NCBI RefSeq assembly: GCF_000012625.1
Contig: NC_007516.1
Location: forward strand, 1,054,001 to 1,118,000
Direction: 5' to 3'
DNA length: 64,000 bases
Source: Synechococcus sp. CC9605
GTDB taxonomy: Bacteria > Cyanobacteriota > Cyanobacteriia > PCC-6307 > Cyanobiaceae
Positions 1-64,000 of the stretch are shown piece by piece; position 1 is the first letter of the stretch; each line of letters begins with the position of its first letter. A program made the position numbers and the translations under genes. The notes beneath the pieces were generated by a model, which ran no database searches, was not told where the DNA came from, and worked only from the letters and a program-made list of their open reading frames with translations.

Positions 1-1
1 G

Positions 2-811
2 CGGCTGGAGGCTTGGCTTCAGCGCCATCAGGGCCCCCAGCTGTTGATCACCGAAGGGGATCCAAGGCCGCTGGATCCGCTGCATACCGCCAATCAATGG
101 TCGGGGGGCATGGCCGCCTGGATCGCTCAACAGCCTGGTCTGAAACAGGCGACCAAACCATCTGTTGGCACCAATGATCTGTCGCCGTGGCTTGAGACCC
201 AGCTGCCCCTGCGTGGCGCCGTCACTGAGCCTGCTCTGGCCTACTGGCTCCCCCAGCTGCTTCCGGAGCAGTTGCCGGTGATGCTGGCCGCCAGTTCACC
301 GGTGCGCGACTGGTTGACCTGGGGCGGGTACTCCTGCGGCCGCCACCGTTGCTTCAGCTTCCGTGGGGCCTCGGGCATCGACGGCACTTTGTCGCTCGCC
401 ATGGGTCTGGCGGCGAATCTCGGTCCGTTGGCGCTGGTGACCGGTGATCTGGCCCTGCTGCACGACAGCAACGGTTGGCTGCATGCATCGTCCGCTGCCG
501 CACCTCCACCTCTGCTGGTGCTGCTGATCGACAACGGCGGCGGCGGCATTTTTCAGCAGCTGCCCATTGCCACACCGGGCTTCGAATCGCTCTTCGCCAT
601 GCCCCAGCAGGTGGACTCCCTGGCCCTGGCGGCAGCCCATGGTGTGCCTGGTCGCCAGGTGGCCTGTCTGGAGGATCTGCAGGAGGCCTTGGCCTGGGGC
701 TTGTCGCAGCAACGGCCGGTGTTGTTGCGATTGTGCAGCGACCGCGGTCGTGATGCTGTCCTGCGTCAGCAGTTGCGCGCTGCTGCTCAGAATGAGGGCA
801 CTGAGCTCTGA
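2..811 (+). CDS. menD: MenD, SEPHCHC synthase (5'-truncated by window edge)
   Basis: C-terminal half of 2-succinyl-5-enolpyruvyl-6-hydroxy-3-cyclohexene-1-carboxylate synthase, the thiamine-diphosphate enzyme that commits isochorismate to phylloquinone (the photosystem I quinone). The reading frame is open to the window edge, so the true start lies upstream; the TTG at 44 is internal. The visible part has the family's RGASGIDG stretch, a [13 protein letters not shown] segment typical of the ThDP/Mg-binding region, and [11 protein letters not shown]. menB starts 5 bases after the stop, consistent with a men operon. Identification is from motif recognition plus the menB neighbour. Confidence 0.93.
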
Positions 812-816
812 GCCCG

Positions 817-1686
817 ATGAGTGACATGCGTCAGGTGCTCCCCGGTGCGCCAACCGCGCAATGGACACCGTGGGGCAGCTACCAAGACATCCTGGTGGAC
901 CGTTGCGCGGACGGCCTGGCGCGTGTGGCCATCAACCGCCCCGCCAAGCGCAACGCCTTCCGCCCGCAGACAGTGATGGAGCTCTGTGATGCCTTCACAC
1001 GCATCCGGGATGACCGTGACATCGGTGTGGTGCTGTTCACGGGTGTTGGCCCAGCCCCCGATGGCGGTTACGCCTTCTGTTCCGGCGGCGACCAGAGTGT
1101 TCGCGGCGACGGCGGTTACGTCGGTGAGGACGGTCTGCCGCGCCTGAACGTGCTCGATCTGCAGCGCATCATCCGCAGCCTGCCCAAGGTGGTGATTGGC
1201 CTGGTGGCCGGCTACGCCATGGGCGGCGGCCAGGTGTTGCATCTGCTCTGCGACCTCAGCCTCGCCGCCGACAACGCTGTGTTCGGCCAGACCGGTCCCA
1301 AGGTCGGCAGTTTTGATGGCGGTTTTGGCGCGGGCTACCTGGCGCGGGTGGTGGGCCAGCGCAAGGCCCGTGAAATCTGGTTTCTCTGCCGCCGTTATGG
1401 CGCCAAGGAGGCCCTGGAGATGGGTCTCGTCAACGCCGTGGTGCCGTTAGAGCAGCTGGAGGCGGAGGGGGTGCGTTGGGCTAGGGAGGTGCTGAAGCAC
1501 AGCCCTACGGCCATCCGTTGCCTTAAGGCCGCATTCAATGCCGAAACCGATGGCCTCGCCGGGCTGCAGGAGCTGGCCGGCAACGCCACACATCTCTTTT
1601 ATCGAACCGAAGAAGCCGTGGAAGGCCGCAATGCCTTCCTTGAAAAGCGGTCTCCGGATTTTTCCGAGACAGGCTGGTTACCCTGA
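817..1686 (+). CDS. menB: MenB, 1,4-dihydroxy-2-naphthoyl-CoA synthase
   Basis: Crotonase-fold enzyme of 289 residues that closes the naphthoquinone ring from o-succinylbenzoyl-CoA in phylloquinone synthesis. The sequence shows the crotonase oxyanion-hole region (FCSGGDQ) and the [20 protein letters not shown] segment, with the C-terminal [13 protein letters not shown] characteristic of MenB. Length matches the family. The ATG at 817 lies just after the menD stop (TGA at 809-811), so the two are probably co-transcribed and possibly translationally coupled. Confidence 0.96.
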
Positions 1687-1751
1687 CGGAAAAGCGCTCT
1701 CTCTCCCCGCCGGAACCGCTGGCCCTGCTGCATGCGGCGGCTGCGGATTCC

Positions 1752-2236
1752 GTGACGGCAGGCCTGGCTTCACTGCCTCAGGATTTGCTTGAGCAGAGCA
1801 GTCGCCATGTGGTGATGCTTCGCGGCCATCGCCGTCTGTTTCTGCTCGAGAACGGCACGCTGCGCAACGCCTTTCCGGTGGCCATCGGCATGCCCGGCTG
1901 GGAGACCCCCACCGGACGTTTTGAAGTGCTGCAGAAGATTCCCAATCCGGTGTGGGTGCATCCGGTGAGTGGCGAGCGGGTGGAGGAGCAAGGTCCCAAC
2001 AACCCCTTGGGCAGCCACTGGATCACTTTCCATCGCGATTGCCTCGGCCGTCATGCCCACGACGGTGATGCCTGGATCATGATCAAGGATGCACCACCAC
2101 GGGGTTCCATGGCACCCCCCACCGCTGGACGGTGGGACGGGCCGTTTCCCATGGCTGCGTGCGGCTTTACAACGAGGATGTGCGTGCCCTGTATCGCCAG
2201 GTGTCGCTTGGAACACAGGTGACGGTTCTTCTCTGA
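1752..2236 (+). pseudogene. L,D-transpeptidase (YkuD domain), frameshifted near 2060-2090
   Basis: The first frame (GTG at 1752) reads a normal YkuD-domain start: a segment with LFLLENG, then GMPGWETPTGRFEV and NPLGSHWI. At about residue 110 the family match stops and the frame runs on to 2222 in unrelated residues. The expected ending, FHGTPHRWTVGRAVSHGC then VRLYNEDVRALYRQVSLG, is present one frame over and stops at 2234-2236. That part contains the catalytic Cys of the SHGC motif, so the intact enzyme needs a one-base deletion to be repaired (or a -1 shift). I see no X-XXY-YYZ slippery heptamer there. The family cross-links peptidoglycan in the periplasm. It is either a real recent pseudogene or a sequence error. 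Confidence 0.8.
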
Positions 2237-2288
2237 CGGAACAGATTCCTAAATTCCCCTTAAAGTCGCCGCGCCAACGCCGATCTGA

Positions 2289-4611
<2,323 letters not shown>

Positions 4612-4615
<4 letters not shown>

Positions 4616-5961
4616 CCCTGACGCTGCGTCAGCTGATGGATGTCTGGGGAACCACCCAGGGCGGCAGGTTGGAACCCGATGCACTGCTTGGACGGGTCTG
4701 CACCGACAGCCGACAGCTTCAGGCGGGTGATTTTTTTGTCCCCCTGGTGGGCGAGCGCTTCGATGGTCATCACTTCCTCGAGCAACTGCCTGAACACAAG
4801 GCCCAGGCCGCTGTTGTGAGCCGCTGCTGGGCTGAACCGCTGCCTCCAGACCTGCTGCATTGGCGGGTGGACGACACACTGCTGGCCTATCAACAGCTGG
4901 CCTTGCTGCATCGCCGTGCCCTGGGCAAGCCTCTGGTGGCGGTGACGGGTTCAGCCGGCAAAACCACAACCCGGGAGTTGATTCGAGCGGCATTGGCTCC
5001 GCTGGGAGCGATTCAGGCCAGCGAAGGCAACAACAACAATGACGTTGGGGTCCCCCTCACAGTTCTCGGTGCCACCGCAGCTGATGCTGCGCTCGTTATT
5101 GAGATGGGCATGCGGGGGCTTGGGGAGATTGAGCGCCTCTCCTACTGCACCGAGCCGGATCTTGCGGTGATCACCAACATCGGAACGGCTCACATCGGTC
5201 GTCTTGGCAGCCGCGAGGCGATTGCAGCGGCCAAATGTGAAATCACGGCTGGGCTGCATCCGCAGGGGACCGTGGTGATTCCCGCCGGTGATCCCCTTCT
5301 GGAGTCCGCCTTGTCGGCGGTCTGGTCCGGCCGCGTGCTGCGCGTGCGCCTGGCTGACGATCCCGAGGTCGAATCCGATTTGGTTGGAGACATCAACGGC
5401 GACCAGTTGCTGATCGATGCGGATCGTCTCCCGCTTCAGCTGGAGGGGCGCCACAACGCCCGCAACCTGCTCTTGGCCGTTGCGGTTGCTGACCAGTTGG
5501 GCGTGTCTCGCAGGGCATTGCAAGCCATACAGGTGACGGTGCCGGGAGGACGCAACCGCCGCCTTCAGCAGGGTGGTTTGACACTCCTCGATGAGACCTA
5601 CAACGCCTCGCCTGAGGCGGTGTTGGCGGCTCTTGACCTGCTGGCGGCGCAACCGGGGCGACGTTTTGCCGTGCTGGGCACCATGCTGGAGCTTGGGGAC
5701 CGCAGCCTGGAGCTGCATCAAGAGGTTGCTGCCCGCGCCGTGCAACTGGGCCTGGATGGTCTGGTGCTGGTGGATGGCGGTGCGGAGGGCAAGGCGATGG
5801 CTGAAGTGGCGGCATCCCTGCCCCATCTGCAGTTGGTGTCGAATCCGGAAGACGCAGCAGCACCTCTGGCCGCCTGGCTGGAGGCCGGGGATTTTCTGCT
5901 GCTCAAGGCCAGCCGCGGTGTTGCCCTGGAACGGTTGATGCCGCTGTTGCCACGCCTTTGA
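4612..5961 (+). CDS. murF: MurF, UDP-MurNAc-tripeptide:D-Ala-D-Ala ligase
   Basis: Cytoplasmic Mur ligase of 449 residues that adds D-Ala-D-Ala to the UDP-MurNAc tripeptide, completing the peptidoglycan pentapeptide. It shows the N-terminal Mur domain (VCTDSRQLQAGDFFV), the ATP loop GSAGKTT (residues 113-119), the NNNNDVGVPLTVL segment and the LLDETYNASPEAV motif of MurF. Length fits the family. The gene overlaps the upstream membrane-protein gene by four bases and converges on glmU 10 bases downstream. Confidence 0.96.
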
Positions 5962-5971
5962 AAAGGCTAGA

Positions 5972-7333
5972 TCAGACCTTTCGTTCAGCCCAACCTTCTT
6001 TGGTCATCTGGCGGGCGCGTCCAATCGCCAGGGCGCCGTCCGCCACATCCTTGGTGATCGTTGACCCGGCACCGATGGTGGCGCGCTCACCGACGTTGAT
6101 GGGAGCCACCAGCACGGAATTGGCACCGGTTTTGCTGTTGCTGCCAATCATGGTGCGGTGCTTGTTCACGCCGTCGTAGTTGGCGGTGATCGTTCCGGCT
6201 CCCACGTTGACCTTCTCCCCGAGTTGGGCGTCGCCGATGTAGCTGAGGTGGTTCACCTTGGTGCCAGCCCCCAGCTGGCTTTTTTTCACCTCCACAAAGT
6301 TGCCGATGCGGCAACCATCGCCGACATCGGCGGCCGGCCGCAGGTGAGCAAAGGGACCGATGGCAACGTCGTTGCCGATGCTGGCCTCTCGCACCACAGA
6401 GTGCACCACACTCACGTTGGTTCCAACCGATGCGTCCTCGATCAGACTGCCGGGGCCGATCCGGGAGTTGTCGCCGATCACGCAGCGGCCGCGGAAGTGG
6501 GTTTGCGGATCGATCACCACATCGCGGCCGAAGCTGCAGCCTTCACTGAGGGTGCAGCTTTCGGGATCAATGAAGGTGACCCCTTCATCCATCCAGTGGT
6601 GGCGCAGCCGTTGTTGCAGCAGGGCTTCGCACTGGGCCAGTTGCCGCCGGTTGTTGATGCCGTTCACCTCATCGGCATCGGCCACCTCCAGGTGCATGGC
6701 CTTCGGCAGCATCGCCACCGTGTCGGTGAGATAGAGCTCCCCCTGATCGTTGTCGGTGCTGAGCTTCGGCAGAACGTTGGCCAGGGCTGTCCAGTTGAAG
6801 CAGTAGATCCCGGCGTTGGTGAGGTTGTTGCTGCGTTGCTCGTCCGTACAATCGCGATGCTCAATGATGCTGCTCACCTGGCCGTCGGCATCGGCGAACA
6901 CACGCCCGTAACCGGTGGGATCTTCGAGCCGTGCCGTGAGCAGGGTGACATCTGCACCGCTGGCCCGGTGCTGTTCCACCAATGCTTCGACCGTTTCACT
7001 TCGTAGCAGCGGCACATCGCCGTTGAGCACGAGCAGTTCGCCTTCAAAGCCCTGCAGCGACGGAATCAGCTGTTGCACCGCATGGCCCGTGCCGTTCTGG
7101 GGCTGCTGCAGAACAAATTCCAGGCCGCCGAGCGGAGCCAGCTGCTGCTCAACCCGCTCGGCTTGATGCCCCACGATCAGTAGCCGCCGTTCCGGTTGCA
7201 GATTCCCGGCACTGGCGAGCACCCGTTCCACCAGGGTGGCTCCCGCTAGCGGTTGGAGCACTTTCGGGAGTGCGCTCTTCATGCGGGTGCCTTTTCCAGC
7301 GGCCAGAACGGCTACGGCGAGCATGCGGAGCAA
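5972..7333 (-). CDS. glmU: GlmU, bifunctional GlcNAc-1-P uridyltransferase / GlcN-1-P acetyltransferase
   Basis: A 453-residue bifunctional enzyme making UDP-GlcNAc. The N-terminal uridyltransferase domain has LAAGKGTR (residues 10-17) and LNGDVPLL. The C-terminal half is a left-handed beta-helix acetyltransferase rich in hexapeptide repeats (for example [18 protein letters not shown] and [17 protein letters not shown]). The next M ([12 protein letters not shown], 7324) is an equally good start. It converges with murF with almost no gap, and both feed cell-wall precursor synthesis. Confidence 0.96.
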
Positions 7334-7360
7334 GGGGAAGACGGGCGGAATCTACTGGGC

Positions 7361-8278
7361 TCAGGACGGACTGTCCCTGCGCCAGCGCCTCTGCCAGGCA
7401 TTGGTGGGTTCGTAACCGCAATGCTCCTGTTCAAGGCGGCGGCGCTCAAGGATGCCCTCAGCCGTGGCATTGCTCTGGGGATCGCGAAACGGCACGGCCG
7501 CTCGCGTCTGCAGGTGTTCCCACTCCATCGCCGAGAGGGGGCGCCAACCGGGGCCGTTTGGAGGACAACCAGAGTCTGCGGGGGTGGCCAACGTGCCGCT
7601 GCTCCACCACACCCGTTCGCCCGGGGCCGGCAGCAGTGAAAACAAGCTCAAGCCCGCTCGCTTCAGGCTGGCCCTCACTGCGGCCGAACGGCTGTAGGTG
7701 AGCAACCGTCCCTGTGGCGCCAAGCGATGGGCCAGGGCTCCCAGGAATTCCTCGCTCCACAGTTCCGGGCAGCGCTGAGGGGAAAAGGCGTCCAACAGCA
7801 CCAGATCAAAGTGAACGGACTGAGGTATCTGTTTGAGCATCGATCGGGCATCGCCCCAGAGCTGGATCCCTTGGCTGTTGTTCTCCTGCCAGCCGTCGTG
7901 GTCGCGGATGGCAACAAGCTTCGTCAGCACAGGGGCTGACCAGAGGGATTGGAAGCTCGCCTGCTCCAAAGCTTGTTCCAGGGGGCGGCGGTCCAGCTCA
8001 AGCCCCCACCAATGCAGCTTCGGCCCAGCGGTCGGCAAAGCTTCCAGCACAGCGGCCGTGTTGTAGCCGAGCCCCAGGCACACATCCAGGATCCTTAGCT
8101 CAGAGCCGCTGCTGAAGCGCTGCAGCTCCGCGGGTTGAACGAACTTGGCCCGGGCTTCATTCAGGGCCCCAGCAGAGTTGTGAAAGGCCTCTCTGAAGTG
8201 ATCGCTGAGCAGGCTGAAGCTTCCATCCGCCGTCGGATAGACGCGGAGCGCACCGAGCTCAGCAGCGGAGCCGTTCAA
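7361..8278 (-). CDS. MnmC-like SAM-dependent methyltransferase (DUF752 family)
   Basis: A 305-residue protein resembling the N-terminal methyltransferase domain of the tRNA-modifying enzyme MnmC (5-methylaminomethyl-2-thiouridine synthesis). SAM-binding motif I is [10 protein letters not shown] (residues 64-73), and [17 protein letters not shown] is the family-typical acidic loop. The FAD-dependent oxidase domain of E. coli MnmC is absent, as usual for stand-alone members. It overlaps the 3' end of aroA by 20 bases in the same orientation, so a slightly later start is possible. The tRNA substrate is inferred from the family only. Confidence 0.82.
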
Positions 8279-9584
8279 GTTCGTCCCAGAACGAGGGATA
8301 CGACACGGCTGCGGCTTCGCTTCTCGCCAGGCTGGAGTTGCCGTCGGCGAGCATGGCTGCTACGCCAAGGCTCATCGCCACCCGGTGATCGGTTTCGCTG
8401 TCCAGCGCGGCTCCCTTGAGCGGTCGACCGCCGCGGATGGTCATGCCATCTTCATGTTCGTCAATGTCGGCCCCCATGGCCTTGAGCTGACGTGCCATCA
8501 CCGCCAGCCGATCGGTTTCCTTCACCCGAAGTTCAGACGCTCCACTGATCCGGCTTTCGCCCTCGCAGAAACAGGCGGCGACGCTGAGGATCGGCACCTC
8601 ATCCACAAGGCTGGGCATGATCTCCTCTCCAAAGTTGAACGGTTTCAACGGACCGTGGGTCACCCGCAGATCGCCCACCGGTTCGCCCGCCACATCGCGG
8701 GGGTTGAGCACCTCGATTAGGGCACCCATCTGCTCCAACACCTCCAGGATCCCGGTGCGGGTCGGGTTCAGCCCCACGTTTTCAATGGTGAGATCGGCGC
8801 CTGGGATCAGGGCTCCAGCCACAAGCCAGAAGGCTGCCGAGCTGATGTCGCCGGGGACCACCACGTTCTTACCCTGCAGTGTCGCGCCGGGACGCACGCT
8901 GATGTGCCGCCCAATTTCGCCGCCAACGGTGAGATCGGCGCCAAAGGCCTTCAGCATCCGCTCGCTGTGATCCCGGGACTGGGCCGGTTCGATCACCGTG
9001 GTCGGGCTCTCGGCCGTGAGCGCAGCCAGAAGCAGCGCTGATTTCACCTGAGCACTGGCCACGGGCGTGCCGATCACGGTTCCTTTCAGCTGGCGCCCCT
9101 GCACCGCCAGCGGCGCCAGGTTGCCCCCATCACGGCCACGCACTTCCGCACCCATCGAGGCCAACGGTTGGCCCACCCGACGCATCGGGCGGCGGCGCAG
9201 GGAGGCATCGCCATCCAGCACGAAGTGGCGACCGTCGCGGCCCGCCAGCAGGCCCAGCATCAATCGCATCGTGGTGCCGGAGTTGCCGCAGTCGAGCACT
9301 TCTGCTGGCTCCTGCAATCCATCGACGCCAACCCCTTCAACGGTGACGATGCCGCCATCGGTGATCGGGCTGATGCTGACACCCATGGCCCGCAGGCAGG
9401 CGGCGGTGCTCAGGGGGTCTTCGGCCGGGAGCAGACCATCAATGGTTGTGGTTCCTTCTGCGATGGCGCCGAACAGAAGCGATCGGTGCGAGATCGATTT
9501 ATCGCCTGGAACCTTCACCCGTCCCTGGAGGCTTCCTCCGGCCTTGAGCTCACGGGGGTCGTCGGATTGGCCTGTGCCGCTCAA
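8259..9584 (-). CDS. aroA: EPSP synthase (3-phosphoshikimate 1-carboxyvinyltransferase)
   Basis: A 441-residue shikimate-pathway enzyme joining PEP and shikimate-3-phosphate. [15 protein letters not shown] starts near residue 26 (substrate Lys29). The [22 protein letters not shown] and MSLGVAAML motifs are all present. The [19 protein letters not shown] version with Ala after the Gly suggests a class II-like enzyme, but I do not press that. It lies head-to-tail with the UbiD-like gene, which starts further right on the same strand, and with the methyltransferase downstream. Confidence 0.96.
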
Positions 9585-9608
9585 GGTTGTTTCGTCGTTG
9601 GGCTGATC

Positions 9609-11171
9609 CTATTGGCTGGTCTTCAGTCCCTGAATCAGGCGATCGAGGGCATAGCCGAACAGGCTGGGGTCGGGGTCGTCGGTGCCGAGGTCCTCCAGAC
9701 CCAGCTCGGCCCAGCGGTCGCTGACCCGTTGTTCCAGATCCGCAGGACGGCTCAGGGGTTCACCCCATTCGTGATTTTTCTCAGGTCCCACCTTGGTGGT
9801 GGCGTCAATGGCCAGTCGTCCCCCAAGGCCCAACTGCTCGCTGGCGAAGTCCAGGGTGTCGAAGGGGGTGTTCTCCAGGGTGAACAGGTCGCGCTGGGGA
9901 TCCACCTGGGCCGCGATGGCCCAGACCACCTGACGCGGGTCGCGCACGTTGATGTGACTGTCCACCACCACAACGAACTTGGTGTAAGTGAATTGCGGCA
10001 GGGCACTCCAGAAGGCCATGGCAGCACGCTTGGCCTGCCCCGGATAGGCCTTGTCGATCGAGATCACCGCCAGCTTGTAGCTGAGGGCTTCCATTGGCAG
10101 GAAGAAGTCGGTGATCTCTGGAATCTGCTGCCGCAGGATCGGCGTGTAGATCCGGTTCAGCGCGATGGCCAGCATCGCTTCTTCCTTGGGAGGACGGCCG
10201 CTGAAGGTGGTGAGAAACACCGGATCCCGCCGTTGGGTCATGCAGTGGAAGCGCACCAGAGGTGAGTCCTCCACACCGCCGTAGAACCCCATGTGATCTC
10301 CGAAGGGGCCATCCGGCAGCACTTCACCAGGGGTGATCGTTCCCTCCAGCACCACTTCGCTGTGGCTGGGCACCTGCAGGTCGATGGTTTTGCAGGGGGC
10401 CAGACGAACCCCTTCTCCGGCATAGATGCCTGCGAACAGCCACTCGCTGAGTTGCACCGGGATCGGTGTGGCGGCGGCCATCACCAGCAGCGGGTGCACG
10501 CCGATGGCCACCGCCACCTCCAGCTTCTTGCCCATGGCGGCAGCCTTGCGCAGGTGACGGGCACCGCCGCGCACGCTCAACCAGTGCACGGTCATCGTGT
10601 TCACCGACTGCTTCTGAAGCCGGTAAACACCCACGTTGGGGACACCGGTTTCGGGGTCTTTGGTGATCACCAGTCCAAGCGTGATCACGCCCCCGGCATC
10701 CCCAGGCCAGGGCCGGATCAGGGGGATGTTGTCAAGATCAACCTCCTCGTCACGGAACACCTGCTGACGGCAGGGGGGTGAGAGGTCGCGGTCGGGCTTG
10801 GCCTTGACCAGGTCCCAGAAGACCCGGGCGAACTGCTTGGTTTCCTCCAGGCCTTTGGGGGGGCGGGGTTGCTGCAGCAGGGCCAGGCGTGACCCCAGCT
10901 CCTCCAGCTGTTCGGCCCGTTCGAGACCCATGCTCCACACCACCCTTTCGACGGTGCCGAGGGTGTTGACAGCCACCGGCATCGACGAGCCGATCACGTT
11001 CTCGAACAGCAGGGCGGGCCCTCCTTGGCTCAACACCCGGTCGGCAATGGCTGCCAGCTCAAGGTCGGGGTCCACTGGTGCCGTGATCCGTCGCAGCTGG
11101 CCGCGGTCCTCAAGCAACTTGAGGAAGCCCCGCAGATCTCGGGTGGCCGGACCGGATTGGAACAGGGCCAT
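9609..11171 (-). CDS. UbiD-family prenylated-FMN decarboxylase
   Basis: A 520-residue UbiD-like protein. These enzymes use prenylated FMN to decarboxylate aromatic or unsaturated acids such as 4-hydroxybenzoate-derived quinone precursors. I chose the ATG giving [17 protein letters not shown] because the upstream-extended frame to 11348 lies in the leader of the divergent comB. Family features include [19 protein letters not shown], the [14 protein letters not shown] loop, [15 protein letters not shown] and the C-terminal EWGEP region. In cyanobacteria the likely role is plastoquinone synthesis from 4-hydroxybenzoate. No ubiX is seen in this window. Confidence 0.88.
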
Positions 11172-11234
11172 GGGATAACGGTCTTGGCACAAGCGATGTC
11201 GGTACTGTGTCGCACGCCGGTGTTCAGCGTGGCC

Positions 11235-11966
11235 ATGCAGATCTCCTACTTCCATGTGCCGGCAGAGATGCCGCAGGACCTTCGCCCCGATGCGGCGGTG
11301 GTGATTGACGTGCTGCGGGCTACCACCACCATTGCCAGGGCGCTGCACAACGGCGCTGAGGCGGTGCAGGCCTTCGCCAGCCTCGAGGACCTGCGCGCTG
11401 CGGCAGCGGAGTGGCCTGCTGATGCGCGTCTGCTGCTTGGTGAGCGCGGGGGTCAGATGCTCGAAGGGTTTGACCTTGGTAATTCACCCGTTGCTGTGAC
11501 GCCTGAGCAGGTGGCTGGCAAGCGTCTGTTCATGAGCACCACCAATGGCACCCGCGCTCTCGATCGTGTCCGCGAGGTTCCTCTGCTGCTAACGGCGGCG
11601 TTGCCGAACCGCGAGGCCGTGGCCCAGCGCGTGCTGGCCAAGCAACCCAGCCACGTGGCGATTGTCGGCAGCGGTTGGGAGGGGGCCTACTCCCTCGAGG
11701 ATTCCCTGGCCGCTGGTGCCTTGGGGCATCGCTTGCTGGAGCTGGATCCCACCGGGAGCAGCGCCGCCAATGACGAACTCACCGCGGCCGTCTCACTCTG
11801 GCGTCAGTGGCAATCCGATCCTGAGGCCTGTCTGCGCACGGCGACCCACGGTCAGCGCTTGATTCGCCTTGGCGATCACGACGCTGATTTCCGCTGCTGT
11901 GCAGGGCTTGATCAGCTGGGTGTCGTTCCGACACAGGTCGAGCCCGGGGTGCTTCGGGCGGCCTGA
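11235..11966 (+). CDS. comB: ComB-family 2-phosphosulfolactate phosphatase
   Basis: A 243-residue member of the ComB family, which in methanogens dephosphorylates (R)-2-phospho-3-sulfolactate to sulfolactate on the way to coenzyme M. Family signatures: [13 protein letters not shown] (residues 21-33), GERGG (69-73), GFDLGNSP and [11 protein letters not shown] (99-109), with a late [10 protein letters not shown]. The ATG at 11235 gives the standard N-terminus; the frame is open further upstream but into the divergent UbiD gene. Cyanobacteria do not make coenzyme M, so the substrate here is uncertain. The ComA-family gene at 44755 makes a sulfolactate route plausible. Confidence 0.88.
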
Positions 11967-11994
11967 CCCTCATTAAAATCTGCACATCTGATCA

Positions 11995-12822
11995 GTGCAA
12001 GTGAGCGACTTCCTGGCGGCTGCTGTCCAGCTGACGAGCGGTCAGGATCCAGAGCTCAACTTCAATGCGGCTGAAGAGCAGATTGACCTGGCTGCCCGCC
12101 GTGGTGCCGAGCTGATCGGCCTGCCGGAGAATTTCGCCTTCATGGGTGAGGACACCCGCCGCTTGGAGTTGGCCCCGACCCTGGCGGAGCAGACCAGTCG
12201 CTTTCTGGTGACCATGGCCCGTCGCTATCAGGTGGCGCTGCTCGGCGGGGGCTTTCCCGTGCCGGTGGGTGATGGATCGCGAACTCTGAACCGCGCTGAG
12301 CTCGTCGACCGTGACGGCATGCTCCTGGGCTGTTACGACAAAATTCACCTCTTTGATGTCGATTTGCCGGACGGCAACACCTATCGCGAGTCGGCAACTG
12401 TGAACCCAGGTAGGGATTTGCCTCCGGTGGTTGAGATTCCCGGTCTCTGCAAGGTGGGACTGTCCATTTGCTACGACGTGCGGTTTCCTGAGCTCTATCG
12501 CCATCTCGTCGGTGCCGGCGCAGACCTGCTGATGATCCCTGCGGCATTCACAGCCTTCACCGGAAAAGACCACTGGCAGGTGCTTCTGCAGGCCAGGGCC
12601 ATTGAGAACACGGCCTATGTGCTGGCTCCGGCCCAGACCGGTGTGCATCACGGTCGTCGGCAAAGCCATGGCCACGCCCTGGTGATTGATCCCTGGGGCA
12701 CGGTCCTTGCTGATGCAGGTGTGCAGGCTGGAGCTGCCATTGCTCCGGTCAACACGAGTCACCTCGGCCATGTTCGGGGTCAGATGCCGAGCCTTCGGCA
12801 CCGCCAACCCGCTCTTTTCTGA
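11995..12822 (+). CDS. Nitrilase-superfamily amidohydrolase (Nit2/omega-amidase-like)
   Basis: A 275-residue carbon-nitrogen hydrolase. The Glu-Lys-Cys catalytic triad is visible as Glu45 (GLPENFAF), Lys116 (YDKIHLFDV) and Cys159 (SICYDVRFPELYR). The length and the DLPDG segment after the Lys match the Nit1/Nit2 branch, whose members hydrolyse deaminated glutathione or alpha-keto-glutaramate-type amides. The start is GTG at 11995 or GTG at 12001 (VSDFLAAAVQL). The next gene starts 5 bases after the stop. The exact substrate cannot be read from the sequence. Confidence 0.88.
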   Translation: MQVSDFLAAAVQLTSGQDPELNFNAAEEQIDLAARRGAELIGLPENFAFMGEDTRRLELAPTLAEQTSRFLVTMARRYQVALLGGGFPVPVGDGSRTLNRAELVDRDGMLLGCYDKIHLFDVDLPDGNTYRESATVNPGRDLPPVVEIPGLCKVGLSICYDVRFPELYRHLVGAGADLLMIPAAFTAFTGKDHWQVLLQARAIENTAYVLAPAQTGVHHGRRQSHGHALVIDPWGTVLADAGVQAGAAIAPVNTSHLGHVRGQMPSLRHRQPALF

Positions 12823-12827
12823 GCGCC

Positions 12828-13922
12828 ATGGTTCCGGCGTCGTCTCGACGGCTGGCCTGGCTTCTGGCCGCGGCCCTGCAGTGCACTGCCTTCACCCAGG
12901 CATTGCCTGCCCGAGCCGCCAGTGCCTTGGCCGCCTGGGCTTTCACCGAGCAGGGGGTCCTCAAGCTGCGCACCAGCCGGAATGCTCGTTTGGAGGCGTT
13001 CTTTCAGGCCGCCAGCGATGGCCGCGGCACCAGGGTCTGGATTGATATCCCTGGTGAGCTGAGGTTCCCGCGTCGCCTGGCCGGACGGGGTGCAGTCCGT
13101 GAGATCCGGCTGGGCAAACCCCGTGCCGGTGCCACCCGTCTGGTGGTGGAATTCCGCCCTGATGTGGATCTCAACCCCAACGATCTGCGCCTGCGTGGAA
13201 CCGCTCCGGATCGCTGGGAACTGGTGTTTACCGGCCTGCCCACCCGCGGCTTGGATGATTTCGGTGAAGGCGATCTCACCGGTCGTGCCACGGCCTGGCT
13301 CCCACCCGGTGGATTTCGTCCTACCCGTACACCGGTGGATCCTTCCGGATTGCCAACGGTGGCCCGCAATCGCTACCGCATCGTCATCGACCCCGGTCAT
13401 GGAGGCCCTGATCCTGGGGCTATCGGCATTCGCGGTCTGCGAGAGACCGACGTGGTTCTGGATGTGTCGCTGCAGGTGGCTGATCTGCTTCGGGCCAGGG
13501 GCGTGGACGTGCGCTTGACCCGCACGCGGGAGGTGGATGTGGACCTGCCGCCGCGGGTGTCCCTGGCAAATCGCAGCGGGGCCACTGCTTTCGTGAGCAT
13601 CCATGCCAATGCCCTGAGCATGAACCGTCCGGATGTGAACGGGATCGAGACGTTCTTCTTCTCGGACCCCCGTTCTGGACGCCTGGCGTCCTATCTGCAG
13701 CAGCAGATGATGGATGTGTCCCCCGGAACACCGAATCGCGGCGTCAGACGCGGCCGCTTCTTCGTGATCCGGCGCAGCACCATGCCTTCGGCTCTGGTGG
13801 AGATGGGATTTGTCACCGGGGCGATTGACGCGCCGCGGCTGGCCAACGCTGACCATCGCCGCCGCCTGGCCTTGGCCCTGGCGGCCGGCATCCTCAACTA
13901 TCTGAAGCAGGAGGTGCGATGA
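12828..13922 (+). CDS. Exported N-acetylmuramoyl-L-alanine amidase (AMIN + Amidase_3)
   Basis: A 364-residue periplasmic zinc amidase that cleaves the stem peptide from MurNAc, probably for daughter-cell separation (AmiC-like). It has a signal peptide (RRLAWLLAAALQ, Ala-rich to about residue 35), a beta-rich AMIN targeting domain (about 40-140), then the Amidase_3 domain with zinc ligands His191 (DPGHGG), Glu206 and His259 (SIHANAL) and the catalytic Glu325 (ALVEMGF). The stop overlaps the murI start by four bases (ATGA), linking wall hydrolysis to wall precursor supply. Confidence 0.93.
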   Translation: MVPASSRRLAWLLAAALQCTAFTQALPARAASALAAWAFTEQGVLKLRTSRNARLEAFFQAASDGRGTRVWIDIPGELRFPRRLAGRGAVREIRLGKPRAGATRLVVEFRPDVDLNPNDLRLRGTAPDRWELVFTGLPTRGLDDFGEGDLTGRATAWLPPGGFRPTRTPVDPSGLPTVARNRYRIVIDPGHGGPDPGAIGIRGLRETDVVLDVSLQVADLLRARGVDVRLTRTREVDVDLPPRVSLANRSGATAFVSIHANALSMNRPDVNGIETFFFSDPRSGRLASYLQQQMMDVSPGTPNRGVRRGRFFVIRRSTMPSALVEMGFVTGAIDAPRLANADHRRRLALALAAGILNYLKQEVR

Positions 13923-14716
13923 CGCCTCAACTGCTCGGGTTCTTCGACAGCGGCCTGGGCGGATTGACGGTTCTGCGCAGGGTGCTCGAACGCCATGGAT
14001 CGGTGCCCTGCGTCTACCTCGGTGACACAGCCCGGGTTCCCTATGGCAACCGTCAACCGGATGACATCCGGCGCATCGCCGCTGAAGTGGTGGGTTGGTT
14101 GCGCGACCAAAAGGTCTCCACGGTGGTGATGGCCTGCAACACCACCAATGCCCTGGCAAGGGATGTGGCCGATGGGCAGGCCGGGGCCCCGGTGATCGGT
14201 CTGATCGGCGCCGCCGCCGCGATGGTGGAAACACGCCGTGTTGGAGTGCTGGCCACACCAGCCACTGTTGCCTCTTCGGCCTACCGAGCCAGTATCGAAG
14301 CGCTTCACCCAGGGTCGATGGTGATCGAGCAGGCCTGTCCTGCCTTTGTTCCCCTGATCGAATCCGGGGACATGAACAGCGACGACCTTCGCCGTGCGGC
14401 CCAGGCCTATCTCGAACCCTTGCTGGCGGCTTCCGTGGAGTCGATCGTGCTGGGTTGCACCCATTACCCCTTGCTGGTTCCCCTGTTGCGTCAGCTTCTG
14501 CCGGAGTCCGTCCAGATCATTGACCCGGCCATTGGGGTGGCCCGTCAACTGGATGCTGTTTTGAGGTCACCGGGGCCGATTTCGGCGGTCCCACGTCCGT
14601 TTTCCCTGGAGAGTTGCCGCTTCTGCGTCACCGCTGACCCCGATGGCTTCGCGATGCGTGCCACCCCTTGGCTGGGCCAGCGGCCTGACGTCAGCCTTCA
14701 GCTGCTGCCGGACTGA
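13919..14716 (+). CDS. murI: Glutamate racemase
   Basis: A 265-residue cofactor-independent racemase supplying D-Glu for peptidoglycan. FDSGLGGLTVLR starts at residue 9 (Asp10, Ser11), GDTARVPYGN is at 36-45, and the two catalytic cysteines are Cys73 (ACNTTNALA) and Cys180 (LGCTHYPLL). The ATG overlaps the stop of the amidase gene (ATGA), so the pair is translationally coupled. Confidence 0.96.
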   Translation: MTPQLLGFFDSGLGGLTVLRRVLERHGSVPCVYLGDTARVPYGNRQPDDIRRIAAEVVGWLRDQKVSTVVMACNTTNALARDVADGQAGAPVIGLIGAAAAMVETRRVGVLATPATVASSAYRASIEALHPGSMVIEQACPAFVPLIESGDMNSDDLRRAAQAYLEPLLAASVESIVLGCTHYPLLVPLLRQLLPESVQIIDPAIGVARQLDAVLRSPGPISAVPRPFSLESCRFCVTADPDGFAMRATPWLGQRPDVSLQLLPD

Positions 14717-14753
14717 GCGTGGGACCACTAGGATCGCGGCGCCGAGGGGAGTC

Positions 14754-15725
14754 ATGAGCACCGTTACCGAGCTACTCCAACCGGTAGAGACAGATCTTGA
14801 AACCCTGCTCGGAGACCTGCGCAGCCTGATTGGCGCTGGTCACCCCATTCTTCAGGCTGCTGCGGAACATCTGTTCAGTGCCGGCGGCAAGCGTTTGCGT
14901 CCCGGCATTGTTCTGCTGCTGTCGCGGGCCCTCTCAGAGCAAGGAGAGCTCTCGCCCCGCCATCGCCGCTTGGCCGAGATCACAGAAATGATCCACACTG
15001 CCTCGCTCGTTCACGACGATGTGGTGGACGAGGCTTCCACGCGGCGTGGTGTGGACACGGTCCACAGCCGTTTTGACGCTCGCGTTGCCGTTCTCGCCGG
15101 TGACTTTCTCTTTGCCCAGGCCAGCTGGCACCTCGCCAACCTCGATGACCTCGACGTGGTAAAGCTGCTCAGCCGCGTGATCATGGATCTGGCGGATGGG
15201 GAGGTCAAGCAGGGTCTCTACCGCTTCGACACGGCCCAAACCTTCGAGACTTACCTCGAAAAGAGCTATTGCAAGACGGCATCCCTGATTGCCAACAGCT
15301 GCCGTGCTGCAGGTGTGCTCAGCGGTTGCGCGCCGACCCAGCTCGACAGCCTCTACCAATTCGGCCGCCAGCTGGGTCTGGCCTTCCAGGTGGTTGACGA
15401 CATCCTAGATTTCACCGGAAACGACCAGCAGCTCGGCAAGCCCGCAGCCAGTGATCTCGCCAGCGGCTACCTCACCGCGCCCACCTTCTATGCCCTTAAG
15501 GAGCACCCATCGCTGCAGCCGTTGATCGATCGCCAGTTCTCCGAGCCCGGTGATCTGGACAAGGCCCTGGAGATGGTGCGGGCCTCCAAGGCGATTGAAC
15601 GCACCCGTAAGCTTGCGGAAACCTTTGCTCGCGAATCCCGTGAATCAATCGCCTGGCTGCCGGAATCTGCGGCGCAACGCGCCTTGATGGAACTGCCGAA
15701 ATTCGTCCTCAGCCGTCTTTACTGA
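14754..15725 (+). CDS. sds: Solanesyl/long-chain polyprenyl diphosphate synthase
   Basis: A 323-residue trans-prenyltransferase making the long isoprenoid tail of plastoquinone and possibly the precursor of phylloquinone phytyl-like chains. The first aspartate-rich motif is DDVVD (residues 88-92) and the second DDILD (215-219); GGKRLRPGIVLLL precedes them. The ATG at 14754 gives MSTVTELLQPVETDL; the upstream-extended frame overlaps the murI 3' end and is not needed. No bulky residues stand immediately before the first motif (LVHDDVVD), consistent with a long-chain product. Confidence 0.92.
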   Translation: MSTVTELLQPVETDLETLLGDLRSLIGAGHPILQAAAEHLFSAGGKRLRPGIVLLLSRALSEQGELSPRHRRLAEITEMIHTASLVHDDVVDEASTRRGVDTVHSRFDARVAVLAGDFLFAQASWHLANLDDLDVVKLLSRVIMDLADGEVKQGLYRFDTAQTFETYLEKSYCKTASLIANSCRAAGVLSGCAPTQLDSLYQFGRQLGLAFQVVDDILDFTGNDQQLGKPAASDLASGYLTAPTFYALKEHPSLQPLIDRQFSEPGDLDKALEMVRASKAIERTRKLAETFARESRESIAWLPESAAQRALMELPKFVLSRLY

Positions 15726-15734
15726 GCCAAAACC

Positions 15735-16385
15735 TCAAGACAACAGCCTCAACACAACAGCCAGGCTGTTGATGGAACAGGGGTTGGTGTTCAAGTTGGC
15801 TTGGTCTGATCCCTTGGGGCTCACCAGCCAGACCTGACAGCCGGCGCCATGGGCTGATTGGCAGCCGGCCTGGGAATCCTCCAGGGCCCAGCAGTGGTTG
15901 GGGTGAAGGCCCAAGCGTTGGGCGGCAAGCCGGAAGGGTGCAGGGTCGGGTTTGCCCGCATCAAGGTCGGGATCGTCGCCGTAGACCCGTTCCTGGATCT
16001 GCTCAAGCCAGGGATGGGGAGCTGCTTTGAATTCAACCGCGTCGCGGCTGCTGCTGGTGACCAGCGCCATGGGGATGTTCCGGTTGTGGCAATGCGTCAC
16101 CAGCTCTTGGGCGGCAGGCATCGGGGCAGCATCCGGAAGCAGGGCACGAACGATCGGCTGTTGCACCGCCAACAGGGCATCCGTGCCCACCGGTTCCGCC
16201 AGCCATGCATTCACCTGGGCCGCACAGTCGAGTCGGCGACGGCCCTTCAGCTGCATCAACTGAGCCTCACTCAGCTGGGTGCCGAAGTGGGCCGCGGCTT
16301 CGCTCCAGCCACGGCCATGCAGCGGCTCGGTGTCGAGCAAGAGTCCATCCAGATCGAACAGGCAAGCGGCAGGTGGCAGTTTCAT
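15735..16385 (-). CDS. HAD-superfamily hydrolase (CbbY/beta-phosphoglucomutase-like)
   Basis: A 216-residue HAD phosphatase or phosphomutase. The nucleophile motif is FDLDGLLLDTE (Asp11/Asp13), with an SSSRD segment (motif II, LVTSSSRDAVE) and PDPAPFRLAA followed by ALEDSQAGCQSA (motifs III/IV). These are typical of the subfamily that includes beta-phosphoglucomutase and CbbY. The substrate is not identifiable. It converges with sds nine bases away. Confidence 0.85.
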   Translation of the reverse strand: MKLPPAACLFDLDGLLLDTEPLHGRGWSEAAAHFGTQLSEAQLMQLKGRRRLDCAAQVNAWLAEPVGTDALLAVQQPIVRALLPDAAPMPAAQELVTHCHNRNIPMALVTSSSRDAVEFKAAPHPWLEQIQERVYGDDPDLDAGKPDPAPFRLAAQRLGLHPNHCWALEDSQAGCQSAHGAGCQVWLVSPKGSDQANLNTNPCSINSLAVVLRLLS

Positions 16386-16514
16386 CCCGGAACGGCGATG
16401 CCCAGCTCAATCCTTTCGCATCGACTGCATCATCGTCCGACGGATTGATGAGGGAGCTGGATCAAGCGGGGTCCTGCTCCTTACCCTTCGAGGAGAAGCA
16501 CTGCGCAGTCTGCT

Positions 16515-18488
16515 GTGACCGACGCCAACACCACCATCGAAAGCGTGCTGCAGGAGCAGCGGGTGTTCGAGCCGCCAGCAGACACCGCCGCCAAAGCCCG
16601 CATCGGCAGCCTCGAGGCTTACAGGGCCATGGCCGATGCCGCCAAAGCCGATCCTGATGCGTTCTGGGGTGAGGCCGCCCGGCGAGAACTGCATTGGTTC
16701 GAGCCCTTCCACACCGTGCTGGATTGGTCGAACCCCCCGTTCGCGCGCTGGTTTGAGGGCGGCACCACTAACCTTTCCTACAATTGCCTGGACCGTCATC
16801 TCGATGGGCCAACGGCACAGAAAACAGCGTTGATCTGGGAAGGCGAGCCGGGGGATGTGCGCCGGTTCACTTACCAGGAACTGCATGCTGAGGTGTGCAA
16901 AGCCGCCAATGGCCTCAAAGCCATGGGCATTGGCAAGGGTCACCTTGTGGCGCTCTACATGCCGATGGTGCCGGAGGCGGCGATCGCCATGCTCGCTTGT
17001 GCTCGCATCGGTGCTCCCCATTCAGTGGTGTTCGGTGGCTTTTCCGCAGAAGCACTGAGGGACCGTCTCAACGACGGCGAAGTGAAAGCAGTGATCACCG
17101 CTGATGGTGGCTTCCGCAAGGACAAGCCTGTGTCACTCAAGCCCGCGGTGGATGCGGCGCTGGCCAATGGAGCCTGCCCCTCGGTGATGGGCGTGCTTGT
17201 GGTGCAGCGCACCAAGCAGGACGTGGAGATGGTTTCTGGTCGCGACCAGTGGTGGCACGACTTGGTGGAGGGTCAGAGTGCCGACTGCCCCGCTGAGCCG
17301 ATGGCCAGCGAGGACCGCCTGTTCGTGCTTTACACCTCCGGTTCCACCGGCAAGCCCAAGGGCGTGGTGCACACCACTGCCGGCTACAACCTTTGGGCCC
17401 ACCTCACCTTCCAGTGGATCTTTGATATTCAGTATGAGGATGTCTTCTGGTGTACGGCTGATGTGGGTTGGATCACCGGCCACAGCTATATCGTCTACGG
17501 CCCCTTATCGAACGGTGCCACGACCGTGATGTACGAGGGTGCACCGCGCCCGTCCAAGCCCGGTGCCTTCTGGGAATTGATTCAGAAGCACGGGATCACG
17601 ATCTTCTACACGGCTCCCACCGCCATCCGGGCGTTCATGAAGAGCGGCCGCTCCGTGCCGGATCAGTTCGACATGAGCAGCCTTCGCCTGCTGGGCACCG
17701 TTGGCGAACCGATCAATCCGGAGGCCTGGATGTGGTATCGCGACGTGATTGGAGGCAACCGCTGCCCGATCGTCGACACCTGGTGGCAGACCGAAACCGG
17801 CGGGGTGATGATCAGCCCCCTGCCGGGAGCAACGCCCACCAAGCCAGGCTCCGCCACCCTGCCCCTGCCCGGCATTCAGGCCGACGTCATCGATGCGGAA
17901 GGGAACAGCTGTGGTGCCGATGAAGGCGGGTATCTGGCGGTGCGTGCCCCCTGGCCCGGAATGATGCGCACCGTGCATGGCAACCCTCAACGCTTCCGCG
18001 AGAGCTATTGGGAGCACATCCGGCCTGCCGATGGGTCTTACCTCTATTTCGCGGGGGACGGTGCCCGGCGGGATGCCGATGGCTACTTCTGGGTGATGGG
18101 CCGTGTCGATGACGTGATCAACGTCTCGGGTCACCGTCTCGGCACGATGGAGATCGAATCAGCCCTCGTCAGCCACCCCGCGGTGGCGGAGGCGGCCGTC
18201 GTGGGTCGACCCGACGACCTCAAGGGCGAAGGCATCGTGGCCTTCGTCACTCTGGAGGCCTGCCGCGAGGGCGATGACGCCCTGGTGAAGGAGCTGCGAG
18301 CCCACGTGGGAACGGAAATCGGTCCGATCGCCCGGCCGGACGAGATCCGTTGCAGTGATGCTCTGCCCAAAACCCGCAGCGGCAAGATCATGCGCCGGAT
18401 CCTGCGGGCCCTTGCGGCGGGTCAGGAGGTGAGTGGCGACACCAGCACCCTGGAGGATCGCTCCGTTCTGGACCGCCTCAGGGCCTGA
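16515..18488 (+). CDS. acs: Acetyl-CoA synthetase (AMP-forming)
   Basis: A 657-residue ANL-family enzyme activating acetate to acetyl-CoA through acetyl-AMP. The P-loop [16 protein letters not shown] starts at residue 273, and [11 protein letters not shown] and the hinge-region [18 protein letters not shown] follow. The C-terminal [14 protein letters not shown] carries the catalytic Lys (about 623), a common acetylation site. The start is GTG at 16515 ([12 protein letters not shown]). It ends in a tail-to-tail overlap of 11 bases with the DUF1350 gene. Confidence 0.96.
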
Positions 18489-19212
18489 TCGCCTCGCCGA
18501 TGGTTCGGCTCAGCTGACGGATGACCGACACCCGCTTGGGGTCATCCGCCCAGTCCCCGAGGAAGCTGCGCCGCAGCCCGGCACTGGCCGGCGTGAGGTG
18601 ATCGCCAGGCAGCTCCAGGGTTGAGCTGGCGTCCGAGGGACGTTCTCGCAGGGCCTGGATCAGATCACCGCTTTGATCCAGCTCATCGCGCCCGAAGCGC
18701 ACCACCAGATTCCGCTCCTGTTGGTAGTGGCGGCTGATCAAGCGAAGCGTTTCAGCTGGACTGGGGCTGAACTCGGTTTCCACCCCGAGCCGTGGTGCCA
18801 GTTCACCCAGCAGGGGAATCGAGCGATCGGCGTTGAAGTTGTTGAAGCTCAGGGCCACCAGGGCCCTGCTGCCGCGACCCCCATCGGGGGCCAGCAAGTG
18901 AAGCTTGCAACCCAGGCTGTGGCCAAGCCGCAGCGGAGCCGCAAGGGCCCCGCAGCGCTCTTCAAGTTGCCGACGCGCCGAGCGAAAGGCACTCCAGGCA
19001 TCGCGGGCCTGGCGTTGATGATCGAACCCAGGCACATAGGCCCAGGCATGCACGGCCAAACCATCCGCCTCCAGGTCTTCCAGCAACCTGCGGTAGCTGA
19101 TCTGGGGGGTGGCCGCCAGATAGCTGCCGCCGATGAATTCGATCAATCCCGTGGGTTCGGCCGGCCGCAGTTGCCAGATCGCACCCAGCTGACGCCAGTT
19201 GGCCATGCTCAA
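18478..19212 (-). CDS. DUF1350 family protein (alpha/beta-hydrolase-like)
   Basis: A 244-residue protein (242 if the second ATG is used) of a family conserved in cyanobacteria and plastids. It has a GHSLG nucleophile-elbow motif (residues 97-101, [14 protein letters not shown]), so an alpha/beta-hydrolase fold is likely. [19 protein letters not shown] near the N-terminus is a family hallmark. The function is not known. It starts four bases inside the end of prxQ, so the two are probably co-transcribed. Confidence 0.85.
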
Positions 19213-19664
19213 CCGCGCAGCTGATTCAGCACCTGCTGTGCTTCACGCACGTGGGCCGGGCCATCCAAGAGGTTGCTGAAGGTGTGACGGATCACCCCCT
19301 CGCCGTCAACGATGTAGGTGACACGACCGGGCAGCAGACCAAGGGCTTTGGGCACACCCATTTCGCGGCGCAGGGCGTTGTTGCGGTCGCAGAGCAGAGG
19401 AAACGTGAGGTTGTGGCGGGTGGCGAAACGGCGGTGGCTGACGGCGTCATCACCGCTGATGCCCCAAACCTCTGCATCGAGGGCAGCAAAGCTCTCTGCG
19501 TTGTCGCGGAAGCTGCAGGCTTCAGCTGTGCAGCCGGGGGTGTCGTCCTTGGGATAAAAGAAAAGCACCAGCCAGCGGCCCTGCACAGAAGCGGGAGTGC
19601 GAAGGTCACCGTTCTGATCCTCCAGGCTGAAGGAGGGGAGCCGGTCGCCGATCCCGAGGGCCAT
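19209..19664 (-). CDS. bcp: Peroxiredoxin Q / Bcp
   Basis: A 151-residue thioredoxin-dependent peroxidase. The PKDDTPGCTAEACSF motif carries the peroxidatic Cys45 and the resolving Cys50, five residues apart as in PrxQ. The start giving MALGIGDRLPSFSLEDQNG was chosen; the frame is open upstream to 19751 but those residues look non-coding and overlap the divergent exonuclease. It protects against hydroperoxides and links to thylakoid thioredoxins in cyanobacteria. Confidence 0.93.
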   Translation of the reverse strand: MALGIGDRLPSFSLEDQNGDLRTPASVQGRWLVLFFYPKDDTPGCTAEACSFRDNAESFAALDAEVWGISGDDAVSHRRFATRHNLTFPLLCDRNNALRREMGVPKALGLLPGRVTYIVDGEGVIRHTFSNLLDGPAHVREAQQVLNQLRG

Positions 19665-19749
19665 CACATTGAAATTAAGTGGCTGAACCCTAGGCAGCAT
19701 GCACCTTGCCCGGGGCGGGAGAATCAGGGGCGGGAGGAGACACTGCGCC

Positions 19750-20592
19750 ATGCCTGAACAGCTCGATTTGCTTGCGGGGTTTTCAAGGCCTCAGGCGGAG
19801 CCCCAAACAGCCGCATCGCCGATGCCAGCTTCGCCAGCTGTTGACCCTGAGGCCAAGGATGATCAGCACGAGGATGCGCCAAAGGCCTCCCCCACCACCC
19901 TTCTGATCATTGACACCGAGACCTCCGGTTTGGATCCGCAGCAGGACCAATGCCTTGAGCTGGGCTGCATTTTGTTTGATGTGCCGAGTCGTTCGGTGCT
20001 GGCCCAGCAATCGTTTCTCCTCCCGGTGGACTCCAACGCAGCAGAACCGATCAACCGGATCCCCGCCGCCGTCACCCGCCGCCCCCAGCCCTGGCGGGAG
20101 GCGTTGGTGTGGTTTGAGCATCTGCTGGACGCTGCTGATCTGCTGGTGGCCCACAACGCGGCCTTCGATCGCCAGTGGTTCGGTCTGGGTGTGGTGCCGG
20201 CCACCGCAACACCGTGGCTCTGCACCATGGACGACATCCGCTGGCCGGCGGAGCGTCAGTTGCGTTTGCGGCCGTCGGTGCGGGACCTTGCCCTGGCCTA
20301 CGGCGTTCCCGTCTGGGCGGCCCACCGCGCCCTCAGCGATTGCATCTACATCGCGGATGTTTTCGCCCGCTGTGACGACTTGGAGCATTTGTTGAAACGG
20401 GGCCTGGAACCCCGCCAGTTGATGCGTGCCCGGGTGTCGTTCGATGAACGCCATTTGGCGAAAGCAGCGGGGTTCCATTGGAACGATCCGATCAAGGGGG
20501 CCTGGACCCGGCGTTTGAGTGCCCGTGAGGTGGCGGAGCTTGAGTTTCCGGTCGCGCCTGTTGAGCTCGAAGCCGATCGCCTCAGTGCCTGA
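19750..20592 (+). CDS. DEDDh 3'-5' exonuclease (DnaQ-like)
   Basis: A 280-residue exonuclease of the DnaQ/epsilon family. ExoI is IDTETSGLDP (Asp55, Glu57), ExoII is AHNAAFDRQWF and ExoIII is HRALSDCIYIADV with the DEDDh histidine. An N-terminal Pro/Ala-rich extension of about 48 residues precedes the domain. The C-terminal piece (FDERHLAKAAGFHWND) resembles a family-specific extension with homology to DUF3820-type tails in other 3'-5' exonucleases. It could be a proofreading subunit or a stand-alone nuclease. Confidence 0.87.
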   Translation: MPEQLDLLAGFSRPQAEPQTAASPMPASPAVDPEAKDDQHEDAPKASPTTLLIIDTETSGLDPQQDQCLELGCILFDVPSRSVLAQQSFLLPVDSNAAEPINRIPAAVTRRPQPWREALVWFEHLLDAADLLVAHNAAFDRQWFGLGVVPATATPWLCTMDDIRWPAERQLRLRPSVRDLALAYGVPVWAAHRALSDCIYIADVFARCDDLEHLLKRGLEPRQLMRARVSFDERHLAKAAGFHWNDPIKGAWTRRLSAREVAELEFPVAPVELEADRLSA

Positions 20593-20671
20593 GCCTGCGC
20601 ATTTGCTTCAGCATTCCGAAGCGTCTGGGTGATTTTGCAGAGAGTGCTGCTGAACGCAGCAGGCTGAAGCC

Positions 20672-20941
20672 ATGACGGCTTTTCTGCATCCCCATCAACG
20701 CCCCATCCGCTTCCGCCTGCGTCAATGGCAGCAGGTGCGCACCTGGGCGCGTTTGATTCGTGAAGCCGAAGCGCTCTGGCATGTGGATGTGCGTGCCATC
20801 CGACGCATGGGGGCTGATGAACTCAGCCAGTTGATTGAGGAGGTTCCCACTCCTCACCGCAAACGGGTGAACCGCTGGTTGCGCTGTTACTCGGTGGCAA
20901 CCCGGCTCACGGTCGCATCCACCGTCGTGCCCACCGCCTGA
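20672..20941 (+). CDS. Conserved hypothetical small basic protein
   Basis: An 89-residue Arg/Trp-rich protein of unknown function, with RFRLRQWQQVRTWARLIREAE-type amphipathic helix character and no signal peptide or membrane span. It lies between the exonuclease and the first pstS, on the same strand as both. Its composition matches its neighbours, which favours a real gene over chance. Confidence 0.6.
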   Translation: MTAFLHPHQRPIRFRLRQWQQVRTWARLIREAEALWHVDVRAIRRMGADELSQLIEEVPTPHRKRVNRWLRCYSVATRLTVASTVVPTA

Positions 20942-20988
20942 GCCTGGATCAACGACGCGGGAGGATGGAGCAAATCACCTAAACGGTT

Positions 20989-21969
20989 TTGGCACATCGT
21001 TCCCTGGTTGCTTTAAGCCTGAGCGTTCTCGCTGTTGGCCTCGCTGCCTGTGGCGGCAGTTCCAGTGTGTCCAGCCTCAATGCGGCCGGGGCCTCCTTCC
21101 CCGCCAAGGTGTACCAGAGCTGGTTCGCTGATCTCGCCGGCTCCGGCGGAATCAAAGTGAATTTCCAGGCGGTGGGGTCCGGGTCCGGCCGCAAAGCCTT
21201 CATTGATGGCACGGTGGATTTCGCCGCTTCAGACGACCCGATCAAGGAGGCTGACCGCAAGCAGGTGAGCCAAGGGGTGGTTCAGATCCCGATGGTGGGG
21301 GGAACGATCGCCTTCGGATACAACAAGCCTGGCTGCAAGCTTCAACTCACCCAGCAACAGGCTGTGGAGGTGGCCACCGGCGCCATCAGCGATTGGAAGG
21401 ATCTCGGCTGCGAAGCGGGCACGATCACCTGGGTGCATCGCTCGGATGGCTCCGGCACAACCAAGGCCTTCACCAACTCGCTGCAGACCTTTTCACCGGA
21501 TTGGACCCTCGGCAGCGGTAAATCGGTGAAGTGGCCGGTGGGCGTCGGTGCCAAGGGCAACTCGGGCGTTGCCGGGGTGATCGACAACCGGGTTGGCGCG
21601 ATCGGCTACGTGAATCAGTCGTACATCAAGGGAAACGTGCAGGCTGCTGCGTTGCAGAACAAATCCGGGGAATTCCTCAAGCCCTCCGTGGAGGCTGGTG
21701 CCAAAGCCCTGAACGGCATTGAGCTTGATCAGAACCTGGCGGGCAGCAACCCCAACCCCTCCGCTGCTGGTGCCTACCCCATCGCAACCCTCACCTGGGT
21801 GTTGGCCTATGCCGAGGACAATGGCGCCAAAGCCGAAGCTGTGAGGAAGGTCTTCAACTACCTGCTGGACGACGCCACTCAGGAGGGTGCTGCGGCCCTG
21901 GGCTTTGTGCCTCTCCGGGGCAACATCCTCGAAAAATCCCGCAGTGCGGTGGCAGGGATTCAGCCTTGA
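20989..21969 (+). CDS. pstS: PstS-type phosphate-binding protein, lipoprotein form
   Basis: A 326-residue periplasmic phosphate-binding protein of the PstS/SphX family. The N-terminus is a lipoprotein signal with lipobox LAAC (about residues 18-21), so it should be membrane-anchored. Ligand-binding family motifs are GAGASFPAKVYQSWF-like (AAGASFPAKVYQ), GSGSGRKAF, HRSDGSGTTKAFTNSL and the AIGYVNQSYIKG segment. The start is TTG at 20989, preceded by GGAGG about 25 bases upstream. It is paralogous to the next gene over its full length. A rho-independent terminator follows it. Confidence 0.92.
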   Translation: MAHRSLVALSLSVLAVGLAACGGSSSVSSLNAAGASFPAKVYQSWFADLAGSGGIKVNFQAVGSGSGRKAFIDGTVDFAASDDPIKEADRKQVSQGVVQIPMVGGTIAFGYNKPGCKLQLTQQQAVEVATGAISDWKDLGCEAGTITWVHRSDGSGTTKAFTNSLQTFSPDWTLGSGKSVKWPVGVGAKGNSGVAGVIDNRVGAIGYVNQSYIKGNVQAAALQNKSGEFLKPSVEAGAKALNGIELDQNLAGSNPNPSAAGAYPIATLTWVLAYAEDNGAKAEAVRKVFNYLLDDATQEGAAALGFVPLRGNILEKSRSAVAGIQP

Positions 21970-21999
21970 ACCCGAACCCTTGATTGGCTGAACGTCATG

Positions 22000-22031
22000 C
22001 CCCGGTTTGGATGGCCAAACCGGGGTTTTTT
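22000..22031 (+). terminator. Rho-independent terminator after the first pstS
   Basis: An 11-base-pair perfect stem (CCCCGGTTTGG paired with CCAAACCGGGG) with a four-base loop, followed by six T. It starts 30 bases after the stop of the lipoprotein-type pstS and separates it from the second pstS, so the two paralogues are transcribed independently. Confidence 0.92.
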
Positions 22032-22058
22032 GATGGTTTAAACAGGGTTTTATGGCTC

Positions 22059-22088
22059 CTTAACCTTCGTTAATGGGCGCATAACGAC
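22059..22088 (+). promoter_or_regulatory. Putative Pho box upstream of the second pstS
   Basis: Three TTAA/TAA-containing elements repeat at 10-11-base spacing: CTTAACCT, TTAATGGG and ATAACGAC. This matches the tandem PyTTAAPyPy-type repeats bound by PhoB/SphR in cyanobacteria. It ends 63 bases before the ATG of pstS at 22152. The first repeat is a perfect match and the others are weaker. The assignment comes from the repeat pattern plus the pstS context. Confidence 0.65.
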
Positions 22089-22151
22089 AGGTGGTTTGAG
22101 TCCCGATTAGGTCTTGGTTGCTACAGCCTCGTTCCTCTTTCGGTTGTCGTA

Positions 22152-23126
22152 ATGCGCATTGCACAAAAGGCCCTTCTCGCCTCGTCCCTGCTTGTCCTCG
22201 GGGCAGGCATGTCAGCTTCGGCAGCTCCCAAGCTGAACGGCGCTGGCGCCTCCTTCCCGGCCAAGATCTACCAGCGTTGGTTTGCTGACCTGGCCAAGTC
22301 TGGCGGCCCTCAGGTCAACTACCAGGCCGTGGGGTCCGGTTCCGGCCGCAAAGCCTTTATCGACCAGACCGTGAACTTCGGTGCATCGGACGATCCGATG
22401 AAGAAGAAGGACATGGCCAAGGTCACCCGTGGTGTGGTCCAGATCCCAATGGTGGGTGGCACCATCGCATTCGGTTACAACAAGCCCGGTTGCAACCTGA
22501 AGCTTACCCAGAAGAAGGCCGTCAAGGTCGCCATAGGCATGATCAAGGATTGGAAGGAGCTCGGTTGCAAGCCCGGCACCCTCACCTGGGTGCACCGTTC
22601 CGATGGCTCTGGCACCACCAAGGCCTTCACTAACTCCATGCAGGCCTTCTCCACGACCTGGACCCTCGGCACCGGTAAATCCGTGAAGTGGCCCGCTGGC
22701 GTGGGCGCCAAGGGCAACTCAGGTGTGGCTGGCCTGATCCAGAACCGTGAAGGCGCGATCGGTTACGTGAACCAGTCATACATCAAGGGCAAGGTGGTTG
22801 CCGCCGCTCTCCAGAACAAGTCCGGTGAGTTCCTTAAGCCCTCTGTGGCTGCAGGTGCCAAGGCCCTTAATGGCATCAGCCTGGACAAGGACCTGGCTGG
22901 CAAGAACCCAAATCCCACCGCCAAGGGTGCTTATCCCATCGTCACCCTTACCTGGGTTCTGGCGTACAAAACCGGTAACGGTGACAAAGCCAAGGTGGTG
23001 CAAGACGCTTTCAATTACATGCTGAGCGACGCTGCTCAGAACAAAGCTCCGTCCCTGGGCTTCGTTCCCCTCAAGGGCGACATCCTGGCCAAGTCCAGGG
23101 CCGCTGTGAACAAGATCGGCAAGTGA
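22152..23126 (+). CDS. pstS: PstS-type phosphate-binding protein, secreted form
   Basis: A 324-residue phosphate-binding protein, closely similar to the preceding paralogue throughout (same GSGSGRKAF, SDGSGTTKAFTNS and GYVNQSYIKGK segments). The N-terminus is a type I signal peptide (LLASSLLVLGAGMSASAAP) without a lipobox Cys, so the mature protein is soluble in the periplasm. Lys-rich substitutions (DPMKKKDMAK, KVAIGMIKDW) make it more basic than the lipoprotein form. It has its own Pho-box-like promoter and its own terminator. It delivers phosphate to a Pst ABC permease not in this window. Confidence 0.95.
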   Translation: MRIAQKALLASSLLVLGAGMSASAAPKLNGAGASFPAKIYQRWFADLAKSGGPQVNYQAVGSGSGRKAFIDQTVNFGASDDPMKKKDMAKVTRGVVQIPMVGGTIAFGYNKPGCNLKLTQKKAVKVAIGMIKDWKELGCKPGTLTWVHRSDGSGTTKAFTNSMQAFSTTWTLGTGKSVKWPAGVGAKGNSGVAGLIQNREGAIGYVNQSYIKGKVVAAALQNKSGEFLKPSVAAGAKALNGISLDKDLAGKNPNPTAKGAYPIVTLTWVLAYKTGNGDKAKVVQDAFNYMLSDAAQNKAPSLGFVPLKGDILAKSRAAVNKIGK

Positions 23127-23161
23127 TCTTGGCTTGAATTGGTTTTTCCAGACCAAATATC

Positions 23162-23187
23162 AAAGGGCCCCTCGAGGCCCTTTTTTT
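23162..23187 (+). terminator. Rho-independent terminator after the second pstS
   Basis: An eight-base-pair stem (AAAGGGCC paired with GGCCCTTT) with a six-base loop, followed by a run of T, 35 bases after the pstS stop. Confidence 0.9.
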
Positions 23188-23217
23188 ATGGGCTGAATGA
23201 TTCGAATGGCGATCAGT

Positions 23218-23247
23218 GTTAGAGCCTTCTTAACCGAATCTCTCCCA
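23218..23247 (+). promoter_or_regulatory. Possible degenerate Pho box upstream of ptrA
   Basis: Elements GTTAGAGC, CTTAACCG and CTCTCCCA recur at 11-base spacing, 62 bases upstream of the ptrA ATG. Only the middle repeat is a strong match to the cyanobacterial Pho repeat. The location between pstS and a PtrA-type regulator makes it worth noting, but it may be chance. Confidence 0.35.
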
Positions 23248-23308
23248 GCTCTTTGTTGGGAATCGATGTTGTCCTCAATACAGTTTTCCTGGATTCACGG
23301 GATTCCAA

Positions 23309-23944
23309 ATGCTTGCTACTCCGTCGGCTGATCTGAGTTCAACAGCTCTTGGTTTCAAGGCGTTTCTTGAAAACAGCTACGACAATCGCAATGTTGTTCA
23401 TGTCACCTCGGGAAGTTTTGTTCCTCTGCTGAAGAACAGCGTTTGGTTTGTGGTGCGCGGCATGGTGAAGCTGGGGGCGCTGTCGGTGCATGGCGATGAG
23501 CTGGTGCTGGGCATGGTTGGCCCCAACGAACCCTTCGGTGCCGCATTCACCAATGTGGAGGCCTATGAGGCTGTAGCGCTCACCGATTGCGATCTGCTCT
23601 GCTGCAATCTGGCGGAGCTGGAGCAGTCTCCCGAATTGGCGCTTGGTCTTGCCAAGGCCATGGCCGCCCGCTACCGCCAGGCGGAGTCGCTCCTGGCCCT
23701 GCTCGGGCTACGTCGCGTTGAAGAGCGGGTGCGGGGCTTCCTGGAGCTGCTCGCCAAGGACTTTGGCGAACCTTGTGAGGCCGGGTTGCGGCTCAACCTT
23801 CGCCTGACCCATCAGGAGATCGCCAGTGCCCTGAGCACCACACGGGTCACCGTGACCCGCGTTTTGGGGCAGTTGCGGGATGAAGGCTGGTTGCAGATTG
23901 ATGCCTCCAGGCATCTGGTGGTGAGCGGCACCGGCCGCCGCTGA
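23309..23944 (+). CDS. ptrA: PtrA-type Crp/Fnr transcriptional regulator
   Basis: A 211-residue Crp/Fnr-family regulator with an N-terminal effector-like beta-roll and a C-terminal winged helix (LTHQEIASALSTTRVTVTRV, about residues 160-180). A Crp-family gene directly after pstS matches PtrA of marine Synechococcus, which acts with PhoB in the phosphate-stress response. The symbol rests on this synteny plus the family. No obvious cAMP-binding Arg-Ser pocket (RPFDRS-like) is seen, so the effector is unknown. Confidence 0.82.
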   Translation: MLATPSADLSSTALGFKAFLENSYDNRNVVHVTSGSFVPLLKNSVWFVVRGMVKLGALSVHGDELVLGMVGPNEPFGAAFTNVEAYEAVALTDCDLLCCNLAELEQSPELALGLAKAMAARYRQAESLLALLGLRRVEERVRGFLELLAKDFGEPCEAGLRLNLRLTHQEIASALSTTRVTVTRVLGQLRDEGWLQIDASRHLVVSGTGRR

Positions 23945-23949
23945 AGGCA

Positions 23950-23979
23950 CAAAAAAAGAGCCGGCAAAATTGCCGGCTC
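23950..23979 (-). terminator. Rho-independent terminator of tRNA-Pro
   Basis: A nine-base-pair hairpin (GAGCCGGCA paired with TGCCGGCTC) whose T-run lies on the minus strand, that is, downstream of the tRNA-Pro transcript. It may also slow transcription from ptrA on the other strand. Confidence 0.85.
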
Positions 23980-24025
23980 AAATCCTGAAGTGATGATGTT
24001 CAGGTGGGGAAACAAGACGGTTGAA

Positions 24026-24099
24026 TCGGAGCGGCGGGATTTGAACCCACGACCCCCACTACCCCAAAGTGGTGCGCTACCAAGCTGCGCCACGCCCCG
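24026..24099 (-). tRNA. tRNA-Pro (anticodon GGG)
   Basis: A complete 74-base tRNA cloverleaf on the minus strand: a seven-pair acceptor stem (CGGGGCG with CGCTCCG, one G-U), D-arm GCGCAGCTTGGTAGCGC, anticodon stem CCACT/AGTGG around the loop TTGGGGT (anticodon GGG), and T-arm GGGTTCAAATCCC. The 3' CCA is not encoded. It reads CCC and CCU codons. The alternative anticodon TGG would need a shifted five-pair stem that does not form. Confidence 0.95.
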
Positions 24100-24113
24100 T
24101 CAGATTTAAGTTA

Positions 24114-24449
24114 TCACAGTGCATCCCGGCGTCTGAGTCGCCTGAGCAACCGAGTGGTGAGCTGGTCTCTCGTAGCGGATCCGTACTGGTACATGCGCAG
24201 TTCTGAAGCGGCCTGACGAAGCTCAGCCAGGGTCATCGCCGCCAAACGCAGTTCGGGCAGAGTGCGCCAGGCTCTCGAACGCATCGGGAGTGAGGCAGAG
24301 CCTTTGGCCTGGCCCAGATTCAAGGTTCCATCCGCCAGCCATTCGGGGATGAGCACCACCAGAACGGCGATCAAGCCATAGAGCTCCACCAGCCCCCTCG
24401 GCAGGGGATGCAGTTGTCGCTCTTCGTATGGATCAGGCCGTTCACTCAC
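24114..24449 (-). CDS. Conserved hypothetical membrane protein with SAP/Rho-N-like tail
   Basis: A 111-residue protein of unknown function. It has one hydrophobic helix (about residues 20-40, GLVELYGLIAVLVVLIPEWL) and a basic helical C-terminus (TLAELRQAASELRMYQYGSATRDQLTTRL) resembling SAP or Rho-N helix-extended-helix motifs. I chose GTG at 24449 (VSERPDPYEER) because the upstream-extended frame runs into the neighbouring small gene and looks non-coding. A nucleic-acid role is only a guess from the tail. Confidence 0.6.
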   Translation of the reverse strand: MSERPDPYEERQLHPLPRGLVELYGLIAVLVVLIPEWLADGTLNLGQAKGSASLPMRSRAWRTLPELRLAAMTLAELRQAASELRMYQYGSATRDQLTTRLLRRLRRRDAL

Positions 24450-24516
24450 TGCAGAACGGAGGGGTCCTTCTCCATCCACGATCGCACCAAGAAGAGGTGT
24501 GCCAGTTGGCGGGTGG

Positions 24517-24681
24517 TCAGATTGCCAATGGTGTTGTTTTGGATGGAGGCGTGTCCCGCCAAAGCACCGGAGCCTGCTGCTTTCGGTTAAGCGACACACT
24601 GCCAAGGATCAGGCCCAGCACAAGGATCAAGGTGAGGGCGATGGCCAGGATCACCTGCCGATCACTCCAGGGCTCGGGCAT
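24517..24681 (-). CDS. Small single-pass membrane protein
   Basis: A 54-residue ORF starting at MPEPWSDRQV. It has one convincing transmembrane helix (VILAIALTLILVLGLILGSV, about residues 10-29) and a short polar tail. It sits between the msrA gene and the SAP-like membrane protein on the same strand, without overlap once internal starts are used. No family recognised. Confidence 0.5.
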   Translation of the reverse strand: MPEPWSDRQVILAIALTLILVLGLILGSVSLNRKQQAPVLWRDTPPSKTTPLAI

Positions 24682-24715
24682 GACATGGTTCGGGGTCTTC
24701 CCCATCCTGGCCGAA

Positions 24716-25429
24716 TCAGCCGATCGCGATTGGGCTGTTGTCGGATCGAAGCACGCAGTGGTTGATGGACCAGTCGTATTTGTCCCAAACCTGCTTAGGC
24801 AGTTTGTAGTTCGATCCTTCGAATTCCCCCAGGAGCGTCTGGGTCGGCATGGCGGAGCAATAGGGGCGGCTGCCCGGTTTGGCCAGGTACTGCTGGTGGT
24901 AATCCTCGGCGAAATAGAAGGTTTGGTCCGCCAGGATTTCGGTGGTGATGGCTCCGTAGCCCTTGGCCGAAAGAGCGACTTGATAAGCATCTCGGCTGGC
25001 CAGGGCCAGTTGCAGATGCTCCGGATTGAACGTGTAGATGGCCGATCGGTATTGGCTGCCTGTGTCGTTGCCCTGCCGGTTGCCCTGGGTGGGGTCGTGG
25101 CACTCCCAGAACAGTTTCAGCAGGTCGCTGAAGTCGAGAGCGGGCCGGCTCCACACCACACGCACCACTTCGGTGTGTCCCGTTCTGCCGGAGCAGACCT
25201 GGTTGTAGGTCGGTTGCTCGGTCTGGCCGCCCGCGTAGCCCACGGCGGTGCTCACCACCCCTGGGAGTCGCCAAAATCCTTTTTCAGCGCCCCAGAAGCA
25301 CCCACAGGCAAAGATTGCTTCCTCCTGGTCGGCCATCAGTGGGGCTTTCAGCGGCGTTCCCAACACGGCGTGTGTTGCCGGTGCAGATGATTCGGCGCCG
25401 CCGCGGGGAGACAGCCAGGAAGGAAGCAT
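24716..25429 (-). CDS. msrA: Peptide methionine sulfoxide reductase MsrA
   Basis: A 237-residue enzyme that reduces Met-S-sulfoxide in oxidised proteins. The catalytic GCFWG motif is at residues 43-47 (Cys44), followed by [18 protein letters not shown] and the [19 protein letters not shown] segment typical of MsrA. The first ~30 residues (Ser/Pro/Ala-rich) are extra, so a later start such as [12 protein letters not shown] is possible. Confidence 0.95.
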
Positions 25430-25587
25430 GTTGATTGCGTCGATCTGCTGAGCTTAGGCAGCTGATTCAATGCAGTGATGCTGCCGTGTGAACGGCAAAC
25501 AGTGAACGTCCCTGTGATTGCTCTGCAAATGAGGGATGCAAGCAACGACTCAAAAGTTCGTTTTGAGGAGAGTATCTTTTTTGGGCA

Positions 25588-25698
25588 ATGTCGTTCAGGT
25601 TGGGGTCGATTCTTTTGTCTGTAGTTTTCGGCCTGAATCCTGCTGTAGCTGAGACGTTTTCAAGCAAGTCGGAGCTTCAGGCGCGTTTGGCATGCTGA
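25588..25698 (+). CDS. 36-residue secreted mini-ORF, possible remnant of a surface protein
   Basis: The ORF from ATG 25588 to TGA 25698 encodes a textbook type I signal peptide (RLGSILLSVVFGLNPAVA then ETFSS), leaving a mature peptide of about 15 residues with SKSELQARLAC. That tail resembles the N-terminal start of BspA/DUF285-type repeat surface proteins (SK.EL..A), so this may be the 5' stump of a decayed gene. It could instead be a genuine small secreted peptide. No ribosome-binding site at normal spacing is evident. Confidence 0.35.
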   Translation: MSFRLGSILLSVVFGLNPAVAETFSSKSELQARLAC

Positions 25699-25736
25699 AG
25701 CATGGAGAACGCCATCAGGGGTTGAGGAGATTGTGC

Positions 25737-25763
25737 TGCTGGCTGGAATATGTCCAGCCAGCA
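25737..25763. repeat. Perfect 11-base inverted repeat
   Basis: TGCTGGCTGGA and TCCAGCCAGCA flank a five-base loop. No T-run follows on either strand. Confidence 0.8.
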
Positions 25764-25877
25764 AGATGAATGTGATGGATCAATCAATAACGAGCCATTG
25801 ATTGATGGCTTGTTGATTCAAAAAGGTGTGTCCCCAAGAGGAAAATAGTCTGTTTTTTCTGTTGAAACAGTCATCTC

Positions 25878-25905
25878 GCCCGCAGCAGACATTTCTGCTG
25901 TGGGC
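25878..25905. repeat. 12-base-pair hairpin
   Basis: GCCCGCAGCAGA pairs with TCTGCTGTGGGC (one G-U) around a four-base loop, about 65 bases downstream of the minus-strand gene at 25972. It could be a weak terminator or a processing hairpin for that gene; the T-run expected of an intrinsic terminator is missing. Confidence 0.7.
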
Positions 25906-25971
25906 CGATCAAGGAACATTGGCCTCGTTCTGCCGAACCATCTTGGGGTGGCCGTGGCGGAGGGGGTGGGC

Positions 25972-26241
25972 CTAAGACGCGTTGGCTTCACCTTCAACGG
26001 GGTTGAGCTGAATGTGATTCAGCAGCGTTGTGACGAAGGCGAAAAGCAGAAACGGCAGGCTGAGCACCAAGATCAGCCCCACGCCCACCAGCGCAAACAC
26101 CGGTCGCGACGAGCCCATCAGGGCAAGTCCCGCAGCAAGGCTTACAAAAATGACGGCCATCCAGGCCAGCACCTGTCCGTAGATATCGCCAAAGGTGAGC
26201 GTGCAGCGCACCGCAAAGGGGGATCCGCTGGTCATAGGCAA
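25972..26241 (-). CDS. Conserved hypothetical two-helix membrane protein
   Basis: An 89-residue protein with two transmembrane helices (about 25-45 and 49-72) and a polar C-terminus (NHIQLNPVEGEANAS). The start is the ATG at 26241 or, three residues later, MTSGSPF. It is upstream of the gene-poor stretch and downstream of the ABC exporter gene on the same strand. No function is known. Confidence 0.65.
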   Translation of the reverse strand: MPMTSGSPFAVRCTLTFGDIYGQVLAWMAVIFVSLAAGLALMGSSRPVFALVGVGLILVLSLPFLLFAFVTTLLNHIQLNPVEGEANAS

Positions 26242-26302
26242 GGAGTTGCCTTCACAGCTAAGCCACGGACGTTGCTGTTGTCAGAAACCGCCCGGGGATT
26301 CT

Positions 26303-28066
26303 TCAGGAAGCCAACGCATCCAGCTGTTGCGAAGCCTGCTGACGCTCCCAGAGACGTTTGTAGACACCCGGCTGATGAATCAAGGCGTTGTGGTGTCCCT
26401 GTTGAACGATCCGTCCGTTTTCCATCACCAGGATGCGATCACAGGCCGCTGCGGCTGAAAGTTGATGGCTGATCATCACGATGGTTCGATCATCCTGAGC
26501 ACGGATCGAATCCAGAATCGCCGCTGCTGTGTTGTTGTCGACGCTGGCCAAGGCGTCGTCGAGAACCAACACCGGCGCCGACATCAGCAAGGCCCGGCCC
26601 AGGGCTGTGCGCTGACGCTGACCACCACTCAACGTGATGCCGCGTTCCCCAACGATGGTTCCGAAACCATCGGGGAAGCCCTTCACGTCATCAGCCAGGC
26701 GGGCTTGGTCGGCCGCCATTTCAACCCGCTGATCACTGGCCTCAGGCTCGCCATAGCGGAGGTTGTCCGCCAGGGTGCTGGTAAACAGAAAGCCCTCCTG
26801 AGGAACGATCGCCACATCACGGCGCAACGACTTCAGGGGCATCTGGGTGACATCCACGCCATCCAGGAACAGCTGTCCGGGTTCGAGTGGAACCATGCGA
26901 CCGAAGGCCCGAGCCAGCGTCGTCTTGCCGCAGCCCACGGCCCCCACCACAGCCACCAACTCCCCTGGCTCGATGCAGAAGCTCAAGCCATTCAGGGTGT
27001 TCTGTTCAGCACCCTCGTAATGCACCGTCAGGCCGTGGGCTTCAAAACGCCCACGGCGTTTGGTCGGTGGATGGGACTGAACATCAGAGGGATCCGGGTC
27101 TTTGATCTTTGGTTCCCGTTTCAGCAACTCCTCCACCCGCTCGAGGCTCACCTGGCCGGTCTGGAAGGTGTTGAGCGTGAATCCCAGCAGAGCCGTTGGG
27201 AAGACAAGCTGCTCCACGTAGAGGATCAGGGCCACCAGTGCCCCAATGCTCAGACGACCGGCTTCGAGCTGGCCGCTGCCGATGGCCAGCAGCAAAAGAA
27301 CAGAGAGGGAGGAAATGCCCTGCAGCAGTGGAAACAGGGTGCTTTGGGTTTTCGCCAGCCGGATGGCGCTGTCGCGGTAGCGGCGGTTGCGTGTGGCGAA
27401 TGCCTCTTGTTCCGCTTCCTCCTGGCCGTAGATCTTGATGGCCCCGATTCCCGAGAGATCCTCCTGAATCAGGTTGCTGAGGGCGGAGAGTTCTTCCTGT
27501 TGCTCACGCTTCTGACGCATCATGCGCCCGCCGAACAGGCGCACTGAGATAAGCATCACGGGGTAGAGACCAACGGCGGCCATGGTTAGCCACGGATCGA
27601 TCGCCAACATCGCCGGCAGCGTCAGCGCATAGGCCAGCAGCGTGTTGGTGAGGCTGAGAATCGCGAAGCCAAGCAGGCGTCGGATGTTTTCCACATCGCT
27701 GGTGGCGCGACTGATCACTTCACCGCTGCCCTTGATCTGAATCCAATCGGGTTCCTGGCGCAGCATGTGCTCGAACAAGCGCTGACGCAGATCCACTTCC
27801 ACCTGGCGACCCACGCCGAAGATGAGTTGTCGTGAGGCCAGCCGGATCACACACATGGTGCTGGCAAGCAGCACAACCCATCCCGCCTGGCGAAGCACGC
27901 CGGCGTAACTGAATCCCTCCTGCAGCTCGTCCACAACGCTGCGCACTTCCATCGGGATCGTGACCCGTAGAACGTTGACCACCACCAAGGCGATGGCGCC
28001 CAGCAGCACCGTGCGGCGGTGGGGACGCAGATAGCGGCCGATCAGGTCGAGACGAAGGGCGGCCAT
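26303..28066 (-). CDS. ABC transporter, fused permease and ATPase (MsbA/LmrA type)
   Basis: A 587-residue half-transporter. Six transmembrane helices lie in the first ~310 residues, followed by an ABC ATPase with Walker A GAVGCGKTT (about residue 375), signature LSGGQRQRTALGRAL (about 478) and Walker B VLVLDDALASVD. It probably homodimerises as a lipid, peptide or drug exporter. The ATG at 28066 (MAALRLDLIGRYLRPHRR) was chosen over the longer 28105 start since the extra residues are not family-like. The substrate is not determinable here. Confidence 0.9.
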   Translation of the reverse strand: MAALRLDLIGRYLRPHRRTVLLGAIALVVVNVLRVTIPMEVRSVVDELQEGFSYAGVLRQAGWVVLLASTMCVIRLASRQLIFGVGRQVEVDLRQRLFEHMLRQEPDWIQIKGSGEVISRATSDVENIRRLLGFAILSLTNTLLAYALTLPAMLAIDPWLTMAAVGLYPVMLISVRLFGGRMMRQKREQQEELSALSNLIQEDLSGIGAIKIYGQEEAEQEAFATRNRRYRDSAIRLAKTQSTLFPLLQGISSLSVLLLLAIGSGQLEAGRLSIGALVALILYVEQLVFPTALLGFTLNTFQTGQVSLERVEELLKREPKIKDPDPSDVQSHPPTKRRGRFEAHGLTVHYEGAEQNTLNGLSFCIEPGELVAVVGAVGCGKTTLARAFGRMVPLEPGQLFLDGVDVTQMPLKSLRRDVAIVPQEGFLFTSTLADNLRYGEPEASDQRVEMAADQARLADDVKGFPDGFGTIVGERGITLSGGQRQRTALGRALLMSAPVLVLDDALASVDNNTAAAILDSIRAQDDRTIVMISHQLSAAAACDRILVMENGRIVQQGHHNALIHQPGVYKRLWERQQASQQLDALAS

Positions 28067-28141
28067 GCGAGCTCGTGAGTCCCGTTGGCAGGCCAACTTA
28101 GGCATCCGGCTTCAACGGCTGGTCGTTTGCCGCTGATCTGA

Positions 28142-28166
28142 GTGATAGTGGGAATGTCCCCATCAC
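28142..28166 (+). other. Hairpin 5' of the trpD-leader terminator
   Basis: GTGAT(AGT)GGG pairs with CCC(C)ATCAC around a short loop, immediately before the terminator at 28171. Paired tandem hairpins like this are seen in attenuators, but I cannot show that the two are mutually exclusive. Confidence 0.4.
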
Positions 28167-28170
28167 CTGG

Positions 28171-28199
28171 CCCGGAGTGCCTTGCACCCCGGGTTTTTT
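28171..28199 (+). terminator. Intrinsic terminator in the trpD leader (possible attenuator)
   Basis: CCCGG-A-GTGC pairs with GCAC-C-CCGGG around a three-base loop, followed by six T. It points along the + strand, 18 bases before the trpD ATG at 28217. The gene to the left is on the minus strand, so the only sense transcripts reaching it start within the ~105-base gap. It is either an attenuator or a stop for antisense read-through. Confidence 0.85.
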
Positions 28200-28216
28200 A
28201 CTGCCAGCTTCCCTCA

Positions 28217-29263
28217 ATGTCCTTAGACCCCCGTTCCTGGTCCGGTTGCTTGGAGCATCTGCTGCAGGGCAACAACCTCAGCTCAGACGATGCCACTGCC
28301 CTGATGCGTGCCTGGCTGGCTGAACAGCTCGAGCCTGTGCAGACCGGGGCGTTCCTGGCTGGTCTGAGGGCCAAGGGGATGGTGGCCGATGAGCTGGCTG
28401 CCATGGCGGCTGTCCTGCGCGAGGCCTGCCCCCTTCCCTGCTCCCGGCCCGATCTGGCCATGGTCGACACCTGCGGTACCGGTGGTGACGGTGCCGACAC
28501 CTTCAATATCTCCACGGCTGTCGCCTTCACCGCCGCGGCTTGCGGGGTCAACGTGGCCAAGCACGGCAACCGCAGCGCCAGCGGCAAAGTCGGCTCAGCC
28601 GATGTGCTTGAGGGGCTCGGTCTCAACCTCAAGGCTCCGTTGAACAAGGTGGTGGAGGCTTTGCCGGGCACCGGTGTCACCTTCCTGTTCGCTCCCGCCT
28701 GGCACCCAGCTCTTGTGAATTTGGCGCCGCTGCGACGCAGCCTGGGGGTGCGCACGGTGTTCAATTTGCTCGGCCCCCTGGTCAACCCGCTGCAGCCCCA
28801 GGCGCAGGTTCTTGGCGTGGCCCGACCGGAGCTTCTCGATCCCATGGCGGGAGCTCTGCAGCAATTGGGCTTGAGCCGTGCGGTTGTGGTTCATGGTGCT
28901 GGGGGCCTCGATGAGGCTTCCTTGGCGGGTCCCAATACCTTGCGGCTGATTGAATCCGGGGGCATCACCACAAAAGATGTGTCTCCTGAAGACCTGGGAC
29001 TGAAATGTGCCGGTCTCGATCAGCTGCGTGGTGGCGACTGCGCTGTGAACCAGCAGATCCTTCAGAACGTTCTGCAGGGACAGGGTTCCCAGGCGCAAAC
29101 GGAGGTGGTGGCCTTCAACACAGCACTGGTGCTCTGGGCTGCCGGGCTGCAAGGCGAGCTGCCGGCTGCTGTTGCTCAGGCTCTGGCTGTTCTCAACCAG
29201 GGCAAGGCCTGGGACAAGCTTGTCGCTCTGCGGGATGCCCTGTCCGACGGAGATGGAGAATGA
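28217..29263 (+). CDS. trpD: Anthranilate phosphoribosyltransferase
   Basis: A 348-residue tryptophan-pathway enzyme that adds phosphoribosyl to anthranilate. The PRPP-binding [17 protein letters not shown] stretch begins near residue 84, with the [23 protein letters not shown] loop and the [15 protein letters not shown] signature. The ATG at 28217 lies directly after an intrinsic terminator; the frame is technically open upstream to 28142 through the hairpin but those residues are not coding-like. The carA gene begins 28 bases after the stop. Confidence 0.96.
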
Positions 29264-29291
29264 ATGACTGATGACCTGCGGCGGCCCTTCG

Positions 29292-30431
29292 ATGCCCGAT
29301 TCCCCATCAGACAAGGCTTATCTCGTCCTTGCCGATGGCACGGTTCTCACCGGTGTCGGCTTCGGCCATCGCGGCACCACCATCGGTGAGGTGGTGTTCA
29401 ACACCGGCATGACCGGATATCAGGAGGTGTTAACGGACCCCTCCTACGCCGGGCAGCTGGTGAGCTTCACCTATCCCGAACTTGGCAACACTGGGGTCAA
29501 TGCTGACGACCAGGAAGCTGATCGCCCCCATGCCCGTGGCGTGATTGCTCGGCAGCTGGTCCCATTGCCCAGCAACTGGCGCTGTGAACAGACCCTTGAG
29601 AGCTGGATGCAGACCCATCAGCTGGTGGGCATCAGCGGTTTGGACACCCGCGCTTTGGTGCGGCATCTGCGTGAAGTTGGGGCGATGAATGGTGTGATCA
29701 GCAGTGATGGCCAGACCCCGGCGCAGTTGCTGGAGCTCCTGAAGCAGGCCCCGTCGATGCAGGGTCTGAACTTGGCGGACCGCGTCACCACCAAGCAGCC
29801 TTACCAGTGGAACCAGGCCTGCTCTGTGGGCTTCGATCAACGCTTGCAGCGCCGCAGCGACGCGCCCTTCCGCGTTGTCGCCATCGATTTCGGCATCAAG
29901 CGCGCCATTCTCGATCGCCTCGTTGCCCACGGCTGTGATGTCACGGTTCTGCCGGCAGACACGGATCTGGCCACGGTTCGCTCCCATCGCCCGGATGGTG
30001 TCTTCCTGTCCAACGGCCCTGGCGACCCGGCGGCTGTGAGCCAGGGCATTGCTCTGGCCAAGTCATTGCTGGACGAGTCCGATCTGCCGCTGTTCGGGAT
30101 CTGTCTGGGGCATCAGATTCTTGGTTTGGCCCTCGGTGGCGAGACCTTCAAGCTCCCCTATGGCCATCGTGGTTTGAACCACCCCTGTGGCACCACAGGC
30201 CAGGTTGAGATCACCAGTCAGAACCACGGTTTTGCCCTGTCCGCCGACTCCCTGGACCAAGGCGTCGTGGACGTCACCCATTTCAATCTGAACGACCGCA
30301 CCGTGGCGGCGATTGCTCACCGCCAGAAGCCCGTTTTCGGGGTGCAATACCACCCGGAAGCCAGTCCGGGCCCCCATGATGCGGATCATCATTTCGGCCG
30401 CTTTGTGACGCTGATGGCCGATCGCCGTTGA
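29292..30431 (+). CDS. carA: Carbamoyl-phosphate synthase small (glutaminase) subunit
   Basis: A 379-residue class I glutamine amidotransferase supplying ammonia to CarB for arginine and pyrimidine synthesis. The N-terminal CPSase_sm domain ([30 protein letters not shown]) precedes the GATase with the nucleophile Cys271 ([11 protein letters not shown]) and the His-Glu pair in [12 protein letters not shown]. The ATG at 29292 ([16 protein letters not shown]) is preferred; an upstream in-frame ATG (29271) is possible but adds a non-family stretch. Confidence 0.96.
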
Positions 30432-30467
30432 TCAGGTGGTAGCCCACGCTCAGCGTCACTACACTTC

Positions 30468-30863
30468 GTGCCGATGATGCCTGGGGGGCTTGATCCCATC
30501 AGCGAACTGCAGCGACTGACCGTCTCTCTCCGGGGCGGATTCGAACAGAAAGATGGCTGTTTGGTGTTTCATTTCACCGGCCAGTTGGATGCGTACTCCG
30601 AGAAGCAGTTCATGGAGTACGTGGTTGATGTCTTGAAAGCCAACAAGCTTTCGGCTGTTCTTGACCTCAGCAAGATCGATTTCCTGGATTCATCCGGTCT
30701 TGGTGCCCTGGTGCAGCTGGCCAAGCAATGCACGGATTCCAAGCGGTCTTTCTTGCTGGTTGGGAACACCAGGGTGTCGCAGACCGTGAAGTTGGTGCGT
30801 CTTGAGGAGTTTCTCCATCTAGTGGAGGATCTTCCGACAGCTCTGAACCAGCTGGCCGCTTGA
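30468..30863 (+). CDS. STAS-domain anti-sigma-factor antagonist
   Basis: A 131-residue SpoIIAA-like protein. The STAS core carries the phosphorylatable Ser in the DFLDSSGLGAL motif (Ser75/76), preceded by SAVLDLSKI. It should switch partners when a cognate kinase or anti-sigma factor phosphorylates it. No kinase or anti-sigma gene is adjacent. The start could be GTG at 30468 or one of two ATGs 6-9 bases later. Its stop overlaps the TTG of the Mini-III gene. Confidence 0.88.
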   Translation: MPMMPGGLDPISELQRLTVSLRGGFEQKDGCLVFHFTGQLDAYSEKQFMEYVVDVLKANKLSAVLDLSKIDFLDSSGLGALVQLAKQCTDSKRSFLLVGNTRVSQTVKLVRLEEFLHLVEDLPTALNQLAA

Positions 30864-31270
30864 GCGACTGGATACGCAACCAGGGTCCCAGCGGCATCTA
30901 CGAACCGTTGGGACCACTGCAACTGGCTTGGATTGGCGATGCCGTCTGGGAGCTGCACCAACGGCTGCGCCATGGAGCAAGGCCTGGGCGCTCTGATCAA
31001 TTGCACCGGGCTGTGGTGGCCGATGTTCGTGCTGATGCCCAGTCCCGCCTGCTGAGCTGGTTGGAAGCCCATGAACTTCTCAGTTCAGAGGAACTCGACC
31101 TGGTGCGTCGCGGCCGCAACAGTGCCGGTCGGGGTCCACGGCGTGCGGACGCTGCGGTTTATGGGAGGGCCACAGGATTTGAGACAATGGTGGGCTGGCT
31201 GTTTCTGAACAAACCAGCCCGGCTTGCGGAGCTCTTCGATCACCTGGAGCAAGCCGGATCCAACCCATAA
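30860..31270 (+). CDS. mrnC: Mini-ribonuclease III
   Basis: A 136-residue RNase III-fold protein with only the catalytic domain. LAWIGDAVWEL (Asp27) is the RNase III signature and RRGRNSAGRGPRRAD matches the Mini-III family basic region. These enzymes mature 23S rRNA. The next gene is an rRNA methyltransferase of the same translation group, which fits. The TTG start overlaps the stop of the STAS gene. Confidence 0.9.
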   Translation: MSDWIRNQGPSGIYEPLGPLQLAWIGDAVWELHQRLRHGARPGRSDQLHRAVVADVRADAQSRLLSWLEAHELLSSEELDLVRRGRNSAGRGPRRADAAVYGRATGFETMVGWLFLNKPARLAELFDHLEQAGSNP

Positions 31271-31286
31271 CGTTGCCTCGCACACC

Positions 31287-32915
31287 ATGAGCCCTCGCTT
31301 TGAACGCCGCTCCAGCGGCCCATCCCGCGATGGACGTTCGGGGCCAGGGGGAGGTGGGGGCGGTCGACCACCAGGAGGAAGGCCGGCGAGTGGACGAGCA
31401 TCCGCTGGCCGCTCCTCGATGGGGCGATCTGATAGCGGTCGCCCCATGCCCAGCAACCGTCGTTTCGATGGTGGTCGTTCCCCTTACGCCAAACCAGGGC
31501 GTGATGGCGGCGGTTATCGCGAACGACGCGCTCCACGGGATGGAGAGTGGGACCAGTCGCGAGGTGGTGACCGGCCCGGTAACCGCTTTGCTGAGCGTTC
31601 CGGTGATCGACCCGGTTATCGGTTTAAGGAGCGGTCTGGGGGTCGTTTCGGTGATCGACCAAGTGATCGATCCGGAGAACGTTTCGGTGATCGCCCGAAA
31701 GAGCGGTTCGGCAACCGTTCCCGTTCCTTCGACCGAGATCAGAACGCTTCCCGTTCGGGCTCTCAAAACGAACGCTCAGGGCCTGGACGTTTTCGCGATC
31801 GCAACGATCGGTACGGCGACCGCCGTCGCTCCGGGGATGAGCGGCGCCAACCGTCCCAGCGCTCCAGATCTCGCTTTGACGAGGCTCGTCCTCAGCGGCC
31901 GGATGCAGCACCGGAGGCTGCAGCGGCCACTCCGCCAGCGGACGATCTGATTTGGGGGCGTCATGCCACCCAGGCCGCCTTGGAGGCCGGACGCCCCATC
32001 CATCGCATTTGGTGCACTGCGGAGATGCGCAGTGCCTCCAAATTCCTCCAGCTCCTGCGCGATGCCAAGGCTTCGGGGGTTCTCGTGGAAGAGGTGACCT
32101 GGGCCAGGCTCGGACAGATCACAGGTGGGTCCGTTCACCAGGGCATCGCCCTGCAGACGGCGGCGGCGGAGACCCTTGATCTCGACAGCCTCATCGAGGG
32201 CTGCTCGGATCTGGGGGAACCCCCCTTGTTGGTGGCTTTGGACGGTGTCACCGACCCCCACAACCTCGGGGCGGTTGTTCGTTCCGCTGAGGCCATGGGA
32301 GCCCACGGTGTTGTGATCCCCCAGCGCCGCAGTGCTGGCTTGACCGGTTCCGCTGCCAAGGTGGCGGCTGGAGCCCTGGAACACCTGCCTGTGGCCCGCG
32401 TGGTCAACCTCAATCGGTCCCTGGAAAAGCTCAAAGACGCCGGCTACAGGGTGGTGGGTCTTGCCGCAGAAGGGGATGTGACCCTCACCGATGTTGACCT
32501 CAGTGGGCCGATGGTGCTGGTCACCGGATCCGAGGACCAGGGCCTGTCGCTGATGACCCGGCGCCATTGCGACCAGTTGGTTCGCATCCCGCTGCGGGGC
32601 ATCACACCGAGCCTCAATGCCTCTGTCGCCACAGCCCTTTGCGTGTACGAGGTGGCCCGGCGCAACTGGATGAAGGACATTCACGGCCAAGCACCGTCGC
32701 CGCCGATTAGGAGGCCCAAACTTGCGGGTGCTGAATCGCCTGTTGAGGCAATTGAGGCGTCTGAGACGGCTGTTTTGTCTAAACAGCCTGCTGTCTCTGA
32801 ACAGCCTGAAGCTCCTGTGGAGAAGGCCCCGGAACAGCGGATTGAACTGGATCTGAACCCATCGAAGCCGGATGCTGCTTTGTCGTTCGATCAGAACATC
32901 CAGCTATCTCCCTGA
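31287..32915 (+). CDS. rlmB: RlmB-type 23S rRNA 2'-O-ribose methyltransferase with a long RGD-rich N-terminus
   Basis: A 542-residue SpoU/TrmH methyltransferase. The catalytic part (about residues 219-470) has DLIWGRHATQAALEA, the GVTDPHNLGAVVRSAEA motif, and the knot motifs LVTGSEDQGLS and IPLRGITPSLNASVATAL. The first ~218 residues are low-complexity, dominated by Arg, Gly, Asp and Ser with repeated GDRPG..F.ERS units, and are probably disordered and RNA-binding. A Glu/Pro/Ser-rich C-terminal tail of ~70 residues also exceeds family length. The ATG at 31287 was chosen; the frame extends upstream without a better start. Confidence 0.9.
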   Translation: MSPRFERRSSGPSRDGRSGPGGGGGGRPPGGRPASGRASAGRSSMGRSDSGRPMPSNRRFDGGRSPYAKPGRDGGGYRERRAPRDGEWDQSRGGDRPGNRFAERSGDRPGYRFKERSGGRFGDRPSDRSGERFGDRPKERFGNRSRSFDRDQNASRSGSQNERSGPGRFRDRNDRYGDRRRSGDERRQPSQRSRSRFDEARPQRPDAAPEAAAATPPADDLIWGRHATQAALEAGRPIHRIWCTAEMRSASKFLQLLRDAKASGVLVEEVTWARLGQITGGSVHQGIALQTAAAETLDLDSLIEGCSDLGEPPLLVALDGVTDPHNLGAVVRSAEAMGAHGVVIPQRRSAGLTGSAAKVAAGALEHLPVARVVNLNRSLEKLKDAGYRVVGLAAEGDVTLTDVDLSGPMVLVTGSEDQGLSLMTRRHCDQLVRIPLRGITPSLNASVATALCVYEVARRNWMKDIHGQAPSPPIRRPKLAGAESPVEAIEASETAVLSKQPAVSEQPEAPVEKAPEQRIELDLNPSKPDAALSFDQNIQLSP

Positions 32916-32971
32916 AAACAGCGCCGAAAACACGATCTCGGGGCACAATGCCCCAAGGTCCTGTTCCTTTC

Positions 32972-33229
32972 ATGAGTCCCCTGATTCGGCCGCTGCGCAG
33001 CCTTGCCAATGGCTTTGGAGTCGCTTGGTGGGCGCGTGTTCATACCTCAGGCCCTGATGTGACCTATTGGTTCGGTCCCTTCATCACCCGCAAGGGGCTG
33101 GAGACCGAGCTCAGCTCCTTCCTGGACGACGTTAAGTCGGAGCAACCCCAGTCGATCAGCCATTCCCTGCTGCGGACTCGGCGCTCCGAGCCCCTCACTA
33201 TCTCAGCTGAGGGCCGATCCTGCTGCTGA
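32972..33229 (+). CDS. DUF1816 small protein
   Basis: An 85-residue cyanobacterial protein (ATG at 32972). The segment [42 protein letters not shown], read here in parts (WFGPF, then ITRKGLE), matches DUF1816. Members occur widely in cyanobacteria and are sometimes fused to phycobilisome-linker-like proteins; function is unclear. It sits between rlmB and gatA on the same strand. Confidence 0.8.
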
Positions 33230-33245
33230 TAGCGTCCTTGCTGCA

Positions 33246-34721
33246 ATGGATCGCAGGGACATGACGATCAGCGCGTGGCGTCAGCAACTGCAGAGCGGCG
33301 AGGTTTCCTCCCGCGAGCTCGTTGATCAGCACCTCAAGCGGCTAGAAAGTTCTGAGCCTTCGCTGAACGCTTTTGTTGAAGTCACGGCCGATCAGGCCCG
33401 TGCTGAAGCGTCCCGCATTGATGAAGCCCGGGCCGCCGGAGAGGCGCTTGGCCCCCTGGCGGGATTGCCACTGGCGATCAAGGACAACCTCTGCACCAAA
33501 GGTGTTCGCACCACCTGTTCCAGCCGCATGCTCGAGCAGTTCGTGCCGCCCTACGAATCCACGGTCACCGAGCGGCTCTGGCAAGCCGGAGGTGTGTTGG
33601 TGGGCAAGACAAATCTGGATGAGTTCGCCATGGGTGGCTCAACCGAAACGTCCGCGTTCGGTGCCACACAGAACCCCTGGAACACCGCCCATGTGCCGGG
33701 TGGAAGCTCCGGTGGCAGCGCAGCGGCTGTCGCCGCCGGCAGTTGCGTCGCTTCCCTTGGTTCCGACACCGGTGGTTCCATCCGCCAACCGGCATCCTTC
33801 TGTGGAGTGGTGGGCCTCAAGCCCACCTATGGACGCGTCAGCCGTTGGGGTCTGGTGGCCTTTGCCAGTTCCCTCGATCAGGTGGGTCCATTCGCCGGCA
33901 GCGTTGCTGATGTGGCCGAACTGCTTCAGGTGATCGCCGGGCCCGACCCCCGCGATTCCACTTGTCTTGATGCGGCGGTTCCTGTTTTCAGCGACGGCCT
34001 AAGCCAGTCCATTAAGGGCCTTAAGGTGGGCTTGATTAAGGAGTGCTTCGACGCCGAAGGCCTCGATCCTGAGGTGAAAGCATCGGTGCAGGCCTCTGCT
34101 GCCCAGCTTGAGGCTCTTGGTGCTGAACTGGTGGAGGTGAGCTGCCCCCGGTTCAACGACGGCATCGCCACTTACTACGTGATCGCCCCATCGGAGGCGT
34201 CCGCCAATCTGGCGCGATACGACGGTGTCAAATATGGCTTCCGTGCCGAAGATGCCGAGAGCCTTGCCGCGATGACGGCGCGAAGCCGAGCTGAAGCATT
34301 TGGCGCTGAAGTGCAACGACGAATCCTGATCGGCACCTACGCCCTGTCCGCCGGATACGTCGATGCCTACTACAAAAAGGCGCAGCAGGTGCGCACCCTG
34401 ATCCGGCGGGACTTTGATGCTGCCTTCAAGAGTGTGGATGTGCTGCTCACGCCAACAGCGCCCTCCACGGCCTTCAAGGCTGGCGCCCACGCCGACGACC
34501 CTCTGGCGATGTATCTCGCTGACCTGCTGACGATTCCGGTCAACCTGGCTGGACTCCCGGCCATCAGTGTTCCCTGTGGATTCAGTGCGGCGGGTCTGCC
34601 CATCGGGATGCAACTGATTGGCAATGTTTTGGATGAACCGCGTCTGCTTCAGGTGGCCCATCAGTACGAGCAGGCTGCGCAGGTGTTTGCATCACGCCCG
34701 GAAGCTGCGCTGGTTCCCTGA
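33246..34721 (+). CDS. gatA: Aspartyl/glutamyl-tRNA amidotransferase subunit A
   Basis: A 491-residue amidase subunit that liberates ammonia from Gln for transamidation of misacylated Glu-tRNA(Gln). The amidase-signature triad is intact at Lys79 (LAIKDN), cis-Ser154 (PGGSSGGS) and Ser178 ([13 protein letters not shown]), which agrees with the numbering of other GatA proteins. [11 protein letters not shown] is the first start; MTISAW at 33261 is an alternative. Partners GatB and GatC lie elsewhere. Confidence 0.96.
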
Positions 34722-34791
34722 GTTGCGCCACATGTGGGGGCTTGTGTTCCCCCTGAACGCTGGATCTTGCGTCAGGTCCTAACCTGACCCC

Positions 34792-37700
34792 ATGGCTTTC
34801 GTTCCTCTCCACAACCACAGCGACTACAGCCTTCTCGATGGCGCGTCGCAGTTGCCGGCCATGGTGGAGGAGGCGAAACAGCTGGGCATGCCTGCCATCG
34901 CCCTGACAGATCACGGCGTGATGTACGGCGCGATTGAGTTGCTGAAGCTCTGTCAGGGAACAGATCTCAAGCCGATCATCGGCAACGAGATGTATGTGAT
35001 CAACGGGTCCATTGACGATCCGCAACCCAAGAAAGAGAAGCGATATCACCTGGTGGTGCTGGCCAAAAATGCCACCGGTTACCGCAACTTGGTGAAGCTC
35101 ACCAGCATCAGCCACCTGCGGGGAATGCGGGGACGCGGGATCTTCTCCCGTGCCTGCATCGACAAGGAGCTGCTGAAGCAACACAGTGAAGGCCTGATCA
35201 TCGCCACGGCCTGCCTCGGAGGCGAGATTGCCCAGGCGATTCTGCGGGGTCGCCCCGATGTGGCACGCAAGGTGGCGGCTTGGTATCAGGAGGTCTTCGG
35301 CGACGACTACTACCTCGAGATCCAGGACCACGGATCTCCTGAGGATCGGATCGTCAACGTGGAGATCGTCAAAATTGCCAAGGAACTCGGCATTCAGATC
35401 GTTGCGACCAACGATGCCCACTACCTGAGCAAGCAGGACGTTGAAGCCCACGATGCCTTGCTCTGCGTGCTCACCGGCAAGTTGATCACCGATGAGAAGC
35501 GGCTGCGTTACACCGGCACCGAATACATCAAAACCGAAGAGGAGATGGGCCTTCTCTTCGGGGATCACCTCGAGCCTGAGGTGGTTCAGGAAGCGATCGC
35601 CAACACCGTCAAGGTGGCCGAGAAGGTGGAGCCTTACGACATCCTTGGCCGCTATCAAATGCCCCGCTTCCCCATCCCCGAGGGCCACACCCCCGTCAGC
35701 TACCTGCGTGAGGTGACGGAGCAGGGATTGCGGGATCGGCTCGAGCTCAGTCCTGAGGCTTCCTTGCCCGACGACTACGCCGAGCGCATGGCCCATGAGC
35801 TCAAGATCATGGAGCAGATGGGATTCCCCACCTACTTCCTGGTGGTCTGGGATTACATCCGTTTTGCACGGGAACAGAACATTCCCGTCGGTCCGGGTCG
35901 TGGCTCCGCCGCAGGGTCGCTTGTCGCGTACTGCCTGGGAATCACCAACATTGATCCGATCACCAACTGCCTGCTGTTCGAGCGCTTCCTCAATCCGGAA
36001 CGCAAGTCGATGCCTGATATAGACACTGACTTCTGCATCGAGCGTCGTGGTGAGGTGATCGACTACGTCACTGAGCGCTACGGCGAGGACAAGGTGGCCC
36101 AGATCATCACCTTCAACCGGATGACGTCAAAGGCGGTTTTGAAGGATGTGGCCAGGGTGCTCGACATTCCCTACGGCGATGCCGACCGTCTGGCGAAGCT
36201 GATCCCGGTGGTTCGCGGCAAGCCCGCGAAGCTCAAGGCGATGATCGGTGAGGAATCCCCCAACCCCGAGTTTCGCGAGAAATACGAGGCGGATCCAACG
36301 GTGAAGCGTTGGGTGGACATGGCGATGCGGATTGAAGGTACCAACAAAACCTTCGGTGTTCACGCAGCTGGTGTGGTCATCGCTGCTGACCCCCTCGACG
36401 AACTGGTGCCGTTGCAGCGCAACAACGATGGTCAGGTGATCACGCAGTACTTCATGGAAGACGTGGAATCCATGGGTCTGTTGAAGATGGATTTCCTGGG
36501 GTTGAAGAACCTCACGATGATCGAAAAGACCCTCGAACTGGTGGAGGTCAGCAGTGGCACCCGTGTCGATCCCGACAAACTGCCGCCCCAGGATGAAGCG
36601 ACCTTTGCACTTCTGGCGAGAGGTGATCTGGAGGGGATCTTCCAGTTGGAATCCAGCGGAATGCGGCAGATCGTGCGTGATCTCAAGCCGTCATCCCTGG
36701 AAGACATCTCCTCGATTCTTGCCCTCTACAGACCGGGTCCCCTCGATGCTGGCCTGATTCCCAAATTCATCAACCGTAAGCACGGCCGGGAGGCGATCGA
36801 CTTCGCCCACGCGATTCTTGAGCCGATCCTGTCCGAGACCTACGGGATCATGGTGTATCAGGAACAGATCATGCGGATCGCGCAGGATCTGGCCGGCTAC
36901 TCCCTGGGTCAGGCCGACCTGCTCCGGCGGGCGATGGGCAAGAAAAAAGTATCCGAGATGCAGAAGCACCGCGGCATCTTCGTTCAGGGTGCTGGAGAGC
37001 GCGGCGTTGATGAAAAGGTCGCCGACGAACTGTTCGACCAGATGGTTCTCTTCGCTGAATATTGCTTTAACAAGAGCCATTCCACGGCCTATGGAGCCGT
37101 CACGTATCAGACGGCTTACCTGAAGGCGCACTACCCGGTCGCTTATATGGCGGCCCTGCTTACGGTGAATGCCGGAGCTGCCGACAAGGTGCAGCGCTAC
37201 ATCTCCAATTGCAATGCGATGGGCATTGAGGTGATGCCTCCGGATGTGAATGCCTCACTCACCGATTTCACTCCCAATGGCGATCGGATCCTGTTCGGAC
37301 TCTCCGCCGTTCGCAACCTTGGTGATGGTGCGATCCGTCAATTGATTGCTGCCCGCGATAGCGATGGACCCTTCCGCTCTCTGGCGGATCTGTGCGACCG
37401 GATTCCGTCCTCGGTGCTCAACCGTCGTGGTCTGGAGTCGTTGGTTCACTGCGGTGCCCTGGATGCCATGGATCCGCAGGCCAACCGTGCTCAGTTGATG
37501 GCTGATCTGGATCTGCTGCTCGACTGGGCCTCCTCACGGGCCAAAGACCGAGACAGCGGCCAGGGCAACCTCTTTGATCTGATGGCTCCTGCCGCCGATG
37601 CCGATGGGCCGGCGGATCTCAGCCATGCACCCAAGGCGGCACCGGTGACGGACTATCCCCCAACGGAGAAGCTTCGTCTCGAAAAAGATCTAGTGGGATT

Positions 37701-38310
37701 CTACCTGTCCGATCACCCGCTCAAACAGCTCACACCCTCTTCGAAGTTGCTGGCGCCCATTGGTTTGGGCTCTCTGGAAGAACAGCCAGACAAAGCCAAG
37801 GTGAGTGCCATTGCGATGGTGGCTGAAATGCGCCAAGTCACCACACGCAAGGGCGATCGCATGGCGATCCTGCAGCTCGAGGATCTCACCGGAAGTTGCG
37901 AGGCTGTGGTGTTTCCCAAGAGCTACGCCCGCCTTGCGGATCACCTGATGGCTGAGGCCCGCCTCCTGGTTTGGGCTGGCGTCGATCGGCGTGACGAGCG
38001 CGTCCAGCTGATCATCGACGACTGCCGCGCCGTTGATGAGCTCAATCTGCTGCTAGTTCAGCTCCCCTCTGATCAGGCCAGCGACATCGCCATCCAGCAC
38101 AAGCTGAGGGAATGCCTCAACCAACATCGCCCCGAGCGGGATGAGCTGGGCGTGAAGGTGCCTGTCGTCGCCGAGGTGTGGCACGGCGATAGCGTTCGCT
38201 ATGTGCGACTCGGCTCCCAGTTCTGCGTCAAGGACGTTGATGCAGCGATTGCTTCACTGCGAACCCATTCCTTTGCAGCCCGAAGCAGCGACCGCCTGGT
38301 GCTCTCCTGA
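34792..38310 (+). CDS. dnaE: DNA polymerase III alpha subunit (DnaE), uninterrupted by an intein
   Basis: A 1172-residue replicative polymerase. The N-terminal PHP domain has an HxH metal motif ([11 protein letters not shown]), so the PHP site may be active, unlike in E. coli. The polymerase catalytic aspartates appear as DIDTD in PDIDTDFC (residues 408-414). The C-terminal OB-fold has [14 protein letters not shown]. The split-intein insertion site found in many cyanobacteria (AEY|CFN) is intact at Tyr757-Cys758 and unoccupied. It is read from a single ORF, and the next gene converges 36 bases away. Confidence 0.97.
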
Positions 38311-38346
38311 TCCTCTGATCAGGTGGGGCTGATCAACAAAGCATGA

Positions 38347-38760
38347 TCAGGACTTTGATTGCTTTTGCTGCTGCTTCTGGGCCCGGATCGACTCCTTCAT
38401 CCGCTGGATGTTGGGCTTGAAGTTCTCGAAGCCCAGCAGAGAACCCGGTTCTGGATCCCAGCTGGCGGTCAACACGCCAACGCTAAGGCCCACCAGACCC
38501 AAGAGGAAAAACAGTCCGGATCCCGTCAGCGTCAGACCAGGGGCAATGTCGGCAATGCCACGGGTCACGACGAAATAACTGCCAACAAAAACTCCCATCC
38601 CAGCGAGGGACGGGAGTCCTGCGAAGACAGCAACCCGGCGAGCCATCCGATCGGCCACGTAGCGAGGAATGGCCTCCTGCCTAGGCGTCCCTGAGGCAGG
38701 CTTACTTCCCTTCACAGACCCTTTGGGCTCGAAGGGAAGGGCATTGCGTTGCTCAGGCAT
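38347..38760 (-). CDS. PAM68-like photosystem assembly protein (DUF3464)
   Basis: A 137-residue two-helix membrane protein related to PAM68, a thylakoid factor for photosystem II assembly and insertion of chlorophyll-binding proteins. The helices lie at about 47-68 and 78-98, separated by IADIAPGLTLTG, with a basic helical C-terminus (FKPNIQRMKESIRAQK). Its N-terminal Pro/Gly/Lys segment is typical of the family. It is followed by rpsO on the same strand, 12 bases away. Confidence 0.88.
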   Translation of the reverse strand: MPEQRNALPFEPKGSVKGSKPASGTPRQEAIPRYVADRMARRVAVFAGLPSLAGMGVFVGSYFVVTRGIADIAPGLTLTGSGLFFLLGLVGLSVGVLTASWDPEPGSLLGFENFKPNIQRMKESIRAQKQQQKQSKS

Positions 38761-38772
38761 GGGGCAGGTTGA

Positions 38773-39042
38773 TCAGCCGCGGATGCCCAGTTTGGCGATC
38801 GTGTCGGCGTACCGTTGCTCGCTCTTGCTGCGCATGTAGCTCAGCAGGCGCTTGCGTCGGCCAATCATCTTGAGCAGCCCTTGGCGAGAGGAGAAGTCAT
38901 GGATGTTGTTCTGCAGGTGTCTGCTGAGACGGTTGATCCGCTCACTCAGCATGGCCACCTGGACCTCGGCCGAACCGGTGTCGGTGCCGTGGGTCTGGTG
39001 GGTGTTGATCAGCTGTTGCTTCTCGGTGGTATCAAGCGACAT
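38773..39042 (-). CDS. rpsO: 30S ribosomal protein S15
   Basis: An 89-residue S15. The [20 protein letters not shown] core and [23 protein letters not shown] are invariant family segments. It binds 16S rRNA (h22) early in assembly. The gene lies 12 bases upstream of the PAM68-like gene. Confidence 0.98.
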
Positions 39043-39098
39043 GCGCGGGGTGCAACCCTGTCAGTGCAAACGGCAATCTTACCTTCGCGGGGGCCAGT

Positions 39099-39743
39099 TC
39101 AGGCCGAATCGCGGCTTAACCATTGAAGACAGCCTCGCAGCCACGCGTCTTGATCGTCTCCAGGGGGTGGGGGACCGTCCGAACCCTCGGCGATGGCACG
39201 AATGGCGCGACGAACTTCAAGATCGTCATACCCAAGCATTGAGAGGGTCGCTTCGACGTCAGCCCCGCTCTCCGGCATTTGTTCCGAGCTGACTCCCTCC
39301 GCGAGTGAAGGGGCTGGGTCCATTCCGGCAAATGCCGCAATGGAGGCCCGGAGCTCCACCGCCAGACGCTCAGCGGTGCGTTTGCCAATGCCTTGAGCCT
39401 TACAGAGTCGGCGTAGATCGCCGTTGCTGATCGCTTCGACAAGTTCTTGGGACTTGCATTCCTGCATCAGTGCCATCCCTGCTTGCGGGCCAACCCCGTT
39501 GACACTGATCAATTCTCTGAAAATATCTCGTTCTTGCGTTGATTTGAAACCGAAAAATTGCCAATTATCCGCGCTGATGCTCTGGTGAATCCAAAGTTGA
39601 ATCGTTTGATCGTTTTCTAGGGTTAACCATTCACGTTGTGTTATTTGAACTTCGTAGCCAACACCGTTGCAGTTCAGAGTGATCTGACTTCGATTTCCTC
39701 GCTGTAGTTTGTAAACGATTAGACCCTTGAGCCAGCCAACCAT
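39099..39743 (-). CDS. ruvA: Holliday junction helicase subunit RuvA
   Basis: A 214-residue tetrameric DNA-binding subunit of RuvAB branch migration. The N-terminal OB-fold ([10 protein letters not shown]) precedes two helix-hairpin-helix motifs ([14 protein letters not shown] and [15 protein letters not shown]) and a C-terminal RuvB-interaction domain. The 39 end overlaps the AT-rich region that begins just to its right. Its own upstream shows a drop in GC content at 39500-39743, so the compositional boundary is inside the 5' part of the gene. Confidence 0.96.
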
Positions 39744-39815
39744 GAATTGATACCAGTCACTATATCTTAGTTGAGACGCAGGCTGTAGTGCAAGCTGCGA
39801 ATTCGCATGATTTGC

Positions 39816-39843
39816 TTGACGAAAAAAAGTATCTCGTTAGCAT
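39816..39843 (+). promoter_or_regulatory. Candidate sigma-70 promoter for the Mrp operon
   Basis: TTGACG (39816-39821) and TAGCAT (39838-39843) are separated by 16 bases, 20 bases before the ATG of the first mrp gene. Four of six bases match the -10 consensus. It is a plausible but unverified start of the operon. Confidence 0.4.
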
Positions 39844-39863
39844 GAAAAAGCTATAAGTTTCTC

Positions 39864-40208
39864 ATGGAGCTGACGCCCGAGAAAATAAGGCTATTCCCGA
39901 TCGTCTTGCTGATGATCATTGGTTGCTTTGGTTTACTCAATTCAAAATCAATTTTACGTTCGCTTCTTTCGCTTGATGTGATTGATACGGCCACCATAAC
40001 TATTTTTGTACTTATTGCTGCCTCCTCTGGTTATCAGACGCCCATCGTTTCCACACAACGATACAGCGCTTATTCAGATCCATATCCGCAAGCCATTATT
40101 TTGACTGCAATTGTTATTGGTTTTGCCACCCAAGCTTTGCTTTGTTCGGTAGCACTTCGCCTCGGTAGAAAATCGCCAATGCTTCGCTACAGAGATCTTG
40201 AAAAATAA
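39864..40208 (+). CDS. MrpC/MnhC subunit (NuoK-like)
   Basis: A 114-residue three-helix protein of the MnhC/NuoK family, a core subunit of the Mrp cation/proton antiporter. Helix 1 is FPIVLLMIIGCFGLLN, helix 2 carries DVIDTATITIFVLIAA and helix 3 PQAIILTAIVIGFATQALL (the conserved DPxPQALxLTAIVI region of MnhC, here DPYPQAIILTAIVI). The start is ATG at 39864. The stop overlaps the next gene by one base. Confidence 0.85.
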   Translation: MELTPEKIRLFPIVLLMIIGCFGLLNSKSILRSLLSLDVIDTATITIFVLIAASSGYQTPIVSTQRYSAYSDPYPQAIILTAIVIGFATQALLCSVALRLGRKSPMLRYRDLEK

Positions 40209-41731
40209 TGGACTTGCAGATTGTTTTCCCCGCACTTATATTCCTGCCTGCATTTTTGGGTTTTGTAGGTTGTGTTTTCCCGAGAATTGTTTTCCCTTTT
40301 GGCGTTTTGAGTCTGCTTGGTTTTGCAGCATCAAGCTTTGCTGCACTTCAAGGTGATTTTGCTTATGCATTCACGCTGGTCGGCGAGGGGGGGATTCAAT
40401 TTTCTATTGATTCTTATGCATTTCCTCTGATATTCGGTAGCTGTATCACTCTACTTATCGTATTTGGTCTTTTTGCGAATCGATTTACTCATTATTTTTA
40501 CCAAATATGTTTGGTTCTGCTCACCGCGCTATTTATTTCCTTCAATGCCGTTGACCTGGTCAGCTTGTTTATTTCATTAGAGTTACTTGGTTTTTGTGCC
40601 TTTCTGCTGGTTGCAGACCGTAATGATAAAAAGTCTTTGTTTAATTCTTTCCAGTATTTGATTGGAGGTGGATTGGCAATGCTCATCTATTTGATTGGCG
40701 TTGTGCAAGCTTTCACATACACAGGTAGTTTCTTGTTAGAAGATCTGGTAAATGCTCCTGATACAGCGCTTTGCCTAATTATTGCTGGCTTACTGACTAA
40801 ATCTGGAGTTTTTCTTTGTGGTTTGTGGGTTCCTAACATTTATTCCCATGCCAACTGTCAGTCTTCCGCAATACTTTCAGGTTGTGTGACCTGTGCTGGA
40901 ATCGCTCCGATTGCACGGATGAGTCAGATTCTGACTCCAATTAGCGATTCCATGATTGTTATTGGTGTGATCAGTGCTGTTGTTGCAGCCATCTATGCGG
41001 TCTTTGAGCGTGAAAGTGGCAGGGCACTTGGCTGGAGTTCTGTCTCTCAATTAGGTATTGCCATCCTATCTCCTTCCTATGGTTGCATTTATGCAATGCA
41101 GCATGGTATCTGCAAGGCATTACTATTTTCTACTTTGCGCGATGAAAACGATCATTCGAATAGTCTTTCTAACCTAGATTCAATGCATTTTAATAATCGA
41201 AATTCACCAAAAGAACTATTAAGAGTAATCGTTTTTGTTGTTGCCAGTCTATCCATCATGGGATTTCCATTTCTGGCAGGTTTTATCACGAAAACCTGGA
41301 TTAAATACGATATACCATTTGAAGCAAGGCTTATTTATACAACAGCATCCTTGCTCACTTCAACTGTATATGCTCGTTTGATTTTCGACAGAATTAGTGT
41401 CTTTTCTAAGAAACAAAATTTAAACCAAGCTACGCCTTTTGATTTAGTAAATGCTTTTAATGACTTATTTGCAAGGCCTAAAAATTATATACTTATGCTG
41501 TCTATAATCTTTCTGGCGTGTTCGTCCCTACTCTTCCCTGAATTGTTAACACTTGGTTCGATCCAGTCAGCAGTTGTTTCTGCAATATTGGGCGGCATTC
41601 TGTTTGTGTCAGTTGTTGGTATACAAGCTGATGACTTTGTCAAGCCGGTGACACGAACACTGGATTTGGTTGGTGCACCTTTTCTTGTCGCTGCTCTTTT
41701 ACTTGCAAATCTCCTTTACTTGAAAATCTAA
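40208..41731 (+). CDS. MrpD/MnhD proton-channel-like subunit
   Basis: A 507-residue polytopic protein of the NuoL/M/N-MrpA/D family. The key Glu of the fifth helix is present (LFISLELLG) and the TM7-like Lys is seen in LLTKSGVFLCGLW. In the TM8-like segment (ILSGCVTCAGIAPIARM) the Lys found in most family members (in VKAGVY-type motifs) is absent. A later GICKALLFSTL keeps the TM12-type Lys. ATGA overlaps with both neighbours indicate an operon. Cation specificity is inferred from the family only. Confidence 0.85.
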   Translation: MDLQIVFPALIFLPAFLGFVGCVFPRIVFPFGVLSLLGFAASSFAALQGDFAYAFTLVGEGGIQFSIDSYAFPLIFGSCITLLIVFGLFANRFTHYFYQICLVLLTALFISFNAVDLVSLFISLELLGFCAFLLVADRNDKKSLFNSFQYLIGGGLAMLIYLIGVVQAFTYTGSFLLEDLVNAPDTALCLIIAGLLTKSGVFLCGLWVPNIYSHANCQSSAILSGCVTCAGIAPIARMSQILTPISDSMIVIGVISAVVAAIYAVFERESGRALGWSSVSQLGIAILSPSYGCIYAMQHGICKALLFSTLRDENDHSNSLSNLDSMHFNNRNSPKELLRVIVFVVASLSIMGFPFLAGFITKTWIKYDIPFEARLIYTTASLLTSTVYARLIFDRISVFSKKQNLNQATPFDLVNAFNDLFARPKNYILMLSIIFLACSSLLFPELLTLGSIQSAVVSAILGGILFVSVVGIQADDFVKPVTRTLDLVGAPFLVAALLLANLLYLKI

Positions 41732-42171
41732 TGACAAATTTCATAAGACTATCTTTAATTCTTTTATTCCGGCTTTCATTGTGGTGCTTGGTGACTGCAA
41801 GTTTCCATTCAAATAATATTATAATTGGTTTAATTGTTTGTCTATTAATACCATTCGGTGATTTTAGAAAGCTAAAGCTATCACCATTGATCTCTGAAAT
41901 CTTGCTTACCTTACGTCTGCCCATCGATATGATTAAAGAAAGTTTTCAGTTGATCTTAATTTCAGATCCTGTCGATGATTTTTCTGAGCAGAGTCTTTCC
42001 AGCCGTGCAATAAATGGATCAAGGTATTCAAAATTTCTAGATCTTTTTCGAATGACTTTTACCCCAATGACATTGGTGACTCGTCTTGAGAAGACTCAAA
42101 TTTGGAGGGTTCACAACGTTATTTCTGCTTCCACCCTGGATTCCCCCCCTCACGAGGTATCCAAGCAATGA
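41731..42171 (+). CDS. MrpE/MnhE subunit
   Basis: A 146-residue membrane protein of the MnhE family, with two or three N-terminal helices and a conserved C-terminal cytoplasmic domain. The segment RMTFTPMTLVTRLEKTQIWRVHNV corresponds to the family's usual SI.LTPGT...V HVLD region, though diverged. It is coupled by one-base or four-base overlaps to MrpD and MrpF. Its role in the antiporter is structural or assembly-related in characterised complexes. Confidence 0.75.
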   Translation: MTNFIRLSLILLFRLSLWCLVTASFHSNNIIIGLIVCLLIPFGDFRKLKLSPLISEILLTLRLPIDMIKESFQLILISDPVDDFSEQSLSSRAINGSRYSKFLDLFRMTFTPMTLVTRLEKTQIWRVHNVISASTLDSPPHEVSKQ

Positions 42172-42446
42172 TTCAATTCAATCCTGTTGGTCTTGAAGTT
42201 CTTCAATATATCATTATATATCTGATGTTATTAATCAGTTTAATCCCCGTTTTTGCAATTTCTAGGTCTAAAGACACACCTGAGCGTATTGCCTATGCCT
42301 CAAGCTTTGGGCATAAGCTTGCAATGATGATACTACTTTTTGGTGTTTTTAGAGGTGATTGGATGATTGGTTGTATTGGTGCATTCATTCTTATTGTTGG
42401 GGATGCCGGCATGCTCATTCTTTCTTTGCTTGAGATGAGGATTTAA
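42168..42446 (+). CDS. MrpF/MnhF subunit
   Basis: A 92-residue three-helix protein (ATG at 42168, overlapping the MrpE stop by four bases). The pattern of an N-terminal helix (LEVLQYIIIYLMLLISLIPV), a charged loop with RSKDTPERIAYA and two more helices ending LILSLLEMRI matches MrpF (in particular the GPs..DRv.A loop, here in a diverged form). Operon position and length support the call. Confidence 0.72.
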   Translation: MIQFNPVGLEVLQYIIIYLMLLISLIPVFAISRSKDTPERIAYASSFGHKLAMMILLFGVFRGDWMIGCIGAFILIVGDAGMLILSLLEMRI

Positions 42447-42449
42447 GTC

Positions 42450-42725
42450 ATGACACTTTCTATACTTTCATACGCATTTCTGTTTGTTGGCTTGTTCTTT
42501 TGGACTTGGGGAACTTTTCCTATTCTGAATCGTGAGCATTCCATCTTCTATAAATTGCACACTCTTACTGTTTCAGACAGTGTTGGTTCACTTTTAATCC
42601 TTTTTAGTTTAATAATTCGTTTCCCACAATATTGGCCTTTGTTAGTTGTAACTGCTCTCTCTTTGTCGTTATGGAACACGATTTCCAGTTACATTCTTGG
42701 AAATATTTCTGACCGAAGATTATGA
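42450..42725 (+). CDS. MrpG/MnhG subunit
   Basis: A 91-residue membrane protein of the MnhG family with three helices (FLFVGLFFWTWGTFPI, then DSVGSLLILFSLII, then PLLVVTALSLSLWNTI). A KLHTLTVSDSVG segment corresponds to the RlHAa...tlG segment of MnhG. It is 3 bases downstream of MrpF and overlaps the next gene by four bases. Confidence 0.75.
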   Translation: MTLSILSYAFLFVGLFFWTWGTFPILNREHSIFYKLHTLTVSDSVGSLLILFSLIIRFPQYWPLLVVTALSLSLWNTISSYILGNISDRRL

Positions 42726-43267
42726 ACAACGCCATCACCAACACTGCTTTAATTTTCCCATTTGAACTCCTGCTTCCGGTTCTGGGAATTCTTCTCATAC
42801 GTTCTCAATCACCAATCAACAGCCTTATTTATCGCTCATTCCTTGGAAGTATATCTGCACTTATTTATGCCCTTGTTGGTGCCCCTGATGTCGCATTGAC
42901 TGAAGTCATGGTTGGTACCCTTTTGTCCTCATTGCTTTACATTGTAACCATTCGTTCTTGTTATTCAATTGTTTTAATCCATGATAAGGGTTCATCTGTT
43001 CCTGATTCATTGAAATTAAAGCTAAAAACATTATTTGATGAGTTGCATTTAAATATTGTTTATCAACCTGAGGATCTAAATGGTGAAAATGTCTCGATTC
43101 TTGATTGCTTATCTTCCTCTAAACATTCAGGTTCGCCCCATGCCATCATGCATGAGTCAATAATTTATTTTGAGGCAGAAAGCCTTCTATTGGATGTGCA
43201 AAATACAGTCAATTTTGATGATTTGAAACTTGACCTATCTTTTTCCACGACTTCATCATTAGCATGA
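42722..43267 (+). CDS. MrpA C-terminal-like / MbhD-type subunit (DUF4040)
   Basis: A 181-residue protein whose N-terminal ~80 residues carry the DUF4040 segment YALVGAPDVALTEVMVGTLLSSLLY, normally found in the C-terminal part of MrpA or as stand-alone MbhD. The large antiporter domain of MrpA is missing from this cluster. A hydrophilic C-terminal extension (about residues 100-181, with acidic and Ser-rich stretches) is not part of that domain. Overlaps on both sides suggest coupled translation. Confidence 0.75.
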   Translation: MNNAITNTALIFPFELLLPVLGILLIRSQSPINSLIYRSFLGSISALIYALVGAPDVALTEVMVGTLLSSLLYIVTIRSCYSIVLIHDKGSSVPDSLKLKLKTLFDELHLNIVYQPEDLNGENVSILDCLSSSKHSGSPHAIMHESIIYFEAESLLLDVQNTVNFDDLKLDLSFSTTSSLA

Positions 43268-43986
43268 CTCCACCATCCAAAACAACAGACTCAAGTCTCT
43301 TTCCTCCTTCAAGCCAATCCTTGAAGTCCCTTGTTTACTTGTTGGCCATCACATCAGTGATGTTCATGGTCTTGTTCTCGCGGGATGACACTCTGGGTAG
43401 AGATACACAGGCAATCGTTGACTATCTTTCTACTTATACACTAATACCTAATTCGGTTACATCAGTTATATTGGTAACACGTCTTTTCGATACTGTTGGT
43501 GAGGTTAGTGTATTTACAATCGCTGGTCTTGGCGTAAAAATCTTGCTGCATGAGGAGGATTCTGAAGAGAGATTTGTTGGGGTTAATGATCAGGCTGTTC
43601 GCCTACTTCTCGATATCGCGGCATTATTGAGTTTTTTCTTGGCCATTGATCTTGCCCTCAAGGGTCATTTAACACCCGGTGGTGGCTTTGCATCAGGAGT
43701 AGCAGGAGCCACTGCTATCACACTATTGATGATCACTGGAAGGCTTCAAAAAGTTGAAGACTTTTACTTCAAAGCCAATGCACCTGCAATTGAAAAATTT
43801 GCTGTTGCTTGCTTCATATTATTAGCGTTGGCTACGTTGTCTTCTTTTTTATATCCTGCTTCAATATTTTCGAATCTTTCACCGGTTTTTTATATCCCAG
43901 CTTTGAATATTATCGCTGCTTTGAAAGTTACCTTTGGTGCTTGGTCTATTCTACGTTTATTTGTCATCAAGAGAGGCGTACTCTGA
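43264..43986 (+). CDS. MrpB/MnhB subunit
   Basis: A 240-residue membrane protein of the MnhB family. The motif DLALKGHLTPGGGFASGVAGATAITLL is the family's hallmark (GH..PGGGF.gG), preceded by DTVGEVSVFTIAGLGV. The ~60-residue N-terminal part may carry an extra helix (YLLAITSVMFMVLF) resembling MbhE. It closes the Mrp part of the operon. Confidence 0.85.
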   Translation: MTPPSKTTDSSLFPPSSQSLKSLVYLLAITSVMFMVLFSRDDTLGRDTQAIVDYLSTYTLIPNSVTSVILVTRLFDTVGEVSVFTIAGLGVKILLHEEDSEERFVGVNDQAVRLLLDIAALLSFFLAIDLALKGHLTPGGGFASGVAGATAITLLMITGRLQKVEDFYFKANAPAIEKFAVACFILLALATLSSFLYPASIFSNLSPVFYIPALNIIAALKVTFGAWSILRLFVIKRGVL

Positions 43987-43992
43987 TTCCAT

Positions 43993-44748
43993 ATGAAATA
44001 TCCAGGCAAAGATCCGTGGTATTTCGGGGATTACCTGGGTGGCCTTCCTGGTAATTACTATTCTTTGCTACTGAATTGCATAATCATACTGCTTTTAGCT
44101 CAAATCGCTTTGAGTACTGAACCATCATTAGACACCAAGGTTGGTAATTTTTATCTTGACTTTGCTTTAAATTTGATCGAGGTTTTCTTTATCACTGATT
44201 ATGTTGGTAAATTATCAAATACATGGTCTTTATCTGATTATTCTACTTCGGGTCTTGTTGCCTCTTTCTTCCAGAGAGGCGCTCTCATTGATCTTGGCAT
44301 AGTCTTGGTCTTGGTAACTGAAGTTTTCCCTAACGATTCGTTTGTTGTGATCGGAATATATATTTTGAAATCTTTGCTGTCAATATATTACTCGAGATTT
44401 CAACGTGTCTTGAAGCGGGTTCAGTTTATCTTGACCGATTCACCTGGTTATACATTCTTTCCCTTGGTTTTGCTTTCCATTGTTACTTACGTTATGGCGT
44501 TTTGTATTTACCTTCTTGAGCGGGATTTTGATTCAGAGCATTTTGGCTCGATCACCCGAGCCCTATGGTTTTCCATTGTCACGTCTACCACGATCGGTTA
44601 TGGCGATGTAACCCCATCAACAACGCTTGGCAAGTTTGTCGCAATCGGTTTTGGTATTGTAGGAATCGTTTGTGTTGCACTATTAACTGCTAATATTTTA
44701 GAATCTAATTCAAGATTCAACGAACTTGGAGAATCTTCTGATGCTTAA
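43993..44748 (+). CDS. Voltage-gated-type potassium channel subunit
   Basis: A 251-residue K+ channel. The selectivity filter TTIGYGDVTPST (Thr199-Asp205) sits between S5-like (PLVLLSIVTYVMAFCIYLLE) and S6-like (FVAIGFGIVGIVCVALLTANI) helices. N-terminal helices include a possible S4 with YYSRFQRVLKRVQ, giving a six-helix Kv-like layout. It begins seven bases after mrpB, in the same transcription unit, which suggests coordinated Na+/H+ exchange and K+ conductance. Confidence 0.88.
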   Translation: MKYPGKDPWYFGDYLGGLPGNYYSLLLNCIIILLLAQIALSTEPSLDTKVGNFYLDFALNLIEVFFITDYVGKLSNTWSLSDYSTSGLVASFFQRGALIDLGIVLVLVTEVFPNDSFVVIGIYILKSLLSIYYSRFQRVLKRVQFILTDSPGYTFFPLVLLSIVTYVMAFCIYLLERDFDSEHFGSITRALWFSIVTSTTIGYGDVTPSTTLGKFVAIGFGIVGIVCVALLTANILESNSRFNELGESSDA

Positions 44749-44754
44749 GTTTAA

Positions 44755-45489
44755 ATGACTGATTACCCAATCTTAACTTTTGAATCTCTTAACCACGTTC
44801 TCGATGTTGGTACGCCCTTCCCTCTCTTTGAATCCTACTTAAATTCATACTCAACCTATATTGATTTTTTGAAGTTTGGTTGGGGAAGTGCACTTGTAGA
44901 TCCCGATTTTTCGCGAAAGTCGAATCTCTGTAAGCAGCTTAATGTTCGTCCTGTTCTTGGTGGAACGTTCTTTGAGTATATGATTTATCGTCATAGCTTT
45001 GACGAATTTTTACGACGAATAGAATCCTTTGGTCTCGATTGTGTTGAGCTTAGTCGTGGAACAATAGATCTTGATGATTCAACTTATTGCTCATATATAA
45101 AAAAACTTTCCTCAAATTTCTTTGTAATGAGTGAGGTGGGTCGCAAATCATCTGACCCGGAATTTGAATTAACTCCCCAGCAATGGATTGATCACTGCGA
45201 GATTTCAGCCCAATCGGGTGCTTCTCTTATCATTCTTGAATCCAGGGAATCTGGCCGTTCTGGCTATGTTTCAGATGGTGGTCAAGTAGATAGTGTTTTG
45301 CTTGAATCGATTACTGCAAGGCTTCCAATTGGTCGCTTTCTGTTTGAAGCTCCCATCAAATCAGTTCAGACTTATCTAATTAAGCGTTACGGACCGCACG
45401 TGAACATTGGCAATATCTCTCTTGGTGACCTCGTTGCTGTCGAATCTCTTCGTAGAGGATTACGCTCAGACACGTTATTGGCTGTGTAA
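44755..45489 (+). CDS. comA: ComA-family phosphosulfolactate synthase-like protein
   Basis: A 244-residue TIM-barrel protein. It matches ComA, which adds sulfite to PEP to give (R)-2-phospho-3-sulfolactate, through LKFGWGSALVD, VLGGTFFEYM, CVELSRGTIDLDD, SEVGRKSSDPEF, the ILESRESGRSGY segment, FEAPIKSVQTYLI and a final GNISLGDLVAVESLRRGLRSDTL. The family also includes plant HSA32, so substrate is not certain. It starts six bases after the channel gene. ComB (11235-11966) is the expected next step, and coenzyme M later steps are not seen. Confidence 0.85.
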   Translation: MTDYPILTFESLNHVLDVGTPFPLFESYLNSYSTYIDFLKFGWGSALVDPDFSRKSNLCKQLNVRPVLGGTFFEYMIYRHSFDEFLRRIESFGLDCVELSRGTIDLDDSTYCSYIKKLSSNFFVMSEVGRKSSDPEFELTPQQWIDHCEISAQSGASLIILESRESGRSGYVSDGGQVDSVLLESITARLPIGRFLFEAPIKSVQTYLIKRYGPHVNIGNISLGDLVAVESLRRGLRSDTLLAV

Positions 45490-45552
45490 CGTCTACTTGT
45501 TTTCCATTTGCTGATTCGCCCTTGTTTTAATGCCAGCTTAATCGAATTAGCC

Positions 45553-45558
45553 TACAAT
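45553..45558 (+). promoter_or_regulatory. Candidate -10 box upstream of the binding-protein gene
   Basis: TACAAT lies about 32 bases before the GTG start at 45590, in the only larger gap of the island (45490-45589). Just upstream is the imperfect palindrome GCTTAATCGAATTAGC (12 of 16 bases symmetric), a possible operator. A -35 element is not clear. Confidence 0.35.
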
Positions 45559-45589
45559 CCCCAAAGAGTTCTCTTGTCGTCTTTGTTGC

Positions 45590-46441
45590 GTGGTTAAGTC
45601 TTTTCTGAGATTAATTGTTTCATTTGCATGCGCATCCCTGCTTCTACTTTCTCCTCTCGAGGCCAACGCAGCCAATGATTTTGTGGATGCTATTCAAGGG
45701 AGAGGTTACCTTAAAGTAGGCTTGCCCCCTTACAACACTCCTCCTGCCTACTACCTTGAAGAAAACTCAGATGAGCTCCAAGGGTACGATGTTGATTTTG
45801 CAAAAACTTTGGCGAGCAAACTCGGCGTAGACATCCAATTTGATCGCTCGTCCACGAGTTTCAATAATCTGGTTGAACGTGTGGGTAATGGTGATTTTGA
45901 TATCGCAATTGGTAAACTTGGTCTTACATACAATCGGCTTTTTGATGCTTTCCCGATTCAATACTTAAGTTTTCGCCATGCCTTCCTTGCAAATCGAGAA
46001 TTTGTTGCTTCACTGGGTGTAGATCCAGATGACCCTAGGTTTGGGGAGATACTGAAGAATTCAACTGTAAGGATTGGTTCGATCAAAAACTCAACCTGGG
46101 AGACGGAGGCAAAAGCTAATTTCCCAAATGCTACGTTCGTTGGCTATAAAAATTGGCCAGCGGCCAAAAAAGCATTGTTTCAAGAAGACTCTGTGATTGA
46201 TGCGATCTATCGAGATACCACTGAAATCAAACCAATTGTCTATTCACAACCTGATTTGTCACTTAAGTATGTACCCATCCTTTTTGATGAGTTGATTGAT
46301 CGTAAGTCCATCTATTTGTCCCAAGATGGAAGGCTTGGCCTGAAAGACTTTATTGACATGACATTGCGCCGAGAGTGGGGAGGAATCAAAACTGACATCA
46401 ACATTCTGGATGAGTTTCAATCCTTCTATCTCCCCTCTTGA
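45590..46441 (+). CDS. Periplasmic solute-binding protein, family 3 (amino-acid type)
   Basis: A 283-residue secreted binding protein. A type I signal peptide (LIVSFACASLLLLSPLEANA, cleavage after about residue 27) and no lipobox. The SBP_bac_3 pattern is clear: GYLKVGLPPYNTPPAYY, GYDVDFAKTLASKLGV, NGDFDIAIGKLGLTYNRLFD (the Arg at the ligand site is kept) and a second lobe. The start is GTG at 45590. No ABC permease or ATPase follows; instead a Na+ symporter gene overlaps its stop. That pairing is unusual for this family. Confidence 0.85.
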   Translation: MVKSFLRLIVSFACASLLLLSPLEANAANDFVDAIQGRGYLKVGLPPYNTPPAYYLEENSDELQGYDVDFAKTLASKLGVDIQFDRSSTSFNNLVERVGNGDFDIAIGKLGLTYNRLFDAFPIQYLSFRHAFLANREFVASLGVDPDDPRFGEILKNSTVRIGSIKNSTWETEAKANFPNATFVGYKNWPAAKKALFQEDSVIDAIYRDTTEIKPIVYSQPDLSLKYVPILFDELIDRKSIYLSQDGRLGLKDFIDMTLRREWGGIKTDINILDEFQSFYLPS

Positions 46442-47784
46442 CCATGCGTCTTAATTCCTCACTTATTCAAAATCTATTTTCCTCCGTCTTTGCATTCCTG
46501 CCGAAGTTGCGAAAACCGCGCAACTTTTTCCTCTATATCTTGCCTTTCTCAATTGTTTTAGGCAGATTTATCCCGTCTTCCTACTCTTCCACGTTAAACG
46601 ATATCGGTGTTTCGTTGGTACAGCTTATTGCCTTTCCAGCGATTCCATTGGTTTTGTCCGCTGTGATGATTTCTATCGCCAACATCTTTGGCTCTGAAAC
46701 TCGAAGCAACAGCGACCGTATCCGATTTGGCACAAGGTTTATTGTTTCATTGCTGGCGGCAATTTTATTTGCATCCTCCCTGGCTCTGCTGCTTTCGCTT
46801 TATCAAAGTCCAGGCATTCTTTCCCCAAGCGCAAAGTTGTCGATTGGGCGATTCATGCTCGATGTCACCGATATTCGTATTGGTGCCGTTTCTGCTGTTG
46901 CCCAAGTGAATGATATTTGGTTTTCCAAGCTTATACCCAGCAACATTTTTGCTGATGCCTCTGACGGCCAAACATTGAAAGTCATCACTGGTTCTGTCAT
47001 TGCTGGTTTGGCAATTGCACGTCTCAGATCTGAATTCACGCAACCACTTATTACTTTACTCCGAAGCATTAATACCATTTCTGTTCAAGTTTTAAGCATC
47101 GTACTGAATCTTGCGCCTCTGGTTCTCATTTGCCTTATCTCTGCTGCGATTTCCACGATCAATGCTGAAATCGTTGTCGCCCTCCTAAATTTCACGATCT
47201 GCGTCTTCCTTACTGCAATCGCATCCCTTGGCATCTCAAGACTCGTCTTTCGTCGTTTCACTTCTACGTCTGAACGCTCAGGTATTTCCGTGAATCCAGT
47301 GGATTCCGTTTTCCTATTGAGCCTGTCTACGGGAAGCAGCATGACGGCTTATCCCTTGCTTTTCGATACCCTCACTGGCATGGGCCGTGATGAATCTGAA
47401 GTTGAGGCTTCAGCTTCACTGAGTTTGTTGATCGCCAGGCTTGGGAATGTTTCCTACAATGTGATAGCCATTCTATTTGCATTGAATCTTTATGACGTGA
47501 CCATTACTCCATTAAGGGTTGTTGAAGTCATTGCTCTGGGGGCTATCACTGGGATTTCTGCAGCTGGGCTCACAGGGGTGGCGACTGTCCCCACCATTAC
47601 TGTGGCTCTTCTGTACTTTCAAGTTCCTGCTCCTCCAATTCTCGTTCTTCTGTTGGCGATTGATCCAATTTTGACCCTCCCTCGGGCTGCTACGACCGGT
47701 GTTTTGGCAATGGCCATTGCCGTGGTTTCTTCTTACAAATCTCCTTCTCAGAAAGTTTTCAAAGATGCTGCAACTGCCGTCTGA
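46438..47784 (+). CDS. Dicarboxylate/amino-acid:cation symporter (DAACS family)
   Basis: A 448-residue protein of the GltPh-like sodium symporter family. It has a long hydrophobic N-terminal half, then a discontinuous-helix segment LSTGSSMTAYPLLFD, matching the HP1 SSS.AT.P element, and the late VTITPLRVVEVIALG...GVATVPT segment (HP2/TM8 region). The start is TTG at 46438 (overlapping the binding-protein stop) or ATG at 46444. The overlap with both neighbours indicates a functional unit with the binding protein. Confidence 0.82.
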   Translation: MTMRLNSSLIQNLFSSVFAFLPKLRKPRNFFLYILPFSIVLGRFIPSSYSSTLNDIGVSLVQLIAFPAIPLVLSAVMISIANIFGSETRSNSDRIRFGTRFIVSLLAAILFASSLALLLSLYQSPGILSPSAKLSIGRFMLDVTDIRIGAVSAVAQVNDIWFSKLIPSNIFADASDGQTLKVITGSVIAGLAIARLRSEFTQPLITLLRSINTISVQVLSIVLNLAPLVLICLISAAISTINAEIVVALLNFTICVFLTAIASLGISRLVFRRFTSTSERSGISVNPVDSVFLLSLSTGSSMTAYPLLFDTLTGMGRDESEVEASASLSLLIARLGNVSYNVIAILFALNLYDVTITPLRVVEVIALGAITGISAAGLTGVATVPTITVALLYFQVPAPPILVLLLAIDPILTLPRAATTGVLAMAIAVVSSYKSPSQKVFKDAATAV

Positions 47785-48271
47785 CTTTCCTCGAAGATTG
47801 TTTCTCTCTCGGTACAGAAAATTAGTTCATTTGCTTTCTGGGAGCATTCGGTCTGTTGCATTAAATATTCTCTGCGTTCTTCTTCTTTGCTTCGCATCGA
47901 CGTCGTGCTCCTTTAATTCGGAACCGCCGAGAAGTCTTGTGATTGAAGCTCTGCAGGCGCAAATTGCTGTCACCCAATCATCAATCTCAGAGAGCCTTGG
48001 TCTCAATCCAACGATCAAGGTCCCTGCGGTTAGCCGTGTGCGTGTCGATCATCAAGAAACACTTAAAGTGGATGGTCAACGCTTCATCCACCTTGAAGGA
48101 AGCTTTGATTGGCAACTCCCCCAAGATCCTGTGCGGGTTGATAGCTCTTTTGAACTTTTCCTCTTAAGGGGGCAGCGCGGTGAGGGTTGGACCCTTGCAC
48201 GGCCTGTTGCTGGCGAGGCGGATGATCTCCAGAGTTGGCTTCTGTACCCCCTTGGGTTACCTCAAGCTTGA
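47765..48271 (+). CDS. Small exported protein of unknown function (putative lipoprotein)
   Basis: A 168-residue protein (ATG at 47765), with the first 20 bases overlapping the symporter gene. After a basic start it has a hydrophobic helix (ILCVLLLCFASTSCSFN) with a weak lipobox (STSC), so it may be lipid-anchored in the periplasmic face. The remaining domain (EALQAQIAVTQSSISESLGL, then VDHQETLKVDGQRFIHLEGSFDWQLPQD) is polar and beta-rich, with no recognised family. It is likely an accessory of the preceding pair. It overlaps the convergent EamA gene by 15 bases. Confidence 0.7.
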   Translation: MLQLPSDFPRRLFLSRYRKLVHLLSGSIRSVALNILCVLLLCFASTSCSFNSEPPRSLVIEALQAQIAVTQSSISESLGLNPTIKVPAVSRVRVDHQETLKVDGQRFIHLEGSFDWQLPQDPVRVDSSFELFLLRGQRGEGWTLARPVAGEADDLQSWLLYPLGLPQA

Positions 48272-49165
48272 TTTCTTTTCACGTGCTGAGAGGCTGATCA
48301 GGGTGGCGGCCAGTACCAACATCCCGCCACCCACCTGCCAGGCATTGATTGATTCAGCAAACCAAAGCCAGCCCCAGCCAGCGGCAAAGACCACCTGCAC
48401 GTAGTTGATCGATGTGGCTCGGGCGGCGGGCAGGCAGCGCAGGCCCTCGGTCACCCAGATCTGGCCCAGCTGGGTCATCACCCCGACCCCCAGGAGCCAG
48501 AACCATTCGATGCCTTGGGGCCAGACCCCTTGCTGCAGCACCCAGGGCAGGGTCAGGGGAACCGAGATCATCGGGAAATAGAGGATGATTACCAAGGAGT
48601 GCTCGGTTTGCGACAAACGCCGCACACTCACGTAGGCCAGGGCGGTCATCAGAGCGCCACTAATGCCGATCAGCGCAGGGATCAGTTGCTCAGGTTGCGC
48701 TGTTCCCGTGAGCCACTGCGGTTGCACCACCAGAGTGACTCCGATCCAGCCCAGCAGAACCGCTGCACTGATGCGTCGGCGCAGGGGCTCGCCCAGCAGC
48801 AATAGCGCTGCCACGGCGGTGAAGGTGGGGTAGGTGTACTGGAGCACCGTCGCTGAAGCGAGCGGCAGCTGGTCAATCGCTTCGAAGAAGCAGAGCAGGG
48901 CCAAGCTGCCCAGCACCCCCCGCACCACCAGCAGCCCCCGTCGCTGGCCCCATGGGTAGACCCCGGCCAGGCGCAGGCCCACAGCGGTCAGAACGATGCT
49001 GATCAGGGCCCGGCACAGCACGATTTCTGCCACCGGAACCCGACTGTTCAGTTGCTTGACGCAGACCGTCATCAGGCTGAAGGCCAGGGAACTCAGGATT
49101 AGGGCACGGCTTCCCCGCACCGAGTCCCGGTTCCACCAGGGTTGTGGGGTCTGCGGTTCGGCCAT
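48257..49165 (-). CDS. EamA/DMT-family transporter
   Basis: A 302-residue transporter with ten helices in two EamA repeats (ALILSSLAFSLMTVCVKQLN in the first; IPALIGISGALMTALAYVSVRRL in the second). The ATG at 49165 (MAEPQTPQPWW) is chosen; the longer 49243 frame covers the divergent dnaG promoter. Such proteins export or import metabolites (for example amino acids, nucleosides). The substrate is not determinable. High GC returns here, marking the end of the island. Confidence 0.85.
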   Translation of the reverse strand: MAEPQTPQPWWNRDSVRGSRALILSSLAFSLMTVCVKQLNSRVPVAEIVLCRALISIVLTAVGLRLAGVYPWGQRRGLLVVRGVLGSLALLCFFEAIDQLPLASATVLQYTYPTFTAVAALLLLGEPLRRRISAAVLLGWIGVTLVVQPQWLTGTAQPEQLIPALIGISGALMTALAYVSVRRLSQTEHSLVIILYFPMISVPLTLPWVLQQGVWPQGIEWFWLLGVGVMTQLGQIWVTEGLRCLPAARATSINYVQVVFAAGWGWLWFAESINAWQVGGGMLVLAATLISLSAREKKSSLR

Positions 49166-49218
49166 GTCTGTTCTGATGACGGGGTGCGCGGAACCCTGCG
49201 ACTTCGCAGAATGGACCG

Positions 49219-51267
49219 ATGGTGAACGCTCGCCTGCACCCAAGAACGATCGAGGCCGTTAAGGAACGGGCCGACATCGTTGATGTGGTGGGCGAGCACG
49301 TGGTGCTCAAGAAGAAGGGACGGGAATTCGTCGGGATCTGTCCGTTCCATGACGACAGCAAACCGTCGATGACGGTGTCTCCTGCCAAGCAGTTCTACTA
49401 CTGCTTCTCCTGTGGTGCTGGCGGCAACTCCATCAAGTTCCTGATGGAGTTTCAGCGCCAGAGTTTCAGCGATGTTGTGCTGGATCTGGCCCGGCGTTAT
49501 CAGCTGCCGATCGAGACGGTGGATGGTCCGCAGCAGGAACGGCTGCGGCAACAGTTGTCCCGCAGGGACAAGCTGCAGCGTGCCCTGGCGCTGGCTGCCG
49601 GTTGGTTTCGCAGCCAGTTGATGGCGCCTGCTGGTGCAGAGGCCCTCAAGTACCTCAGTGAGGCCCGAGAGTTGAGTCCCGCCACCCAGGAAACCTTCCA
49701 ACTCGGCTATGCGCCGGATCAGTGGGATGGTCTGCTCAAGCATCTTCAACAAGTTGAGGGGCTGGCGCCTGAGCTTCTCGAGGCTGCTGGTCTGGTGGTT
49801 CCCCGCAAAGGCGGCAACGGGTTCTATGACCGCTTCCGCCATCGGGTCATGGTGCCGATCCATGACCGTCAGGGCCGGGTGATCGGTTTCGGGGGACGCA
49901 GCCTTGATGGCAGCGAACCGAAATACCTCAACTCCCCCGAGACCGAAGTGTTCGAGAAGGGGAAGCATCTGTTCGGTCTCGACAAGGCCTCCAATGCCAT
50001 CCGCAAGGACGACAGGGCAGTGGTGGTGGAGGGCTATTTCGATGTAATTGCCCTGCATGCCGCCGGTATTACCAACGCTGTGGCCTCCCTCGGCACGGCC
50101 CTGAGCAGTCAGCAGATCACCCAGTTGTGCCGCGTTAGCGACAGCAAGCGGATCGTTCTGAATTTCGACGCCGACGGCGCCGGTGTCCGTGCAGCCAATC
50201 GGGCCATCGGCGAGGTGGAGCAGCTGGCGATGCAGGGCCAGCTGGAGCTTCGGGTTCTGCACCTTCCTTCAGGCAAGGACCCCGATGAGTTCCTCAAGCA
50301 GAACGGGGCTGGCGATTACCGCGCTCTGCTCGATCAGGCCCCCCTCTGGCTGGATTGGCAGATCGAGCAGGTGCTGGCGGAGCGCGATCTCAGCCGGGCC
50401 GACCAGTTCCAACAGGCGGTCACTGCCCTGGTGGGGCTGCTGGGCAAATTGCCCCAGTCCGCTGTGCGCACCCACTACCTCCAACGGGTGGCGGAGCGCC
50501 TCAGTGGCGGCCAGGGACGCCTGGCGCTTCAGCTCGAGGATGACCTGCGGCAGCAGGTGAAGGGCCAGCGTTGGCATGGGCGCTCCAGCCGTCATGAGCA
50601 GCCCGGTGAATCCGGACAGCGTGAGCGCTGTGAGGCCGATCTGCTGCGGCTGTATCTGCATTGCCCCCGGCATCGGGCCACGATCCGCCAGGAACTGCGC
50701 AAACGCGAACTGGAGGATTTCGCCATTCCCCATCACCGCCATCTGTGGGCGGCCATTACGGATCTCGAGGAGACCAACCTGGGTGAGGGGCGCATGGAGT
50801 CGATCAGCCGTTGCGACGACGACGGCGAGGGTCTGGATCTCATCGATCTGCCCCGCTTGCTCACCGATCAGCTTCTGCTGGAGAGCAGTGCGCTGGTGTC
50901 CCGCCTGACGCCCCTTTTGGAGCCAGGTGAATTGCAGCGTGTTGCCCTAGCGGAGCCCCTGGAGCAGCTGCGGGGCATTGCTGCCCTGCTGGAGCGTCAG
51001 AAAAGTTTGAAGCGCTGCCGGCACCTGTTGGAGGCCTGGGGCGGCCAGCGTCTGCAAACCCTCGAATCCTGCATCGCTGTTCTGATTGATCAGGAGGCTT
51101 CGTCAGATCAGGCCTCCGTGGACATGGAGGTGCGGATTCAGGCCCTCTTCGATGACCTCAACCGTGATGCGCTGCGCTACCAGGAGCTTTATTACGCCGA
51201 GCGAAAACACATCGGCCATCTGGATCAGCAACGTTGCGCCAGTTACACCGTTCCCCCGGCCGCCTGA
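49219..51267 (+). CDS. dnaG: DNA primase DnaG
   Basis: A 682-residue primase. The zinc finger (Cys41, His44, Cys62, Cys65) is complete in CPFHDDSKPSMTVSP then YYCFSCGAGGN. The Toprim domain has VVVEGYFDVIALHAAG and NFDADGAGVRAANR. A C-terminal helicase-binding domain covers the final ~180 residues. It makes RNA primers for the replicase whose alpha subunit is encoded at 34792-38310. Confidence 0.96.
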   Translation: MVNARLHPRTIEAVKERADIVDVVGEHVVLKKKGREFVGICPFHDDSKPSMTVSPAKQFYYCFSCGAGGNSIKFLMEFQRQSFSDVVLDLARRYQLPIETVDGPQQERLRQQLSRRDKLQRALALAAGWFRSQLMAPAGAEALKYLSEARELSPATQETFQLGYAPDQWDGLLKHLQQVEGLAPELLEAAGLVVPRKGGNGFYDRFRHRVMVPIHDRQGRVIGFGGRSLDGSEPKYLNSPETEVFEKGKHLFGLDKASNAIRKDDRAVVVEGYFDVIALHAAGITNAVASLGTALSSQQITQLCRVSDSKRIVLNFDADGAGVRAANRAIGEVEQLAMQGQLELRVLHLPSGKDPDEFLKQNGAGDYRALLDQAPLWLDWQIEQVLAERDLSRADQFQQAVTALVGLLGKLPQSAVRTHYLQRVAERLSGGQGRLALQLEDDLRQQVKGQRWHGRSSRHEQPGESGQRERCEADLLRLYLHCPRHRATIRQELRKRELEDFAIPHHRHLWAAITDLEETNLGEGRMESISRCDDDGEGLDLIDLPRLLTDQLLLESSALVSRLTPLLEPGELQRVALAEPLEQLRGIAALLERQKSLKRCRHLLEAWGGQRLQTLESCIAVLIDQEASSDQASVDMEVRIQALFDDLNRDALRYQELYYAERKHIGHLDQQRCASYTVPPAA

Positions 51268-51322
51268 GCTATTGGCCGGTGGTCGGGGCAAACTGCATCA
51301 GGATCTGTTCCTCGAGTTGAAG

Positions 51323-51580
51323 ATGTCTGAATTCTTCGAAGCGATCTGGCACGGCGAGGGCGTCGGCGATGGCGGTGATCTGGAGGAAGCGCTGCAGGCC
51401 TACGTCGCGGTGAAGCCGGAGGAGGGGGATTGGGTTGAGGCTTGCGCCGCCGAGGGGGCCGACCCCGTGATCGAACGCTTCGCTTCGTTTGACGTCTATC
51501 TCGACAATGCTGATCCGCTTGAGCGCATTGCCGTCACCCCGCAGATGATCAGCGAAGCCCTTGCGTTGTTGCCGTCCTGA
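51323..51580 (+). CDS. Conserved hypothetical acidic protein
   Basis: An 85-residue acidic protein starting MSEFFEAIWHGEG (ATG 51323). It has no membrane span or signal. ATG and stop are close to dnaG and the next gene overlaps its stop by one base. Composition is like the flanking genes. No function known. Confidence 0.65.
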   Translation: MSEFFEAIWHGEGVGDGGDLEEALQAYVAVKPEEGDWVEACAAEGADPVIERFASFDVYLDNADPLERIAVTPQMISEALALLPS

Positions 51581-51876
51581 TGACCGATTCGCAGCTGGAT
51601 TTCGCCGCGCTCGATCCGGTCAACCACCTCTGGCCGGCCTTCGTGGAGCGTCTGGGCTCTGACAAAGCCCAGCGGGCTGTCCGCCAGGCGCTGGATCTGC
51701 AGGGCATGCGGGGGCATCAAGGCACCCTGCCGGTGCTGTTCACCGAAACCGGTGGCTTGGCGCTGGCCAGCGCCGATCTGGTGCGGGAGCAGACGGGTCT
51801 CAATGCCCACGGCGAGCGGATGGTCTTGCTGCTCAGCACCCGTGAACAGGTCATCCAGTTGCTGCAGGAGGCCTGA
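51580..51876 (+). CDS. Conserved hypothetical protein
   Basis: A 98-residue cytoplasmic protein (ATG at 51580, overlapping the upstream stop by one base). It contains an LPVLFTETGGLALASADLV stretch and no catalytic motif. Convergent with umuC 22 bases away. Confidence 0.6.
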   Translation: MTDSQLDFAALDPVNHLWPAFVERLGSDKAQRAVRQALDLQGMRGHQGTLPVLFTETGGLALASADLVREQTGLNAHGERMVLLLSTREQVIQLLQEA

Positions 51877-51897
51877 GGCCTGGCTCAACGCTATGGC

Positions 51898-53172
51898 TCA
51901 GGCCTTCACCACCGGTAGATCCTGCAGACGGGTGGTGGCGGCGCGGCTGAGTTGCTCACGCCGCATCAGCCAGCTGGGCTGCAGTCCGCAACCGGCCCAT
52001 TGCAGGGTTCCACGCCCGTAACGCCGATTGATCCGGTCGATGGTCTGCATCAGGCACTCCCGTTTCTGCTGCTGCTCCTCACTCATCGGCACCATCAGAT
52101 GGGTCTGCAGGATGTTGTGGCTCTGCAGGTGCTGCGTCAGCACGCCGGCCTTGGCCAATTGACGGTGGGGCCGGAAGATCCGTGCCACCAAGGGGCGTGC
52201 CGCTTGCAGCAGCACAGCTGTGTCATTGCTCGGTAGGTCTAGCTGCGTGCTGGCCGCTTGGCTGTAAAACCCAGGAGCAAACGGGCTGGTGCGGGTGTAG
52301 ATGGTGAGGGCCGCTGCCCGTTGCCGTTGCTTGCGCAATTTCTCGGCGGCGCGCACCACATAGGTGGCGATGGCCTGGTGCAGCTCCTCCTGGCTGGTGA
52401 TGGGGCGGCTGAAACTGCGGCTCACGCAGGTTTCCTGCTTCGGTGCTGGTGCCAGCTCCAGCGGCAGGCAGGCATGGCCTCGCAGCTCCCGTTGCAGCCG
52501 CAGACCCACCACGCCGCATTTGGCGCGCAGTTCACCACTCGGCATGTCCCGGAGATGTCGTGCGTTGCTGATGCCCCGCAGGCGGCACCAATGGGCCAAT
52601 TGGCGACCGATTCCCCAGACATCTTCAATCGCAATGGTTTCCAGCCAGCGATCGGGGTTGTCGCACTGTCCGAGGTCGAACATTCCGGCATGGTCCGGGG
52701 CCTGTTTGGCCAGGCGATTGGCCAGCTTGGCCTGCGCCTTGCTGGCCCCTAGGCCGATGGCGATCGGAAGGCCGAGGTTCTGCCGTGCCCGTGCCCTCAG
52801 CTGGCGTGCCCAACCCTGCAGGTCGCCATTGCGGGGACGACGAATCCTCCCGAAGGCCTCGTCAATCGAATACACCTCCAGCTCTTCACAGTGGGCCTCC
52901 AGCAGGCTCATCATCCGCTGGCTCATGTCGGCATAGAGGGCGTAGTTCGAACTGCGCACCACCACGTTGTGCCGTTCAAGCTCCCTGCGCGCCTTGAAGT
53001 ACGGCGTTCCCATGCGGATGCCGAGGGCACGGGCTTCGGCACTGCGCGCAACGATGCAGCCGTCGTTGTTGGACAGCACCACCACGGGCTGACCGATCAG
53101 AGCCGGATCCAGGCTCTGTTCGCAGGAGGCGTAGAAGTTGTTTCCATCGATCAGGGCCGTGGCCTGAGGCAT
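51898..53172 (-). CDS. umuC: UmuC, Y-family DNA polymerase subunit of Pol V
   Basis: A 424-residue lesion-bypass polymerase. ALIDGNNFYASCEQ and VVVLSNNDGCIVARS near the N-terminus, and YSIDEAFGR (catalytic acidic residues), define the Y-family palm and fingers. IGLGASKAQAKLANRLAK follows, typical of UmuC. The UmuD gene is 12 bases away on the same strand, with a LexA box upstream of both. Confidence 0.96.
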   Translation of the reverse strand: MPQATALIDGNNFYASCEQSLDPALIGQPVVVLSNNDGCIVARSAEARALGIRMGTPYFKARRELERHNVVVRSSNYALYADMSQRMMSLLEAHCEELEVYSIDEAFGRIRRPRNGDLQGWARQLRARARQNLGLPIAIGLGASKAQAKLANRLAKQAPDHAGMFDLGQCDNPDRWLETIAIEDVWGIGRQLAHWCRLRGISNARHLRDMPSGELRAKCGVVGLRLQRELRGHACLPLELAPAPKQETCVSRSFSRPITSQEELHQAIATYVVRAAEKLRKQRQRAAALTIYTRTSPFAPGFYSQAASTQLDLPSNDTAVLLQAARPLVARIFRPHRQLAKAGVLTQHLQSHNILQTHLMVPMSEEQQQKRECLMQTIDRINRRYGRGTLQWAGCGLQPSWLMRREQLSRAATTRLQDLPVVKA

Positions 53173-53184
53173 GGCGATGTCGCT

Positions 53185-53616
53185 TCAGAGCGGATGGATC
53201 ACGTGGATGGCGACGCCCCAGATCTGCACTTCGCCGCAGCGGTGAAGCTCCAGTGGCGGATAGTCCGGATGGGCGGCTTCCAGGCGCAACCGGCCGCGAT
53301 GATGCATCAGGCGTTTGAGGGTGAAGGCACCGTCGAGCACAGCCACAACCACCTGGCCCGGGCGCGGGTCGAGGCTGCGATCGACCACCAGAAGATCGCC
53401 GTCGTGGATGCCGGCGTCGGTCATCGATTCGCCGCTCACATGCAGGAAAAAGGTGCTGGTGGGATGCCGGATCAGCTGTTCATTGAGGTCGATCCCCACG
53501 TCGACGTAGTCATCGGCTGGGGACGGGAAGCCAGCGGCGACGCGTTCCCCAGCCAGGGGCAGCGTGAGCCGACTGCGCTTGGGCTGCAGGGGAAGCGGTC
53601 TGTGTTGGAGCTCCAC
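53185..53616 (-). CDS. umuD: UmuD, self-cleaving SOS mutagenesis protein
   Basis: A 143-residue peptidase S24 protein. The cleavage site is Ala28-Gly29 (RVAAGFPSP), the nucleophile is Ser64 (VSGESMTDAGI) and the general base is Lys101 (FTLKRL). All lie four residues after the E. coli counterparts (24-25, 60, 97), so it should be cleavable by RecA-stimulated autolysis. It is 24 bases downstream of the LexA box and forms an operon with umuC. Confidence 0.96.
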   Translation of the reverse strand: MELQHRPLPLQPKRSRLTLPLAGERVAAGFPSPADDYVDVGIDLNEQLIRHPTSTFFLHVSGESMTDAGIHDGDLLVVDRSLDPRPGQVVVAVLDGAFTLKRLMHHRGRLRLEAAHPDYPPLELHRCGEVQIWGVAIHVIHPL

Positions 53617-53640
53617 GGCAGCAGCGACAACTGGCTAAAT

Positions 53641-53654
53641 AGTACTCATGTACT
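53641..53654. promoter_or_regulatory. LexA (SOS) box between umuDC and a divergent gene
   Basis: AGTACTCATGTACT is a full match to the cyanobacterial LexA pattern RGTACNNNDGTWCB. It lies 24 bases upstream of the umuD start on the minus strand. On the + strand it contains the ATG of the unknown gene at 53648, so binding would cover both promoters. Confidence 0.9.
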
Positions 53655-54094
53655 GCTTGCTGTGGGGAGGGTTCGGTGAGGATGGTGGCCTTCGACATCT
53701 GGTGTTGGCTGACTCCCCTTACCTCGTGGCCATGGCGCTGATCGATCAGCAGGGCCGGCGCGCCCTGCCTCTGGGTGGACGGTCTCAGAAAGAGGTGGCT
53801 CCGCAGGGTGAGGCTCCGGAGGCGTTGGGCCATGCTCTGGTGCTTGAGCTGCTGTTGCGGGTGTGGCAGCGCAGTGATCAGGGTGTGCTGCAGCGTGCGG
53901 CTGGAGTCGACAGCCTGCTGCTGGTGGAGCTGCCGATGGAACGGCTGCCGGAGGACGTGCCCAGGCTCAAGGCGGACTGGTTGAACACGGGAGATACGTC
54001 TGCGTTCAAGGCGGGATTGCAGGCTTTCTCCCCGCGGGCCTGGACGGTTTTGATCGAAAAATTCAAGCCTGTGGCTCTGCAGCCGTTGTGGTGA
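53648..54094 (+). CDS. Unknown protein divergent to umuD, LexA box over its start
   Basis: A 148-residue soluble protein (MYCLLWGGFG at the start). Leu-rich with no signal or clear domain (MALIDQQGRRALPLGG, then LGHALVLELLLRVWQ, then SLLLVELPMERLPEDVPR). Length and composition are coding-like. It begins inside the LexA site and converges with the 2OG oxygenase by a 32-base overlap. It may be an uncharacterised SOS gene, but a later start would remove it from LexA control. Confidence 0.65.
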   Translation: MYCLLWGGFGEDGGLRHLVLADSPYLVAMALIDQQGRRALPLGGRSQKEVAPQGEAPEALGHALVLELLLRVWQRSDQGVLQRAAGVDSLLLVELPMERLPEDVPRLKADWLNTGDTSAFKAGLQAFSPRAWTVLIEKFKPVALQPLW

Positions 54095-54662
54095 GGGGCG
54101 CTTGCTCCCAGATGTTCACAGCCACGGAATAGCGCTCGCCTTCGAAGGGATTGATCCGATGCAGGATGCCGGGGGAGAACAGCACCAAGCGGTTCACCAC
54201 CGGTGGGATCGAGATCACCGAGCGGAAGGTGGGTAACGGCCCCTGGTATCCGTTCTCGATCGGAGGGTTGTCGGCCACCAGGAGTTCGCCGCCAGCGCAG
54301 CTCACGTGGGGGTAGAACACGGTGGACAGCAAGGGCAGTAGGAAGCGGCCGCTACATCGACCTTCCAGCTCGTCCTTGTCGATGTGCCAGTCGAGATCGT
54401 TGTTGGTGTTGCACCACCACTCGACTCCGGCCCGTTGGGGGGCAAATGGTGTTGCCAGAGGGAGCAGGGCCTCGTCGAGGTAGCGATCGACGACGGCTTG
54501 CTGAGCGGCTGCGTGAATCGAGCGGGGAGAACCGGTTTCGGGTCGCCAGCTGAATTGAGCATCACCATCGTGTTGCTCCTTGAGCCGCCCGTAGATGTCA
54601 CAGAGGTCGCGCAGGTCCTGGAGGGCGCTGGCGGGCAGAAGGTTGTCGATGACGTGCAGCAC
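54063..54662 (-). CDS. 2-oxoglutarate/Fe(II)-dependent oxygenase
   Basis: A 199-residue dioxygenase. The iron ligands are His93 and Asp95 (DWHIDKDE) and His168 (GILHRINPFEGERYSV), with Arg177 positioned to bind 2-oxoglutarate. The GGELLVADN stretch between them is typical of prolyl-hydroxylase-like PKHD members. The substrate is unknown. It sits two bases from the DxD glycosyltransferase-like gene on the same strand, so the two could modify the same molecule. Confidence 0.85.
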   Translation of the reverse strand: MLHVIDNLLPASALQDLRDLCDIYGRLKEQHDGDAQFSWRPETGSPRSIHAAAQQAVVDRYLDEALLPLATPFAPQRAGVEWWCNTNNDLDWHIDKDELEGRCSGRFLLPLLSTVFYPHVSCAGGELLVADNPPIENGYQGPLPTFRSVISIPPVVNRLVLFSPGILHRINPFEGERYSVAVNIWEQAPLTTTAAEPQA

Positions 54663-54664
54663 GG

Positions 54665-55498
54665 TCAGGCCTCCTCTGCGGCTTGTGCCTGCAGATGCAT
54701 CAAGTGCTGAAACGCTTCGCTGCTTGTATCTCGACCGATTTTTTTGAGACCGAACTGATCGCCTTTTTGAAGCAGTCGATCGATCGCTTTGCGGGGTACT
54801 TTTTTTTCTTTTGGTACGTCAATAAGAGGGCGCTGAAAAACGGCATCCTGGCCTTCTAGGAAATGAAGAATGCTGGGAATCGCGATTTCGGTGACTGGCC
54901 AGACGCGTTGGGGTTTCTTCTTGAAGTAATCATCTTTGAAGTAATGGTTGTAAAGAACGCCGAAGAGCTGGAAGACAGGCCAAGGCATAAAGGCACCGCA
55001 GACTCGCCCACTTCGCAGTTTTGAAACATCTCCATCCAGCATCTCTTGGGTAAATCGTTGAACTCGACGATCTGCTTTGGCTTTTTCGGTCCATTTCCAA
55101 CGGACATTGCTGAACTTGAAAAAGTTGTTCCCGCAGCCAATCCGGTGGTTTTGGAGCTGATCTTTTGCTTTGCCTGAAACCAGGAGGTCTGTATCGGTGT
55201 GAATCAGAACCTTGTCGTGGATGTGCTGATCGGCAAGTGCCGTTTTGATCAGTTCACACAGGGCGTAGGCCGTACAAACTCGCCAGGTGGGTTGCTGCCG
55301 TTGTGTGAACACGATGCTGTGCCCCTCCCGTTCGGCGAAGGCGGTGAGTTCGGATTGGAGATCAGGGTGACTCTCCAGAGACACGTGGAAGTAATGACGC
55401 AACTCAAAGGGCGCAAGAAAGACCCTGTAGTTCTCAAGTTGTCGGGCGATGTGATCAATCGACTGGCCGTGGATCGGGGACAGCAGAGCCAGACGCAT
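54665..55498 (-). CDS. DxD-type glycosyltransferase-like protein
   Basis: A protein of about 277 residues (ATG at 55498 gives MRLALLSPIHGQSIDH; an ORF start at 55525 adds nine). It has a KVLIHTDTDLLV segment, a DxD/TDTD metal-nucleotide-sugar motif, and SNVRWKWTEKAKADRR. The base composition is a little more AT-rich than its neighbours. I do not recognise a specific family. The product may glycosylate a surface polysaccharide or lipid, but this is only suggested by the DxD. Confidence 0.65.
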   Translation of the reverse strand: MRLALLSPIHGQSIDHIARQLENYRVFLAPFELRHYFHVSLESHPDLQSELTAFAEREGHSIVFTQRQQPTWRVCTAYALCELIKTALADQHIHDKVLIHTDTDLLVSGKAKDQLQNHRIGCGNNFFKFSNVRWKWTEKAKADRRVQRFTQEMLDGDVSKLRSGRVCGAFMPWPVFQLFGVLYNHYFKDDYFKKKPQRVWPVTEIAIPSILHFLEGQDAVFQRPLIDVPKEKKVPRKAIDRLLQKGDQFGLKKIGRDTSSEAFQHLMHLQAQAAEEA

Positions 55499-55534
55499 GG
55501 TCGAGGGGAAAAGATCAGCGGCCATCCGTGAACC

Positions 55535-55969
55535 CTAAGCGCGGTGATAGGGGCTGCCTTGGACAATCGCTTGGGCCCGGAACAGTTGTTCCACAAGCAT
55601 CAGCCGCGCCAGTTCGTGGGGGAAGGTCATCGGGGAGAGGCTCAGTCGCCATTGGGCCTGCGCCTTGAGCTCGGCGGTGAGACCGTCGGCTCCACCAATC
55701 ACAAAGGCCAGCCGCTGGTTGCCGAATTGCTCGAGTCGTTGTGCGAAGGGAACCGACGCCAAGGTGTCGCCCTGTTCCATCAGCGCAATCAGGGTTTCAT
55801 CGGGCCGCAGGGCTGCCCTGATGGCATCGGCTTCCTTGTCTGGGTTGCTGTCGCGCAGTTCGCTGATGGTCAACCCAGGCAGCCGTTTCAGATAGAGGTC
55901 AATGCCGTCCTGAATCCAGCCACGCCGCACTTTGCCCACCGCAAGAATCCGGCAACGGGCCGGGTTCAA
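55535..55969 (-). CDS. rlmH: RlmH, 23S rRNA pseudouridine-1915 N3-methyltransferase
   Basis: A 144-residue SPOUT methyltransferase. [12 protein letters not shown] is the SAM-binding knot motif, and [27 protein letters not shown] is the family C-terminus. It has the usual length. The stop-start overlap with the next gene upstream (ATGA at 55966) indicates co-transcription. Confidence 0.95.
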
Positions 55970-56394
55970 ACGTCGTCTCCTTCGTCCTCGAGCAGCAGCT
56001 GCCCGAAAGCCACGTAGAGGCTTTCCTCCTCGCTGCCCGGGTCCACCTTCGGCCGTTTCGGCTGGGTGTTTTTTCCCGGTCCGGGCTGGCTGCGCGCTGG
56101 TGCGGCAAGGGCTGGTGTGGTGTCGTTTCTGTTGAACGGCGACGGTGGAGCCGATGGTTTGCGTTGGGCTTCCAACTGTTTGAGGCGGTCCATCAGGTGC
56201 TCAGGAACGGTGCCGTCCTGGCTGGCCTTCATCAGTTCCCGGAAGAGATCTTCGGGGTTCTTCTCGGTTTCAACGCGATGGCGAACCTGGCTGGCTTTTG
56301 GAGCGACCGCAGGCTTTTCCGGTTCCGGCAGGCGCGCGGGGAGTTGACGCCCCAACTCACGCAGGCGCTCAAGGCTGCGGGGATCAAAACTCAT
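55966..56394 (-). CDS. Conserved hypothetical protein, disordered Pro-rich
   Basis: A 142-residue protein with a short helical N-terminus ([19 protein letters not shown]), a central stretch ([16 protein letters not shown]) and a long Pro/Arg/Ser-rich linker (about 80-120) before an acidic C-terminal end. No known domain. Overlaps rlmH by four bases. Confidence 0.65.
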
Positions 56395-56397
56395 GGT

Positions 56398-56883
56398 TCA
56401 AGCGCAACCGAGACTTTCGCGGGTGCTGCGGCCCGTGACGGAATTCGTTCCGTCGGCAACGGCGCAGAGGCTTTTGAGTTGGTCTCCCCGCATGGGAACG
56501 TCGGTGAAGTCGGCTCCCGTGATCAACACATCGCTGAAACGTGTGTTGAAAGCAAAAGCTCCCTCCAGCACGGCGTCCTCAAGGTTGGTGCCAGTCATCA
56601 CAGCGGCATCAAGGGTGGCTTCGCGCAGGTCGGTGCCGCTGAGGTCGGCATCCTGCAGCTTGGCGCCGTAGAGGCTGGCTCCCCGCAGATCTGATCCGGA
56701 GAGGTTGGCTTCGCGCAGGTTGCTGAGGTTGAAGGTGGCCCCCCGCAGGTCCTTGTTCGAGTAGTCGGCACCGATCAGCACCTGTTTGGCCACATCCATC
56801 GCGGCGTGGGCCGGAGCCGCCAACAGCCACTGGCATGAAAACACCACCAGAGAGATCAGTATGGCCGTGAAGCGTTTGCGCAT
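56398..56883 (-). CDS. Pentapeptide-repeat protein with signal peptide
   Basis: A 161-residue exported protein (ATG 56883, MRKRFTAILIS). After a signal peptide (cleavage near AHA|AM, residue ~27), tandem A(D/N)LxX units (SNLREANLSGSDLRGASLYG and later ADLSGTDLREATLD) form a right-handed beta-helix, ending in a Cys-containing tail. Such proteins are common in the thylakoid lumen or periplasm of cyanobacteria. Its exact job is unknown. Confidence 0.87.
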   Translation of the reverse strand: MRKRFTAILISLVVFSCQWLLAAPAHAAMDVAKQVLIGADYSNKDLRGATFNLSNLREANLSGSDLRGASLYGAKLQDADLSGTDLREATLDAAVMTGTNLEDAVLEGAFAFNTRFSDVLITGADFTDVPMRGDQLKSLCAVADGTNSVTGRSTRESLGCA

Positions 56884-56961
56884 GATCGGAACCATCACAG
56901 CTGAACCCTAGAACTGTTCCAGGGGGGAATGGTTTGAACCAGGACGTGATGGTTCAAGCCG

Positions 56962-57325
56962 GTGGGGTGTCAATGCAGCGGTGGCTGGGCGGAGCAGCAG
57001 GCCTTGCAGCAGCTGGAAGCGCAGGGATGGCGATTGCTGGACCGCAATTGGCACTGCCGCTGGGGCGAGCTCGATCTGGTGCTGGAGCGGCAGCTGCTGC
57101 TGCTGGTGGTGGAGGTGAAGGGGCGTCGCATGGGGCATCACGACCGCCATGGCCTTGATGCCTTTCATTCCGCCAAACGGCGCCGTATGGCTCGCGCGAT
57201 CAGTTGCTGGAGAGCGGTGCATCCGGCATCAGCTGAGCAGCTGCTTCGGGTCAAGTTGGCCCTTGTTCCCCTTAACAACACCCCGTCGAACGATTCGCTG
57301 GATTGATGTGGAACGGCTGTGCTGA
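56962..57325 (+). pseudogene. YraN/UPF0102-family protein, frameshifted near its 3' end
   Basis: A putative YraN protein starting at GTG 56962. The family pattern is visible as [20 protein letters not shown], then [11 protein letters not shown] and LVVEVKGRR, nuclease-fold residues. The original frame stops at 57306 after [13 protein letters not shown]. Shifting one base near 57270-57280 restores a typical C-terminal ending, [11 protein letters not shown], that stops at 57323-57325. So a one-base insertion probably truncates the last ten or so residues. It could be a sequencing error. Confidence 0.65.
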
Positions 57326-57339
57326 TGCACAGTTGATCC

Positions 57340-58164
57340 ATGGGTTTCTCCGGACATCACGCCCGCAAGCGTTTCGGTCAGCACTGGTTGCTGGACGAAT
57401 CCGTGCTGCAACGAATCATCGAAGCCGCTGATCTGCAGTCCACCGATCGGGTGCTGGAGGTGGGGCCCGGTCGCGGGGCGTTGACCGAGCGTCTGCTGGC
57501 CGCGGGGCTGAAGGCGGTGCATGCGATTGAGCTCGACCGCGATCTGGTGCAAGGCCTTCGGGACCGTTTTGTGGTTCAGCCTGGGTTCAGCCTCCATCAA
57601 GGTGATGTTCTTGAAGCCCCACTGGAATTAAGTGATGGCCGCATCGCCGACAAGGTGGTGGCCAACATCCCTTACAACATCACCGGCCCACTGCTGGAGC
57701 GGTTGGTGGGCCGACTGGACCGGCCGGTGGATCCGCCCTACCAACGGCTTGTGTTGCTGGTGCAGAAAGAGGTGGCTGAACGGATTCGTGCCCGGCCTGG
57801 CCACAGCAGCTTCAGCGCCCTGAGTGTGCGCATGCAGTTGCTGGCCCGGTGCCATTCGGTGTGTCCGGTGCCGCCGCGCTGTTTCCAGCCGCCACCAAAG
57901 GTGCAATCGGAAGTGATCTGCCTGGAGCCCTTGCCGGCCTCGGAGCGGGTTATGCCGGACCTGGCCGCTCGGGTGGAATCGCTGCTGAAGCAGGCGTTTC
58001 TGGCGCGGCGCAAGATGTTGCGCAACACCCTGGCGGGTGTGGCTGAGCCAAACCGCTTGAAGGATCTTGCGGCCTCTGCGGGTTTCAGCCTGCAGCAACG
58101 GCCCCAGGAACTCGCGCCCGCCACCTGGGTCGCCCTGGCCAGGGGTTTGAATCGGGGCGACTGA
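57340..58164 (+). CDS. rsmA: 16S rRNA adenine dimethyltransferase (RsmA/KsgA)
   Basis: A 274-residue enzyme that dimethylates A1518 and A1519 in 16S rRNA. SAM motif VLEVGPGRGALTERLL (from residue 38), VVANIPYNITGPLL (target-A site NIPY) and the C-terminal LLKQAFLARRKMLRNTL confirm the family. ATG at 57340. The next gene starts 9 bases after its stop. Confidence 0.96.
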   Translation: MGFSGHHARKRFGQHWLLDESVLQRIIEAADLQSTDRVLEVGPGRGALTERLLAAGLKAVHAIELDRDLVQGLRDRFVVQPGFSLHQGDVLEAPLELSDGRIADKVVANIPYNITGPLLERLVGRLDRPVDPPYQRLVLLVQKEVAERIRARPGHSSFSALSVRMQLLARCHSVCPVPPRCFQPPPKVQSEVICLEPLPASERVMPDLAARVESLLKQAFLARRKMLRNTLAGVAEPNRLKDLAASAGFSLQQRPQELAPATWVALARGLNRGD

Positions 58165-58173
58165 ACAACCACC

Positions 58174-59097
58174 ATGATCACGGTGTCGGCCCCGGCCAAA
58201 GTCAACCTGCACCTAGAGGTCCTGGGGCTGCGCTCGGACGGTTTCCATGAGCTGGCCATGGTGATGCAGAGCATCGACTTGGCGGATCGCCTGAGCTTTC
58301 AGAACACCGCCGATGCACAACTCAGCCTCACCTGCGATGACGCCAGCCTCAGCGTCGGCGACGACAACCTGATCCTCCGGGCCGCCCAGTTGCTGCGGGA
58401 CCGTTCGGGTTTTAGTGAATTGGGGGCGTCAATTCATCTGGAGAAGCGCATCCCTATCGGTGCTGGCCTGGCTGGTGGCTCCAGCGACGGCGCCGCGGCA
58501 CTGGTAGGTCTGAATGCTCTGTGGGGCTTGGGCCACAGCACCGCGGATCTGGAGCGAATGGCCGCTGAGCTCGGTTCAGACATGCCCTTCTGTGTGGCCG
58601 GAGGATGTCAGCTCTGCTTCGGGCGAGGCGAACAACTGGAAGCCGTGCCGCCAACGCCCCAACCCTTGGCGGTGCTCTTGGTCAAAGACCCCACGGTGAG
58701 CGTCTCAACGCCCTGGGCCTACAAGCGTTGCCGCGAGCTCAAGCAATCCCACTACCTCGCTGATGAGGCGGCTTTTGAACAACGCCGGCAAGCCTTGCGC
58801 AGCGTTGATTGGCTCCAGCCATTGCGCAGCGATTTGCCACCTCCTTTGCGCAATGACCTGCAGGACGTGGTGGCGCCCGAAACAGCTGCGGTGCGTTCGG
58901 CGCTCGATTTGTTGGACAGCGTTCCCCAAAGCTTGGCGGTGGCCATGAGCGGTTCTGGACCCAGTTGCTTCGGGCTGTTCTCCGATCTGGCGTCGTGCCG
59001 CCATGCGCAGGATCAGCTTGCTACCCAGCTGGAGCGTGCCGGCCTGAAGGCCTGGTCTTGCGCCCTCCGCAGCGATGGCGTGAGGATCGAGGCATGA
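58174..59097 (+). CDS. ispE: 4-diphosphocytidyl-2-C-methyl-D-erythritol kinase
   Basis: A 307-residue GHMP kinase of the MEP isoprenoid pathway. Lys9 ([12 protein letters not shown]), the ATP loop [17 protein letters not shown] (about 94-110) with Asp105, and the late [13 protein letters not shown] are conserved. It is next to rsmA as in many bacteria. The stop overlaps the ATG of the next gene. Confidence 0.96.
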
Positions 59098-59411
59098 CTG
59101 ATGTCCCCACACCAGAGAGCCCCGAACCACGGGATCCGCGCAAAGGTCCGCTCAGTTTTCTCTCCGGAGCCCTGACGGCTGGGCTTTTGGCCTGGCTGGC
59201 CCTGGGGTTAAGTCGGCGGATGGTGGTGTACTTCGCCGTTCATCCCCCGCACTACAGCTCGCCGATTGCCCAAAACATCGCCGTCACCCTCAAGACCCTG
59301 CTGGTGGGTTTGTCCTTCCTGGCCACCTTCAGCACTGCTTTTGTGGCCCTCGGCCTGACCCTGGTGTTTCTTCGCAGTCTCTTTACGGCTCGCGATCAGA
59401 ACCCTGCCTAG
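59094..59411 (+). CDS. DUF3082-like membrane protein
   Basis: A 105-residue two-to-three-helix protein (ATG 59094 overlapping the ispE stop). The helices are [38 protein letters not shown] and [15 protein letters not shown]. It resembles DUF3082 of cyanobacteria and chloroplasts; I am only moderately sure of the family number. Function unknown. Confidence 0.72.
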
Positions 59412-59435
59412 CATCCGCTCATTGCCAGGGTTCGG

Positions 59436-59531
59436 ATGACGCCCCACGACCTCGGCCAGCTGGCTTTGCTGCTGTCTCCGGCCATGCTGCTTTCAGTGTT
59501 GTTGCTGTTCACTTTCGCTGCTGGCGGTTGA
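59436..59531 (+). CDS. 31-residue single-helix membrane mini-protein
   Basis: An ATG-to-TGA frame of 31 residues: a short polar N-terminus (MTPHDLGQ) followed by one hydrophobic helix (LALLLSPAMLLSVLLLFTFA). It lies 24 bases after the DUF3082-like gene and 62 bases before pdhB, on the same strand. The size and shape are like small thylakoid subunits, but I do not recognise it as any named one. Too short for ordinary gene callers. Confidence 0.45.
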   Translation: MTPHDLGQLALLLSPAMLLSVLLLFTFAAGG

Positions 59532-59593
59532 CCCTGCGCTGACTGAGATAGCTTGGCCTCACCACCCGGATAGGCCGGGATCACTGTGACGCC

Positions 59594-60577
59594 GTGGCAG
59601 GAACACTTCTCTTCAACGCCCTTCGGGAAGCCATCGACGAGGAGATGGGGAGAGACCCCCACGTCTGCGTGATGGGGGAGGACGTCGGTCATTACGGCGG
59701 CAGCTACAAGGTCACCAAGGATCTGGCGGAGAAATACGGCGATCTCAGGGTGCTCGACACACCAATTGCTGAGAACGGCTTCACCGGAATGGCGGTTGGT
59801 GCGGCGATGACCGGTCTCCGGCCGATCGTTGAGGGCATGAACATGGGCTTCCTGCTCCTGGCCTTCAACCAGATCTCCAACAACATGGGGATGCTCCGCT
59901 ACACCAGCGGGGGCAACTTCACCATTCCCACCGTGGTGCGCGGCCCCGGCGGTGTTGGGCGTCAGCTTGGTGCTGAGCACAGCCAACGGCTTGAGGCCTA
60001 CTTCCATGCTGTTCCCGGCATCAAGATCGTGGCATGCAGCACGCCCACCAATGCCAAAGGCCTGATGAAGGCCGCGATTCGCGACAACAATCCTGTGCTC
60101 TTCTTCGAGCACGTCCTGCTGTATAACCTCAGCGAGGAGCTCCCCGAAGGCGACTACACCTGTGCCCTCGACCAGGCGGATCTGGTGAAGGAAGGAACCG
60201 ATGTGACGATCCTCACCTACTCCCGGATGCGTCATCACTGCCTCAAGGCTGTGGAGCAACTGGAGGCAGAGGGTGTGAGCGTTGAACTGATCGATCTGAT
60301 CAGCCTCAAGCCCTTCGACATGGAGACAATCAGCCGCTCCATCCGCAAGACCAACAAGGTGATCGTGGTGGAGGAATGCATGAAGACCGGCGGCATCGGA
60401 GCCGAGTTGATTGCGCTGATCACCGAGCAGTGCTTCGACGACCTGGATGCCCGGCCTGTGCGTCTTTCCAGTCAGGACATCCCCACCCCTTACAACGGTT
60501 CTCTGGAGAACCTCACGATCATTCAGCCGCATCAGATCGTTGAGGCGGCTCAGGCGTTGGTCAACAAGGGCATCTGA
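59594..60577 (+). CDS. pdhB: Pyruvate dehydrogenase E1 beta subunit
   Basis: A 327-residue beta chain of the E1 heterotetramer. [42 protein letters not shown] and [12 protein letters not shown] are family signatures. The start is GTG at 59594 ([12 protein letters not shown]). The alpha chain is elsewhere. It ends five bases before secD. Confidence 0.96.
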
Positions 60578-60579
60578 CG

Positions 60580-62064
60580 TTGATGGCGCGTTATCAGGGT
60601 TGGTTTGCCCTTGTTCTTGCCCTGGCGATCGGCGCTGGGATGTTTTTGGTTCGTACGCCGCTGGAACTGGGCCTCGACCTACGGGGCGGCAGTCAGCTCA
60701 CCGTTGAAGTGAAGCCAGCCGGCGAGATCACCCGGGTTGGCGCCGAAGAGATGGAAGCGGTGAAAGCCGTGCTCGATCGTCGGGTCAACGGTCTTGGTGT
60801 GGCTGAGTCCACCCTGCAGACGGTGGGTGAGTCGCAGCTGGTGTTGCAGCTCCCCGGCGAGCAGGATCCCACCGCCGCCGCGCGGGTTCTGGGCGATACG
60901 GCCCTGCTCGAGTTTCGTGCCCAAAAGTCCGACACCGAGGCTGAGTTCCGTGGGCTGAGGCAGCTCCGTTCCCAGGTGGAAGCGATCCTCAGGTTGCGTG
61001 AGGATCAGATCCGCCGTGGTGAGACCCCGGAACCACTGGATCTTGACCAGCTGAAGTCAACCCAGCAGACCCTGGGTCTTGATGGCCAGGCCAGTACAGA
61101 GGAGGAGCAGCTGCGTCAGCTTCTGAACAAAGTTGATTCCGATCTGCTCACGATGCTTGAGCCGGCAGCTCTGACGGGCAAGCAGCTGGTGACAGCAGGC
61201 CGCCAACCGCTCCAGAATAATCCGAACAACTGGGAGGTGACCCTCAATTTCGATGGTGAGGGTGCTGAGGCCTTCGCTGATCTCACCAAATCGATTGCTG
61301 GTACCGACCGGTTGCTGGCCATCACCTTGGACGATCAGCTGATCAGTGCCGCCAGCGTTGGCCCCCAGTTCAAAAGCGCAGGAATCTCAGGTGGAGCAGC
61401 CACCATTAGTGGCAATTTCAGCGCCGAAACGGCCCGTGAGCTGGAGGTGAAGCTGCGCGGCGGCTCCCTGCCCCTCCCGGTTGAAGTGATCGAGGTCCGC
61501 ACCATCGGGCCCACTTTGGGAGCAGAGAACATCCGCCGCAGCCTGGTGGCTTCCCTCTCGGGTCTGGCTCTGGTGGCGGTGTTCATGGTGGTGGCCTATC
61601 GCCTGCCGGGGGCGGTGGCCGTGATGGCCCTGAGCCTTTATGCCCTGTTCAACCTGGCGGTGTACGCCTTGATTCCGGTCACCCTCACGTTGCCGGGAAT
61701 CGCTGGTTTCATTCTTTCAATCGGCATGGCCGTGGATGCCAATGTGCTGATTTTTGAGCGGATCAAGGACGAATTACGGCGGGGCAACACCTTGATCCGG
61801 TCGATCGATACAGGCTTCTCTGAAGCCTTTTCATCGATCGTTGATGGTCACCTGACCACGTTGATCAGCTGCGCAGCTCTGTTCTTCCTCGGCACCGGCC
61901 TGGTCAAGGGCTTTGCCGCGACCCTGGGCATTGGTGTTCTGCTGAGTTTGTTCACGGCCCTGACGTGCACCCGCACCCTGCTTCGTTTCCTGATGGGCTA
62001 CGCCGGTCTGCGTCGTGCCAGCAATTTTCTGCCCACCTGGCAACTTCCTTCCCCCACCGCCTGA
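60580..62064 (+). CDS. secD: SecD, protein-export membrane subunit
   Basis: A 494-residue RND-type protein that drives late export with SecYEG (start TTG 60580 or ATG 60583). Helix 1 is WFALVLALAIGAGMFLV, followed by a long periplasmic loop (LDLRGGSQLTVEV to FNGEGAEAFADLTK-type region) and five helices ending with the DANVLIFERIKDEL motif. It is followed by secF three bases later. Confidence 0.95.
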   Translation: MMARYQGWFALVLALAIGAGMFLVRTPLELGLDLRGGSQLTVEVKPAGEITRVGAEEMEAVKAVLDRRVNGLGVAESTLQTVGESQLVLQLPGEQDPTAAARVLGDTALLEFRAQKSDTEAEFRGLRQLRSQVEAILRLREDQIRRGETPEPLDLDQLKSTQQTLGLDGQASTEEEQLRQLLNKVDSDLLTMLEPAALTGKQLVTAGRQPLQNNPNNWEVTLNFDGEGAEAFADLTKSIAGTDRLLAITLDDQLISAASVGPQFKSAGISGGAATISGNFSAETARELEVKLRGGSLPLPVEVIEVRTIGPTLGAENIRRSLVASLSGLALVAVFMVVAYRLPGAVAVMALSLYALFNLAVYALIPVTLTLPGIAGFILSIGMAVDANVLIFERIKDELRRGNTLIRSIDTGFSEAFSSIVDGHLTTLISCAALFFLGTGLVKGFAATLGIGVLLSLFTALTCTRTLLRFLMGYAGLRRASNFLPTWQLPSPTA

Positions 62065-62067
62065 ACC

Positions 62068-63057
62068 ATGACTGAAGCTTCGTCATCGGCACAAGCGGCC
62101 ACGGTCCTCAGCCTGCGCTGGTCCCTCAGCAGCATGCGCCGCAAGGTGTGGCTGATCTCTGGTCTAGTGGTTCTGATCAGCCTGTTGGGCTTGTTGCTCA
62201 GTTGGTTGGACCCTGCGATTCATGCTCCCCTCCGTCCGGGTCTGGATTTCACCGGCGGCACACAGATCCAACTGGAACGCCGTTGTGATGACGCCTGCGC
62301 TGAGCTCAAGGCGATTGATGTCTCGGATGTGATCCGCAGCCTGGAGCTGCCTCAGGAGGCGGGCCAACCTCTCCCCAACCTGGGCGCTCCCCGGGTGCAG
62401 CTTCTGGATGGCGGTCAGTCGTTGTTGCTGCGCCTGCCAACGTTGTCGGCTGCCCAGGGCCAAGCGGTGATTGAGGCGGTTGAACCCGTTGCAGGGCCGT
62501 TCCTCTCCGGTGGTCAATCGGTCGACACGATCGGGCCGAGCCTGGGCAAGCAACTGCTGCGCAGCAGCTTGATCTCTCTGTTGGTGGCGTTTGGGGGTAT
62601 TGCGGCCTACATCAGCTTCCGCTACGACCGCCGCTACTCCTTTCTTGCTCTGGTGGCGCTGGCCCATGACGTGGCGATCGTCTGTGGTGTCTTTGCCTGG
62701 CTCGGAGTTGTGCTTCAGCTGGAGGTGGACAGCCTGTTTGCGGTTTCACTGCTGACGATTGCCGGGTATTCGGTGAACGACACGGTGGTGGTCTTCGATC
62801 GCATCCGCGAACGCAGCAAGGACGCCCCCGATCTGCCGCTCTCACTGCAGGTGGATCAAGCGGTTTCCGCCACATTGACCCGCACGCTTTACACCAGCGG
62901 AACCACCTTGCTGCCTCTCTTGGCGCTCGTGTTTTTCGGTGGAGCAACGCTCTATTGGTTTGCGATCGCCCTTGCCCTCGGGGTTGTCGTTGGTTCCTGG
63001 TCGAGCATTGCCCTGGCACCGTCGCTGCTCACGCTCTGGGACCGCTCCCTTGACTAA
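62068..63057 (+). CDS. secF: SecF, protein-export membrane subunit
   Basis: A 329-residue partner of SecD with a six-helix RND core. SLLTIAGYSVNDTVVVFDRIRER contains the family Asp/Arg pair; RPGLDFTGGTQIQLE opens the periplasmic domain. ATG at 62068. It overlaps the next small gene by eight bases. Confidence 0.95.
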   Translation: MTEASSSAQAATVLSLRWSLSSMRRKVWLISGLVVLISLLGLLLSWLDPAIHAPLRPGLDFTGGTQIQLERRCDDACAELKAIDVSDVIRSLELPQEAGQPLPNLGAPRVQLLDGGQSLLLRLPTLSAAQGQAVIEAVEPVAGPFLSGGQSVDTIGPSLGKQLLRSSLISLLVAFGGIAAYISFRYDRRYSFLALVALAHDVAIVCGVFAWLGVVLQLEVDSLFAVSLLTIAGYSVNDTVVVFDRIRERSKDAPDLPLSLQVDQAVSATLTRTLYTSGTTLLPLLALVFFGGATLYWFAIALALGVVVGSWSSIALAPSLLTLWDRSLD

Positions 63058-63274
63058 TGCCAAGGGTGGTGAATCAGAACGGAGACGCCGTGCTGTCCCA
63101 GCCCGTTGGTTCCCGATTCTGTTGATCCTGCTGGCTCTCGGTGATCTGCGCACCGAAGTCCTGCTGCTCAGTGATCAGTTCACCGTCACAGGGCTTGGTT
63201 ATGCCATTCGGCATCATCAGCTTGCTGTAGTGGTCTTGCTCGGTTCCAGCTCCCTCTGGCGTCGTTTCGGTTAA
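63050..63274 (+). CDS. Conserved small membrane protein after secF
   Basis: A 74-residue protein starting at TTG 63050, overlapping secF by eight bases. After a basic start (KGGESERRRR) it has two hydrophobic segments (WFPILLILLALGDL and LAVVVLLGSS). Similar small genes follow secDF in marine cyanobacteria as far as I recall, but I name no family. Confidence 0.55.
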   Translation: MTNAKGGESERRRRAVPARWFPILLILLALGDLRTEVLLLSDQFTVTGLGYAIRHHQLAVVVLLGSSSLWRRFG

Positions 63275-63507
63275 CGCTTTGTGCTGTTGCCGAATTCATG
63301 CCAGATCGAATCCCAGGTGCGTTGTTTGACCTCCGCATTCCATTGCCCCTGGCTGTGGGTGGAGGCCCACCACGATTCGAACAGGTCGTGGGCTTCCTCG
63401 TGCAACAACTCAGGGTCCAGATTCTCGCGAACCAACTGCATCACGGCCTGCCTCAGTTCCTCGTAACGGGAGAAATTGAAGATGACGTCCAAGCCTGTTC
63501 GTCTCAA
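63271..63507 (-). CDS. Conserved hypothetical protein
   Basis: A 78-residue acidic cytoplasmic protein (MRRTGLDVIFNFSRYEELRQAV). It is Trp-rich near the C-terminus (ESWWASTHSQGQW). It overlaps the preceding convergent gene by four bases. No function known. Confidence 0.6.
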   Translation of the reverse strand: MRRTGLDVIFNFSRYEELRQAVMQLVRENLDPELLHEEAHDLFESWWASTHSQGQWNAEVKQRTWDSIWHEFGNSTKR

Positions 63508-63621
63508 GACCTATTGGACACATTATTGGATTGAAGGGCGTGGAGGTCGCTTTTTCGGTATCGTTATGAACGTCAGTTCTTGGGAAGCCTGAGCTACGAC
63601 ACCTTTGGTTGCTCAGGTTCC

Positions 63622-63801
63622 ATGGAGTTGAATCCTGGTCTCAGCGAGGTGGTCTTCGGCTTGCGTGCTGAGGTAGAAGCTCTGAAGACGCGTTTGAACA
63701 AGATTGAGCGTGGTCAAGAGGTGGCGGTCTCTGCGGCCTATTGGCAAGCGGTTGAGCGGGAGCGTGATTCGAGCGAAAAAAAGAAACGTCACCTGCTCTG
63801 A
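63622..63801 (+). CDS. Small coiled-coil-like hypothetical protein
   Basis: A 59-residue protein (ATG 63622) with heptad-like spacing in EVEALKTRLNKIERGQEVAV and a Lys/Arg-rich C-terminus (ERDSSEKKKRHLL). The upstream frame (63580) adds 14 residues without support. It may be a small regulatory coiled coil. Confidence rests only on composition and spacing. Confidence 0.45.
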   Translation: MELNPGLSEVVFGLRAEVEALKTRLNKIERGQEVAVSAAYWQAVERERDSSEKKKRHLL

Positions 63802-63809
63802 TGTGGTCG

Positions 63810-63840
63810 AAAAAAATGGGACCCTCTCCCAAGAGTCCCA
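63810..63840 (-). terminator. Intrinsic terminator for the minus-strand gene at the right edge
   Basis: TGGGAC pairs with GTCCCA around a short, partly self-pairing loop, followed on the minus strand by a run of seven T (after one A). It lies about 110 bases past the stop of the truncated gene at the right edge. Confidence 0.75.
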
Positions 63841-63950
63841 AGGCTCGACGCGTCGTTCTCACGACTCCGTAAAAATACTCACACAGCGCGGGTCTCAGGT
63901 GTGACCCCTGCTACAGGGTGTTCCGTGGGTTACATCTTTCGAGGACATTG

Positions 63951-64000
63951 TCAGGCCCAGCGGTCCATGATCTGCTGCACCACCACCCGCTGCATCAACA
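63951..64000 (-). CDS. C-terminus of an unidentified protein (truncated by window edge)
   Basis: The last 15 or so codons of a minus-strand gene are seen, ending LMQRVVVQQIMDRWA and then TGA at 63951-63953. The frame is open to the edge and a terminator lies just beyond. Too short to identify. Confidence 0.5.
   Translation of the reverse strand, partial: LMQRVVVQQIMDRWA

Follow-up and report, generated by a model that had tools for sequence, protein, structure and literature searches.

A binding protein gene paired with a glutamate-transporter-like carrier gene in cyanobacteria points to a binding-protein-dependent uptake system

In many cyanobacteria, including Synechococcus sp. CC9605, the gene for a periplasmic solute-binding protein (SBP) lies beside, or is fused to, a gene for a glutamate-transporter-like carrier of the SDF/DAACS family. 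This arrangement suggests an uptake system of a kind not yet described, in which a carrier from a classic elevator transporter family depends on a binding protein. We consider it likely, with a probability of about two in three, that the pair takes up an acidic amino acid by an elevator mechanism that requires the SBP and lacks canonical Na+ coupling. The linkage of the two genes and its conservation, their fusion in a distant lineage, the predicted fold of the carrier and its residue losses are observations; from them we infer docking, transport, substrate and driving force.

Results and discussion

Organization of the locus

The window is the whole 64,000-nt stretch analysed (1054001–1118000 of the genome), and features are numbered from its first letter. 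The SBP gene (45590–46441, + strand) encodes a 283-aa protein of the SBP_bac_3 family (PF00497, E 1.5e-11, 44.7 bits against a Pfam cut-off of 26.4), and the adjacent SDF gene (46438–47784, +) encodes an elevator-type carrier of 448 aa from a TTG at 46438, or 446 aa from an ATG at 46444 (PF00375, E 7.4e-35, 121.1 bits against a cut-off of 27.9). The first-pass annotation, which had seen a family-3 binding protein gene abutting a DAACS gene, is borne out by both profiles and by the adjacent coordinates. Its description of the binding protein as secreted and devoid of a lipobox also agrees with inspection by eye, the N-terminus resembling a Sec-type signal peptide with no Cys at the likely cleavage site. 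The window SDF is the only one in the genome, and the SBP is one of three SBP_bac_3 matches; of the other two, one lies beside two PF00528 permeases and, judged by eye, an ATPase-like ORF, and the other appears by eye to belong to a GluR0-like K+-channel arrangement.

The window contains no PF00528 permease, as had been claimed (the genome has 14, the nearest at 1017392 and 1205075). The accompanying claim that no ATPase is present is true only locally, since an ABC-ATPase-like match was found at 26402–26995 (−), about 18.6 kb from the SBP gene. With no permease in the window and the nearest ATPase-like match so far off, the pair does not class as an ABC importer, and its combination of PF00375 with PF00497 is not that of TRAP or TTT systems. 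A phage origin was rejected, as no blastn match was obtained among 50,697 phage records.

A four-base overlap of the SBP and SDF genes had been taken as support for stoichiometric co-expression. The overlap exists if the TTG at 46438 is the start, but with the in-frame ATG at 46444 it becomes a 2-base gap, and overlaps are not conserved: an ATG overlaps the SBP stop by 4 bases in four loci (L034–L037), and in the window, L013, L014 and L039 an overlap depends on a TTG start. The stoichiometry argument was therefore abandoned. What recurs is tight spacing, from −4 to +34 nt to the first start codon in 18 of 19 picocyanobacterial loci, the nineteenth (L038) having a broken SBP frame. Counts of promoter-like sites between 43900 and 48600 (9 against 7.6 expected, one of them at 45530–45558 before the SBP gene) and of terminator-like sites (9 against 4.7 expected) were uninformative.

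The third exported gene of the earlier description (ATG at 47765, end at 48271, +; 168 aa) does overlap the SDF gene by 20 bases in the window, but its product belongs to no known family, with no match in Pfam or NCBIfam, and the three-gene order holds across relatives only for the SBP-SDF pair. Of 21 related picocyanobacterial loci (19 genomes, since L017/L044 and L018/L047 are each from one genome), 11 have a match to the third gene, and in L016 its ORF begins about 650 nt past the SDF gene. It was thus rejected as a core subunit and probably stands outside the core system. In relatives, the hydrophobic stretch of the protein ends, by eye, in lipobox-like LSSC, LTAC or LSAC, so that this small protein is probably a lipoprotein.

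Upstream lie Mrp/Mnh/Mbh-type cation/H+ antiporter genes (39864–43986, +), a gene for a 251-aa K+-channel-like protein with an Ion_trans_2 match in Pfam and a TTIGYGD filter (43993–44748, +), and a gene for a ComA-like phosphosulfolactate synthase (44755–45489, +; Pfam E 1.4e-64; NCBIfam E 1.7e-56, with 191 bits under the cut-off of 280). We regard these genes as context and not as core components. Among the 21 related loci, MrpD-like and MnhB-like matches occur in 14, the K+-channel match in 17 (the remaining four being two cut-short contigs and one Cyanobium MAG counted twice) and the ComA match in 9; none of these matches was found in the 32 more distant loci described below. In marine picocyanobacteria the pair may have been recruited into an ion-homeostasis cluster formed by the Mrp-like antiporter and the K+ channel.

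Conservation of the SBP-SDF pair

Counting the window, we measured 19 picocyanobacterial loci, and the SBP gene is directly upstream of the SDF gene in every one. The same holds in 28/32 loci from more distant cyanobacteria (all listed loci outside family f1 at ≤1e-30), giving linkage in 47/51 loci. Of the 28, 24 have an Asp/Glu racemase-like gene ahead of the SBP gene (PF01177 was confirmed in the three tested, and the others match one of the three at E ≤1e-89), and we refer to these 32 loci as the racemase group. By comparison, no SBP was found in the flanks of 31 conventional SDF loci, against 18/18 loci of the window type, in a control set skewed to one distant family (f31, 18/30 rows) and with the conventional SDFs of ordinary cyanobacteria outside it. 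Adjacency in 19/19 and 28/32 loci, together with 0/31 in the control, leads us to reject a chance or strain-specific gene order. The distance matrices of SBPs and SDFs from 42 loci are also correlated (Mantel r 0.971, with 0/2000 permutations as high), to which shared species history contributes. In the SBP tree and residue counts, L150 yielded no SBP and a second SBP piece of L177 was left out. Other phyla were covered through plasmids and one pattern-based genome scan.

Within the racemase group, only four loci (4/32), each from genus g83, have the SDF gene but no SBP neighbour; two of these genomes were checked, and both encode an SBP of the nearest branch elsewhere. The pair is patchily distributed (both genes in 7/251 family genomes and 5/17 genomes of the same genus) and hence dispensable. 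This patchiness, the g83 loci and broken SBP frames in L038, L017 (one in-frame stop), L176 and L177 count against our main reading.

Fused SDF-SBP proteins

Single chains in the order SDF, helix and SBP are indicated by matches spanning both domains in 24/251 family genomes and on two gammaproteobacterial plasmid records, and Pfam detected both domains in all three fused proteins tested. An AlphaFold model of one of them (mean pLDDT 79.8, pTM 0.63) has a helix at 410–442 between the SDF and SBP parts, as needed to place the SBP outside. With the window SDF as query at 1e-5, the fusions were not found. The SBP tree places fused and split SBPs apart from each other; the amine Asp is missing from the 14 fused SBPs and, in the alignment, R397 from the fused SDFs (both residues are considered below). 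Because they are distant and lack these residues, the fusions support the principle of the pairing, not identity with the split type.

In the SDF trees, split, fused and gammaproteobacterial sequences lie on one side of a branch with 85/84 support, and split and racemase-group sequences on one side of another with SH-aLRT 94, neither branch being starred. Owing to long branches, these trees leave us unsure whether the SBP link had one origin or two. The proposal that the binding protein works with the DAACS carrier, made from gene order in the first-pass annotation, is well supported by comparative genomics: the two genes stay adjacent and closely spaced, they are fused in a distant lineage, their products diverge in parallel, and the control loci lack the SBP.

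Fold and residues of the carrier and the binding protein

The AlphaFold model of the window SDF (mean pLDDT 74.0, pTM 0.74) aligned with GltPh (6uwl) over 364 residues (VIA-align, Z 34.2, rmsd 3.1), placing it in the SLC1 elevator fold. However, the first-pass label of Na+ symporter does not fit its residues. The Na+-site residues N310, D312, N401 and D405 (GltPh positions) are replaced in all 17 split-type picocyanobacterial rows, window included (alignment A4, from which the partial, near-copy or same-genome sequences L038, L042, L044, L046 and L047 were left out), and they, or N405 for D405, are retained in 0/17 split rows and 0/20 racemase-group rows, the latter covering 20 of the 32 SDFs. 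Neither type thus carries the coupling signature N310, M311 (L), D312, N401 and D405 (N), and an Arg occupies the M311 position in 16/17 split rows, the window SDF among them. All 29 conventional SDFs have N401 and D/N405, and N310 and D312 are kept in 26 and 25 of them, respectively; these reference rows are mainly of the H+-coupled NLDG type, with L048 as the sole Na+-type row, and GltPh was compared separately. One control locus, L059, for which a wrong ORF had been picked, was left out of residue counts and trees but remains among the 31 controls.

In GltPh, R397 salt-bridges the aspartate side chain and D394 binds the substrate amine, as described in PMC12668577. R397 is present in 17/17 split and 20/20 racemase-group rows, and Y317, which pairs with the substrate Arg, in 37/37 rows of both types; D394 is present in 13/20 racemase-group rows and in 2/17 split rows, its loss in 15/17 rows of the window's own lineage counting against our main reading. 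Since side chains forming the Na1 and Na3 sites of GltPh are gone but the substrate arginine remains, Na+ probably does not drive transport in the canonical manner.

The SBPs of the window lineage retain R116 and D209 in 42/42 rows, which, by analogy with HisJ/GlnH-type proteins, we take to be the amino-acid-binding Arg and the amine-binding Asp. They also have a lineage signature of R208-D209-x-x-E212 plus D237. The SBP and the SDF protein would then be two halves of one uptake system, in which the SBP may capture an amino acid in the periplasm, most likely of the aspartate/glutamate type, and pass it on to the SDF elevator carrier in its outward-facing state, which would then carry it inward. 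Such transport might be uncoupled or might draw on H+ by way of other residues; alternatively, the SBP might supply affinity and directionality.

Alternative explanations

SLC1 proteins conduct anions, and the pair could instead be a ligand-gated device in which amino-acid sensing in the periplasm by the SBP controls ion (e.g. anion) flux or signalling through a degenerate SDF, in the manner of GluR0. The lost Na1 and Na3 side chains, the K+-channel and Mrp genes nearby in most of the marine relatives, a weak match of the SBP to the ligand-gated-channel glutamate domain (Pfam, E 0.042, under the cut-off) and a dCache/HAMP sensor gene after the pair in L186 (Pfam; look-alike ORFs by eye elsewhere) are in keeping with such a role. 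We nevertheless consider it unlikely, given that the substrate Arg and Y317 persist in every split and racemase-group row, that an adjoining racemase suits the metabolism of an imported amino acid, and that no racemase-group locus has the channel or Mrp match. A sulfonate or dicarboxylate (sulfolactate-like) could be imported in place of an amino acid, in connection with the ComA gene that separates channel and SBP, but this appears quite unlikely: the ComA-like gene in the cluster, the loss of the amine-binding D394 and the second Arg at the M311 position would suit it, but the ComA match is found in fewer than half of the related loci and in no racemase-group locus, and the amine-binding Asp of the SBP is present in 42/42 rows.

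It is highly improbable that the SBP belongs to an ABC importer whose genes lie elsewhere, with the SDF working alone and the adjacency of the two being historical. The genome does encode one HisM-type ABC system, at 1.645 Mb, but this has its own SBP, and both the linkage in 47/51 loci and the fusions in a distant lineage speak for a partnership with the SDF. Nor are close relatives of the SBP always beside ABC permeases, an arrangement that would have told against the pairing. In G335 and G469, whose SBPs branch next to the split type, no tblastn match (1e-4) to the HisM-type permeases or ATPase was found in 16 kb around each, and the two HisM-type permeases had no match (tblastn, 1e-4) in the 32 racemase-group and 21 picocyanobacterial loci, a search that could miss diverged permeases; the ATPase query of that system matched L176 and L184, beside other ORFs.

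Relation to known systems

DAACS/SLC1 carriers (GltPh, GltTk, EAATs, GltP, DctA) are, to our knowledge, stand-alone proteins. The window SDF shares their Pfam family, fold and substrate Arg, but in SDFs of its type the NMD motif, N401 and D405 are replaced. In GluR0-type K+ channels an SBP_bac_3 domain is likewise joined to a membrane protein that is not an ABC permease; there, SBP lobes flank a channel within the same chain, whereas the partner in the window is an SDF carrier. The best PDB sequence match of the window SDF is Anc-Int (9bgy/9bgz/9bh0, E 1.3e-11), an uncoupled, Na+-independent glutamate-transporter ancestor that, as described in PMC12668577, yet keeps the Na+-binding residues that the window SDF has lost. 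According to the same paper, the genes of many uncoupled transporters lie next to those of amino-acid enzymes, a situation paralleled here by the racemase of the wider group; the paper's main text does not contain the terms 'substrate-binding protein' and 'periplasmic'. A 2010 iGluR survey (PMC2950845) places the SDF InterPro domain, in the legend of its Figure 6, in a network of 100 SBP-containing sequences, with no discussion in its section 7.

TRAP and TTT systems also have a periplasmic SBP feeding a secondary carrier, which in TRAP is an elevator (PMC12344293), but their SBP and membrane families differ from those of the window pair. SBP-dependent secondary transport is itself a known concept, with a direct precedent in unrelated protein families in TAXI-GltS of Bordetella pertussis (BP0403/BP0402), as described in PMC12344293 (2025). 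There too an SBP gene lies beside or overlaps, and in other bacteria is fused to, the gene of an amino-acid carrier of the secondary type, and a TRAP membrane partner is lacking; the carrier is of the elevator type by modelling, and the line of argument is the same. That system, however, combines a TAXI SBP with a GltS/ESS carrier (TC 2.A.27), not SBP_bac_3 with SDF/DAACS, so that the window pair falls outside it; and glutamate binding by its SBP was measured and the complex modelled. The earlier suggestion of an undescribed type of transporter thus stands for DAACS, no DAACS carrier with a binding protein having been recognised by title or abstract in the open-licence literature, but not for the concept.

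We advance tentatively, and at somewhat under even odds, a broader proposal: that secondary transport dependent on an SBP has a fourth, independent family, to which the pair belongs and whose carriers are SLC1-type elevators. Loss of the Na+ sites would have accompanied SBP recruitment, perhaps more than once (the SBPs of the side-by-side and fused lineages come from different branches), and the affinity and gating role that Na+ plays in GltPh would have passed to the SBP. The authors of the TAXI-GltS study ask why SBPs are not more widely tied to secondary carriers, and suggest that an elevator mechanism may be the requirement, and state that further classes would test the idea (PMC12344293). 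Since SLC1, with GltPh, is in our judgement the best-characterised elevator family, an SBP-linked SLC1 lineage would make that proposal directly testable, and the loss of Na+ sites alongside an SBP would be a natural experiment on ion coupling. The pair also suggests an overlooked route of amino-acid uptake in cyanobacteria, the marine picocyanobacteria included.

Organization and conservation of the gene pair

In the window, a family-3 (SBP_bac_3, PF00497) binding protein (SBP; 283 aa, with a signal peptide) is encoded at 45590–46441 and a DAACS-type carrier (SDF, PF00375; 448 aa) at 46438–47784. The 4-base overlap between the two genes proposed in the first-pass annotation holds only if TTG at 46438 is the start codon, and becomes a two-base gap if the in-frame ATG at 46444 is used; the third ORF, starting with ATG at 47765, does share 20 bases with the SDF gene, as claimed. 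No ABC permease match was found anywhere in the window, in agreement with that annotation, but the absence of an ATPase has to be qualified, as one ABC-ATPase-like match (26402–26995, minus strand, E 3e-21) lies 18.6 kb away. The genome (one contig, 2,510,659 bases) has no other SDF gene, and the remaining two SBP_bac_3 matches are one with an ABC system and one in a GluR0-like arrangement (by eye). This GluR0-like SBP/K+-channel protein (locus L022, 6994–7940; near 1.716 Mb of the genome) appears to be spread over two overlapping reading frames, which perhaps reflects a frameshift.

A search of 251 genomes of the family with the window SBP and SDF gave 9 and 8 genomes with matches, respectively; 7 had both, adjacent in every case. 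The unpaired SDF match (G127) is a partial gene at the end of a contig, and the two unpaired SBP matches, in G080 and G082, correspond to the C-terminal portion of single SDF-SBP chains. Within the genus, the pair is present in 5 of 17 genomes. Of the 16 loci from a pattern-based scan of genome contigs, one was a conventional Clostridia SDF (L048), and the other 15 belonged to the window type, although two of these came from genomes already in the family draw. The SBP gene was directly upstream of the SDF gene in 19/19 loci measured. The two are spaced by -4 to +34 nt in 18 of these loci; the spacing is larger in L038, where the SBP frame is broken. The SBP of L017 is likewise broken, by an in-frame stop. 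The proposed three-gene order is not general: the third gene was matched in only 11 of 21 related loci (K+-channel, 17; MrpD and MnhB, 14; ComA, 9). With the same tool, an SBP was found in the flank of 18/18 window-type loci and of 0/31 conventional SDF loci, a control set weighted to a single distant family, f31, which supplies 18 of 30 rows. SBP and SDF distances were correlated (Mantel r 0.971, 42 loci), shared species history being partly responsible.

The arrangement at 39864–44748, in which a K+-channel gene comes after an Mrp/Mnh/Mbh-like antiporter cluster, shows synteny extending from Synechococcus to single-cell genomes of Prochlorococcus; it resembles an ion-homeostasis island and merits separate study. 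In the Prochlorococcus locus L017 (3306–4046), the channel beside the pair has no K+ filter, ISFAFDG replacing TTIGYGD (by eye), while the SDF persists. In a Cyanobium MAG (L018, 3601–4968), the split pair is preceded not by Mrp but by a gene for a Na+/H+ exchanger (PF00999). The L038 contig, labelled as a Rubripirellula MAG, bears Synechococcus-like ComA, SBP, SDF and third genes and is probably a binning contaminant. A ComA-like phosphosulfolactate synthase gene lies within the cluster (44755–45489) and a ComB-family (PF04029) match elsewhere in the window (about 11253–11942), which may point to sulfolactate synthesis.

More distant cyanobacterial relatives

When 271 genomes of the class were searched with a profile built on the window-type SDF, 79 gave a match at a cut-off of 1e-15. 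Among the matches listed, all 32 loci outside the family with E ≤1e-30 were taken; an SBP_bac_3-type gene was the same-strand upstream next neighbour of the SDF in 28, and in 24 of these 28 it was preceded by an Asp/Glu racemase-like gene (Pfam check: three racemases, three SBPs and three SDFs). Retention of the carrier without a neighbouring SBP, which would speak against a functional pair, was seen in 4/32 loci, all of one genus (g83; G335, G469, G613 and G647). In the two of these four genomes that were checked, an SBP from the closest branch of the SBP tree is encoded elsewhere, and no match to the ABC parts of the CC9605 genome was found around it. These stand-alone SBPs of g83 (L151, 7516–8415; L152, 7900–8718) have neither an SDF nor a HisM-type permease match around them. 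Since K+-channel, Mrp, ComA and third genes had no match in the 32 loci, the core consists of SBP and SDF, and the marine neighbour genes look like added context. In one locus (L186), a dCache/HAMP sensor gene follows the racemase-SBP-SDF genes, and look-alike ORFs do so in others of the group. This gene order suggests D-amino-acid uptake, and perhaps sensing too.

Predicted ligand and ion coupling

In the SBP, R116 and D209, which by HisJ/GlnH biology and alignment we take to be the carboxylate- and amine-binding residues, are both retained in 42/42 rows of the lineage; in 19 other cyanobacterial SBPs they occur in 19 and 14, respectively. The lineage carries the signature R208-D209-x-x-E212 plus D237 (R208 in 41/42, E212 and D237 in 42/42), with R208 in 2 of the 19 others. 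Because a racemase adjoins in the wider group, our best guess from sequence is an acidic amino acid, possibly in the D-form. The weak point of this reading is the loss of D394 (GltPh numbering) in the window's own lineage, where it is retained in 2/17 picocyanobacterial rows, against 13/20 rows of the racemase-bearing group.

The predicted structure of the window SDF (mean pLDDT 74) is that of an SLC1 carrier, with Z 34.2 to GltPh. R397, Y317 and D390 are retained in all 37 aligned rows (17 picocyanobacterial and 20 racemase-group), and Arg occupies the M311 position in 16/17 and 20/20, respectively. N310, D312, N401 and D405 are replaced in 17/17 and 20/20. In GltPh, the residues compared here belong to the Na+ sites or take part in binding aspartate (PMC12668577); the earlier designation as a Na+ symporter is thus unsupported by the sequence. 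The closest solved sequence is the ancestral uncoupled transporter of the same paper.

Fused proteins and phylogeny

With one fused protein as query, 40 of the 251 family genomes were matched: across both domains in 24, in pieces in three further genomes (G144, G171 and G218), and by the SBP part or a fragment only in 13. Five of the 24 two-domain matches were flagged with one internal stop, each giving one open ORF of 722–781 aa. Pfam places SDF and SBP_bac_3 in the single chain, and an AlphaFold model of one such protein (14 rows; mean pLDDT 79.8, pTM 0.63), with PDB matches to binding proteins as well as SLC1 carriers, has the order SDF, long helix (410–442), SBP. The C-terminal end of SLC1 carriers lies inside the cell; therefore, the extra helix is needed to put the fused SBP outside. 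The architecture recurs in plasmid sequences from Halioglobus pacificus and Pseudoalteromonas xiamenensis; for the P. xiamenensis protein, the annotation reads only "cation:dicarboxylase symporter family transporter". Fewer of the carrier residues are retained in the fused lineage (R397 in 0/14 by the same alignment), and these SDFs may differ functionally from the split type.

In the SDF tree, the split type forms one clade (100/100) and the fused and gammaproteobacterial SDFs another (100/99); a branch with an SH-aLRT of 94 (not starred) has the split and racemase-group SDFs together on one side. Fused and split SBPs do not group together in the SBP tree. Judging from these trees, SDF carriers may have recruited an SBP either once or twice.

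Relation to known transporters

The first-pass annotation regarded a binding protein-dependent DAACS system as undescribed. Searches of an open-licence paper library showed no SBP-linked DAACS, and a 2010 survey names the SDF domain in the legend of a figure but does not comment on it in the accompanying section (PMC2950845). The concept, however, was preceded by TAXI-GltS: in 2025, evidence of these kinds, together with ligand binding, led to the proposal that an SBP can work with secondary carriers outside the TRAP and TTT families (PMC12344293). Until then, according to that paper, soluble SBP partners were known only for the TRAP and TTT families, and its Discussion invites a search for further SBP-linked classes. 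Given this precedent and the lack of an SBP-linked DAACS in the literature covered, the SBP-SDF pair is taken as a probable member of the same, known functional class as TAXI-GltS, but with new protein families.
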